Positions 1 through 64,000 of a DNA stretch of 64,000 nucleotides are shown piece by piece. How positions within the stretch are numbered: the stretch's first letter is position 1; the number at the start of each line of letters is the position of its first letter. The stretch is from Paramacrobiotus metropolitanus. Its lineage: Eukaryota > Tardigrada > Eutardigrada > Parachela > Macrobiotidae. The notes under the pieces were generated by a model. It did not search any database. It was not told the DNA's origin and saw only the letters and a program-made list of their open reading frames with translations. The position numbers were made by a program, and so were the translations under genes. The DNA is taken from positions 1,054,001 through 1,118,000 of the forward strand of contig NW_026570224.1 of assembly GCF_019649055.1 (NCBI RefSeq), read 5' to 3'.

Positions 1-678
1 CTACACAGAACGTTCTGCATTTCGCTCAGCTGGTTCACAGTGACAAGTGAGTCGGATTTCTGATGTTTAAAGACTGTATACAAATTACAACCTACCAATA
101 CGGGTAGCATGCGGAGCACAATTTATTGGTTCCCTTTTATTACGGAAGCACTTCACATAAAACCCAATAGAGCATTGGCTGAGGTCACCGTTTTTCCAGC
201 ACTATCCGGCAGGTTTAGCTTAATTTTTTATCCGCTGATCGTTGCTGACTGATATACTGATCGTAACCATCTAACCACTATATTCAACAGATGCCAAATG
301 TTTGATTTCGGTTCTGAAAAAGAAAATCTTAAGAACTACGGCACGCCCGTGCCACCTGAATATCCACTTCATAATCTGACGGTGCCGGTTGCACTGATGT
401 ATGCTGACAACGATTGGCTTGCTACGCCGGTAGATGTCATGAGTGAGTTTTTGGCTCGATTAGTCTCAAAAATGCACTTTCAATTCAAAAGCCAGCCCGG
501 TTCTAATTGTAAACCAGTTCTTCTATAAATCGTAGGGCTAGAGTCTACTATAACTTCCGTTGTCGACACGTATCGAGTGCCCTATGCAAAATGGAACCAT
601 TTGGATTTCCTTTGGGGTATCGACGCCAACAAATATGTTTACCCTGAAGTATTCCGACTTCTTCGAACACACACCTAA
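1..678 (+). CDS. Acid (gastric/lysosomal-type) lipase, C-terminal part, 5' end outside window
   Basis: Three exons fit: 1-46, 291-442 and 536-678 (TAA at 676). Phases close exactly: the first junction makes Lys from AA|A and the second makes Arg from A|GG. The reading contains QNVLHFAQLVHSD, then FDFGSEKENLKNYG, PPEYPLHNLTVPVALMYA followed by DNDWLATPVDV, and finally WNHLDFLWGIDANKYVYPEV. These are the C-terminal hallmarks of the acid lipase family (LIPA/LIPF). The Asp of NDWLA and the His of NHLDF match the acid and base of the Ser-Asp-His triad; the serine lies upstream of the window. The family hydrolyses triglycerides or cholesteryl esters in the lysosome or gut lumen. Introns are 244 and 93 bp. 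Family assignment is firm; substrate cannot be judged. Confidence 0.88.
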
Positions 679-2069
679 AATTTTTAAATTACAAATTGAC
701 TGTCAAACATTCGATACTGATTCGCGCGCGAATTTGCATGATAGTAAACATATTGAAAATAGCTCTACTGTATAATTTGTTTTCTTGCTTCGGCTTTACG
801 TATAGCTTTGTGGTGAACGCCGACAATAAGAGTATATTTATCGTTAGTTGCTACTTATACGTGATGGGCAGTACTGACCGGAAATGATTGATATTTGTAC
901 TGTACTCGTACATGCTGCATCTCCTCTAACTGGTGAAGTACAGTACTTTTTTAATTTTTGCTGATTGTGCAAGGTGAAATATAAACTGAAATTATGGGAA
1001 GACGTCAAGGCCACTTTGCAATGACTACCCTACTGTATGCTAGTAACGCTGTACAAGTATACTGTTTTATATAGTGTAATGTACATAGACCGGTAGACGC
1101 AGCCGGTTCAATCCACGGAATTTTCCGCCGTCTGCCAGCTGGGACCCTTGGTGTGGTAACGTCATGATAAGTTCTTATTCACAGTTCGTTTGTTGTTAAC
1201 CGGTTTAAACTTAAAAGGTTTTGTAACCGTTTGTTTTGGTTATCGTTTGCTCTTTACTGACTTTCTGAGTACTAAAATATCTATATGCAACAATTGGTTG
1301 CGGTTTGATATCTTTCGTATTCCTTTTATGCATGCAAGTAAGTACGAGTATCTGCATAAGCAGATGAGCCTTTCGAGGCAGTTGTTGAAGTATGATTCAG
1401 AAAGCCTGAAAGTTGATCATCATGATTTGTCCATCTGTGAATGTACTCTGAAATTCGAAGGATATTCTCACCATTACCAGTGACCACACATGCAGCAGAA
1501 AGTAGCAGAGAACGATATCGGAGCATCTTGATTTACCACTTTTGTTCCTAGACGATACCATACTGTTCGACATTTTGGTTTCGATGCTCGGGTGAAATTT
1601 GTACCATTTTTGACTGACAGGTGAACGTCTGCCGTTGCATTACAGCACAGCAGAGCCATCTGGGTCGCGATGCTTTTGCATTTGTATTGCATGTCTTTTT
1701 AATCGGTAATCATATTATTTTTAACGGAAATTATTTGTTTCTCAGTCGATCGCAAATTTCTGACCACTCGTGCAATGTGGGATCTATTCAGTTTTGAGCG
1801 CAACCGTTCATCGTGATAAAGCGTCGCTAAAAGCTCTTGCAGCAAAGATTGCGCAATACCTTCCACCCACAACGGCAACACTCGCTTCTAGCCTTATGCC
1901 AGCTTAAAAGCTTCCTTGGTTTGTGTTACTGTTGTGCTGTATTATGAAGTATCGCATCGGGGAGTTCAGTCTTTAAAGGACTGAAATCAGATACTTCTCT
2001 CGTTCTCCTCAGCGGAGTGGAAGAACTGCGCGTGAAAATCTCCTTGAGCTTCGATCCGTGGGAATCACG
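679..2069. other. Intergenic spacer, lipase to MFS gene 1
   Basis: No open frame here resembles a known family or joins to neighbours by splice sites. It should hold the 3' end of the lipase transcript and the promoter of the transporter gene. I see no convincing TATA box and no RNA gene. Confidence 0.5.
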
Positions 2070-5010
2070 ATGTTGAGACCAAAGGTATAGTCCCGTATCA
2101 GCATTCCAAACACAGTTTTCAGTTTTTTTCGTCTCGGTTAAGTTCTGTTAATTAGAGTCTAAACTGCAGTTTCAGCTTCTGGATTTATTTCGTTGCAATT
2201 TTACGTCGGTTGTCGTAATTAATATAACTTTACAAACTGTTTTTCAGGGTTTTACTAAAACATTGCTGCTTGCGGTTATTGCCGTTGGACTGGGATCGTC
2301 ATTTCTCTATGGTTTTAATATCGGCTCCGTCAATGCACCGCGAAATGTACGTTATCCGGTCAACGTTGGATCACATCATTGATACTTTTTTTATGATTTA
2401 TGAAACAGTATTATGAGCTTTCTAAAATATTTTTGAAAGTACAGGTTATGGGGCAATGGATTCGCGGCATTCAGTGCCAGCGCCTGAATGCATCTTCCGG
2501 TTATTCCCTAATTGGTGATGATTCATTTAATTCCTCCAGAGAAAGTTATGCGTGGTGCCGTGAATTAACCAAGAAAGAACGACGAAAAATTTTCAAAAGT
2601 TGTCCAGAATTGACCGCCATCTGGACAGCAGTCGCTACGATATTCTGTGTCGGTGTGAAAAGTTTGTTTTATACACGCACGTTTCTCGTTTAGAAACGAC
2701 TGTTTTCCAGGTGGTTTCATTGGGTCACTATGCAGTCGTGCCATGGTTGCGAAATTCGGGAGGTGAGTGACATCAAGTTTTCGCTGTTATGCATTTTGCT
2801 TCTCTGAAGCGTGCTTACTTTGCTGTACTAGATAGTGTTACATCGAATTATATGATTCACTTTTCGGATGTTGTTTGCGTTGTTTAATTTTGGATGCAAA
2901 AGAGATTCGATTTTTCAGTTCACTATCTGATCAATTTTTGCAGGAAAGGAACATTGCTTATAAATGCCGTACCTGGTCTTATTGGCGCCTTGTTGTTGGC
3001 ATTCGCACGGATGGCGAATTCATGGGAAATGGTCATCGTCGGTCGTTTCTTTGCGGGATTGAATGGAGGTAAAGCGTCCAAAATGGTCTGTAAAGATGAT
3101 ACAGAATCGTTATTAGGGAAACCAGACGCAACGAGGGGGTTTAATTAATAATTATGTGGTTGTTGATTAAGTGATTACTAATTTACGGGTACAATAAGTA
3201 CTACCGTAGGGTTTTAAATGTGACTGTTTGCTCTTTTCTAGGTGTGACGTCTGCAGTGGCACCCTTATACATCACGGAAATTCCTCCTTTGAGGCTTCGT
3301 GGAATATTGGGTGGAATTCATCAGTTTTTTATTGTATTCGCCATCCTGATTGCTCAAATTCTCGGCCTTCCTCAGGTGTTTGGTAATGCGACAGGCTGGT
3401 CGTATTTATTTGGTCTTGGAGCAGCGTCGGCTGCTTTTTCATTAATCACGCTACCGTTTTGCCCTGAAAGTCCGAAGTATTTGTGCCTGGACAAAGATCA
3501 TAATCAGAAGGCCGAACATGGTACTTTCGATGCGGGTTTTTTCAACTGGGGAACTTTATGGGTGAACCATTAACACCTTCGTGGAATTCAGTTGTTTTTT
3601 GCAGCTTTGAAGCGTTTACGCGGAAGCACAAAATATGAAGAGGAGATGAAAGAAATGTTGGAAGAGAACGAACGCATACGTGAACATCCGCCCGTTGATA
3701 TCTTGGGCATATTTCGAGATCCTTTACTCCGAAGTATTATGATTGTCGGCATAATCGTTACCAGTAGTGGACAGCTTTCCGGACATGGCACTGTGAGTTT
3801 TAGAATCTTTTTCCACAGCATGAGGATGAGAATCTGCGTAATGATTTTGTAAGTTTTGAATCATCTTTTGATACTAGTAGAGGTATGCAAGCGATGATAA
3901 TATACAAAGTTTTTTTTAAACAATGTATATTTTAATATTTATATACTATATATATTTGCAGTGTAACATTATTGTGAGTTCGAAAGATGAGTCCATGATC
4001 CCGTACCTTCGAATATGGAAATCTTTTATCGCTTTACTCTATAGCAATCCACTGACTGACATGCAGTTTGTTTTATCGTTTTAGGTCATTTATTATTCCA
4101 CAGCAGTTTTTGAGTCAGTTGGCTTATCTGGGTTGAACGCCATTTATGCAACCATTGGAATGGGTATATTGTACGCCATATCAACCTTTGCTACGGCCTC
4201 GGTTGTGGAACGATATGGACGAAGACCATTGATGCTTTTGGGATTGGGTGGAATGTGTGTTTTGACTGTGGCACTTACAGTGTTCACTGTGATGTTTGTA
4301 AGTCGGAATACTCCAATTTAGGTTACACATTTCTTCTACAACAGTTCTGTTTTTTTGCACAGGATAATCAGATAGAAACGGTACCGGAAACAAAAACAAC
4401 GGTTATAGGAGATGATAGCATTTGGATATCCTATGTTATTATAGTTTGCATCTTTTTGCACACTATTATTTATGCCGTTGGACCCGGTATGTTGAGGCAG
4501 TTGTGCTTAACTCTTTGCGCGAATCATTTAGCTTGATATCCATTTTTGCAGGAACGATTCCGGCATTTCTCGTCAGTGAAATGTTTACGCAGCGCCCTAG
4601 AGCAGCGGCATCTAGTATAGCACTCGCTACAAACTGGTTGAGTGCCTTGATTACAGTGCTTACCTTTCCGTTGCTGCAGGTTAGTAGAAACTAGAAAGTT
4701 GTTATTGCAAATTTTTTAAATGAGTATTAAGAATATCACCTATTATTGGACTATAATTCGTTGTAACTCGACTGTTATTGGTAAATGTGTTGTACAAATT
4801 TGTTATTTGCTGTTTCAGGCGGCTATTCAAGGTTACACATTTATTTTCTACGCTGTTCTATTGGTCTTATACTTTGTGTATACGTACTTCAAACTTCCGG
4901 AAACCAAGGGTAAAACCACCCAGCAGATTTTAGAAGAGTTATCTGGGAGGAAAGTCGAAATTGATCCCGATGAAGAAGCACCGTCCAAATCTACTCGAAT
5001 CGAAGCCTGA
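2070..5010 (+). CDS. Sugar transporter-like MFS protein (GLUT/SLC2 family), paralogue 1
   Basis: Eleven exons with consistent phases give about 540 residues: 2070-2084, 2248-2346, 2445-2652, 2711-2762, 2944-3068, 3242-3520, 3605-3792, 4085-4297, 4363-4486, 4552-4679, 4819-5010. SLC2 signatures are present in order: a TM1 segment with YGFNIGSVNAP, the loop 2-3 motif FGRKGTLL, GRFFAGLNGG in TM4, the PESPKYL motif at the end of TM6, QLSG at TM7, ERYGRRPL in loop 8-9, and PETKGKT after TM12. The predicted protein is a twelve-helix plasma-membrane hexose facilitator. The TM7 motif reads SSGQLSGHGT instead of the usual QQLSGINA, so substrate choice may differ. Exon lengths 279, 188, 213 and 128 recur in the paralogue at 13.3-16.1 kb. 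A polyadenylation-type AATAAATAAA lies near 5228. The first exon (MLRPK) is inferred from a clean GTATAG donor and phase 0. Confidence 0.9.
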
Positions 5011-5712
5011 ATTTTTATTTTTATGCAATCTCTTCCAGTCTGTGTAGTGTGTACCTTGCACTACTGGGTGTTCAGACCAGTTTAGTGTTGGGATGTTTAA
5101 AAGTTGTATTGTATTTTGCTTCGTTGTGGACTCAAAAGGTGTTATGTCCTCCCAGCGTGTATTTGATGCAAAGATACTCTTTTGTTATTTGGGTGTGTCT
5201 GTATTTTTATTTACTTTTATGTAAGTAAATAAATAAATTGCGGCTGTGACTTAAACGCAGCCACAGTACAGTATCTTTATTGTTTCGGTTGTCCCTGTAC
5301 AGTACATATTGCGTACCTGTGGTGCTTTATATCACGCGAAACGTGTCGCTCTACAGTCTACTGTAGCTCAACCTGTACTATTATATGTCGCACAAGTGGT
5401 TAAAATGCCGGCAGAAGCAGAAAATTAATGCGCTGCAACCGGCAGTTGTGTAATTTCGTAGCGGTGTGCGGTACGACTGCAGATGCAGTGTGATCAGAAT
5501 TGCTGGCAGCGATTTTTTCACTTTCATGCAGTCAATTAGCTCAAAGCCACTTTCTCCGTTCGAAAAAGGCCGAAATCGTTTTGCCAACAATAAGGCTTCG
5601 CTCTCACATAATATTTCATAATTTTCAGTACGGGCTTCTGCGGTTAGTGTGATCTAGAAATTCGCGTATTGTTGAGGGTGATTGCAAAGGAGATCCCACA
5701 TACAGTAGAAAC
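5011..5712. other. Intergenic spacer, MFS gene 1 to P4H
   Basis: Holds the probable poly(A) signal of the transporter near 5228 and presumably the P4H promoter. Nothing coding is supported. Confidence 0.5.
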
Positions 5713-8700
5713 ATGACACAGTGGCCTGCATTATTTGTTCCAATAATAATCTCCACAATATGGCGGCAATGTTATGGCGAAGTGTTTTCTTCTACTGCGC
5801 ATATGCAGTCTGTGATTTCAACAGAAATCGAAATGGTTAAACAGCTGGAGGAATATATTGCGCTTCAGGAAGCTAAAGTCGACAAGCTTGCGAAGTAAGA
5901 AAATATTTTGAACTATAATTCTGCAGATGTTCTTCCACTCTTTTTGCACGTTGTGGGCGACATACAGGTACATAGATAAGTTATCTGCATTGTCGGAAGA
6001 TGCGGAGAAGCATGGGATTTTGCATCCAGCGGTGGCCTTCCTTCATTCCAAAGTACTGTCAAGGGATTTGGATGAGTTGATTGAGTACTACACAAAACAC
6101 CGTGAAGCAGGTAAGTAAAATGCTTGCGGCATTTTTCCCTTTACGCAATTATTGTAATGCATTAATTTTTTGTTCGGGCGCTTCCAATACTAGAGTAGTG
6201 ATGCATCATGTACCGGCTAAAAAATAATATTGTTTTCCGGTAATTTTATGCACTGCTGCAATTCTGCATATGAATCTGTAATTTTTGGAGCAGCTTCCAT
6301 GTAACAATTAAAAAACTAAAGCCATGCAAAAAATTATTTTTTTGGATGCATCGGTGTTGGCAAAAGATTCTATGTGCTGTAATTTCTACTCGTAGAGTAG
6401 GTATTGCAGAGGCGTACAGTACAGTACTACATTACTACGTACCTACAAGGGCTACACTACCTGTACTATGTATTGCAATTCGATATTCTTTTCGTTTGTG
6501 TCTGGAAATTTTTGCATTTTTTCTGTCTTCAGCGTACCTGGTAGTTAATAAATTCTGGGATCTCTTTTGTTTAGAACAAAAAGCTGAGTCCATACGGGCT
6601 TTCCGGAAGAAGCAGCCGTTTGCCCCCGACGAGAACGATCTGCGTGGCGCCGTTATCGCCCTGACTCGCCTGCAGCGCACCTACAAGATCACCGCCAAAG
6701 AATTAGCGGACGGTAGTTCGCCTGCTCTCCCCACCGACCAGCCTAAAATGTCGGTCAGTGACTGCTATACCGTGGCAAACGAGCTTTTCAAACAGGAGTG
6801 GTACGATCAGAGTTACGAATGGTTCGAAATCGTGTGGAATCGCTGCACCAACCGGGCCAGTGGTATTCTGCTGCCGGATCCCGATGGCGAGTGTACCGCA
6901 TCCGTCGTGGCCAGTGCGTTGGCTAAATCCAGCTACATCCTGTACCATGTGGACATGAACACGACAGCGGCAGTGCTACAAGCCGCCGAAGCATTGGCCT
7001 ACGAAGAGTCCAATCGCGATGCACTGGACTATATCAAGTTGTACTACACGCCGCTATCGGATTATCACGAGGATCTGGTGAACTGGACACAGTCCGACCA
7101 GTCCGATGCAAAGCATCCTGTACATCGGGATGACCGGTTTGATTCACTGTGCCGCGGCGAAGATAATGACCGGGTAGGTTGTGGTCAGCGATAAAGGCAC
7201 CGGAGTCTGCGTTAATTGATCAAAGTCGCGAAATGATGCTCAAAATGTACTGCTGTTCGTTTGTGCTCTGCTTTCTCAATTGTGATTAACAAAATTTTAT
7301 TGTCGGTAAACATCTGCATTTCCGACTGTGATAAAAATTCGTCCAATGGTCCGCATCTTCGGCGTAATTCTCGAGCTCTCCGCCCATAAAACTAACCGCA
7401 GTCAAAATAAAGTGTCATGACGTTATTACTTATTATTAAAGTTGTCAACTTCGTGGAGTGATAATTCCTTTACGTAATCTTGCACTTTCGGTTCTGGGCC
7501 TATGTTTCTTTGTGTTGTATAAGTATCAAGTATTGTATCTACATATTTTACTTGCAAGTTTTGCACTGTACAATACAGTGGACGGATTGCAGTGTTTATA
7601 TACTAACATATCGCTGGTCGGTTCACGAGCATAAACATGCGTCATTTCAATTTTCATTTTCTCGCATGGTGGGCTGCCTGTTCGTGTGGTCCACGTTTCA
7701 TTTGCGAACTCCATCATAGTGTAAGACTATGAGTATTTATGTTTCGAAAAAAATGTGCAGGATCACCGGACCAAACAAAAACGGCCGTGCTATCAAATTT
7801 CTTTTGACAAGCCTTTTTTGAAAGCCCAACCAGTGCGGGTGGAGCAATTGAGCGCTGATCCCTACATCCTTATCTATCGTAATTTTATGCATCCCAAAGA
7901 AACTGACCACATGATCCGAATTGGTACCGAGTTCCTGGCCAGAGCAGTGGTACAAAGGCCAACTCATCTGAATGGCTCCCAAGCTGTAACGGATTATGAT
8001 ATGGATCAAGTGACCTTTACGCGGACTGCGAAAACGTACGTAAACGTGCGTAAGCCAACAAAAACATTTAAAAAAACTGAGATACTGGCGATTTTATTTT
8101 AAACAGAAGTATATTTTTTATTATTGATACAAATTATAGTAAAACTAAAATTAATTATGTTAGGTTTTCAATGCAATTTTTTCCCAGTTAGGTGTACACG
8201 TGCTCTTGTTAGGGCTTGGTTCAATCACGATTACAACGAACTGACGCGCGCAATTAGCGCTCGAATTCATCAGTTCACTGGTTTGGACATGTCTGGAGCG
8301 GAACAGTTACAGTTGGCTAACTATGGAATTGGCGGTCATTATTATCCACATTACGATTATTTCGGCCATGGTGATCCGCGCATGGAGCCAAAAGAACTCG
8401 AAAAAGAACGCATCGCAACATTTATGGTGTACCTGACTGACGTACAAGCAGGCGGTGCTACTGTTTTCATAAATCAAAACATAACCGTCTGGCCAAGGAA
8501 AGGCGATGCTGTGTTCTGGTACAATTTGCATCGAGATGGCAAAGGCCACAAGGGAACTCTGCATGCTGGATGTCCGGTGCTGGCCGGTAATAAATGGGTA
8601 CTGAATGTGTGGATTCGCACCGAAGGACAGGAACTAATTCGACCATGTTTAATGCAACCGGATAGCCCGACCGAAACCCAGGCAACTAAAATAGTGACAA

Positions 8701-8738
8701 GGATATCGGAAATCCTAATGTATCTGAAGAATGCCTAG
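5713..8738 (+). CDS. P4HA: Prolyl 4-hydroxylase subunit alpha (collagen-type, ER)
   Basis: Five exons, 5713-5894, 5968-6110, 6575-7173, 7761-8035 and 8192-8738, give 581 residues. The N-terminus is a signal peptide (MTQWPALFVPIIISTIWRQC). It is followed by the helical P4Ha_N region, with MVKQLEEYIALQEAKVDKL and a dimerisation-like heptad pattern, then the TPR-like peptide-binding region (DCYTVANELFKQEWYDQSYEW). The C-terminal 2-oxoglutarate/Fe(II) dioxygenase domain has the iron-binding HYD at His453 and Asp455, the distal His524 and the 2OG-binding Lys534. The 71- and 10-residue spacings equal those of human P4HA1. The enzyme hydroxylates proline in X-Pro-Gly repeats of procollagen in the ER, in a tetramer with protein disulfide isomerase. 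The fourth intron contains a frame that reads on for a few codons; it is not coding. An AATAAAT poly(A) signal is at 8791. The protein is slightly longer than the vertebrate enzyme. Confidence 0.93.
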
Positions 8739-9131
8739 TCTTTCAACGAGTTTATAAGCCCTGCAGAATTTAATTTATTGTTAGGAAAGAAATAAATATC
8801 ATATCCGTAAATCACATTGTCCCACTCACTGGCACAGACGAATGCTTTATCCCATTTACAGTCCGTCAAATTTTAACACCAACACCAAGTTATGCATTTC
8901 CACAAGTAATTATCGCACATACACACTCGTAAGTGCTTAAAAACTCTTTTTTAATATTAATGACATAGTGACCGTAGTGAGATCCTGTTGTTATAAGAAA
9001 TTACCAAAATTACCAATCAAAAGATGAAAAATTTCAATAACATTAGGAACCGCAAAATCAGTATAACCAAACACCAACCATAATATAGAGCAAGCTATAA
9101 ATGACTTGGAGCTGTTCACTTTAATTTGAAC
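8739..9131. other. Convergent intergenic spacer
   Basis: Lies between the 3' ends of the P4H (+) and FAM210 (-) genes. Contains the P4H poly(A) signal at 8791. Nothing else is supported. Confidence 0.5.
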
Positions 9132-10102
9132 TCATGGAGCTACAATTTTCGCCTGTCTCCGGACCAAATAAGGCGTTAACGCAATGGTGATGATCCATCG
9201 AAGCGGGGCAGTAGCCTTGTGCAAACAATAAGCAATGATAAGTGATCCCGGGATGACAGCTTCCGCAAGGCGAGTAGCTAACAGCGTCAGCGGTGTCAAC
9301 ACGCCAATTTCCCCAAAAATCTTCATCACATCCACAGGGCTAAAACACAAATGAATGTCAATCTACAGCGAATAGCTGATAGCGCCCATCGCAAGAATCG
9401 ACAATCACAAGAAAGTTTCTAATAAATGCTGTCATGCAGATTTGTTCAATCTCCATAAAATTCCATGCACGAATTTATTTTAAGAGTCTGAATAAATTTT
9501 CTTGCCTTCCTGCTCTTATATACAGTAATTGATACGAGGTTTATTATCGTATTCCAACATCCAGTCAGTTTAGCGCTCACCTTGCAACGAGACCCCACCA
9601 AAAGAGAAGTGATACGATGGCACCGGCAGTATGCACTGTAAGAGCGGTAAATCCGTATTTGCGGTAAACTCCCACTAGTTTCTCGGCTACGCGAGCCGGA
9701 AAGGACTGCATTATTTCCGCACTAGGCGTGCTAAGGGACTGCCCCACGTCCACAGACGCGCACCTGAAAACAGGACCAAACCAGCACAATTAAAAGATCA
9801 AACGAAACCTAGCTAATCTACTACAGCAACGCCTACAAGCGGCAAATTTACCGAGCACCAGCAAGGTTTTCGCACGTTGCACGAGACATAATGTCATTTC
9901 GGGGTCGTTCCCAAGATCTGGATTTCATCACAGATAATTCCCGTGAAGAAATGAGAGGATGAGGAGCCAAACTACAGCTTCTGTAGATGCCACTGCACAT
10001 TTGGACTGGTATTCTTGGCTGGAATACACCGCCGAAGATGTTCGAGAAAACAGCTAATCGTCCACTGTGTATGCCGCTCCATAAACGATTGAAACTTTCC
10101 AT
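9132..10102 (-). CDS. FAM210-family (DUF1279) mitochondrial membrane protein
   Basis: Three exons on the minus strand, 10102-9852, 9763-9581 and 9339-9132, give 213 residues with exact phase closure. The N-terminal 80 residues are basic and Ser/Arg rich with few acids, as in a mitochondrial presequence. The core reads KLVGVYRKYGFTALTVHTAG, then a hydrophobic segment ending WWGLVASPVDVM, a further helix, and HKATAPLRWIITIALTPYLV. This is the DUF1279 arrangement of FAM210A/B, which sit in the inner mitochondrial membrane and affect mitochondrial translation and metabolism. Length is close to FAM210B (about 190) and shorter than FAM210A. The start codon lies about 760 bp from the start of the divergent gene at 10865. 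Which FAM210 subtype it is cannot be told. Confidence 0.78.
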
Positions 10103-10864
10103 TCCGGTAAGTCACGTAGTGATCGTTATGATTTATGAATAAATGATAAATCTAATGGCCTACTCTAAACTTCAAACAAATAAAACAAAACCTCTTTCAG
10201 ATTTTGGGAGACGGACGGCAGTCGGTACGGGCGCAAGCTACGTAAACAAAAATCCGGAATTTTCCTCTGTGTTAACTGCTCTGCCCCAGACGGCAGCTAG
10301 CGTGATCGGTGATTACTCACACGTTGCTCTCATCGGCTGCGTGCCAAGAAATGTCGACAAAGTAACGGAGTCATCCAAAACCACAACAGCATGTTAAAGC
10401 TCGATCAGAACCATCGGATCGAGAAATCTCGCTTTTAACGCTTATCAAGGTATTTACCTTACGTTTCGTTCTGTTGCTGCTCGCTAAACCTTTGTTTCTA
10501 CATAGTGCACTGCCCGAAAAGTTCTCCCACGGGTTTTCACACGATACAGAATACTCACTTCGATTTCATGGTCATTTTTTATGAATGACGTGACTGGCGT
10601 CAGATAATTTGGGAGCAAGAACCAACGCCTCAAAACTTCTTTGCCATTCCCGCCACTCGCCCTTCCAGAATTCAGCGATTTAAGGCTTCCTTTGAAGTAA
10701 ATATAGGAATCCCAGCGAGGGAGGATAGTTTGCCGCCTGGAGCTGCGAGCCATTCGCCATTATCTTCATTTGGCCTTGGTTGAAGCTTGAGGTGTTCCGT
10801 GCATCATCGTATCAATTTTTAATGATAGCATCTTCGATTGAATTCTAATCACTTTGAATCAGCC
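10103..10864. promoter_or_regulatory. Divergent promoter region shared by FAM210 and the four-helix gene
   Basis: These 762 bp separate the start codons of two head-to-head genes, so both promoters should lie here. No TATA box is obvious. A minus-strand open frame at 10753-10484 shows no recognisable domain and is not called. Confidence 0.35.
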
Positions 10865-12176
10865 ATGGCTTCGTATCCGGTTGCTAACCCTGGTGGACCT
10901 ACCGTGACCACTCCATTGACAGGAACACATATCACGATGGATCGGCAGGTTGTAACCACAACAGTGACAGAAACCAGAGTGCGGGGACGAAGAGTCCGAC
11001 TTTTTCTAACTGGATTCCTGCAGTTAATTTTTGGTGGATTTTCCCTCATTCCCGTCCTGCTGCTGGCACAAAATCCTGTGACCATAGCAGCGTGTGCTTG
11101 GCTGGCTTTTTCAGGGATGGTTGGATGTATCGGAGCCTGTCTGTCATCCAATAAAAGCTCTACATCGGTGAAGTACGATGCAGCCACCCGAACTCAAAAA
11201 ATAATGACTGTGCCACCCATATTTCCAAAGTTCTACATGGGAATGATGGTCGTTGGGTTTCTGTTAGGTAAATAACAAGGTGATAAGATGCAAGGAGTGT
11301 ATATCTGTACAGTGTACATGATTACACTACTAATACCTTTTAAGCTCCCCGCAGTTAAGCAAGCGGCAATAAGAATTAGGTTGCTTAAATCTATTTGATT
11401 TGAAGTTGTTGGTTATATTGAGTGGATTATCGCAGGTGCATCGTTTGAGCAAGGTGGATATAAGGTACCCTATCCACCTTGGTTTAAGCAATGCAGTTTG
11501 TTCTGCTGTATAGCAATCCGAGTTAGGTATTTCGGGAGCAGTAAGAAAGTTTAGTGGCATTGTATTTTGTGTCAGTAGAGAAGATTAATGCAGACTGCTG
11601 CTGTTTGCATCAGTTTTCAAATTTGCAGCAATAGATCTGAGAAGATGATAATTTTTGTGCAGAGTTGTTGATGATGTTGCTACCGTGCGAGTCGGTGCGA
11701 CATGCGTGATATGCACTTTTGCAAAATGCAAGAGTGCATACGCTTTTTCGCGTACATGTTTATTTTGAATCGTTGCAGCTGTTGCCTCCGCCATTCAGGG
11801 GATCGTTTTGATCGCTACGCATCCTTGGTGGTACGTTAATTTTGTTTTGGGACCGCTTGCGACGGGCATTGGAGTGTTCTTCGCATTGAACCAAATGATC
11901 ATGATCTGCTGCGTATCTCCCATGGTGCAGTCGCATACTTCTTCTGCGGAACAAGTGCATGTGCAGCCGGTTGCGGTCACCGTTGCGCCGCCTTCAACGA
12001 CATATGGGGCCGGGGCATACCAGGCCGGAGCCATTCCTTATCAAGCAGGACCGTCTGCGCCAAGCTCCAGTTTATATCCATATATTGACGAACCGGTCAA
12101 GGAAGACCCTCCGTCGTATTCTGAAGCTACGCGTTTCGATCACCCTCAGAAAACGCCTACCGCACCCGAATTTTGA
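10865..12176 (+). CDS. Four-helix membrane protein with cytoplasmic PPxY tail, unknown function
   Basis: Two exons, 10865-11267 and 11779-12176, join at phase 1 to give 266 residues. ATG at 10865 (GCCATGG context) is preferred because the longer frame upstream has only a TTG. After a Thr/Pro-rich N-terminus come four hydrophobic segments: LFLTGFLQLIFGGFSLIPVL, VTIAACAWLAFSGMVGCIGA, MGMMVVGFLLGAVASAIQGI and a last one around NFVLGPLATGIGVFFALNQM. The tail is rich in Ala, Pro and Tyr and contains EDPPSYSEA, a PPxY motif that typically binds WW domains of NEDD4-type ubiquitin ligases. The layout recalls MS4A-like or other tetraspan proteins, but I do not recognise a family. Both termini are probably cytosolic. 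The 511-bp intron interrupts the third helix. The gene is almost certainly real; its function is unknown. Confidence 0.75.
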
Positions 12177-13340
12177 CATCTTCGCATACAGCAGCACACG
12201 TGGACATTTTTACTGCACCGTTGGATCATGTTTTCAAGTTTTTTTACTTATTGTGGTCTTGCAATTTAAATGTTGCTGTACACTTGCAGATTAAAATTCT
12301 AATTGTCTAACGATAAAAATAGGTTCTGTTGTAGGTTTCATGGGTGCATTATTAAATGCAAACAAACGTGCACTATCGATACTTTATTCTTTTGCATAGG
12401 GAAGTTTCATATAAAATGGTTCTCTCTTTTCCGCTGGAATACATTTCCGAAATTCAATAATAAGTTACGGATAATTATCAGCAAAACAAAACACGAGCGT
12501 AACAGCGTTTGTGTGTACAAAAAGAATAAACATGCGGTCACCGATGTGCCTGCGATAAGTGGATACTAGACGTAGTACAGGCACCGTATAAATCATAGTA
12601 GACCAGTAGTAAACATTTTCGTAAACAAGTTCATTGACGGTACTGTGTCACGATGGGACGTCACAACGTGCGTACTGCGTAGTGCGCCATTCATAAAATT
12701 ACTGTGAATGATTGTGAAACGTAAGTACATAAGTGTCGCTGATTGTACAGAGCCCGCTAAAACTTACTAATACAGATCTTTAACTCTTGCTAGTCTTGCA
12801 ACCCTTTTATTATTAATTCACTTTTACTATATCCTACGTAAATTTACTTTGTTGTAACTTTATTTTTAGTCGGCGTACTTTACTGTTATTGTTATATAAT
12901 GTTTTCGTTTCCTCTTCGTCCGAAATCAGATAGTTCTTTAGCACATGATGAGCCACGGAAAATTCCATGGTGAAACGTGAAAAGCGAAAGCAACACTGCA
13001 ACAGTTCTTGCAGTGAAGTTAGTGAACCGTTCTCGATGGCGTATTTTTGTTTTACTATCAGTAATGCCCCACGGGAAGCATTGTTCGGTGTGGAAGCGTT
13101 GATTTAGGGTCCTTTGGTTACGGAGCATATATTTTGCGGACGACTGTGCCCGCTGCCATTCTTCGAATGGAGGAGTATCAGACCCTTGGCTTTGGGCTTT
13201 CGATTTTGCCTCCAACTGCAGGTTCTTCGTGAAATGAAGCAGGAGGTTTGTTCTTGAGTCTTGACTATCGTACATCTAGATCCAGACTAGCTGTTTTCTT
13301 GTCATATCGATTTTGTTTGTAAATTGTAATGATTCTGTAG
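12177..13340. other. Spacer and unresolved 5' end of MFS gene 2
   Basis: No clear gene. It probably contains the first coding exon of the following transporter. Candidates are ATG at 13234 (M-K-Q-E followed by a weak GTTTGT donor, 95-bp intron) and ATG at 12653 (M-G-R-H-N followed by GTGCGT, about 690-bp intron); both join in phase 0. The sequence does not decide between them. Confidence 0.35.
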
Positions 13341-16113
13341 GTTACCAGGACGCTTTTGTTCTCTATGCTGTCAGTAGGGATTGGTTCGCCGTTCTTGTAT
13401 GGATATAATTTGGGCATCATCAATGCACCACAAACCGTAAGTGAGCATGGTACTGAATTTATTATTACTTAAGTATTGATTATTATCTTACTATTAAGAC
13501 AGTTTCAAGTTTTGACAAACGGCTACAAACACTGTTTACACATACAGGTGATTGGCATTTGGATTCGCGATATCCAGTGTGCACGATTGAATGCTACGCT
13601 TTCGCCAGATCCAAATGAGACCGCGGTTTGGTGCGTCCCCTTAGATGAGCACGGAAAAGAAAATCTTTTCGAAAAAAATTATACTCTAAATATCATATGG
13701 ACGCTGGTTGCGGCGATTTTCTGTGTCGGAGGCACACTTGCGGCTTTCGGTAGCAAAAAGATCATCGATCTCCTGGGGGAGTACGTGAAAAAGTTCACTA
13801 TGCAGCATTAATCTTCGCCACTGTCCTTGAAAAAATTTCCTTGTAGGAAGAGATCGCTCTAGTCAATAATGTCCTGGGTGTGGTTGCTGTTGTAATAATG
13901 GCATCCTCGTATGTTGCTAGCTCGTACGAAGTGCTTATTGTTGGACGATTTGTGGCTGGTTTAAACGCTGGTAAGCGATTCGTTCTCTGGTTGTGTATTT
14001 TACAAGTGTATTTTGTAGGTATTTCTGCAAGATTGATCTACCGATACTTTATTCTATTTGGAAACTTACTAATTAGTTATATTTTTATACTATTTTAAAA
14101 CTACTGTATATTCGTTTGCCTACTCTGAATCTGACATGTTATTTTTGGGAAATGAGAATTTGCAGCTGCTTGCAGGTATTACAAGTGCGATCGCACCAAT
14201 GTATATGACTGAAATATCTCCTTTGAAAATTCGAGGTGTTTTTGGTGGACTCTACGAGTGCTTCCATGTTTTTGGAATATTATTGTCGGAAATCATTGGC
14301 TTGCCATTTCTATTGGGCAAAGCCGGTTTATGGCCAGTACTGTTTGGTTTAGCTGTCATTCCCAGCCTTTTTCAGTTGTTTACGTTTCCTTTTTGTCCGG
14401 AAAGTCCAAAATATTTGCTTATGGATAAGGATAAGCCCGGTGAAGCAAAAAAAGGTAATATTACAGTGTTCTCAAAGGCCATGGCGAGAATACGATTGTG
14501 TAGAACAATTGCTGCGCTTTAAGTACTCTGTAAGTTTAACTTATTTTTACAGAACTTGAGCGATTACGAGGCTCAGTGCGATATGATCAGGAATGGGAAG
14601 TCATGCTACAAGAAAAGGAAGATCTGCATCATCGCAAAGAACTTCCGATAAGGAAATTCCTGAAAAATAAATTCCTTATGCGCGTGGCACTAATTGCTGG
14701 AGTTGTCACTAGCAGTTCGCAGCTGTGCGGCCATGACACGGTAAGATAAGCTGTAGAATGAGGCGCAGGAGTTCGCCCTTATTGGTGAATACAGTACGGG
14801 TTACAACTTTCTGCTGTTAAAATCAATGGGACTGTTCATTTCGTCTTCTCCTTTCATAGGTGATTTATTATTCAACCGGTATATTTCGAAGTGGGGGGTT
14901 AACAGGAGACAGCGCAGAATACGCTACCGTTGGTGTGGGTGGTGTTCTTCTTGTCTCAACAATTGCAGCAACTTTATTTGTCGATCACGTTGGACGCCGA
15001 ATCTTGTTACTGTTCGGCTTGGGTGCCATGTGCGTCCTTACTGCTATGTTGACGGTTTTTCTTGCTCTTTTTGTAAGTACAGGTTGCATTACCTGGTGTT
15101 ACAGTATTTCAAGTACAGAGTACGTTGGGTTGCCCGTTTCGTTGATTGTTGTGGGACTTTTTACCAGTTCTTGAACAGTCCAACTGATCGTTTAAGCATT
15201 GCACCTAAAAATAGGTTCATTAAATTTATCGTTAATCTTAGGAAAAAGCACATCCGAATGGTTGTGAATCTGGAACCGTTGGTGCCGGCTATGAATGGAC
15301 CCCATATGCTACTATGGTGGTTATATTCTTGTTGTTAGTCACATTTGCCATTGGTCCAGGTACGAGAATAAAGAAGAACAAGTTAGCAATCGTATGATAC
15401 TATAATGCAAAATTATTTGCTAACCCCAAAGCATAATCTAAAGTTTTTGTTAATTAATTTATGTCCATGTTAATGTTAATATTATTCTATGTGGTCTTCT
15501 TTTGCACAGACTTGTGACAATTTGTGGTTATTCGCAGGCACCATTCCACCATTCATTACTGATGAACTGTTTACGGATGATGCACGACCGGCTGCCTCCA
15601 GTTTGGCTCTAGCCATTCTTTGGATTTCGGAATTGATACTCGTGGGAACTTTTCCCATTATCCAGGCACGGTTGCATCATACATGTAGAAATGCCGCATA
15701 TTGACTCGAACTGGCAGTAAAAATTGTTACTGGGACTTGTAAAGTCTCACTGGCAGCTTAGTGGTGAAGTATTTCCATAGGTGTGAGACACTCGTAGTAG
15801 ATTCTTTATGCATAACTATTTGCGACACCTGTAATAAGTACGTTATACTTGTAAATACTGTATTTGTTTAGTTTACAGTCATTCATGTGGTACAAGACTT
15901 GCAGCTTCTGATCCAAAAACGATAAGCATAATTCTCGCTGTTTTGCAGTCGGTCATTGGCGCATACACTTTCGTCATCTACGCTGTTCTTCTGGTCTTCT
16001 ACTTTGCTTTTACGTTTTTCCAACTACCAGAAACAAAGGGGAGAGAAATAGAAGAAGTGGTCGAAGAACTTAAACAAAAATATGGAAAGCGGGCTGGCAG
16101 CCGTGACTCCTAA
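13341..16113 (+). CDS. Sugar transporter-like MFS protein, paralogue 2; first exon uncertain, one frame break
   Basis: Exons: 13341-13436, 13548-13780, 13847-13970, 14176-14454, 14553-14740, 14860-15072, 15242-15359, 15538-15665, 15949-16113. The reading contains YGYNLGIINAPQT, GRFVAGLNAG, FPFCPESPKYL, SSSQLCGHDTVIYYS, DHVGRRILLL and LPETKGREIEE, so this is an SLC2-like twelve-helix transporter. Exons of 279, 188, 213 and 128 bp match paralogue 1 exactly, showing a duplication. The intron that splits the region after FCVGG in paralogue 1 is absent here. Two oddities: exon 13847-13970 is 124 bp where the paralogue has 125, breaking the frame near 13860 in the loop 2-3 motif; and the intron after 15665 begins GC rather than GT. 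An in-frame alternative uses a weak GTGAAA donor at 13787. The TM7 motif departs even further from QQLSGINA. The gene is functional or recently decayed. Confidence 0.82.
15666..15948 (+). other. GC-AG intron of MFS gene 2
   Basis: The preceding exon must end at CAG (15663-15665): this gives a 128-bp exon identical in length and phase to paralogue 1. The intron then starts GCACGG and ends TTTTGCAG. No GT in the right phase is nearby. GC-AG introns are a known minor class, though the usual start is GCAAGT, so this donor is weak. Confidence 0.55.
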
Positions 16114-17818
16114 CCGTTCCTCTGGACGAGCGGTAATGCACTAACACTTCAGGCAACAGCAGTATTAGCAGTAAATCCAAAAAAGGATCTGTTGTGGAAA
16201 ATTCTCTTATTCATTAAATACTGTAACGTTAGAAACTTTTGATCTGGAATCTTTTGCTTTCGAGAAGCGTGAATAATTTGTCCCGTCCAACGGTCCAAGT
16301 GCAATTTTTTAGCTGTGAACTGTTAAATGTTTCGGACAATCTGAGATTTGCTTGGCTTAAACTCCACCGATGCATTCTTGTTAGCTGATGACATCGTGCT
16401 TTGAATATTAGCGTTATATCTGTATAACGCCGATTAAAGACCAAAGAGGCATATGAATAAATAGCAATACGTTACCAACAATAGAATAATTATTCAGTCC
16501 GCGTTAGCATTCAACTTGACATTGCGCAGTCTGATTCAGAATGGCACATTCACCACTCAAATTAATTTCCGTAATTATTTCTTCCTCTTTCAAATGCAGA
16601 AAAACACACTTTTCAGAATCAGAATCAAAAATTATTATAAAAAAAAGGTTACAAAAAACTTGCAAAGACGAATACAATTAATAAGTTAAAACAAAGCCAA
16701 ATCACGCTGCCACGTCGGGTGGTTCCAGTTCCGTCACGCGCCGGACGTTCTTAAAATTCCTTCGCTCAGAAGGATTATCCGAGACACGAGAGTCTCGCAA
16801 ACTAACCTTGTAAATTTTTAAAGAAGTCTAATGGGAAAGGATTCTTGCAGCTATACAAGGCATTCTGGTCTCTAGAGGAAAGGAAATGAACTCTGAAACG
16901 ACTTCATGCGACTGCTGTTTGCCCGCTGTACGATCGCTACTAACCTACTATAATGCTAGATCAGGAAATGATCCAGATACGGCGACCTAAACGGAATAGA
17001 TCCCGTGGAGTGAGCAATGCTGAAAGTATTGCGAACAGCGAAATAACACGGGACGTCCGCTCCTTCCGTCCAGCTGAAATTATTGCAAGTAACGTTCGCC
17101 ACCATGGCGGTCAGCCCTTAGTACGATTTTACGATTACATACAGTAGTAGTGTTGTATCATTTATCCTTTTCCAGCGAGGAGTCGCGTCGCACCAGTTTC
17201 AATTTTCAAATGTTTTGTTCTACAGAGTACAGTAACTTCTATCTTGTTCTTATTAATTAATAGCTTTACAACTGTCAGGTGACTTGCTGGAAAAATTTGC
17301 CGAAATACTTGCACTGAGAGGGCGGGGGATGGTTGATGTCAAAGGAGATCTTTTGTGAGAAAGTGTACTGTGGACTGTACCTGTATCCAGTGCTCTTTAA
17401 TAGTAAATCGGTTAGTGAGTTCTCGTCGCTTCTCGCACTTTTCCTTAGGTTGCTGTGAACGTTAAGAACTGTGCGGTAAGGGAATGACACTTAATCGTTT
17501 ATACCTTAATATTTACCTTAATATTTAAAATCCAACCCAGTAACCTCAGTTGAAAACTCGTTTGGCTGTCGCAGATATGCTAGCAAATTCGCAACTTTGT
17601 ACAGGAAAATCACAATACGAAGTTTTATCGTCGACTTTGTTTACCTTTCCAGGTTGTGGCGAATGTGGGTTGTTGACATAGTTCACTGTATCTTGAATTT
17701 GTGACTGGACCGTTTCATATGTCTTCAACATCGGTTCGTTCGGATTTACAGGAATTGTTGGTATTTGCTGAAGTCAGTGGAGTGAAATTCCTGTTCCTCA
17801 TGGGCGATCATCTCCATC
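16114..17818. other. Intergenic spacer, MFS gene 2 to intersectin
   Basis: I looked here for an upstream exon carrying a first EH domain for the intersectin gene and found none. Open frames of 60-70 codons show no family resemblance. AT-rich, with an A-run near 16640. Confidence 0.45.
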
Positions 17819-20800
17819 ATGAATTTCCTATCAGTGCAGGCAGACCAGATACCCAGTGCCGAAAAGATAAAGTATCATGCACATTTCTTAACACTGCGAT
17901 CCAAAGATGGGATAATCGATCAGTCTACCGCGCGGGATTTTTTCTTAAAATCGGGTTTATCACACGACATTCTAGCAAAAATCTGGGATGCCTCCGATCG
18001 TGATAAGGATGGATTCCTGGATCTCAATGAGTTCTGCGTGGCTATGCATTATGTTGTTAATGCCATCCGTCAGGATAAACGATCGAAAAATGCGCAGAAT
18101 GGTCAATCCAAGCTCAGTGTGTCTCCATTGCCACCTGTCATCAAAACTAGCGCACCGCTTTTGCGTAGCACATCACCCCCCAAAAATGGCAGTATTTCGA
18201 GCATTCCGATTTCTCTTCGCGGTGATCAACCCCGTACACATATTTCCACAAATGTCTTGCCTAAATTATCTCAAACTCCTATTTTACCAGTACGACCACT
18301 ATCACCTGTTAGTGTTTTGCAGCCGTCTTTACCGGCGCATTCCGGAAAGATAAATCTCGATCGGACAACAAATGGACTTAATCATGTTGCGAGATACAAG
18401 GAGATTATTTTGCAGAAACGGAAGGAAGTGCAACAGCTGCACAGAGATGTACAGCAGCTTCGCTCCGAACGAAATACGTACAAAGACACCCTCAGTGAAC
18501 TGAATAAGACGAGGTTAGCGGATTTGAGATTTTTATCGGAAATGAACGGCACGGTACGAAAGAAACGGCATGAGGTGGATGAATTGAGGACGAGAATTAA
18601 CAACATCGCAACAGTTTGTTCTACATGGGATAGCGATGTGATGCAGAAGCAGCATTTGCTGACAGAATTGCGTGCTGCTAATGATGAGCTCCGGTCAAGT
18701 GAACCTGTGAGGCGAACATCGTTTTCAACGCTGGACAGCCACATTGCACAAACGCTGGACCGTCTGGAGCGCTCAAGAAATGTTGCGGCCTCTAATGAAG
18801 TGAGTATTGAACTGCTTGGAAAAACAATGAGAGATAAAATGGGCTATATTCGTTCGTTGGTTCAGCAAGGTGCCAAACAGATTTCAGTAAACCGGGAATT
18901 GTGTCAGGCTTTCGAAGAAAAGCGAACTCTGATCGAGAATCTGAACACAGACACCACTTCCGGAAGTTCGTATTCTGTAATCGCGGAAGACGAAGAGACG
19001 TTACTGGCCATCGCATCCTACACCGGAGAAACTGCGAATGAGCTTTCCTTTGTAGAAGGAGATATTATTCGGGCTACAGAAAAGCACACTGATGGATGGT
19101 GGTTAGGAGAGAATTCCCTCGGCAACACAGGTTATTTTCCAGCTAATTTCTGTCAGGCTTTGAAAACTAGCGATCGCCGCGAATCTGTATCTGAGTTGGT
19201 GAAGGAAGAGAACGTTCGTTCGGCACTAGCTCTTTATCCCTATGCCGCCCAAAATTCGGATGAACTATCGTTTAATCAGCACGAACTTATTGACATAATC
19301 CCGGCTGATGGGCTCGATAATGACTGGTACATGGGACGCAGTCGAACCGGAGAACGCGGGTTGGTTCCGGTTAATTATTTGAGGCTTAATTCTGAGATGG
19401 AGAAACAACCTGACGCCGAACCGACGCCGCCCGTGGTAAAAGTGAGTCCAAAACGTCAGTTGGCCGTTCGGGAGCTGATTGGCACCGAGGAAAAGTACTT
19501 GAACCTAATAACCGCGGTGGTGCAAGTTTACTCCTTTGCTCTGAAAGAACGCCACGCCTGTACTGAGGATGAACTGAGTGTAAGCCCTGGAATACTATTA
19601 ACTCGTTGTGTTGCCGTGTGTTTTTGCTTATTTGTACTCAACGGTTTTTATGAGTATACGGAAAAATATATATAACTTTGACAGCAGCAGCAGTAATTTT
19701 GGAATAAAATATTGTTAGTCATTTTATAAATTTACTTGTTTGGAAACAGATCCAATTTTTTTAACAGGTTTACCGTATTCACTATTTTGTTCAAAAAAAG
19801 ATTTTGAATGTGTCTGACTTAAATTCCCAATTCATGGCCTTTTGCTACGTAATTCGCGGTGTTCCGGTTACAATTCTTTGTAGTAGTACGATTCATAACA
19901 TTTTTTAACAAATATGAAATGAATCTTCGTCGAAATATGTAGGAAGCCTGCGGGTATTTGTCGTCACGCGACAGTTGACTGGTCATTAATTTCTGGGTTA
20001 ACAACACAGCTGACAAGTGACAATAGCTACCGCTAACTAACTCAAAACAGGAGGTTTACCATTCTCCGCGTCGGTGACTTCCTGCATAGCAGGATTATAT
20101 AACAATGCATACTTGTTTGATTCATGGTGGTTGTTTTGTCTTTGCAGCAATTGTTTTCGGTGTGGGGCGATATCATCGACTGCACCGCTACCCTGGTCAA
20201 AGCGTTCAATGTACGCAGCAAACTGACAGAGGACGGAGCACTGGAGACTGTCGGGGATATTCTGTGCGAATATTTACCCAACATCACCCCATACATGAAT
20301 TTCTGCAGCAGTCAAGTAAAAATGGGTGAATTAATCCGAGAAAAAACAGAAGCAAACCCGACTTTTGCGGAAGTGATTCGGCAATGTTCGCAGGATCCTC
20401 GCATGCAGGGCCTTCCCTTAGCGGCAGCTTATATGAAGCCCATGCAGCGGATGACGCAGTATCCATTGTTAATCAAACGCATCTTAGATTTAACACCCGA
20501 ACATCATCCAGATTGTGCTGATCTCAAGGAAGCGCTACGGAAAAGCGAACTGCTCTGTGACCGGGTGAATGAAGGAGTGCGCGCAACAGAATTAACGGAA
20601 CGCTTAGACTGGTTGGATAAACACGTCAACATGGATAGCTTTGCGGAAAATCTCCAGTTTACTTCGCAGACTAATTTCATGGGGCCTCGGTCGCTCGTTT
20701 ATGCCGGAAGTCTTTTGAAGGCAAAAAGCGGCCGAGAATTGGTTGGATTTTTATTCAACGATTTCTTCCTTTTGACTACACCACCACGCCCGTTAGTGGA

Positions 20801-21512
20801 CAGTCTGGGAAATTTTACGTTTGAAAAGCGCCAGTGGACAACCTGCACGCTGAAACTGTACAAAAAGCCGTTGTTGTTGTCCGGTTGCAAAGTGGCTTTA
20901 TTACCGGATGAAAACACGTTTGCCTTATCGTTTCCCCATTCCGTCAGTATCTTGCTAAAAGCCCCCACCGCGAACGAGTGTAAATCTTGGAATAAACATT
21001 TTCAGAAAGCCGTTACTGATTTCAGCGAAATGGAAAAGCAGATTAATTCACCAAGAAATCGTTCTATCAAGTTACATACTCCCGTGGGGTGTTGCCGGCT
21101 TATCCTGGTGGAAGGAATAGACCTGTGTCCAAGTGCTCGAAAAGGACATTGTGATGCATTTTGCAAAGTATCTGTGGGATCACAAGAACAGCGGACTGCC
21201 GTAATCGAGAACACAATAAATCCGAAATGGGATAAGAATATGACTTTTATTATCTACGATTTGGAGAGTGAATTTCTTTCGCTGACGGTTTTTGACTACA
21301 ATTCCTTCGCTGCCAACGGATTTCTAGGGCGGACAGAATTGAGACTGAAAAATATGCACAAGCAAACAAAAAGCTCGAATATGGCAAGAAGCAGAAATCT
21401 GGTGTTGCAGGAAGTGATGTCGGGTGAACTAGTCGTCAAAATCGATATACAGTTATTCCCACCCGAGTCTTCTGTGCTTCCCGCGGTGATGCCCTTAATG
21501 ACTATGCATTAG
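17819..21512 (+). CDS. Intersectin-like endocytic scaffold / Rho-type GEF, reduced domain set
   Basis: Two exons, 17819-19579 and 20148-21512, join in phase 0 inside the DH domain and give 1041 residues. Domains in order: one EH domain (about 9-100) with the calcium loop DRDKDGFLDLNEF; a Pro/Ser linker; a coiled coil (about 195-350, KEVQQLHRDVQQLRSERNTY); SH3 one (about 400-460, ALALY-type ASYTGETANELSFVEGD with WWLGE); SH3 two (about 475-535, LYPYAAQNSDELSF with NDWYMG); DH (about 555-760, ELIGTEEKYLNL and MKPMQRMTQYPLLIKRIL); PH; and a C-terminal C2. Long intersectins couple clathrin endocytosis to Cdc42 activation. The usual long form has two EH and five SH3 domains, so this one is reduced. 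A pyrimidine-rich TATCAGTGCAG just inside the start could be an acceptor, so an upstream exon is possible. Poly(A) signal near 21583. Confidence 0.88.
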
Positions 21513-22788
21513 TCTGTGATTTTTACTGTACAGTTTGCAGTTTTTTGTGTTGATTTTGCTTTTGTAGTCAGATGACCATGCCAATAAAATTCCATGGGTT
21601 TTGTTTGACCGTTTATTTAAATTATTCTGGTTTACAAAAACATTTGGCTCAACGAGCTTAGCATTTATTTACCCGTGTACCTAATACATACCTGCTGTAC
21701 ATTTTATACCACTTACCTACCAGTATTTGTGTATGTCGGGATATTTTGCGCGGATTACTAACTTGTAAGTAGTAAAACGAATATAATAAAAATTACAGTT
21801 TCTACCTACCTTTAGATATAGTCGTGGTGTTTTCCCGCGTAAATTGACTTTGAGTTTGAGTTAAGCATTTTTGAAGAACGTAGTGGGTAGGATAGCCATA
21901 GCTATCGACGTATTGATCGCTTGTTTATTTTTGCTTGGCACGCATCGCTCCCGCTATATGGGTTCATAATGCATCTCCAGAGCTGAAGACTTTTTCCGGT
22001 GGAAGGATCTGCTGTGGCTTTGCAACATTGCAGTGCTACGTACGATACAACTACAATCAGCTTAAGTACGCGAAGATTAACGTGCCGACTTTCTTGCCCA
22101 CGATATTAAAATTATTAATTTTGTTATTGAAAGCATATCAGTACATTACTGTAAATATCGCGTGCGCGGTTTGCAACTACAAGTACTGTACTCCTACTCA
22201 ATTCTGTGCCTTTACTGACAGTGACAGCACCACACCTAAACTACCGCTGAATCAGCCATGCTGCGTTCGTTATTTAAGGAGCGGACTACATCCGCGCATG
22301 TTGATGTGGGTACGTAGAGAAATCGGAGGCAGGTATAAATAACAAACGTCCGATAACCGTACAGTTACTGCTTTAATGCTATCGGGGCAAGTGTTCTTGT
22401 GGTCTGATAACTGTTTAGATTTCTCGTTTGCCGCTTTTATTAACGCCATTGTATGTGATATCTATATGTGCAGATGTCTAATTACTTGTCTGTTGTAGTT
22501 GTATGTAGTCGCAGTTACAGTACATACTTACACACAAGTATCCATATTTATTTACGGTGTACACAATTGTTTATAACGCGCGCAAGAAAGTGGCGTCTCC
22601 TGCACGCTTGTGAGCAGAGTTTTTTACCAGACTTTCTACCGAAATCCGGAGATTGTAATTAAATTTGTTTCCTTTTAGTCAAAATTGTTAGTCGAGTCGA
22701 TATATTGCCGGAGCGGAAATGAGAGGTATTCGGTGAGAAGACGTTGTTGATCCCTGCAGAATTGCATAATCTCGCACCTGCCTAAAGA
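21513..22788. other. Intergenic spacer, intersectin to MCTP
   Basis: Contains the intersectin poly(A) signal (AATAAA near 21583). A plus-strand frame at 21935-22342 has no family resemblance and is not called. The MCTP promoter should lie in the last few hundred bases. Confidence 0.45.
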
Positions 22789-25345
22789 ATGTCGACATCA
22801 GACTCTGTTTTCCCTTCGTCCAGCCAAATTCCGTCCGACCACCGTACTCAAGTGACGGTATTCCTTTACGAAGCCAAAGACTTACCACCGATGGATCGCA
22901 ACGGTCTAAGCGACCCTTTCTGCAAATTCCAGATCGGCAACTCCAAATTCCGATCGCGCATCATCCGCAAAACGCTGAATCCGCAGTGGATGGAGGAATT
23001 CAATTTCTATCTGCAGAAATCTGACAGTCGTGTACTGAATGTCAGCGTGTGGGATTGGGATCGGGCGCTGAAGAACGAAGTGATGGGACGCGGACAGGTT
23101 GATCTCGCGGTGTTGTCGTACGGAATCAGACACGATCTCTGGGTGAACATTATCGAAAAAGGAAGCCATCGGGGTTCGGTGCATCTCTCAATTTTGTTGC
23201 AGGACAGTAGCAATAAAAAGCAGCGTAAAATCTCTAAAGAGAATGGGGATGTTGTAATGAAGAATGATGCGGAAGTGGTCGACGATCTGCACGAATGGGA
23301 CAATTTGTCGTTGAATTCCGACGACGTGCCGGAACCAACCACACCCACAATCCGGAAACCGTTGGGATTGTTAACGGTCTACCTGCAGAAATTATCCGAA
23401 CTAATCGCCGTGCAAGACGCTGGTGGAAGTGTTGCCAAGAATGTTTACTGTATTCTGCAATTAGGACGGGTGAAATATCAGACACATAATGTATCGCGAA
23501 ACACTAGTCCGGAATGGAACAGCGAATACGAATTTCCGGTATATGATGTGCACGCGGCATTGGAAATCGTGGTTATGGAGAAGGATGCCAAAGGCAGGAA
23601 AAACATTCTAGGCTGTCTGGCAGTTCCGCTGCTCAACGTTCACTCGGGTGTTCGCAAGGGATATAGGTTGAAGGATGCGAGACTGATGCGATTTCTCCAG
23701 CCAACGGTCTGGCTGCAGATGAACTTGGCTTATGATCTCACTTTGGCGGCGTGGAGAACGCTTCAGCCACAGGAAGTGGTCGGGTCTGAACTGGACAAAA
23801 AACCTGGAAGTCAGGTAGGTCAGCTATTACCAGACACTAAATTAATTAAAAACTTGATTAATAAATATGTATAACAGTAGAGCGACTGCGGCGAATCATA
23901 TGGTTGTTTTCTTAAACAAATGTTTGGTTTTTTTCACCTTTTCTGATGCGATAGTGAGCCAATACGAAAATTTTTATTAGTACTCGTATTGCAACAGATA
24001 ATAATTATATAAGCAATTGTTTTACCTTACCATTAAGTAGTCATATTTTTGAGTAGAATTTCGAAGATGTGTGGCGAGGTTGCTTATTTATTTTCAATGC
24101 TTTGCGGGCGCACCTGGAATGAGTCATTTTGATTTACTATTCAAACTTCTTCTGGTACTCTATGAATTATTTTGACCAGTTGGCTATGTGCTGCATCATT
24201 TGTTATTCCTGGCGGTGCTTGCTATTAATGCTTGTTAATTGCAAGCAAATGTATACAACTGTGTATGCTGTGCAGTACACAGTCAAGAAGCCTGCCATTC
24301 GACCTAAAACAGAGAGTAGAAATTGAAAAATTATCGAGATTCATTAGTGCTTTTATTTAATAAGATATTTCAATTATACTGCGCTAAAAATATGTCGAAT
24401 GGAGTGGCGAAAATTCTGGAGTGTCAAATGTACTCCATAAATAAATTCAGGCTTAAGTGGCATAATTCTTGCAGAAGTGTTGTTAAATGTTATTAGTCGT
24501 TAAAACATTATGTTGTATACGACTAAACGTGTGAACGGATCTCAGTGAGTACTAGCAAGTCAGCGACTATGATTTTCTTGCATTTGCAGATGTTGGTACA
24601 TAAAGTTAATCAAATTCGACGCGTAGTAAGCATTTGCTCCGACGCTCTGGATCTCCTTCGCGCATTGTTATCTTGGGAAATTCCTACCTACTCCATCATT
24701 GCCTACGTCCTGTATATCTTTATCGTGTACTTTTTCCAGTTGTATTGGATACCAGTGTTTTTGTTAGCATCATTCTTAAAAGGGTATATTGATCGGCTAT
24801 CCAACCAGAACAGCGACGCTCCGGAAACTGAATATGAGGCACAGTTTGACAACGCTTCTGGTGAGGCTTCCGTGGTATCGTCGGCTTCAACTTCTGGATC
24901 GAGAACAACGGAAACCTGGAATCCCCTGACCAGATTTAGAGCAACCAGCGAGTTATTACAAATGCTACCGGAAAATCTCAGTTCAAGGACCTTTTGGCGG
25001 AAAGTGTTCAGTCGCGAAACCGGCAGCAATTTGGTGAATAATGCCCGCACAGCACACGACCAAGCACGATTTGTACAGCATGTTCTGGAATTTTTGGCAG
25101 ACGTTTATGAAAGACTATGCAACACATTTAATTTTACTGTACCGTGGTTGTCATTCATGGCCGTTTATATGCTGTGTGGTGCCATGGTCTTATTTTATGT
25201 GTGCTCTTTTCGCACCATATTACTGATGTGGGGAACGTACGAATTTTCCAAAGGTTATTTTGGATATAATAATTTCGAGCTGCTAGCGTTTTTATCTCGT
25301 GTGCACACAAAACACGAACGAAAGATGTATAAAGAAATGGTTTAG
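22789..25345 (+). CDS. MCTP-like protein: two C2 domains plus C-terminal transmembrane region
   Basis: Two exons, 22789-23814 and 24590-25345, join in phase 0 to give 593 residues. The first C2 (about 20-140) has LYEAKDLPPMDRNGLSDPFC and VWDWDRALKNEVMGRG, keeping the aspartates that bind calcium. The second C2 (about 196-310) reads SVAKNVYCILQLG and EKDAKGRKNILG, and lacks most of those acids. The C-terminal part carries the MCTP-specific region: a hydrophobic pair around YSIIAYVLYIFIVYFFQLYW, then VPWLSFMAVYMLCGAMVLFY, followed by LLMWGTYEFSKGYFGYNNFE and LLAFLSRV. MCTPs sit in ER and endosomal membranes and stabilise synaptic transmission and membrane contact sites. Family members usually have three C2 domains; only two are seen. 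The 775-bp intron separates the C2 and membrane halves. Poly(A) signal at 25405. Confidence 0.88.
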
Positions 25346-27841
25346 ATTTATTATACTTAAGTACCGACTGTGATAATATATGTGAGCAATACGTGCGCAA
25401 GCGGAATAAAAAGAACGCGATCGGTATTACCGACGGTTGTTGCATGTTCTTTAATTTTTTTATTATACGTTGGTAAGACTTAAAGAAAGTGTTATTTCGC
25501 GGCGCTCGCCTGCACTACTTGTATAGTCTATAGATCTAGACTATCTGTGTGCACAACGAATACTTGTTACATTAATTACTAGATAGCTAATACCATCAGA
25601 AGCATTGGTTGTGCACCTCGAGTTAACCCTTCATGAATAGATTTTACTAACTTTCGATCAAAGGAACCTTGCCGATGTAAAATATTCGTTGCAGTGCGGT
25701 GGTATCAATGTTACCCATGCCCGTCGGCGATTACAAACCGGCCGATTCAGAAAGTTAACTGCAATACTAAAAAGGTGGTAGCCTGTCTACTTATGGTACG
25801 AGTATCTTAAACCTTTTCTCTAAGTTTCTTTCGAGACATTCGTGCATCAATCTCGCAAGCGCAAGATTATTTGGGTGCTTATATAATAACAAACATCTTA
25901 TGGCTCACTCAATACGTAGTTCCCAGCTACAGAAAAGCCAGTAACAAAATTTTGGTTGGTGATGTTTTCAAAGGGGCAGAACTGAGGTTCCTAAAAACTA
26001 TGACAGTCCCATCCCCCACACCACCGCCGCACTGCTTGCTGACATGTCAAAGAATTCTTATTTAGTTTTTAAATTTTAATTAAAATGTAACATAAAAAAA
26101 ATTTGAAAATATTTTGTACGCCGTTAGGCTTTTAAAAATTAATTATCTTATACAACGTATACAGTCGCAGAAATGCATTAGTATATTTGTATGTGATATA
26201 CAGATATATAATCAATTAAAATTGGAAGTGTGGATGTGTGATCAAAATCTGTTTTATGACTAATGGTGTGTGGCAATGATATAATACTATCAGGTCATAA
26301 ATAAACATGATTAAATGTTTTAAGCGGTACCGTACATTGCCGCGCGTTCTGGGTGGAAGAGAGGGGAATACCGCATTTGATGTGAAAGTGAAGTTTTGTT
26401 GTCACCAGAAGTACAAAGGTACAGGCTATGATATCTAATATGCTGCGATAATTTCTTGAAGGAAGAAATGCCTTCGCTGAAAATGGTTTTTGTGTCACTT
26501 ATTGTTATTTATTGTAGCAATTTGAAAATAGACGTAATCAAGTCAGTTAAGACCAAAGCACGCAATCATAAAATGCAGATTTTTGAAAGCTTATTTTGGC
26601 TCATACAAACATTGCTAAACCTTTACTTATTTATGACATGTAGAACCTTCTAGAACGACATATTGATGACATGTTGTACGCACCTTCTGTAACGTTAACG
26701 TCGATCCTTCGACGGATTAGAGATCCAAAGGACAGGACAAATATTTGGAACTAGTAAATAGTGATAATACTAGTAATAACATATATTCATTCGTTCAGTA
26801 ACGGCAACAAGCAAATGGTTCGGAAATACAGTTTTCCTCGTCTAGACAACTACGGTAAATCTACCGAATTTTTAAGTCGGCCAAAGTGGTATTAACATAT
26901 AAAACTTAAATTAAATTGATCTGGGCGGTTCAATGCGGATAAATGGACTTTCCTGATACTAATTTTTATACGAGTACATTCTGACGCATTCATATACGTC
27001 TGAATGGCTTTAATTCTCGCTTAACATATGCTATATGTATCTATATAAATATTTCATCATTATCCTGATTGTGAGTAGCGCTTTTTTGACTTCCATAGCC
27101 TTTTACGTAACTTGGAAGCACACCGGTTGAATGATGGAATTTAGGCGGTGCTAAGTAATCATAAAGTACAGACGGAATCTACTCTGTATGCACTTATCAG
27201 AAAATTTACTATTTAATTCGCATGAATGACGTTGAAAATCTTACTTATATAATTGTAGTAGAGCGGTTGACTTATCGTTCTGGTATCTGCACGAACCAGT
27301 TTCCAATATAGTACCATGCCGGAAATACTGATCTACTGGCATTTGCCGGTCGCAGTCTCTATTGTCTATCTATCGTCTAAAGCAAAAAGGGATTCGCTAT
27401 AAAAAAACCACCACTTATAGGCGTCTAGTACAATGATCAAACAGTAAACGAGGCGGCAGGCTGACGAATGAAGTTTTAAGCCGGTAATTTATTAGCAAAA
27501 TTCTCCTGGATACTATGAAATATGCACTACATTAAAACCCACCTGTGATAGGCCAAATAACTTTGCACGTTTACCACAATGAATGAAGTCGCCTGTGGCT
27601 TCTTGGCACTTTAGTGAAATACTTCAAAAACCAGAAGCTGAACCATTTTGGTGGTTCCATATTATTATCGATGATCTAGGCAATCAAATATTCACTTATG
27701 CTGATACATGGTGCATAGGAAAGAGAAATACAAATCGGGTCAAATAGGATATTTACCACTTCCATAAGATTTTATCGACTTTCCCTCCTGATCTGAGTTC
27801 TTTTGTTACCCAAGGATTTATCTGGAGTGTTTCCTGCCACC
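25346..27841. other. Long AT-rich intergenic spacer
   Basis: Has the MCTP poly(A) signal at 25405. I found no spliceable exon, RNA gene or clear repeat in about 2.5 kb. The last few hundred bases should hold the promoter of the Ly6-like gene. Confidence 0.45.
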
Positions 27842-30606
27842 ATGTATCACCGAAATGTTTTCATTCCTTTTTATCTGGTCATCGGATTGGGCGTTATTGG
27901 TAAGCAGCACTTACCGACTGACCGATTGCATGCAATTATTATATCAAAAACTAACTGCGCTGATAATTGCAACTTCTAACTAATTACTACAAATTAACGC
28001 GTGTTAATATCAAAAATTTCTGGTTTATGCATTAACGGTTTGGTTAGCTGGGCTCATCATCGTTAAAGCAAAAATAAGACAGTCATCCTGTTTTTTTGCG
28101 CTTTGAAGTTTTGGTAAATTGTATTTGGAAATACTGGAGCGAAATTATGCGCTTACTGTCGTCGATTTAGTTTAATTATATCCATATAATAATTCTGTTT
28201 AGTTGTTCCTACAAGTATAGATACTCGTACTAATTAACTGCGAATGCGTAATGTTCTAATAAGTACGTAATGCTGCAGACATGCTTACCATGGTATTTTT
28301 AGCCCAGACCGTAATTACTAATAATATTAGATTCATATATAGATATTATAGTATGCATCTCAATATCAGCGTAACGATGTTACGCCTTGCTTTGCGACCT
28401 TAAAGAATTATGGCTGTCTCTTTCCACAGAAAACCAAGCACTGCAGTGCTTTGTTTGTACCGCCAACCTATTGCTCAACAAGGACTGCAGGTATCCGCAA
28501 TACATTTTAGTGGTGTTAACAGAATCAATCTTAATTAATACGCATGGCGGTGACTAGAAAATTTCAAAATACCCATGGGCATTTTTTCGTTGTTTGTAGA
28601 TCTCTATCAGCAGCCCGTCTTATCGATTGTCCGGATACAAGCGACCATTGCAATGCTATAATCACCGATATCGATGGTAAGGTCTCCGTAGTTCTTTGTA
28701 TCCTGCTCTATGTACCTTTATTATTTTCTATGTTTACAGTTTATAGAAAACTAGTGTCTACATATTCACAGGAAGCATGTACTTAAGAGCTAACCTGCAT
28801 ATAATTACAGTATGTATATGTAAACTTGCGCTTTTATAAACTGTATACATGCACATAATTATATTTAATACTCTTGCTGTACGAAGTACCATACCTGGGC
28901 ACTTCCGTGTAATTAAAGGATAAACTCCATGTAAGGTACTTCTGTGCTGGTTCGAAGTACCAGTAACTGCCTAAGCTTGTAAAGAAAGAGGAATAAAACA
29001 CTAATTATACTTTAAGTTTATTTTGTTATGTTACGTCGTTGGACATTTAACAGGTTTGATCATAGAGAGAACGAATGGTTTGACATCACTTCAGTATTGC
29101 ACGTTTCATTCAAAGAGCCGGCTCGTTGCTTGTACCTCTAACGTACCCATACAACGCCATTATGGTTTGAACAATTAAAGCAATTTTTGATAAACATGTA
29201 GATATACACCTCATTAATTATTATTCAGTGGCTAATGGGCATACCGGCACACAATACATAGGTCTTTGACACCTCGCGCTTACCAGTGCATAGTTGTAGT
29301 GGTGTTGTATTTCGTAAGCAGCACAACCTATAGCCCTGATGATGAGAAAATATTCCGCCAGTGCGTACACGGCTTAGTTTTCTGTAGGTATGCCAATATG
29401 GAAGCAAAAACATCATTGTAATGTAGTCAAGGAGGAAATACCTTGCTTTATCATGCCTTATGTAATTCTGTTTGTGTGATTTTGGTTGACAGTGAAACGG
29501 TCTACAAATAGCGCCAAAACAGTAAATCATGAACTATTCTTCGCCACATGTACAAATTCCTGTGCATGCATCACTACACATAATGCTCATAATATTGAAG
29601 GATTAACCAGGTGAAAAATAAAAGTATTAACGCTTCCTTATAAAAATTTGATACAACAAAATAATTCGGCTAACATATTGGATTTTAGTCAATAATCACT
29701 GATGCTGATGGAAGTCTTTCCTGCCCTTTCCTTCATCTTTGAATGTCTATTTTATTGTTGCATTTTAATCATTACGTACTTTTTTACTGCTTATAAAATT
29801 ATTTAAAATTTGAGTAGCATATACTACATACCGTAGCTTTTTTTGTCCGTAGAACCTGACATAATGGTCAGCACATCGATGCAGCTGCGTAGGCTTGTAC
29901 TGTACGGTACTACCACTACTCATATAGGTTTTGGATAACTGTGCAATGCAGTGATAAGATACAAAAGAATGACACGGGGGTTTTATATGTACTGTAGCTG
30001 AAAATGTAATTAAGCCTTCCAAAAATAAATAAGTTTAAGCCTTATTTAGGCCAAATCATCGTGAATCGGGGATGTTCGGGTAATGTGGAAGCGTGGGGTT
30101 ACGGCAGCGAAGAGTGCGATATAATGACAAACGACAAATTAATCGATCGTGCCGTGGCCTTCTATCAGTGCCGTGGTGATGGGTGTAATAATCTTGAGCC
30201 GGGCCAAATTACCACCGAAACCAAAGTTGTTGCCAACAACAGCAACGTTAATGTCCCGAAATTCGCTCTGACCAGCAATCTCAAGAGCGAGCACATCGTT
30301 GGCATGGAGAATCAAATTTCCGACTCACGTGCCATTGTCACCAACGAGGAAGAGAAATTTATGCGGCGCGGCAAGCAGGCTAATGACGACGCTGATCAAC
30401 AGGATGATGAGACGTACGGCGATAATCCTCGCAAGAAAACCCGCTCCACCACCAAGGCTACCACACCGACCACCACGGAGACGACGACGACGACGACGAC
30501 TACAACGGAGGAATCCACCACTACCACGAAACGACCTATCTTCACCACGCGCCCTATCATTACCAGACCGCGCCGGAGGAATTTCACCATCTTCGACCGG
30601 AAGTAG
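27842..30606 (+). CDS. Secreted Ly6/three-finger-like protein with Thr-rich basic tail
   Basis: Four exons, 27842-27899, 28430-28490, 28600-28676 and 30050-30606, join with consistent phases (1, 2, 1) to give 250 residues. The start is in a good context (CCACCATGT) and opens a signal peptide, MYHRNVFIPFYLVIGLGVIG. Ten cysteines follow in Ly6/uPAR order: QCFVC, KDC, IDC, HCNA, RGCSG, SEECD, YQCRGDGCNN. The closing CNN after GDGC is the typical Ly6 terminus. Instead of a GPI-anchor hydrophobic segment, the protein continues with about 110 hydrophilic residues ending in a Thr-run (around 30470-30535) and a basic end, so it is probably secreted and may be O-glycosylated. The last intron is 1373 bp. 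The exact Ly6 subfamily and any receptor are unknown. The three short exons are easily missed by gene finders. Confidence 0.78.
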
Positions 30607-32315
30607 AAGTCTTTTCTTTACATTTTTTCTCTGCGTATGGGTATGTTTGACCAACCTCCAGGTTTGTACGGTCATGAAAAAGCTGGAGGCTCTTTCCAAC
30701 AGTATTTGTATCGTTTTGAATTATTGTTAACAATAAGAATTTTATTATTCCGCACAACACTGCCGCTTGTGCTACAGCACCATGCAATACTACTTATTCT
30801 GCTGCTAATCCATTATACATAGAAGTAATAATTTTTATTTTACGTTGCACTTCGGCTGCGCTTACATTGTCGTGAACTTTAATTACACTGTGCCTTTCAT
30901 ATAAAATTTAAAATCATGCTCAAGGCCCATATAATATGGTACACTGTCTGTTTCTTATTTGAATATAATATTATATCTATTACCCGATACAACATAAAAA
31001 TTTTATTACGTATCATATCAGTTTTAAACTTTTTGATACTTGCAACTGCGCTGCGACGCACTTTGATTCAGTATACGAATACATCGGATAGCGGTTTGAC
31101 TGCCGGAAACAGAAGTCAGCTTCGATTGGCAAACGACTGTGTCCGTATAATGGTATCGTATTCAAACTGTTTGCCGGTTTCAGATCGATATTCGATAGCA
31201 TCCCAGGTTGTACTTACTTCCGCCATCCTGTTGCCTGTATCAACGGTCTGGATAGTGGAAGGGCAATGTTGTACGCAAGCACTGCGGCACAACTTCGTTG
31301 TCTTTAAACATCAGCCAGCCAGTTAAAGTAATCCTTCCTGCAGGGGAGCCTAATCGCGTGCTCTGGTCTTCTTGCAAAATGTAAAGTGTAAAGCAAAGCC
31401 TTTTAAATGTTATACAAGGTTGTAAGTATCGTTCTGGAACACACCATCACCCGAGTTTCCGTCAAACTTTTCAGGGACAGACTGAACAGTACTATTTATT
31501 CTCTAGTAGCAAATGTATCGTGCATGATTGTTAAATCCGATACAATCTCTAGAAAGATTTGATTATTTTATTTGTCGACGGACAATCCTCAGAGACATAA
31601 TATAGCATAAGTATATTCTTTCCCTTTTGCTCCGTTTCTTAATACCATCTTCCTGTGGACAAGACACGTCCTTTGGTTTGCGGAAATGGAAGAAGGTAAG
31701 CGCACGTACGCATGTTCGAATTTTGGCCTTTAACCAACGTTTAGCTAACGTTTTTTTACAAACTGTTTTGCTCGGGACGTTGCATCCTGCTGCTCTACCG
31801 TAGAGGGTCGACATCAAATATCAACCCAATACCGCAGAAATAAAATTCAGTCAATTTTCTATCGTTTACTTTAATTTCAACAGTTTAAAAATTTTTAACT
31901 CAGTTATTCGACGGTAGCGCCGGTAAAAGTGTAGTCCTAACAGTTTTATTATTGTTTTCTGGACGTACGAGTGCATGCATTTGCACGGCTTACGCGTCTA
32001 ACACAATACGGCTTTTATAAGTAACATTACCCATAACGCCATTTTATGCACATGTCTCTACAAAAATTTTCCATGCGTTTAAACCGGTTGGGAATATTTT
32101 CTTGTTTCTATCCACGAGGTTTCCCAAATTTTTTGTCTTAATTAACTGCTATTATCATTGAGATAATATTGCATGATTTGTGCAATTAAAAGCGCAATCC
32201 GGTTTGATAAACGTGCCCTGAACGATATGGCATTAGTCATGAAAATCTGATGTTTCTATTGTGCAGAAAGCAAAACAATTGCGGTTAAATAATTTCTTGT
32301 TTGGTGTCTTATCAG
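30607..32315. other. Intergenic spacer upstream of PCP/amine-selecting gene 1
   Basis: Searched for exons of an NRPS adenylation domain that would complete an ebony-type enzyme; no core motif was recognised on either strand. Several short frames have no family resemblance. Any true first exon of the next gene must be short or lie here unrecognised. Confidence 0.4.
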
Positions 32316-33591
32316 ATTATGCTAGCCCTGGGATAATTTCTCAAGTATTGTTGCCGAACATCTCGGCATGACCACCTCCGATATACAGCCAACATCCAGT
32401 TTCGCCGAAATGGGAGGCACGTCATTGAACGCTGTATCGACGGTGCTAAAGTTACAAGAATCCGGATATACCGTCACCGTCGAGCAGTTTATGCGCAATC
32501 AGAATCTGGATGCGTTGTTGCAGATAGTGACGTCGGCTGATGCGAATACTAACCATCAGCATGACTATGTTATAAAAAATCTTAAGGAGAATATCGAACT
32601 AATTCCTGCCGCGCAGAAGCTCTTGTCCGACAGCTTCATGGCAAAATGTGAATGGTATTCTAAGTGCGGCAATATGCTAGCAGATGACCTCACGACCGTG
32701 TATGAAAAGTGGTGGGATGCCCTGGTCGATGACAGTTTCGCTGTTCTTACCCAAGATGGCACGATGAAAGCGGCATCTTTGGCCGGAGACCTGACGGTCA
32801 TACAGAACCTGGATTTAACGGATATTCATCCGCATTTCATCACGATACTGGATATGCTACAGTCCATTACCACACCAGTTTTGCTCAAGTACAATCCTCA
32901 AAATCGTCAGAGTGCGTAAATTTATCTGACTTTTTAAAACATTTTTAATTTGCAGCAAACCACTCATGTAAACTAAAAAAATCATTAAGTTTCCCTTTAG
33001 TTTGAATACGATCGTATATCTTATTAGTTCATCTGCAGCTGTGGTAAATGCTCCTGAAATGCCGCCACATTTGCAGTAATAAATACAATCATGCACGTGA
33101 TTCGTGAGAAAAGGTGCTGCGATACATTGGCTATATATCATGACTTTTTTGACAGATGTCGTTTTTTCAAAATTTATGCTTGGAGCCGCCACAGACAATA
33201 CGGCCGAAGAAAATGTTGCTTTATTCCTGCTCATGGAGCGAAAACTGCGTGATTTGGCCCAAGAAAAGCATTACACAATTACTTTGGCAGAAAATGTGAG
33301 CCCGTTAACGCAGGTATGACGATAAGCTTCCCATAATATTACCTAAAAAACACACCTGTTTAATCGTCGTGCGGTATATTAACAAAAATTCCATGTGGCT
33401 AATAAATCACTCTCTCTTTCTCTCTATCTCTGTAGCAAATATCGGATTATTTGGGTTGTACGCGCTGTGCAGAAATTTATCCTTGCACATGGGAAGATGC
33501 CGATGGCCAAAAACCTTTTGCCGCTTGTAGCATGGATTTTAACGTGACCGTCGACGTTTTTGAGTTAAATAAGCTTGATGAGAAAGAGTAA
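32316..33591 (+). CDS. Stand-alone PCP plus ebony-type amine-selecting (GNAT-like) protein, paralogue 1
   Basis: Exons 32316-32911, 33156-33313 and 33436-33591; from ATG 32368 this gives 285 residues. The N-terminal part is a peptidyl-carrier domain: FAEMGGTSLNAVSTVLKLQ has the GGxS motif with the phosphopantetheine serine (Ser19 from that ATG). Then follows a GNAT-like region (LLSDSFMAKCEWYSK, KWWDALVDDSFAVLTQDG, AASLAGDL) continued by exon two (TLAENVSPLTQ) and exon three. This order matches the C-terminal half of Ebony, the beta-alanyl-amine synthase whose carrier is followed by an amine-selecting domain. No adenylation domain is visible upstream. Exon one begins after an acceptor (ATCAG) with DYASP, as paralogue 2 does, but one base is missing at about 32329, so the frame only opens again before ATG 32368. 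The role would be amine conjugation with a partner enzyme, by inference. Confidence 0.68.
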
Positions 33592-33830
33592 AAGTAACAT
33601 TATTGAGATTCTGGCTTTATTTGTAGACTATAATCTCAGTTTAGGAATTGCCCGTGTGTATATGTGACGTGTAAGTTCGAAAAATTTAACTTGCTAAAAA
33701 AGACGGCAAAGCTCCTTAATACCATGTGAACGAAAAGAAAAACTAGCTGGACACATAATAGCAGTAAAGTCGTATTTAAAACCAAAACAATCACATCTTA
33801 ATTCGTCGTTTTAAAAAATTCAAATGATTT

Positions 33831-36800
33831 TTATTTATTAGTGTTTGAATCTTTTTTGTTGGCGGCATTTTTCTCTGTGTGATTCGAAGCCGTTCCACCT
33901 CGTCCGTTGCCGTTTCCGGCGGTTGATCCAGATTTCTGAGGTAAAGCAATTGGTCCAGTTGGTAAGAAATTGCCTTGTCCGGGCGGCAGAACCGGCACAG
34001 GTCCGATTGGAGTCTGTGCATGCAGCATCATATGCGGCCCACCCCGTGGCACACCCTGATTGGGGTTAATGTTAAATCCACCCGGTCCACTTGGTGACGG
34101 CGGCTGAAGTGGCGATCCCATCGCCACGTTGGGTGGAAAAAGAAACGGAGCATTGGAAGGTGGAGGCACGTTGCCGGTCGACCGTTCATTGCAGCTGGAT
34201 TGAAGTTCACTGGGCCTCCCGGCATAAATGGCGGTTGGTTTTGTTCCACCATTTGGCGCAGGTCTTTGAGCGCGCTGATATTACGCAGCAACTGGTCGTT
34301 AGCTAATAACGTTAGGTTCTGTAGAATGGTCTCAATGTTGAATGGGAGGGGAAAGGGTGGCGGCGGAATTACGGGTTGGTTATTAAAGGCGCTCCGGGAT
34401 TATTGGGTTGTTCGGGGATCGGCGGCGCAGGGGAGATGGATAGGTCACGACTGAAAACGCCGCTACGTTGCCTGCTGGATTCGGTGGGGTCGATACAACC
34501 CTGCTGCATCAAGAAATCGTGAAAATTTAGCTCGCCCAGGAAGCTCATACTGCGTTTCTTTGTCCATCTCTTAGCCAGACCCAATTCCAAATAGTTGCCA
34601 ACCATTGGATCAAAATTCTCGCCAAATCCATATCTGTTGTTATAAGAGACTGGTTCATTACAACGTAAAAACTTGCAGTACGGTCATCATTTGTCATATG
34701 TAATTAAATATCCGTGTTACCCGCGCTGCAGTATGCTGTTCAGTAGCATGCTCAGTTCTCTCGTCAAAAGTGTTGTCGAGCTGTCCTTTTGGTGGTTGGG
34801 ACTGGCCAGCAGTTTTATGCTTGTTCCGAATTCAATGCCTGTATGACAACAACTAATTAACAGGTCCGGAAGGTCGGCGCTGTGACCGCCCAGAACAGAG
34901 CGTACCGTGCAAATTTTCTCTTTGGACAGGAGTTTGATCTTCGTTGGCCATTTCGTAGTCCAGCACCACAACCTGTGTTCCCTTGGCAGCGTGATTGTGG
35001 ATGGCATACAAAGCAGCTTCTTGTGTAATAGGCGTAACAAATAAAAGGTCATTGGCCAACTAAAACAACAATACGACTGTTCATCGAACAGACACGGGGC
35101 TGCTGGTTGACTGGTTGACTATTACCCGAATCATGTTGAAACGCAAGACATCGGGATCCGCACCTTCGGGACCACCAAGCAAGTTGTACTTCTGTATAAG
35201 AGCGTCCATAGTCGCATTAGGCAGGGCATGACATCCCGTTCCCATAGGTATAATGTCGTTAATATATGTGTCTAGGGCGTAGGTGATTTTCGGCAGTCCT
35301 TGGCCAAACATGTGCTGCTTGTGGTCTATACAAATTTAGCATTAGAAAACAGATCGCGCAGTGTAAAACCGTTCCATGCAGTCAGACATATAAAGCCTGC
35401 ATACACTTTGCACAAAGTACTTGGGAAAATAAGTGCTAGCTACTGGTGTGGCTGTCACGTCATTAGGTTTGCATTTTTAACGATACTACCGCAGTACAGT
35501 ATTCGACGAGGTATCGCTTCTTATAACGTGTACGACTTATATTTCTGACAAAACAGTTGAAATAATTATGAGTAGTATTTTTAATTACTAAGACAGTTGT
35601 CTACTTACGCCCAATTAGAGAAGCTGCATCTGCGGTTTGCACTGTATACACACTTCCCCCAGAAAAATTCCATGGATGCCGGTCATCGAAAAGAACAACC
35701 GGATCGTACAGAATGTGATGACCATCCACCACTAATTTCCAGGACATATGTCGCTGCCAGCACAACGTAGAGTTAGTCACTTACCATGTAGTTTATTATA
35801 TGGATACTGCATTTCTCGTAAAAAAAACCATTGCTCTGAATCCGAGCTCAGTTCACTAACATGTTCCGTTCGGACAAATATCTGGACTCTTATGGCCATC
35901 AGTTTTTGCATGCAGCAGTTTACCATTGATGGGTCCGTCAGAGCGATCGCATCAGCTGCTCGTAGCATATCGGTGGCGCTGCGGTTGGTTAAGCAATTAA
36001 AAATGGCTGCCGACGTCATTTGTACCGCGGAACAGTTCATTAAGGCGGCTAATTTCATTGTGTCCGAACTAGAATCCTTTGACATCGCCCACGGTGCAAG
36101 GAGCGAGCCGCTCATAAGCAAGGTGCTGTGAACGCGATCTGATGGTAAGTAAAAGCACAGCTTTTAAACTGACCATGACCATACGCTTTTATAGGTAAAA
36201 CTATGTAGGTAAACCGGCGTTTTGTAAATCGGTGCGTCGGTTCTCTGTAACCAGGAACGGCTTCAAATTAAACCGATTTGCACAAATATTACCAACACCG
36301 TTCGAGTGCTTTGATTTAACAGAGTTAATACTACCTAATTTAACTGATGCAAGAAGAAATCATATTAAATATCATTATACTATATTCCTTCATTCCTGCA
36401 TATTCAGACAGCTTTCATACGAAAGGTACACGTACTTCGTATATTTGGGTCCAGCATCATTGCTGAAATTAAACTGGCTCCAGTATCGTGCCCACCCAAA
36501 ACAATGCGCTTCTTGTCCCCACCAAAAGCTTCAACCGTGGCGTACAACCATTCGAATGCGGCTTTGAGATCAGCTAACCCCCAATTTCCCGGCGCAACGC
36601 TATCCTCGGTGCTTAGAAATCCTTAAAAATATTGAGGAATGAGTAAACATGGGAATTTATTATAGATTCTGGAAATTACGTCCGTCAGCATAGCATAATT
36701 AAAACTTGTAAGCTTTAGAAGTAAACTAAGAAGATTATACGATTACGAAAAACAGGGGAAGATTATACGATTACCAAAAACACCAGTTCGATACTGCACG

Positions 36801-37917
36801 GGTACAACGATAGCCGGAATCGTCTGCACTATGTTTCCAGCTCCCTTCTTTTGACCACCGAGTACTAAAAAATTTCAGAGTGCGGTAAAACAATGGTAAA
36901 ATTACTGTTATATCTGATTAGTTACGAACAATACGATCGGGGCAAAAACATCATCTATAGAAACAGCATTATAATATTATAATTTTATGAACTACTAGAA
37001 GACAGTAATGTACGTCTACTGTACATCTTGTGATACATTTCATCATAAAATTTAAATTTTACGGTACGTGTTTTTATAATAACCATCGCCTTCGGCTCCA
37101 AACGATCCATGAACCCAGAATAAAACAGGGTGCAAGAAATTGCTGCTGGCTGTTGGGGCAACCGGTGGGACATATACATCCAGGTAGAGACAGTCCTCGT
37201 CCATTCGGATGTCCGGAGAAATCCTAGCACTCTGCCAGCATGCCGGCCCGTGTTTGTCGACATTATTGTTGATGTTACCGTAATACGACAAATCCTCATT
37301 CAGAATTGGATTCTGGTATGCGAAATCAAGGTAAATTATGCGTGTATTAAAAATACCACCGGAAAACAGAGGTATTAAATTTCTCAATACATGTAGGAAA
37401 TAAATATTATGAATTTTTCTGTACTGAGACATGCTAATACGCAAAAACCCACAAATTTACGAACTTATAATTAAGCTATTAACACCCGATAACTTAATGG
37501 TGCATGACATAGTTTTGTGGGCAGGGGCATATACGTCGTATCTACAATATATATCTATATATGTATATCATGATATGAACGGTTAAGATGTGGCAGCTTC
37601 AAGCCTTCAACGATTCTTTTTGATGGGTAGATTGATTTTACAGTATATGCTGAGTAGGATTTTCAGTACCACTGAAATTCTTCTTTATTTTAATTATGAC
37701 AACTTACACTGAAGCGCCTGGCAGAGGCATATTTTATTCCCGGATAGACCCAAGCATTCCACCCAGAAACCGTAGTATTAATTAATTCCCCAGCAATGAG
37801 ATAATTTCCCAGTTTAACGTTCCCTTGATATAAGGCATTCCAGTCAATATTCGCTCTAGTGGAACAAAAAATTGTAGAACTAATAATTGCAAATAATTCC
37901 AAATTTATAAAAGCCAT
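33831..37917 (-). CDS. Cholinesterase-like protein without catalytic serine, with Pro-rich tail; frame breaks
   Basis: Minus-strand exons: 37917-37708, 37312-37063, 36864-36775, 36621-36436, 36138-35785, 35731-35609, 35325-35126, 35059-34721, 34633-33831; about 850 residues. A signal peptide (MAFINLELFAIISSTIFCST) is followed by alpha/beta-hydrolase marks: ASARRFSNPI, DEDCLYLDVYVPP, FWVHGSFG, IVVPVQYRTGVFGF, LLMSGSLLAPWA, FVTPITQEAALYA and GGHSADLP. The nucleophile elbow, normally GESAG, reads GHDTGA, so Ser is replaced by Asp. The acid region reads QTADAASL without Glu; the His is kept. It is therefore probably a non-enzymatic cholinesterase-like secreted or adhesion protein, as in neuroligin, neurotactin or gliotactin, but no membrane segment follows. 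The last exon codes an unusual Pro/Gly/Asn-rich tail. Three single-base frame breaks are needed (about 34.92-34.99 kb, 34.375 kb and 34.185 kb). Confidence 0.72.
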
Positions 37918-38246
37918 CTTCAGACTATAACCAACCCGGCGTACACAGTGATTCCATATAATTGCATGCAGTAGATATATATAGAAAATAATTCTGCCAC
38001 AATTTTACTGAAGCATTGCCGTAATTATTTGTTTACTTTAATTTTGTTGTTGTTAGATGATCTTCATAATAGCCTTTGTGTGTTTGCACAATAGGCAGCT
38101 TATAAGCCGTTTGCATGAACATGTCGACGGCATCAGTAAATAGACAGGATTGCTGGAAATCAGACGGCACGTCATCACTGAATATACATATAGTGATGAC
38201 GTGCTATTAGATTTGGTAATTACACCAAATTATATTAACAACTGTT
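37918..38246. other. Short spacer upstream of the esterase-like gene
   Basis: Should contain the minus-strand promoter of the esterase-like gene. Nothing coding is seen. Confidence 0.4.
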
Positions 38247-38696
38247 TTACATGTTGCCATATGTAGCGGTCAACGTTCTTGACATCCGGAACATCAATGT
38301 TGCACATGCTACATATAAAGGAAACTTTAATTTAAAATTGCAGTATTGTTGTTGTGCGGTATTGCTGCTGTGCAGATTCTGCGCCTTATATGTCGCATCT
38401 GGCACCTTTTTGGCTTCGTAACACGCATTTCGTAACTTACTGTTAGGGAAAAATGCCGGTTGGTTTACAACTTCGGCACTAGAAAGTAAGAAAAAACCCA
38501 GCCTATCAGAAATGAGTTCTACCTTCGCTACAGAATTTGGATTAAAGTAAGTACTTATCGTATCCGCGATTATCATTACAGTCGTTATCAACCAAAAGAG
38601 AAACCAACTGTAGTTTTTCACTCCATACCACAGCTGTACAGATGATACAAAGTGCGGACGATGGAACGACACTGAGCGTCCAGGTGTATGGGCCAT
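38247..38696 (-). CDS. Hypothetical membrane protein exon, weak DEG/ENaC-like N-terminus
   Basis: An uninterrupted 149-codon minus-strand frame. After a basic 30-residue start it has one strong hydrophobic segment, SWFLFWLITTVMIIADTI, followed by a polar region with AEVVNQPAFFPNSKLRNACY. A single helix after a short cytosolic tail and then an FP...N...S-K-L stretch loosely recalls the first helix and following strand of DEG/ENaC channels. The likeness is weak, no pore-side helix is found nearby, and a GTAGAA donor inside (after NSVAK) would cut it short. It could be a lineage-specific gene, a fragment, or a chance frame. Codon-level evidence is not decisive. Confidence 0.28.
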   Translation of the reverse strand: MAHTPGRSVSFHRPHFVSSVQLWYGVKNYSWFLFWLITTVMIIADTISTYFNPNSVAKVELISDRLGFFLLSSAEVVNQPAFFPNSKLRNACYEAKKVPDATYKAQNLHSSNTAQQQYCNFKLKFPLYVACATLMFRMSRTLTATYGNM

Positions 38697-39478
38697 GCTA
38701 CGTATTCAAAGTGTAATAACTTTTGCAAATCTGGTGTTTCGCGGCTTTGCATTCTTGATGAATAAAGTTACCGCAATACTTGCAGTGCATTTCAGGAGTC
38801 CTAACGAGAGATTTGTGTTCGGTATAGGTTGTATTCTGTATAGGCCGTACCAATGCAATATCAGTATCCATAATATAGACTATACGTATGCATGTATTGT
38901 ACATTCTTATCCCATACCACACGTATATGAGCATGGCGTATGGTACTACGTGTGGTATTTCCTCCACACTGCTTCAAAGTGCCGATTGGGCGAAACTAAA
39001 GAGTGTTCGGGACATTACGGTACACGTCAAATTTGTATGTTTATTTCTACGATATGTTCCTCGCGCATGCCGCCCGTAGAAGCCGTAAATGTAGGACTTT
39101 GCAAAAGCAACAAAATCAGAGCTCATAATAAAGCAAGGAACTGTAGGTTGTTGCTGGTTATTGTACCGAATAGTCTTAATTATACGTTTATGCATTCATC
39201 AGTTAATACTATTTAACGATTATAGTATTTTTTGGGTCTGCAATCATGGAAGACGGTATGCTCCTTCGATTTGATTTAATGGTCATATAAAATAATTTGT
39301 AATGCGTAATGGAAAATGCAGAGTTGCTTACTAGCAAATTGTAATATCAAATTATTTCTAATTTTAAAGTGTCATAGTATACGACATCGCTTAGGGCGGC
39401 TGTAAATTACCGTGACGTCATAGTGGTCATCGCTTAGTACGAGCATTTCGGTCGAACTTATTCAGCGCGTTGTCTTTT
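38697..39478. other. Spacer upstream of PCP/amine-selecting gene 2
   Basis: No adenylation-domain exon was found here. The + frame at 38695-39216 is not protein-like. Contains imperfect inverted stretches around CATACCACACGTA and ACTACGTGTGGTA near 38914-38955. Confidence 0.35.
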
Positions 39479-41316
39479 ATGCCAGATTACGCCAGTCCGT
39501 GGGACAATTTTCAAAGCATCGTCGCCAGTGATCTCGGAGTACCTGCCACCCACATAGACGGATCGTCAACCTATTCCCAGCATGGTGGAACATCGATCAA
39601 CATTTTGTCCACTATCCTAAAACTGCAGCAAGCCGGACATGCCGTTACATTGGAACAGCTGATGCAGCAAGATCTCAATTCCTTGATGCAGTATTCTGCA
39701 CCATCCGGCGAAAGTGGGCCCAGATACAACTTTTCCGTGCGGTACTTGGAAGATGCCGAAGAAGGATTTGTACACCAGGTCTTCGTTCTAATTGGGGAAA
39801 GCTTCACACAAAAATGTGAAATGTTTAGCACCGCTGGAAACATGACAGTCAATGATTTTGTGGATATGTTTAAAACTTGGTGGGTGTACTTTTCCAAATA
39901 CAGCTTTGCTGTGGTGGATGAAAAAGGGATTCCCAGAGCCGCCTCTCTCAATGCGGATCAGGTAGACTTGACCAACGCACCGATTGACAAAATTCATCCA
40001 CACTTCGTTAAGATTGGAGAAATGCTGGACGAGATTACGAAACCTGCCGAACATAAGTACAACCCTGAGCTAAAGAAAGGTACGTTGAATAAAAATGGAG
40101 ACTTAATTAACCTACAGTAGGGAATGAAGCAACTTAAAAGCGTGAATTTTGCAGGGCGACATCAAAGTGTTAAATGTGAAATACTGTTTTTTAAGCAATC
40201 GTATGCATAACGCGTGAGACTGATAATTTACGAGCTGCACGAGCTAAAAAATTTTATAAAGCTTATTTTTCAAGAAATCTGTGTATAATCAGTTACTAGT
40301 AACATTTCTAGGTTGTGCATAAATAAGCCTAGCAAATAAGCAGACAGTAAAATTCGCTCTCAAATGTATATAAGTTAACCTTCTCAAAAAGACGCAAGTT
40401 ACTTTAGACGCGCGTGTACGGGTAATCGATTTATGTGGAATATCTATCTAGCGACACGAGTCCTACTGATGTCAGTACCTTGAAGTAATGCAGCGCAAAA
40501 GAGATATCGAAACTATAAATATTAATACGTATCACATATTATCTGGCGTCCACTGCGTGCTTTTTTGAGCGACATTTATGGTTTCTCTGGCCTTATGAAT
40601 AATAAAACGATCCTTAAAAGCTTCTAATTGCAGGAATCGTTTTCACAAAACTGTTTGTTGGGGCATCGGTGAAAAATACACCGGAAGAAAACGTTGTTCT
40701 TATAAACATGGTGGAAGTGGAAAACAAGCTTCTGGCGGAGCGGTTGCGCTTTCAAATTACTCTTGCAGAGAATGCAAGTCCGGTAACGCAGGTAATAAGA
40801 CGACTACAGTAACATTTATGGTTTCTGTCCAAACTGAAGTTCTTACAATTATATACACCTCATCTTACTGTATTACATGAGGTTCACTATAATTTTAGTA
40901 GTACGAAAAGTAGTAAGTACCATTAGCGCGCTCAAAGTGTCGGAAGGGAAATTTTGCACACTGCAAGGACAAGTGCGGTTTGCGACAAACGAAAATTTAA
41001 ATATCATGCTGTACATAAATCGACTAGAAAAGGGAAATATCTGAAATTTTAACCTGCAATATTTGCTAGAATACGCTTAGAATTCTTATATATTTATTGG
41101 GTTTCGAGGCTTGAGTAAAAATAATGTACATTTCATTGCCTTGCGGTTACTTTTCAGGATATATCCGCCCATTTGGGATGCATTCGGTACGGCGAAGTTT
41201 ATGTGAATAAATGGAGAGATTCGACAGGAAACATACCGTTTCCTACATGTCCAGATTATTTCAGAATGACTGTTGATGTATACGAAACATTCAATTTTCC
41301 CGCCAAGAAGAACTAA
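39479..41316 (+). CDS. Stand-alone PCP plus ebony-type amine-selecting (GNAT-like) protein, paralogue 2
   Basis: Exons 39479-40079, 40634-40791 and 41158-41316 give 305 residues with clean phases (1, 0). The start ATG at 39479 opens MPDYASPWDNFQSIVASDLG, the first helix of a peptidyl-carrier domain; the serine of HGGTSINIL (Ser39) is the phosphopantetheine site. The following GNAT-like part has VLIGESFTQKCEMFS, FKTWWVYFSKYSFAVVDEKG, ASLNADQVD, then EENVVLINMVEVENKLLAE with ITLAENASPVTQ, and a last exon ending FNFPAKKN. Exon two is 158 bp in both paralogues and introns sit at identical places, so this is a duplicate of the gene at 32.3 kb. As in Ebony, the carrier would present an activated amino acid to the amine-selecting domain, but the activating domain is absent. 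An acceptor-like TTTTATGCCAG overlaps the ATG, so a 5' exon remains possible. Confidence 0.74.
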
Positions 41317-44300
41317 AACTTTTGTCTTCCATATCTCAGCAAAAGGTTTTTAAGCTGACTGGTTTCAACGGATGTTGTAACCAGTCGCCTTATAATTATG
41401 AGGTATCGAGACTTAAGGTTTTTAATTAGAAATCCATATTTATTCCGCCGTCATGAACCAATAACTACTAGAAATATACAAAAACAATGTCGGACTGCTA
41501 TAATAAGCGTTAATCGTGCTTAGCAGCTGCACTCACGACGTGATAATTTTATTGGTATCGAATAATTATAGATATGTAAACATTAGGTGTTCTTGATACG
41601 TACCATATACTGTATGATGTAAAATGCATAATTATAATAATATGTAGAATATCACCAAATTTCGTTGTCTTTGTTTTAATTTTGGTATTCACCGAAATTT
41701 ACTGCTCAACTGCTCTTGGTTTTCCGTTATCTGCACCATACCCTTAGTTCTTTAGTCTGGAACACTATGTTGAATCGACAACAGCCGCGCGTATCCAAAA
41801 TTGGAGAAAGCAAGTTTCTTTGTCGCTGTTTACGTTGCGCTATACACTTTTACTCTCCGTGTTAATTAATGCTGCAGGCTACACCATGTTTTCGTATCGT
41901 ACGCTAACGGGTCACGTTTCCCCATTTTCAGTCCATTAGCGGGATTTTTGCAAAATGTGAACCAGCCTACCTGCAAAGCGCAACAACCTGTGCCTAAATA
42001 CCTGGATAGCAGGCACATCAACAATTATTCGCAACATGAACGCCTGTACTTACTCCCACACACTGACGAACACATGCAGTACGTAGTGTCTACCGGAAGC
42101 TACTTGAATTCAGTTCTACAGTAACAGGTGTCGAGTTAATACGCAAACCAAAATTAAAGATTATAAGATTTACGCTACGTCAACATAAGTTTGGATGAAA
42201 TAATTCTTTGAAGAATTAATATCTCGTAGGGTACATTTCGAAATGCATATTATAATCTGTGCTTTTACAGTAATTCAGAATCTGCCTTGCAATACATTAT
42301 GCGGCGCGCACTAGCTGCCCTAGAGTTTAGACAATTTTTGTATACGTGTACGCACGGCGAATCGTACACGTAAATTCCATATCGTTGTAATGCGCTCTAA
42401 CAGCCTTCTATGAATAAACGAACCTAATTTAGGGCTAAATAACATTTGCACAAAGTATGGTTGTTAGTCCATTTTGCGTTTTCTACTTGGGAGAACATTT
42501 TCCCCCAATATTGGGATGTAAGCTGCCGAGTCGCCAACGAGACTTTCTTCCCGGCTCTATGGGCCAATCATTTAAAGGGCTAATCAAAACGGCTACGGAG
42601 ACTGCGCCTAACGTCTGTGCCGCTGCATATGGAGTATTGTATATCTATGTGTGTCCCTGCGAACACGATCATAATCCCTTTTATGTGAACGTCAACATCA
42701 AAGACTCATCAAATTAGATTCTGTTCACATCAAAAATATAATCACGGGATGAACACTAAGTATGGCCTGATTTTTTTAATCAGCTTTACAGCGAAGTGTT
42801 GATGTAACATGTCCAGGTCTGATGGTTGTACACACGAAATGGTACAGCATGGCGTCAGATGATCATGACCTGCCGGCCAGTATTATGATTATTACCGTTA
42901 TTGTTATTGTTACCGCTAAACGTGGAACCGGATTTTCTTATCTAAAAAATTTTCAAAAATACTTCGTGATATACGCTAAATCTCATAATTAAGATCCTGA
43001 TCCATCCTTGGTACTGGAGGTAAGCCACGTCCAGTTCTGTCCTCTAATTACCGTAGGTGATGCGTTTTTCATAAAAGAGCGGACTTTAGATTTGCTTTAA
43101 TATTTTGGATTGTAGACAAACTACAAACTAAGCTATGAAAGCTTCAAAGTTTCGTTGATCCTTTACGTGTGTGCTTAGGGTAATGTAGTAGTGTAAACTG
43201 TCGAAATGTAAGTAATCTTGTTTGTCGTTTAATTGTGAATATTGTTATACTGACCGGTTTTAATGAGGCTGTAATATTATCAGGCAAACTCGGGCTGAGG
43301 CTATAAATTTAGAAACCCTCTAGCATTACTACTGCGGTGCTTTCCTGGTGTGTTATGCCTTGGGCTAAAAGAGGATCCTGATGATCTGCAAAACTTGAAA
43401 TATGGATAATATCTCCCGTTTTGTCACCACCTAAGACCGCACGTTTTCCTAAATATTTTCCAATGTTTATTCCAGATTACGCACATAGGAAATTAAATAG
43501 CGTTCAAATAATTATGGATAATAAAGTAAGATTACCATACCGCAAATTATAAGACGAAGTGTGCATATATGCGGGTCGTATTGCGGATGTCGCATGACGT
43601 GCATTATAAGAAGTTACTACATCCCCCCAGATGAATTAAAAATAATTATCCTAGTGCACATTGCTTTACAGATTTCACTTATAAATATGGCTATTGTAAC
43701 GAATACCTAAACTAAAAGTGTTTATCAGCTTGAATCATTATCACCGTTTACCAGCCTTGAAAGCGAAGGTGCAGGGGATGGTCCCCAAGACATTTTAACT
43801 CCAAACAGCCGTGAAATGCTATTATTAACGATAAGTATCCAGTTATTTCTATATAATGCAGTTTATTGATAATGCAATTTTTTGCAACGTTACCTGGACA
43901 ATTATACTCGGCGCAGACGGCAAATGCACACCCGGTTCTACGGCAAGCAAGTTTTTGACGTGCTTTAGACATCGGCGGAGCACAACACGCAGTCTTTAGA
44001 GCGGCATGTTTCAATATACTTATGGAGCCCGTTTTCATATACATTTTTACGTCTAAAATACATGGTCTATGGAACTATATTATGGCCTTTTGAAACTCAA
44101 AAAACACCCATCCTAAGGACATCTTTTGGATGAAGAAAACATGAGCGCTTTTTTCTCAAATAGAACCGGGACATTTTGAAATTTTGGTTCCACAATAAGT
44201 CTGCTGAAATTTGTTTTGCTCCATTAGGGCTTTTTGCCTCAAATTAAATGGATCCTTATAGACGATTTGTGGATTGGTAAGTCAAGTTTACTGTTTGGTT

Positions 44301-46106
44301 CATGTGCATGCGGCACAGTACAATCAAACCAGTCGGTATTGAAACTATTTGTTAAATATTGTGAATGTACCTGGATAAGATCGGCAGTACCAAGTGTAAA
44401 AGGGATCGAAATAACATCATCGAGTATAGTTTGATAAGCATTTAGGTTTGTAAGAGTTGTTTACATCAGTGTAAAGGTTAGCGTTATATGCGCTGCTCGC
44501 ATTCAATTAATACCTTCATAATTTGCAGCAGCAGTCTTTTGTATGCGTATGCGAGCAATTATGGGCTTCGTAGCATATTTACAGGTCACAGAACAACAGT
44601 ATGTACCATTTGACATAAATTCGTAACTACTAAGACTAAATAAATATGTACATGGATACCCCAGAAAGTCTTGCCTGTAGAATTTTTGAATATCAGTGCA
44701 CTGTCTCTTACGTTATTGAAAACTTTTATGGCCACTTTTATCGTTGGGTAATTACCATCGACTACCTATTTTAAATTTGCTTGTTGGTCTGCTAAAATTG
44801 TTGACATTGTATCCGAATAAAATAAGCCAAGAAAAGCAGTAAGGCTTTAATTTTTCGAAAGTTAGTATGAACAATTTTGGTTCATGACATAATAATTTAT
44901 TTACTGTGCGTAGTTTTATAATAATGCTCAAAGAATAAATCAAAATTAAAACAGCATAAAACAACACTGCAGGCCCAGCTCAGGGAGAATTTTAACCATT
45001 ATTCTTTCGAAGTTACACTACCTCAAAGGTAATCCATAAATCTTTATGGTTGTCGTGAGACATTTTGTAATAGACGAGTAGGATGTGGTTGCAACGAAGA
45101 ATGAAACATTGATCGATACTCAACCTTAATAAGCACCACTCTGTCAATTCAATTTTTTGCGAGACATATAAAACCTTTAGCCTACATGAAATCGCCATTT
45201 GCAGATGTGTTATTACGGCCATATAATTTTTCATGGTTATCCTGCGATTAACAGTAGAAGTATAACTCCAGCTTTTGTATTGTTTCACGGTCAGTGTTTG
45301 CACAATTTAAGGGCGGTTTAATTAAGTACATAGTTAGCCTTACTTAGTCAGATAAATTTTATTTAGACTCGCTCAGCAGTATTTCCCAATAATGGTAATT
45401 TTTTAATGTTCAGTTATTACAAAATAGAATGAGAGAATGAAAATCACTTGCAAATATTACATATGTACTGATTTATTTTGCAACCACGAAGATATTTTGG
45501 CAGCATAAAAATTAACAGCAGTTTTCCGCTTGCTGTACAATTTTTGTTTACCAAAATCAAATCTTTTCGCATATGGTAATATTGCCCACTTTCTTCCCGA
45601 ACTTATCTAGTTTCGCCACATTAAAAGCGTGGGTGAGCATTAACAGCATACAATGAGTAACAAATACCACTAACAAATCCGGAAAGATTAGTACGGTCTT
45701 TACTTTGTTCTCCTTTTTTTGTGTTTATGATAGCATAAGATGCGTCAACGCTTTTTCTTTTGTGGGCATGCATGATCACACCAAACCGATAGCTGCGTTG
45801 TGCGCCCGTAATTTACAATTGTTTAGCCGATAACCATGCAAACCGCGAAGACAACTTTTCAGTGTTTGTGTTTCGTACACTGCAGGGATTAACACCAAAC
45901 ACCGGACACATTGTCTACCGTCGATTATCCAATAGCTGATTACTTTCACGGGGATACGATTTCGATTACACCGGGATTCAGTGCAAGCCCGTACTGCAGT
46001 CGAGCAAAGCAGTCGCTATATACTCTGTAGATAAATCGTTCCCACAACTTTTATATCATTCGACCTGCATCGTTTTATCCTGCGTCATTCTTCTACGTGC
46101 TCAATA
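41317..46106. other. Long gene-poor spacer upstream of NOS
   Basis: About 4.8 kb, mostly AT-rich, with no exon I can support. Small frames at 42457-42717 (+) and 44044-43748 (-, cysteine-rich) are discussed under rejected items. The last part, before ATG 46107, should carry the promoter and leader of NOS. Confidence 0.45.
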
Positions 46107-49100
46107 ATGGATCTAGGCGTGTATCATAATTCCCCAGCAAACTGCATTAAAATTCGCATTATCAAAAGACCCATTCACGGTCTGGGATTTCATTTAAAGA
46201 ACGAAAATAACAGCGCCGTGGTAGCCGGTCTTATTGCGGGATGCGAAGCGGAAAAAAGTAACCTTATTCGCATCGGCGATCGGATCACGGCAGTGAATTC
46301 CATTTCCGTGGAGAATATGCCATTTGAACAAGTATTAGCCATCCTAGGCAAAGTCCCCGTGGAAACACCTGTCATTCTGCTGCTGAAAGGTCCGCAAAAT
46401 TGTCGAACACATTTGGTGACGACCTTTGCACCGGACGGGTCACCTGTGACGATTCGGCATACGGAAAGTATCAACCAGATCAGCGTAAATGGACTGCAGC
46501 CTGACACGCGCCAGGCCGGAAATCCCAAAAACGGTCCGCCTATGAATTTGGCGGCCTTTGGCAATGAACTGCAGGAGCGGTTGTCGCGCATTGAAGAGTT
46601 CATTCAGGGAACATGTCGAGTATTAAATGCGGTCAACACGGCTCCAGTCGCTCCGGAAGCCAGTATTGTTCATACGAAAAGCGTTTTGGGTGTGCAGGGA
46701 GGCAGGGGAGAGGAACAAGTTGTGGTCAGCCCTCGCAAAGGTCACAATCTTAATGATGATATCAGTGGTACGTCTGTACTTGCTGAAGTGCACGAATATT
46801 ATAACGCTGCATCTATTACAAACGGTGCCACTTAAGTTCCATCGATTAAAGGTCTTTCGTCCTTGTTTTACTGAACTCTAAAATATGAGACAACGATTAC
46901 GCTGATATAAACAGAAATTTAAACATCTAATATAATACGAAGTATCTTATCGTACATGATAATAGGGGTTTCATCAATAAAAATTATAGCTTTTCGTATT
47001 AACCGCGCAAGGCGATAGCGAATCATTGCAAAAAGGGTTAGTGTTTCGATTAATTTTATGCAGACGGTATTTTTATTTAAAAGAGGAGGCATGCTCTTGC
47101 ATAGCGCATGTTCTACTAAGAACACGAAGTTACATTATATATATATTGCGTTATATCTATATGTCCAATTGCACGCGTATAAATTAATCAATAGATTTCT
47201 CGTACACTGTATTCGTTTGTTATGACAGTAGCAGTTTCATATCATACATCAGACCACTTTAACTTGCAGTTATGGTAGTATTTTTATTGCTGTATTTCTC
47301 TTAAATCATCTTGATAGATTGATATCTTGGAAAGTCAAGAAGACCAGACAAGCAAAACGCTTGCTGTGGCTGCTTTCCTTGTTTCTGAGCCGTATAAGGC
47401 AGCGCTTTTCCAGAAACGTTCTCAGAAAATTCCGTCCCAGTCTCATTATTGTTTCCGCATGCGTTAATTTTACGCAAGCAAATGTTTGCGGTTTGTTTAT
47501 AAGCGTCTTTTTACTTAAACAGTCAATAATTACCCAAAAAATTACGGCACGACACTGACAGATTTTTACTAAAAATATGCATTGTGTTATTACATTGTCG
47601 GTTCAGATAACGTTCGCATGAACGGTCCTGTCCCGCGTGCCGTATATTCAGCCGTGACTTCCATTATCCCATCAAAAACCGGCGATAATGACGATGACGG
47701 CATGGGCAAGACTGTACATTTGGACAACCTGAGCACCGGTTTCAACCAGCTAGCCGCTCGTCGAGGCTCCCGATTGGAGCCGGAATTAGCACTGCATCTG
47801 GAAGCATTGCGCTTACGATCGCCCAGTCCCACGCTGGTCAATCGAAAATATGTCAAGTTGCGCAATGTTATGGACGGGAAAACGGCCATGGATACGCTGC
47901 ACCGTGCCCATAGCGAAGTACGTATGTTAGCGCTGGTAAAAAGACCGGTAAAATTATCAGTTATCAAATAAGCCCAATTAATAACGCTTATGCGAGTTAA
48001 GTTAGTACACATGCATTTTTTTTATTTAAATTATTGACGCAGTTTTGATCGTATGTATAATACCCAAAGAGATGTCTTCCTCCACTAATCAACTTATGGT
48101 TATTTAGACGTACAAGGTAGGAAGTTCAACTTTTAAACTGTTATGCATCTAATAGCTAATTATAAGCAGCTTTGAATCAGCAGCTCCTGTTATCTCGGCA
48201 AAAGGGAAAGGTCATTTGATGACTTCAGACTTTGCATTACTGAATGATGTACTGGATAAATTTCAGAGCGTTGGGTGCAATCATCATCGCTGTACGGCGT
48301 CTCTTATGAACACTGCGAAGCCCCAAAACTCTCAAGCCCGATCCAAAGAGGAAGTGCTAATATTAGCCAAAGATTTCATACGGCAGTATTTCGAATCAAT
48401 AAAGCGGTAAGGATTTCTCGATAATATGCCCAAAGACATATGCATTGAATATTCAGAGTGACGTACGCACCTACAATTACAGTATCGAGATCTATATTGG
48501 ATATATGTATTGCTTGTTAAATTAAGCAGATAAAAGCTTTGTATCATACTGAAAAAACAAATGGCGAAATTTACTAACTGACGCACAGAAAGCAAACAAA
48601 TAATATGCAAATTCTAGCGCTCTCGGCTTTGACATTTGTACTTGCAACTCTGATACTCAGAAATTGTTCGTCGCCTGCTTAGTGACGGCTTCTAAAATTT
48701 GTATACATTATTATATGCCACATGCGCTGTTGCTCGGAAAGAAATATTGGTTTAAGCGATGGTCATTTAGATTAAACACTCCAGCCCATGAAACAAGATG
48801 GGCGGAAGTGGAAGCTCAAATTCGCGCCTGTGGAAGTTATGAATTTAAAGAGCAAGAATTGACGTTCGCAGCCAAAACGGCCTGGAGAAATTCCCAGCGC
48901 TGTATTGGGCGCATACAGTGGTCTAAACTGCAGGTATTTAACACCTATTTCATGGTCAACAACATCAAAATTAATGTAGTCGTACCAAGACGTACACTAC
49001 ACGAAAACACAAACAAAATCTTCATCGCGTCTCTTATGAACATTGCGAAGCCCCAAAATACTACGTAGCACATGAAATTTTAAACATCGTAGGTCTGCCT

Positions 49101-52100
49101 GTACAAAATCATAAACTGCTGTTTTGTCATTTGCATGTATATATATGTAAATTTACTTCAGTGAGCTAATTACTATCTTATGCATAAATTATGTGAGCTT
49201 GTAAATATATGTTTAGGTGTTCGATTCACGATTTACGGACACGCCGCGCACTATGTTCCAAGCGCTATTAAACCACATAAAATATTCAACAAATCGCGGG
49301 AATATCCGATCTGCTATAACCATCTTCAAACAACGCAACAACCCCGAGCAGGACTATCGCATCTGGAATGCGCAGCTGATACGCTACGCCGGTTACCGGC
49401 AGGAAGACGGCAGTATTATTGGTGATCCGGCATCGGTGGAGTTTACTGAGGTCTGAAACAACAGCATTATATCAGCAATTTGTCGGTCGATGGAAAAGTT
49501 ATTTGTTCTTTTCTGCTAACAGTAGGTAAATATTGGTATTAGGTGTGCCAAAAGCTGGGCTGGAAAGGGCCAGGTGGACGGTTCGATGTGTTGCCCATCA
49601 TGGTGTCCGCCAACGGACAGGATCCGGAACTGTTTGATCTGCCCCGGGAAGTGGTTCTCGAAGTCCAGATCAAACACGCAGAGTAAGTACACTAAAATAA
49701 AAATAGAAAAGCGATTACAGTGTTCGCTGTTTTTCGTGTAAATACGAAAACTTATGTGTGTGATATTCCATGTGGTGACTATTGTTTAGTGTGCGAGAAT
49801 ACTTAATAAATTTCTTTGTTCGACGGTAGTTCACAAAACTTACACCTTTTCTTGATTGTTTGTGTGGGAGAAACTGATAAAAAGTATTGCATAAACAGGT
49901 ACACAAAACTTGAAAATTTGGGACTGAAGTGGTATGCTGTTCCTGCTGTGTCGAATATGACCTTTGATGTCGGAGGCGTGTTTTTTCCGGCAGTTGCCTT
50001 TAGCGGTATGCCCTTTCTGTATATATGCCAAATATTTAAGCTTAAAATTATATAAATGGACATTTATGGAAAAATATTGACTGCCCTTTTGGTTTAATTA
50101 GGTTGGTATATGAATACAGAAATTGCAAGAGATTTCTGTGATACCGGTAGATACAACCTTCTAGAGGCAAGTTCCTATTTAGGATAGACCGTTTACGGTC
50201 TTTATTTTTTCTGGTCAACCCTACCAGATAAACATGCATTTTAGGATGTCGCCAGCGTTTTTGGATTTGATTCTACTAGAGTATCTTCACTATGGAAAGA
50301 TCAAACGTTTCTGGAACTTAACAAGGCAATATTGCACAGTTTTCAGGTGAATAACGCTAGTTTTACTCAGAACGATTTATATGACTTGCATTTATATTAT
50401 TAGATTTATATTTTAGAACGATTAATATTTCTATTCAATGATTTATAAGTCTGTTCGTATCTACTACTTTTCCAAGCTCACGTCGGTAACAAATCTATTA
50501 AAACAGGAAACGTTTTACCGTTTTGTGGCGCTTTGCAAAAATATATAAATTAACTATAGGCTCAGACAACCTTGAGGTCCTGACAAAAACAGCTTGATTG
50601 TATATTATGTAAACATGCATAATTTCCATTTAATTTGGCATGCAACGGAATATACTTATGCTGACGGTTTTCTTAGACGGCTAATGTAACTGTCGTGGAT
50701 CATCATTCGGCGTCAGAATCTTTCATGAAACACGTGGAAAATGAGCAGGTACAATTTGTAAAGCGGCCATAACATTAATTTTCATGTCGATTTTTAAAAG
50801 TTCTTTTATTTGGAAGTAGCGTAAAACCTTTAAACGAACTATTTCCCATCAGATAATCTTTCTGGTGCTTAAATTATGCAGAAACTTCGTGGAGGATGCC
50901 CGGCTGATTGGGTGCGTGGAAAATGGCAATTTTCGACTGCCATTTTCGCATTTATAAGTGACGTATACGTCAAGCATTGTATCGTAGGTTTGGATTGTTC
51001 CTCCATTAGGCGGAAGTCTGTTGCCTGTTTTTCATCAGGAGATGCTGAACTATAAGCTTTCTCCTTGCTATGATTATCAAGTTAGTACTTAACAGGCAGC
51101 GATATATGCGTACGCATTTTGAATAATATTAATTATTTACTACTAATGTGTCAAAATTTGAGTCTTGTAAAATTCAAACTATAATTATTATGGTGCGCAT
51201 GAACAAGAAACACCATTTTTTATAGATGGCTCGGGCCAGTCATTTACTTCCTCGTTAAACAATTTACAGAGAACGTTTCAAAAACTCCATACAATATGTA
51301 TTTGCGTAATTTCTATACCGACACACCTTAATGCGGCTAATAAAAGGAATTTCGTAGGAAGAAGCCTGGCGGGTACACATTTGGAAAAAGGATAAAAATA
51401 AGTCGAGCAACCGAAACTCTATGAAGCGTAAATTTGGATTTAGGGAAATTGCAAGGTTAGCGGTCAACCAAATGAAATACGTTACCTTCTGTAGGGCGTA
51501 TGCGCACAACTGCACATCGCGAAGTGCAGTCTACCGTCGCAGCTTACGGGAAGTTTCGTGATGCAGCATAAGATTATGTTTATTAATTAATGAGAATGGT
51601 ACGCCACAAAAAATTGATTAAGTGGTCCGTGGTTGTAAATTATTTCCAGCCATTTAAGTGTTTTGACATAAATTTTCACATTTACCACCCAACGACTAGA
51701 AAATGAAAGATATACAGAAAAACGTGATCGATTTGACCTTTTTAGAGCCGTCAAGTTTTCGGCTAAGCTAATGTCTAAAGCACTGGCAAGAAGAATTAGA
51801 GCGACTATAATTTACGCTACGGAAACGGGAAAATCGGAAAAATACGCCAGAACACTCTTTGATGTGTTCAAGTACGGATTCGACGTGAACGTTATTTCAG
51901 CAGAGAACTACGATTTAACACATCTAGAACACGAAGCGCTGATTCTCGTTGTTACAAGCACCTTTGGTAATGGCGATCCGCCCGATAACGGCAAGGATTT
52001 CGCTAGTTATCTGCATCAGCTTTCATGTCCGGATGACACCACCAGGTCGGCAATTTTATGTTCCGCAACTGTTTCGAGACTGACTTTCCAAAAATTATTA

Positions 52101-55076
52101 CTGTTTACAATCTTACCCTCTTTTTATTGATTCGGTGTTTTTAGCAAAGCCGTGCCAACATATTCGCGAGTAACGCACCCGTTGTCCACGCAGCGCCCAT
52201 CAATACAAGCGGCCGAAGCTCCACAAATCGGTATGATGGATCTCGGCGGTCCTTTAGGAAACGTGAGGTAACGATATGTATATTATCAACTGATTAGTTG
52301 AAAAATATTATATTTTATCATTGTGGCTTGCTTTGTTAATTGTTTGCAGCGAAAATACAAAATACAAAATAGTTCTTGAGCGACAACTGATTGTTATTTA
52401 CTGAATGCTTGTTGTGCACGCAATACTGTATAAAGTGCCGCAAGTGTACATTTTTCCACAAGTACAATTATTTTAATTCTAGGTACAATTATTTTAATTG
52501 TGGGTATGTTTAGATACGCGGTGTTTGGATTGGGTTCCAGTTCGTACCCGCACTTTTGCGCATTCGCCCATTACGTCGATCAAGCACTGAATAAGCTGGG
52601 CGCTGAGTGTATACTACCTATCCACACAGGTGATGAACTGTGTGGCCAGGATCAGTCCTTCAAGAAATGGGCACCGGAAGTCTTCCGGATGGCATGTGAT
52701 GTGTTCTGCCTGGGTGATGACGTCAACATGGCCGACGCTAAAGCAGCATTCTTCCAAGGCGACAGTTCGTGGACGCGTGGGCGTTATCGCATTCGGACGG
52801 TGACCGGGGGTGTGGCCGAAGATATGCAAACCGGTAACTAATTTGCTTAGCTGTTTTAAGCATATGCAGAATCTTGGGAACGTAGAGTCGCAACGAGAGT
52901 TTTTAACTACAGCTTTGGCTGCCACCCATAATAAGACCATTCTGACATGCACACTGAGTGAGCGGAAAAATCTCCAAAGTGCCCAGTCCAATCGTCAGAC
53001 TGTGCTAATTCACTTGGATAGTGCCGAAGATCTTTCATATGTGCCCGGGGACCATGTGGCGCTGTTCGCGCAAAACGATCCGGCCTTGGTGAGCGCACTG
53101 TTGGAGCGCCTGAGCATTAAGGTTTCTCCTTCACCGGTCCAGATGGAGGTCTTGGTGGAGAAGCCGGCAGTAGGTGCGTGCCAGTTTTCAATGGTCATGT
53201 CCAACTCATGTGCACAGCATTCGTCTTTACAATAAACTAGGGTAGTACTCTGTAGTATAAGGGCTTTTGTGGTTGGATGTAGGTGGATCTAACAAGACAT
53301 GGTGCCCAATGGAGAGACTACCGTCGGTTCCTCTTAATGTCATCTTTTCATCCCTGCTGGACATCACGACACCCCCATCTCAAATGCTGCTAGAAAATCT
53401 GGCATCATTAGCAGCTGATCCTGACGAACAGGAGCGATTAATCGTTCTCTCGAAGGTATCTATTATGCTGTTGAGCCTTTGTAACTGTAAAGTGTAAACG
53501 CAAGGTACTGAGTCACGAAACTGGCAAAAGTTATTAATTTTTTTTAAAATGCTAATCTGAGTAAAATTTCGTTACTCTAAACTAATTTAGCCGGAATGCT
53601 TTGTATGTACTTTTGTATATAATATTTTTATATGTGGCCCGGAAACGCTGTGTTTTCATTGCTTCATGAACGATTTTTTGCTGCAGAATACAGAAGCGTA
53701 CGAAACTTGGAAACGCTTTAACTGGCCAACACTAATCGAAGTCTTAGAAGAATTCCCTTCGATAGAAATGGACCCCACCTTATTGCTGGTTGAGCTTCCT
53801 TTATTGCAGCCAAGGTTTTATTCCATTAGTTCGTCCCCTTTGGTCAGTGTCCGGCAGGTGCACGCTACGGTCGGAATAGTGACGTAAGACATGCATGGCG
53901 GGATCCTTTCTTTTTATACTTTATTGTTAACAATTCTGCTTTGAAAATAAACCAGTTATCAAACCAAGAACGGCAATGGACCTTTGCATCGCGGCGTATG
54001 CTCGTCCTATCTTAGTAAACATCCCATCGGCGAAAAAGTGTACTGTTACCTCAGAAGGTAAATACATCCACGTAAATGTATGTAGTTATTTCCGGTCTGT
54101 ACTAGATCCGCAACAAGGTTGATAATTATTGATATTAGCTTTCACCAGGAATTAATGCTGTATAATAATTTATTTATCACCATAATTCGTTAGTGCCCCG
54201 GGATTCCGTCTGCCGGAAAAAATATCCATTCCAATTTATCTCATCGGAGCCGGAACTGGCATTGCGCCCTTCCGCAGTTTCTGGCAGCATCTGCTCCACA
54301 CATATCTAGCCAATCCGACTGGTCGCAAACCAGAGATAACCATTGTTTTTGGTTGTCGAAACCAAAAGATGGATCACATTTATAAGCAAGAAATTGAAGA
54401 CCTGCAAAAGTATGGTTTACTACGAAAACTGCACCTGGCACTTTCCCGTGAACCCGGCGTACCAAAGGTAAGTAAACTGTCCTCACTAAAATGTTGCCTG
54501 CAAAAGTTGGCGTAGAACTAAGTATATTTTTGAAAGCTATAATCCAGTTGCATGCTTGAACCTTCGAAGTGTTCTCCAGCAGAAAGGCGATGATATCCAC
54601 AGAATAACCAGAAAGGTCATGTGCATTGGTCCATTTGCTATCTTGTTTAGACATACGTGCAAGATGTCATACCCTTGATTGGAGAAACATTGCATACGGA
54701 TATTTTTACTCGCGGCGCGCATATTTATGTAAGCAAACGACCTGTGCTGCTAACGCAATTTTGTTTTGATTATTTTACTGCTTAGAGTTCGGGAAGACAC
54801 ATTACTAAGATCGTTTTCGTAGGTTTGTGGGGATGTCGGAATGGCAGCAGGTGTTCACGATGCCATTAAGAATGTCATTGTCGCACGAGGTCAAACTGAG
54901 ATGGAGGCCGAAAACGTTCTGGACTCTTTGAGAGTAAACACACACACGTCACACATCGTTATTTTCATGTATGCCCCTGCGGTTTCAACATCTGAACGCA
55001 ATTGATATTTCAGAGCGGAGATCGGTATCATGAAGACATTTTTGGCAACTACAATATGGCTTCCGGCCTCCAGTGA
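46107..55076 (+). CDS. NOS: Nitric oxide synthase, neuronal-type, with N-terminal PDZ domain
   Basis: Twenty-four exons give about 1437 residues: 46107-46767, 47607-47921, 48184(or 48229)-48406, 48771-48933, 49217-49450, 49543-49682, 49899-50005, 50102-50166, 50245-50346, 50677-50748, 50882-50911, 50988-51080, 51358-51455, 51746-52045, 52145-52267, 52514-52799, 52870-53173, 53283-53455, 53687-53883, 53956-54057, 54194-54467, 54651-54728, 54823-54933, 55014-55076. Domains: PDZ (about 14-97) with an nNOS-like beta-finger ([17 protein letters not shown]); zinc motif CNHHRC; haem ligand Cys in [10 protein letters not shown] (about 444); arginine-binding Glu in [11 protein letters not shown] (about 621); pterin region WVWIVPP; calmodulin site around [23 protein letters not shown] domain (YATETGKSE) with an autoinhibitory-size insert; FAD (RFYSISSSP) and NADPH (CGDVGMAAG) sites. 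It makes NO and citrulline from arginine, calcium/calmodulin dependent by inference. One residue is missing just after the catalytic Glu relative to mammalian nNOS. Confidence 0.95.
49027..49058 (+). repeat. Intronic copy of a piece of NOS exon 3
   Basis: These 32 bases in the intron after exon four equal exon bases 48297-48328 with a single C/T difference. The exon copy codes [11 protein letters not shown] just after the zinc cysteines. The intron copy has no proper splice sites around it and ends in a stop soon after. It looks like a short direct duplication about 730 bp downstream. Confidence 0.75.
50167..50244 (+). other. GC-AG intron in NOS
   Basis: The exon ends ...CTAGAG and the intron starts GCAAGT, the standard GC-AG donor, ending ATTTTAG. 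Reading frame and family alignment (YNLLE then DVASVFG) require this junction. Length is 78 bp. Confidence 0.8.
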
Positions 55077-57776
55077 GCCAAATGGATCGTTGTATTCTTC
55101 TAGGGGACAACTGTTTCAGCGGCATTCATGTTTATCTTTGCGTTGCGTCATCACCGGGCTTGTTAATTTGGAGCGGGCAACAGTATGTCGCTTTCCAGCC
55201 GGAAAAAATGTGAATGTGAAATTAAGGAGCACGACGTTTTTTGATTAGCAGAACTTCGACATACTGCAGTTTTTACTGTTTTATTGGCTAGTCTTGGGAT
55301 AATTTGGCTGAATACATTATCCTTCTGGTAATTAATTTGCTGCATGTATTTGCCGGCAGAGCTTTCTATAAATTAGAGAAAGAACATATGTATGTAGAAG
55401 TGCTAATTTATAAAGCTTGATAACGAAGCACAAGGTGTGTTTGAGTACTGCTGCAATATAATGCACCCTAAACATGACGCGGAGGTTGCAGAGCACGGAT
55501 TATTGGCGGCACCCGGCCAGTTGCCACTTACATTGTTAAATTCGCTCAACTGGCGTCGTGATTACCAAAATTGATAGTTGTGGAGTACAAAGAAGTAGAA
55601 ATTTTGCGTCCTGTTTTAACCAAAAGGTATCGAATGCAGAACAAGTAAACCCGGCTGAAAATTTGAGAAATCTTGACGGGTATATGCCGTATATCGGCAA
55701 AACTGACATTGATTCTGCTAATTTCTGTACCATCATTGTCCATCCAAATTTGCAAACTGCTGCACTACTGCACATGTTGTAAACTGATACTAAAGAAAGC
55801 TGTTTGTATTTGCTTGAAGAAAAAACCAGTACGCGCACAGATGCAATAATTATAAGATAGACCTATCTTTCGTTAATGCATCAATAAGTAACAATTTACT
55901 GTGCTACCATGGAAGCGCGTTGTAAGCGCTTACCACGCGTCTGTCTCTCACGCGCGTCAGAGGCGGAAAAACGCCTGTCAACACATAGGAATCGTAGGAA
56001 ACAGGAAAACAGCTGAACCGCCGCGGGTTTGGCGCATTTTTAATACGCAGATTTTGTACCATAGGCATAGGGTAATACCTGTATGAGCCTCATTGTGCGA
56101 ATTATGCTCTCCAATACAGCTCCCTCGACCACCGGAAGAAACAGCCTGAACATATATATTGCCGTCTATAAAAGGACAGCATTCACAGCAAACCGAGCAC
56201 CGAGCAAACCTTAAGAGTACTTTACTTAACTAACCGGTAAGTTAACTTAACATGTTCGCGTGATAATTAACTTACCCATTTATGGTGGTAAGTACGTTAC
56301 AACTTGCAAGACACAACGCAAATAAGGTTCGTTTTCAGATTAGTAGTCACAAATTTGTTTAATCCGAAAACTGGGCAATGGTGGCGGAGCGAAAACTGTT
56401 GAACGGAATTGGTTCAAGCGGATATCTGCGCATTAAGAAGTAACATCCTCCCCAAGCGGTCCACTTAACCACAAGCCGACAACAAAATGCGGATTTGCAT
56501 ACAGTAGTGCTTATGTACCATTAGTACTCTAGGTACTACTAGGTACTAGTATAGGTCTCAGCAGCCCTAAGGGCAAGCAAGCGAGCGACATATAGACATT
56601 TTTTGCAAAAACAAAGATAGCATCAAGGATGGCTCCCATATTGCAGCTGTATGTAGGCGTAGGAGTGCAAGCCCTTAGCATTTTTTGCTTAATTCGGCAA
56701 ATAAACAAAAGAAATGGCGCACGAAGCAACGTGCAAAATGATTAGTATGTTAATTTTTAAACCCAGTAACACTGTATGATGATTCCTACCGACATTTTAG
56801 TGTATGTTTTTAGTGTTAATGCAAGTAATGACTTGTCTCAAAATTATTTTCTTAAAAAGTAATATTTCCCGTGGTACATAATATTATGACAACATTTAAT
56901 ACGACTGTAAGCCTCAGTTACGTTGTGCAAAATTATAATATTGCACCGATATGTCGGAGATACGAGTATACCGACAGCCTTAAATTCTTTGTTTTATTCG
57001 AAAACTAACTGCTATCGATAAACATGATTATTTAATGTTTTCTCGATAAAAACAAATCAGCAGAACATATTACGGATGATTAAGAATCAAGATGCCACCT
57101 CCAATGTGGGGAAGTGCTGAAAGTGGGGCAAAGATTTGTAAAATTATTGTACATAATGTAGAATGTGGAATAACGCAAATATCATCATTATCATTTCATC
57201 AAACAATCTTAATTACTACCAAGACGTCAAGGTTGCGATGCCGGCTAACGTAAGATATACCTTAACGATATATGCATCTGGGAAGCACTGTATCTGTACT
57301 GTCGAGTCAACTTGGCATTTTTTTCATTCGGCGAGTTGCATCCGATTTAAATAGGATATAACTCACTGTACAAAACGGTGCTGCCAAGTGAGTCGACAAG
57401 AAAATGCCTGAAGATCTTTCTCAAATTCCTCGAAAGAAGGGTTTGCATCCTTCTGGTGTTCGATATTTTCTAGAGATGGGAATACTATATCAGTGATAAC
57501 GACTTCTAAATCAGAAGTTTCGATTGCCCCTTCCATTAAACATTATTCTTAACACTGACCTTTTGCACATGGTTAGCTTTTAAGTTCATAACAATTTAAC
57601 AACAGTATAAAACAATGATGATTTAAAGTCGGAATATGCAAATAATATTACGTTCACATAATATTGGACATAATAATTATTAATTCAGAACGGGTGCCTA
57701 AAATAAACACTCTGCGAAATGGGGTGCCTATAATAACCAAGGATTTTAGGAGTTGCCCATAACGGTTTCCTCAAAA
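55077..57776. other. Intergenic spacer downstream of NOS
   Basis: Holds the NOS 3' end. Short frames (for instance 55558-55782) have no family likeness. A promoter-like element sits at 56167. Confidence 0.45.
56140..56240 (+). promoter_or_regulatory. TATA-type promoter candidate with leader and splice donor
   Basis: TATAAAAGG at 56167 is followed about 30 bp downstream by a CA-initiator-like TTCACAGCAAACC, and at 56237 by GTAAGT, a strong donor. This could start a non-coding first exon of EED (60.3 kb) or of a separate transcript. It is motif evidence only. Confidence 0.3.
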
Positions 57777-58375
57777 ATATTCGGAAATATTCAGAAATAA
57801 ATTGAGAAATATTCAGAAATATTTAAAAATATCTAGAAATATAATCAGAAATACTTACAAATATTTAGAACTATATTCAGAAATATGTAGAAGAAATTAG
57901 CAATGTTTAAAAACATGTGGAAATTGTTGGAAGTATTTTTCAAAAAGTTTAAAATTATTTCTAGAAACATTTAGAATTATAAATAGAAAAATTTGGCATC
58001 TTTAGAAATATATTTAGAAACAATTAGAAACATTCAAAAGAATTCAGCGTCTTCCAGAAATATTTAGAAATAGGTAAAAAGTTATTTTAAAATATTTAGA
58101 AGCATTTTAAAAATATTTAAGAATATTTAGGAGAATTTAGCAATATTCAAAAGTATGTAGAAAAGTTTTTAGAAATATTTATAGAATATCTTTAGAAATA
58201 TTTTTAGTAACACTTAGAAATACATATGAAAATATCAGAAATCTTTGAGAATATTTTTAGAAATTTTTAGAGCAATTTAAATGAATTTAGCAATATTTGG
58301 AATTATTTTTACTAACATTTGTTAATTATATTTGGAAATATTCTTAGAAATGTTTAAAAATACTAATTTAATTCA
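57777..58375. repeat. AT-rich degenerate tandem array, core AGAAATATT
   Basis: About 600 bp built of irregular repeats of a TTCAGAAATATTTAGAAATA-like core, with units roughly 10-25 bp and heavily diverged, on an A/T background. A further block of the same kind lies at 58880-59160. It looks like a decayed satellite or simple-repeat expansion. Confidence 0.7.
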
Positions 58376-58879
58376 AACGCTCGTTCAGAACTTTATCCTT
58401 GGACTTCGAAATCTTTATTAAAAAGTTTATTCAAAACTTATGTCTGGAACATCAAAATGATGTTGCACAATATCTACACATAGCACTATGTGGCTTTGGA
58501 TGCAAAATATGAATGAAAATATGAGTTTATGAAGTGCACTGTAGTCATTGTTCAGCCTTTTAGGAGAAGGTACAGTTAACACTTCTTTTTCAGTCCAGAG
58601 GGTTAGCGCTGCCCCTTTCATGATTTGTTAAGAGTACTTAAACTGGCCCCGTACAAGTTGTTCAGTTAAACGTCACAACGTATGATGCGGTGCATTGTCC
58701 ATATATATATAAACCAAAGCATAGCGTAGAATTTGTTGTAAAATTGTGTTTTGGCCACGACAATTGACCACAGCAAATGATACATTTTTTCGTTTAGTCT
58801 AACATTCATCTGTCTTTCAAAAGATCAAAATTTTTGAATTAACATCCGGTGACGGGACCCTGGTTAGAAACACTGAATT

Positions 58880-59160
58880 TGTTTTAAGATTAACAAATTA
58901 TTTAAATTTATTTAACTTTTTTAGATATGTAGTATTTTTAAAAATATTTGAAAATATTTTTTAGTATTTAAAAACATTTCCAGAAATATTTAGAAATATA
59001 TAAGGAACTACTGGAAATCTTTTGCAGAAAAGGTTGAAATATTTAGATAAATTTAGCAGTTTTTAAAAATATTGAACCATTTTAGAAACATCTTAGTAAT
59101 ATTTAGAAATTTATTTTAAAGAAATTCTAAAAATACTTTGAGTAATATTTTAAGATAATT
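58880..59160. repeat. Second block of the AT-rich AGAAATATT array
   Basis: Same core (AAATATTTAGAAAT variants) as 57777-58375, separated from it by about 500 bp of unrelated sequence. No gene. Confidence 0.6.
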
Positions 59161-59250
59161 GCATGCATAAGCTACATACAACTTCTGCAAAAGCAGCATA
59201 ATAAAATCCTAGATTATCCTTTTCGTACATCAAAAGTCATTTACAAACCA

Positions 59251-59620
59251 ACCCGGATACTTCGGTTGGACTCGCCACATTAAACTGTACCAGAAAAGTG
59301 CAAAATCCCGGTGGCGACCTCGGGGAACCCGAGACCTCGAACCCGGGGACTGGGTTAGACTTGCCACATTAAACTGTACCAGAAAAGTGCAAAATCCCGG
59401 TGGCGACCTCGTGGAACCCGAGACCTCGACCCCGGGTACTTCGGTTAGACTCGCCACATTAAACTGTACCAGAAAAGTGCAAAATCCCGGTGGCGACCTC
59501 GGGGACCCAGCGACCTCGACCCCGGGTACTTCGGTTAGACTCGCCACATTAAACTGTACCAGAAAAGTGCAAAATCCCGGTGGCGACCTCGGGGACCCAG
59601 CGACCTCGAACCCGGGTTCT
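59251..59620. repeat. Minisatellite, four copies of an approximately 90-bp GC-rich unit
   Basis: The marker CCACATTAAACTGTACC recurs at 59275, 59364, 59454 and 59544, a period of 89-90 bp. Copies are above 90 percent alike by eye, and also share GTGCAAAATCCCGGTGGCGA. A fifth truncated piece with ACCCGGGTTC follows to about 59720. The 90-bp period keeps frames open on both strands as a 30-residue repeat, which explains the local open frames; I do not call them genes. Confidence 0.85.
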
Positions 59621-60298
59621 TGGGTTCTTCGATGCCATTCGACTCAGCGTGTCGAGTTGTGCAGGTTAGCAGCAAAAAGTCAGCGGCGAACCCAGGAACC
59701 CGGGTTCGAGGTCTCCGTGTCACAGAAAACTCAAATCTCATCTATAATAACGCAAGCTCGCTTCGCTCGCTTGCTTGACTAGTACGTACTAATAATAAAT
59801 TTTTATTTTTTATAACTGTTCAGCAAATCAAGTTCAGCTTTCTTTTGTTGGCTTTATTGTTCATCGTTGACGGTTCTTGACAAGTGAAACTTTGTACGAC
59901 ATTAGTTAAATTTATTTGTTGCGGTGTTCCCTGTTTGCGGAATCATGGAAAGCGCTTGGACTTTAGTCTTCGTTTGTTGAGCACCTCTATCGGAACCGTT
60001 GGTACTTAAATTAATTCCGCAATCCAAGCAAGCTCTGGCGGATCTGCCGAATTCAGTAAGTCTGTCATTTTCCTAATTTATGTGGTTCGAATAAGGACAT
60101 TGCGGGCCGATAAAATTTAATGCGTAAAACCAGTGAAACATAGCTGCACTTTATAGAGAACTACCTACGTATGCGCAGCACGCTTTTATACTTAGAAGAC
60201 TGCTTACGGTGCTTACCAAAGTTAATTTAGCACTATGTTATTGGTATTAAAGGTGAGAGCGTGGAAGGAGAACTATTTCACTACTACAGGAATCCGCG
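59621..60298. other. Spacer between minisatellite and EED
   Basis: Includes minisatellite-related debris to about 59720 and then the probable EED leader. Nothing coding is supported. Confidence 0.4.
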
Positions 60299-62286
60299 AT
60301 GCCAAACAGGAGCTTAAGAGCTGGCACTAGTTCCAATGGGAAACCGAACATCGTCGCTGTCCCGCACTCCAACGGCATTGCCACTCCAGGTAAGAAATAC
60401 ACAATCTACAATGGTGCGCTCAGTAGCTAGTCAGGTAAAAATATTAAAATGCCTTTTTCGTTGTGGTGTATGTTATTGTATGCCAGAACTGCAGTTGTTG
60501 CTCCAGTTTGGCAGTTGCACGCTTTTGGGGGGTGTCAGATTGCGTAAACGTGTATTTTCGTTGTAGAGGACATTCACCGAGATCCCCTCAACTTCACGTA
60601 CGTCGGCATCCACGATCCGTGGGCCAAAGCCAACGAGAGTGACAACTGCGTCGCCACGTCTTCCAAGAAACCCGACAGCAAAGCCCCTCGCGTCGGCCAC
60701 ACCATCTACGCGCTGCAGTTCAATCCGCAGCCACCGGCCGATCTGGTAGGCTCCTACAAATACCTCGTCGCCCTCGTCACCGCCGAGTTTGTCATTCTGG
60801 TGCGGGTGTCGGCCGACGGGAAGGCTTTCGAGCACGTGGAAGTCAGTATCGTTCCCAGTCGCGTCTCCGCGGCCGAGACGAAGAAGGACAAGAAGGACAA
60901 ACCCTCCACCGACTGCAACGAGGATCTCTACACCGTCCACTGGATCAAGGATCCGCGCTCCTTCAGCACGTGGTCGGCGGTGGCGGTGGCGGGACGAAGC
61001 GGGGTGATTCGGGTTATTGACTACTGTGCGGCGCCAGCGCGCTCCGGAGCGCTGTACGGACATGCGGGGGCGGTGAACGAGTTGTGCTACTGTGAAGAAC
61101 ATCCGCGCTATCTGCTGTCGGCGTCCAAAGACCATACCATTCGGCTTTGGAGCATTGGCTATTTGACCTGTTTGGCTATCTTCAAAGGCGCTCAGGGACA
61201 CACCGCGGAAATCATTACATTGGATATGCACATTAACGGGCGTTATTTTGTTTCTGGTACGCGGTTTTTATTCCGCTTTGTATTATACTTACAGAGTTAC
61301 AGTCAGCACAGTAGTTGGAATTTTTCAAATATATCCGTTTAATTTTTATCCGTATTCTCGGGCATACATTTTTGGCTCTTGTTTCTTTAACATCCGTGTC
61401 TCTCTTTCAATCTTTTTCAGACTATATTTGCATTAGTGAATTTTTGCGTTTGAATTTCTTAAAATTTTCCAAAAAAAGAACGATTTTTCTGTATCCAACA
61501 ATTTTTTGTTTTTCGTTTCAGGAGCGTACGATAATTCCATAAAAATATGGAACCTTTTTGGGCCGGATAATTCGACGTTGTTGGAGGTTATTCGGGTGCA
61601 TGCTGTTAAAGCTGATATTCACCCAGCCCTAATCGACACGCCTGTATTCTCCGTAAAAGATGTTCATGACCGCCAGATTGACTGTGTTCGGTGGATTCAT
61701 CAGAGTTCCAAAACCTACTTTCTTATGTCCAAAGCCAGTGATGAGCGCATTAAGATATGGACACCGAGTTTGTCCCATTCCAGTAAAACATCCGGCATTG
61801 GTTCGGATTGGCAGATCTGCTACACGTTGAACATTCCAAATAGTAAATTCTGGTTTGTGAAATTCGACTACCTTCGACACCCTTTCTACAGGCTGGCGAT
61901 CGGTGACGATCTGGGTTGTATCAAGATATTTGATCTCTTTGCACTGGCGCACCAGCGAAAGGTAGGTGGTGCAGTGTAGGATGTAGTGTAGTTTAGCATT
62001 TTCCCCTTTTTCATCTTCTTCAAAGGGTTGCGGGAATAATATGATATTATTCTTGCAGCAGCATAAGCAGATCATCAAAACGAAAAAGAACAGACCTAGT
62101 TCCCCTAATAAAGCTGTGGTGCGATGTGTGGCATTCTCGAAAGACGGCCTGTTTCTGGCGGCGGGCACTGACGAGGGAATGATACACATGTTCGGTCTCA
62201 ACGGCATCCCTGCAAGTAAATCCAACAACAGTGCACGGCACGGCGTTACTGAATCGGGATCCGAGGACGATATGGAAGACTACTAA
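60299..62286 (+). CDS. EED: Polycomb protein EED (PRC2 WD40 subunit)
   Basis: Four exons, 60299-60389, 60567-61256, 61522-61961 and 62059-62286, give 482 residues with exact phases. A short polar N-terminus precedes a seven-blade WD40 propeller. Diagnostic EED segments include LYTVHWIKDPRSF, VAGRSGVIRVIDY, LYGHAGAVNELCY, LLSASKDHTIRLW, EGH-type GAQGHTAEIITLD, VHDRQIDCVRWIH, FWFVKFDYL, LAIGDDLGCIKIFDL and CVAFSKDGLFLAAGTDEGMI. EED binds H3K27me3 with an aromatic cage and stimulates EZH2 in PRC2, in the nucleus. Cage residues look mostly kept (Tyr of LYTVHW, Trp of FWF; the human Tyr after that Trp is Phe). A lysine-rich insert (ETKKDKKDKPS) sits before blade two and an acidic tail (SGSEDDMEDY) ends the protein. 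Exon two is clearly GC-richer than its surroundings. Confidence 0.92.
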
Positions 62287-62568
62287 ATGGAATGGTGTAA
62301 AGTCTGATTTGATTTCTACTTTCATGCATTTACTGCTCAACGTTGCCGTTATACCTTGGTTCGGTATGTATTGTATTTATTTGTAATCCGTGCCCGGATT
62401 TATTAGTTTTTCGTCTGTTACTCTGTTATACAAGCGTTGTATAGATACGGTGTGTTATTCTTCATTGTACAAATGCGATAGTTTAGCTACTTAATTTAAG
62501 AACTCAATGCCTTGTCTTATTAAGACTTACAAAATTGACACCCTTCTTGGTTTATTCAAGCTACTGTT

Positions 62569-64000
62569 CTAGCAACCAAGCGCATCCCAGAAACGCAAAA
62601 CTTTTGTGTAGTTTTTAGACCTTAATACCCATCCTTCAGGACCTTCTAGTGACAGGTACGTGCCTGTGTCGGGGGAATAGGAATACGATGGGTTAGCAGA
62701 ATATCTGGAATGAAATACCGGTTGTGTTAATTATAACCCTATTGTCATTGCAAACGAGTTTTGAAAATTGGCAGAGCAGTTTTGGCAAAGCCTCAGGATT
62801 GCAGTACCCGAACTGTATGGCGTTGCGAACCAAGTTGCGCATTTGAAGCGATATTTCCGAATACGACTGCGACGAAGTGGCGATTAAGTCTGTGGCCAGT
62901 GCTTGACCAAATAGGAAGACTAAGTCCAGCGTATGGAACGCTCCTGTTAGAAAACAAAATATTAACACTTAGCGGATGCCTGATGGTAATGCTGCTAATT
63001 GCAGAATGAAGAGGCAATTTTTGCTAGATGTGTATAGGTATACCGAGTGCTCTCTCAGGAGCAGTTGGTAATGTTTTGCTTCCAAACTTGCTGTATGAAA
63101 TGTTGTACAGGATGCTTCCGTTTGATGCCAGGTTGTATTTGGAATATAAGGTCACCTCCCTAACGGCTGGTATAGCGAAGAATAGATCCGTAGCTATCTG
63201 CATGATAGCGCTCATGAGTACGGAAAACGAATAAAACGAAACACTAGGTTCCTTATGACGATATGTTTTTGTTACAAAGAATCGTATAACGTTAATAATA
63301 TGTGTATTATGTCACGATCCGTACTTCTCTCTGTTGATAAATAGTTGTTAGTCTCTCAAAATTTAATTGTTCTGCTGGATGAAGCGAAACCCAAACCTCG
63401 ATAAGTTTTCTTCGAGTTTCTCCCGACGACTGGCTTTCTCCCAATCCATAAAAGTTGTAAATCGACTTCACAATTTCAGTTGGAGGAGATTTGCAGCGTA
63501 AGAGAGAATGAATGGAATCCGGATATCTGTGGAAAAAAATTACATTTTTTAAATAATGATTACTTAATATGCAAAACTACCGTTTCCTAAATGACGTAAG
63601 TTGCAAGTAATAATTCATCATTAGGATAGCTAATTCATGCATTTAATCATTATTCAGAAAATACGATTTGATTGTGTCTCTGCACAGTTGGACTGATACA
63701 GTGATACACCATGCATCACCTTAAGCTTTTGTCGACATACCTGACCTTTGGGAACCAATCGACCACGTTCAAAGCATTAGCGCTCTGCTGATTCCAAAAC
63801 ACTAAGGATTTGAAGACAGTTAAATGTTTCAAAACTAATCTGAAAAAACTTTGATGAAATGCTCGATTTTTCCAAAAAAGAATCCCGTACATTCAATGAC
63901 AAAGCTCGATATACCTGTGCGTGGTGATGATTTTGAAAGCGCACACACCGCACAATCAGCACTTACGTTCGGGTTGAAGTAAGATACCGGCATCTCTAGC
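62569..64000 (-). CDS. Second cholinesterase-like gene, C-terminal part; 5' end outside window; frame breaks
   Basis: Minus-strand exons: (beyond 64000)-63967, 63914-63741, 63526-63397, 63197-63044 and 62943-62569 (TAG at 62571-62569). Carboxylesterase C-terminal marks are clear: SIYNFYGLGES, LIE joined to IATDLFFAIPAVREVT, SYSKFGSKTLP, GAFHTLDLVFLFGQAL (the triad His), MRNLVRNAIQFGYCNPEA and the end YLSLEGPEGWVL followed by VLRFWDALGC. The acid region seems to read LVFWNQQSANALNVV, with no Glu, like the QTADAASL of the gene at 34-38 kb, so this may be another inactive member. Two one-base problems: exon 63914-63741 is one base short (a T6 run near 63845 is the likely site), and the last exon is one base long near 62718. 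The nucleophile elbow lies outside the window. Confidence 0.7.

Follow-up and report, generated by a model that had tools for sequence, protein, structure and literature searches.

Ebony-like carrier genes of a tardigrade that lack an adenylation domain, and their possible charging in trans

Carrier–AS genes in the window and on a second contig

The window considered here, the whole stretch of 64,000 nucleotides of the Paramacrobiotus metropolitanus genome that was analysed (contig NW_026570224.1, positions 1,054,001 to 1,118,000 of the forward strand), contains two plus-strand genes, P1 (31686-33591) and P2 (39246-41316), the exons of which were rebuilt from the window and encode a carrier domain followed by an amine-selecting (AS) domain of the Ebony type. 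In P1, a candidate start exon (31686..31695, ATGGAAGAAG, encoding M-E-E and ending at a phase-1 donor GTAAGC), the layout of which appears to be common to P2 and to a third gene, P3, precedes exon 1 (32316..32911; carrier and first half of AS), exon 2 (33156..33313; AS, 158 bp) and exon 3 (33436..33591; end of AS, including the stop). The corresponding parts of P2 are a candidate start exon likewise predicted from the sequence (39246..39255, ATGGAAGACG, M-E-D, phase-1 donor GTATGC), exon 1 (39486..40079; carrier and first half of AS), exon 2 (40634..40791; AS, 158 bp) and exon 3 (41158..41316; end of AS, including the stop), with an in-frame ATG at 39479 as a possible alternative start. Splicing P1 to its start exon leaves a one-base frame shift between the acceptor and position 32326, just before the Pro-Trp of 'SPWDN', and the remainder is open; P2 and P3 are open over four exons with GT-AG sites. 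The introns of P1 and P2 are alike (phase 1 after exon 1, phase 0 after exon 2), and the identical intron positions and 158-bp middle exon reported in a preliminary description of this DNA are confirmed. The 158-bp length is shared by P3 and by the related gene E1 (161 bp in E2) and is a trait of the whole family, not peculiar to P1 and P2; the argument that the matching introns and this exon mark P1/P2 as a recent pair was rejected because E1 shares the exon.

The carrier of P1 (32344..32523, GGTS serine codon at 32422-32424) matches PF00550 with an E-value of 1.2e-9 (38.7 bits), and that of P2 (39512..39685, GGTS serine codon at 39593-39595) with 3.3e-5 (24.5 bits, cut-off 20.8). Drosophila Ebony (6dym) is the top PDB match by phmmer for the AS domains of both P1 (1.5e-11) and P2 (1.2e-6), in agreement with the earlier account of two paralogues with a GGTS carrier and an Ebony-type domain; the carrier serine that it had called Ser39 in the second paralogue is present and would be numbered Ser40 with the start exon included. 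Structure prediction for P2 exon 1, in alignment with that of P1, gave a poor model, from which we draw no conclusion (pLDDT 52.3 on average, and below 50 for residues 1-83, the carrier part). Pfam searches found no condensation domain (PF00668) in P1, P2 or P3.

P3, the third gene without an adenylation (A) domain, lies on contig C26 (1081994-1083411), and its exons match the P1/P2 layout. With P2 as query, nine matches passed an E-value limit of 10, each of them an exon of P1, P2 or P3; two of the three matches on C26 were weak (E 0.1 and 1.5), and the rebuilt P3 gene has matching exons. The AS domain of P3 matches 6dym at 2.6e-14 (PDB), whereas its carrier, with DADS instead of GGTS and the carrier serine kept, has no PF00550 match in Pfam. 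Across the three proteins, each about 300 residues long, the carrier serine and an NxSPxTQ motif of the AS domain are invariant, the latter being common to fly Ebony as a motif likeness that names no catalytic residues. Amino acid identities are low (P1-P2 41%, P1-P3 30%, P2-P3 28%), which argues that A-less carrier-AS genes are old. Between pairs, pN is 0.39-0.50 and pS 0.80-0.82, the silent sites being saturated and hence giving no dN/dS; pN values below the saturated pS, in frames that stay open for about 300 codons, suggest that the protein is under selection. A scan of prokaryotes with the P1-P3 alignment, based on two short peptide patterns, gave 99 pattern matches and no relative.

The coordinates given in the preliminary description open at a splice acceptor, and candidate 10-bp start exons are present upstream, so that P1 and P2 seem to begin further upstream. 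Candidate start exons span 10-13 bp across P1-P3 (in P3, ATGGAGCCCGAAG), and the three genes thus look like genes for short A-less proteins. The start-exon pattern has one match in each of the three upstream 700-base stretches vs. 6.9% of 4,000 random stretches of the window, a comparison in which the pattern was defined after the exons were seen and the window itself includes P1 and P2. In-frame stops lie 25 (P1), 13 (P2) and 44 (P3) codons upstream of the start ATG, and one, one and four AG dinucleotides, respectively, fall between the last such stop and the ATG, which makes another upstream exon possible in each gene. At 7342-7349 of the P3 locus (L014), about 150 bases upstream of the start ATG, TATATAAG would fit a promoter immediately ahead of this A-less gene. 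Elsewhere in the window, open frames at about 51600-54500 resemble, by eye only, a partial nitric oxide synthase gene.

Adenylation domains around the genes and across the genome

In tblastn searches with four A-domain queries (the A-bearing relatives E1, E2 and E3, and one conventional NRPS), neither the 64-kb window nor the 10-kb P3 locus gave a match with an E-value of 1 or lower, and the A-bearing loci were matched as a positive control; Pfam matched none of four chosen upstream open frames, of which three lie in the window and one in the P3 locus. The earlier statement that no A domain lies upstream of P1 and P2 therefore holds at this scale, and the A-less architecture of P1-P3 is well supported. 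It is very improbable that these are normal Ebony genes with overlooked A-domain exons farther upstream. Such a view could draw on the presence of a complete A-carrier-AS gene (E1) in the same genome, on the one to four AG dinucleotides as possible acceptors and on genome-wide A-domain searches in which only 14 of 85 and 12 of 63 candidates were scored, but it is opposed by the empty window and P3 locus with working controls, by in-frame stops 13-44 codons ahead of the start ATGs and by a carboxylesterase exon (PF00135) on the opposite, minus strand at 37052-37456, which separates P1 from P2.

The genome searched comprises 169.8 Mb in 533 contigs. An SAHS protein query matched 13 exons in it, all on C3 (best E 2.6e-12), as is characteristic of a eutardigrade. 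A query with part of the E1 A domain yielded nine matches (10 of 10 candidates scored), namely E1, E2, E3 and six NRPS pieces on contigs C63 and C76. E1 and E2 adjoin on C87 (L016), and E3 lies on C10 (L021). This search of the genome revealed no Ebony-like A domain standing alone; those that it matched are confined to E1, E2 and E3, where each is followed by AS. Of the split system proposed earlier, the free-standing carrier-AS proteins are thus supported, with three genes, and the separate Ebony-like adenylating enzyme is not supported. E1 has the A-carrier-AS architecture, with a PF00501 match in each of its two A pieces, a carrier match (E 1.2e-6, two breaks being read as X) and an AS domain matching 6dym at 1e-6; PDB matches of its A domain are led by linear gramicidin synthase (4.8e-55) and include D-alanine ligases of the DltA type, and its A3 loop, TSGYPGKSV, deviates from the usual form. 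E2 combines an A-like domain (112 bits) with AS, and E3 a weaker A-like domain (62 bits) with an AS domain resembling that of E2; in both, a proline-rich linker joins the altered A-like domain to AS, no carrier match was found in Pfam, and several of the usual A motifs are lacking when the sequences are read by eye. The E2 AS domain gave no Ebony match against the PDB (five other matches, best E 0.11) and pairwise blastp values, for a search space of one sequence, of 2e-29 with E1 and 2e-9 with fly Ebony. E2 shows no frame break in its joined exons, and the main frame of E3 is open over 593 residues, its last exons having been read by eye. AS is the sole domain found in all six members.

An unrooted tree of AS domains (seven rows) separates E1-E3 from fly Ebony and P1-P3 with support of 100/99, and unites P1-P3 with 93/93, under the 95 mark. 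Fly Ebony falls between the two clades, and which of them is nearer to it therefore depends on the root; pairwise blastp against fly Ebony gives 70.5 bits for P3, 61.2 for P1, 50.1 for E1 and 43.1 for P2. The fly NxSPxTQ motif is kept in the P clade and absent from E1-E3. Together, the P1-P3 clade and the shared motif indicate that the A-less form most likely predates the separation of P1, P2 and P3.

Possible donors, helper enzymes and the integrity of E1

Lacking an A domain, P1-P3 would depend on a different protein for activation. The genome-wide searches revealed adenylate-forming enzymes of the acyl-CoA-synthetase kind, and a donor outside the Ebony family, among such enzymes, is possible; the only one of these inspected, on C21, was set aside and reads as a long-chain acyl-CoA synthetase, and further PF00501 matches are found on C13, C147, C106, C4 (at 2.1 Mb), C64, C6 and C211. 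Carrier matches (PF00550) number 12 in the genome: six in the C63/C76 NRPS loci, P1, P2 and those on C113, C42, C140 and C177, the last within a 1917-aa frame. From their translations only, C113 and C42 were set aside as further Ebony carriers (mitochondrial-type ACP), as was C140 (ALDH1L-like). This search missed the E1 carrier, we think because of the frame breaks in E1. The genome contains a single match to a phosphopantetheinyl transferase, on C61, and a single match of the Tan type (PF03417), on C49, and supporting parts may thus exist. The loci C63:381899-390986 and C76:26211-36306, in each of which the A and the carrier domain are matched three times, are conventional NRPS loci (a condensation domain was found in the one C76 frame tested) and may represent a transferred gene, an old gene or a contaminant.

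E1 carries four single-base frame changes (+1, -1, -1, +1), which on visual inspection coincide with short homopolymers or lie close to them. In an HSP70 (PF00012) control of 88 matches and 59,583 bases, which is blind to changes near match ends and may include pseudogenes, four frame changes too tightly spaced to hold an intron were observed (-1, -1, +2, -1), all of the one-base-missing kind; by hand estimate, about 0.2 changes would be expected at this rate in the some 2.6 kb of E1. Two of the four changes in E1 are of the +1 kind, unseen in the control, so that assembly error does not readily account for them, and a pseudogene is a possible reading of E1. On the other side, the Paramacrobiotus sp. 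TYO assembly, seemingly the one used here, is described as built from nanopore R9.4 reads with Illumina polishing (PMC8277472), and with breaks also occurring in HSP70, some may be sequencing errors. E1 would thus be either a pseudogene or a poorly polished stretch of the assembly. The HSP70 matches are spread over many loci, several of them clustered on C13, C72, C45 and C83, a distribution that suggests an HSP70 expansion in this genome.

A candidate A-less branch of the Ebony family and known systems

The explanation that we favour, tentatively and at somewhat less than an even chance, is that P1-P3 form a branch of the Ebony family that lacks the A domain, most likely charged in trans by another adenylating protein, with AS transferring the amino acid to an amine. 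An ancestral A-carrier-AS gene would have lost its A-domain exons and had a tiny start exon, and the A-less gene would then have duplicated to give P1, P2 and P3. The carrier would be converted to its holo form by the phosphopantetheinyl transferase of the genome and charged with an amino acid (beta-alanine, by family precedent) by another adenylating protein, for which Ebony-like E1 on C87 may be the best candidate; AS would hand the amino acid from carrier to amine. We infer loss rather than gain of the A domain, as well as the expression, substrates and product of P1-P3, and charging of P1 and P2 in trans is our hypothesis, the different amine conjugates suggested earlier being likewise hypothetical. 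One point against E1 as the donor is that it has a carrier and AS of its own and need not serve others. A more elaborate version, in which A-like-AS proteins, carrier-AS proteins and one full chain would cooperate in trans and feed several AS domains with one activated amino acid, appears quite unlikely.

A rather unlikely, though weightier, alternative is that the P genes, along with E1, represent relics or non-catalytic remnants of a decaying family with no Ebony chemistry left. The frame breaks (one in P1 and four in E1, compared with the HSP70 rate), the degenerate carrier of P3 and the A-like domains of E2 and E3 without a carrier are all in line with decay; they have to be balanced against the open frames and GT-AG sites of P2 and P3, an amino-acid pattern that stays constrained though silent sites are saturated, and the breaks in HSP70 genes of the same assembly, some of which may be sequencing errors. 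The retention of AS alone in all six members could also mean that AS acts as an arylalkylamine N-acyltransferase without its own carrier, using acyl-CoA or the carrier of another protein, the attached carrier being vestigial. P3, where the AS domain scoring best with fly Ebony accompanies the weakest carrier, and E2 and E3, without a carrier match, would fit such an enzyme; nevertheless, P1 and P2 retain a recognisable GGTS carrier that it would not need, and we regard this possibility as improbable.

Ebony is described as a single-module NRPS without the usual condensation domain. According to PMC10531068, Ebony-type A domains have been placed in several phyla, NRPS-like enzymes are considered rare in animals, and a search of two tardigrade species returned no NRPS genes. 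In the open-access literature, we found no description of A-less carrier-AS proteins and nothing on tardigrade Ebony with dopamine; the main text of the P. metropolitanus paper (PMC11191345) does not contain ebony. What is new here is the redistribution of the domains of Ebony, known as one chain, over several proteins. A family with A-carrier-AS, A-like-AS and carrier-AS members in one animal would allow experimental testing of trans charging of an animal carrier and of the independence of AS in setting the amine product. Ebony-type conjugates have roles in pigmentation, histamine recycling and reproductive signals (PMC11214079), and their action in several processes would make the tardigrade products worth knowing.

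Among known systems, the flatworm Sm-NRPS and planarian nrps (beta-alanyl-tryptamine synthases) are also of Ebony type outside arthropods and make amine conjugates; as described in the accessible part of PMC11214079, they are NRPSs similar to Ebony, with no A-less form mentioned, and this description sets them apart from the P genes. Ebony of Drosophila melanogaster, an A-PCP-AS beta-alanyl-amine synthase, resembles P1-P3 in AS sequence, in the position of the carrier ahead of AS and in its NxSPLTQ motif (NxSPVTQ in P2), and differs from them in being a full chain, whereas P1-P3 are proteins of about 300 residues without an A domain and with an AS identity of 25-28%. In the DltA/DltC system, a free carrier is loaded by an adenylating enzyme that is a protein of its own; to our knowledge, it is bacterial and its carrier has no fused AS domain. 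We likewise know of no AS domain in the animal enzyme ACSF4-U26/AASDH. According to PMC10531068, this enzyme is a single-module, beta-alanine-activating one, and represents a conceivable type of donor for carriers such as those of P1-P3.
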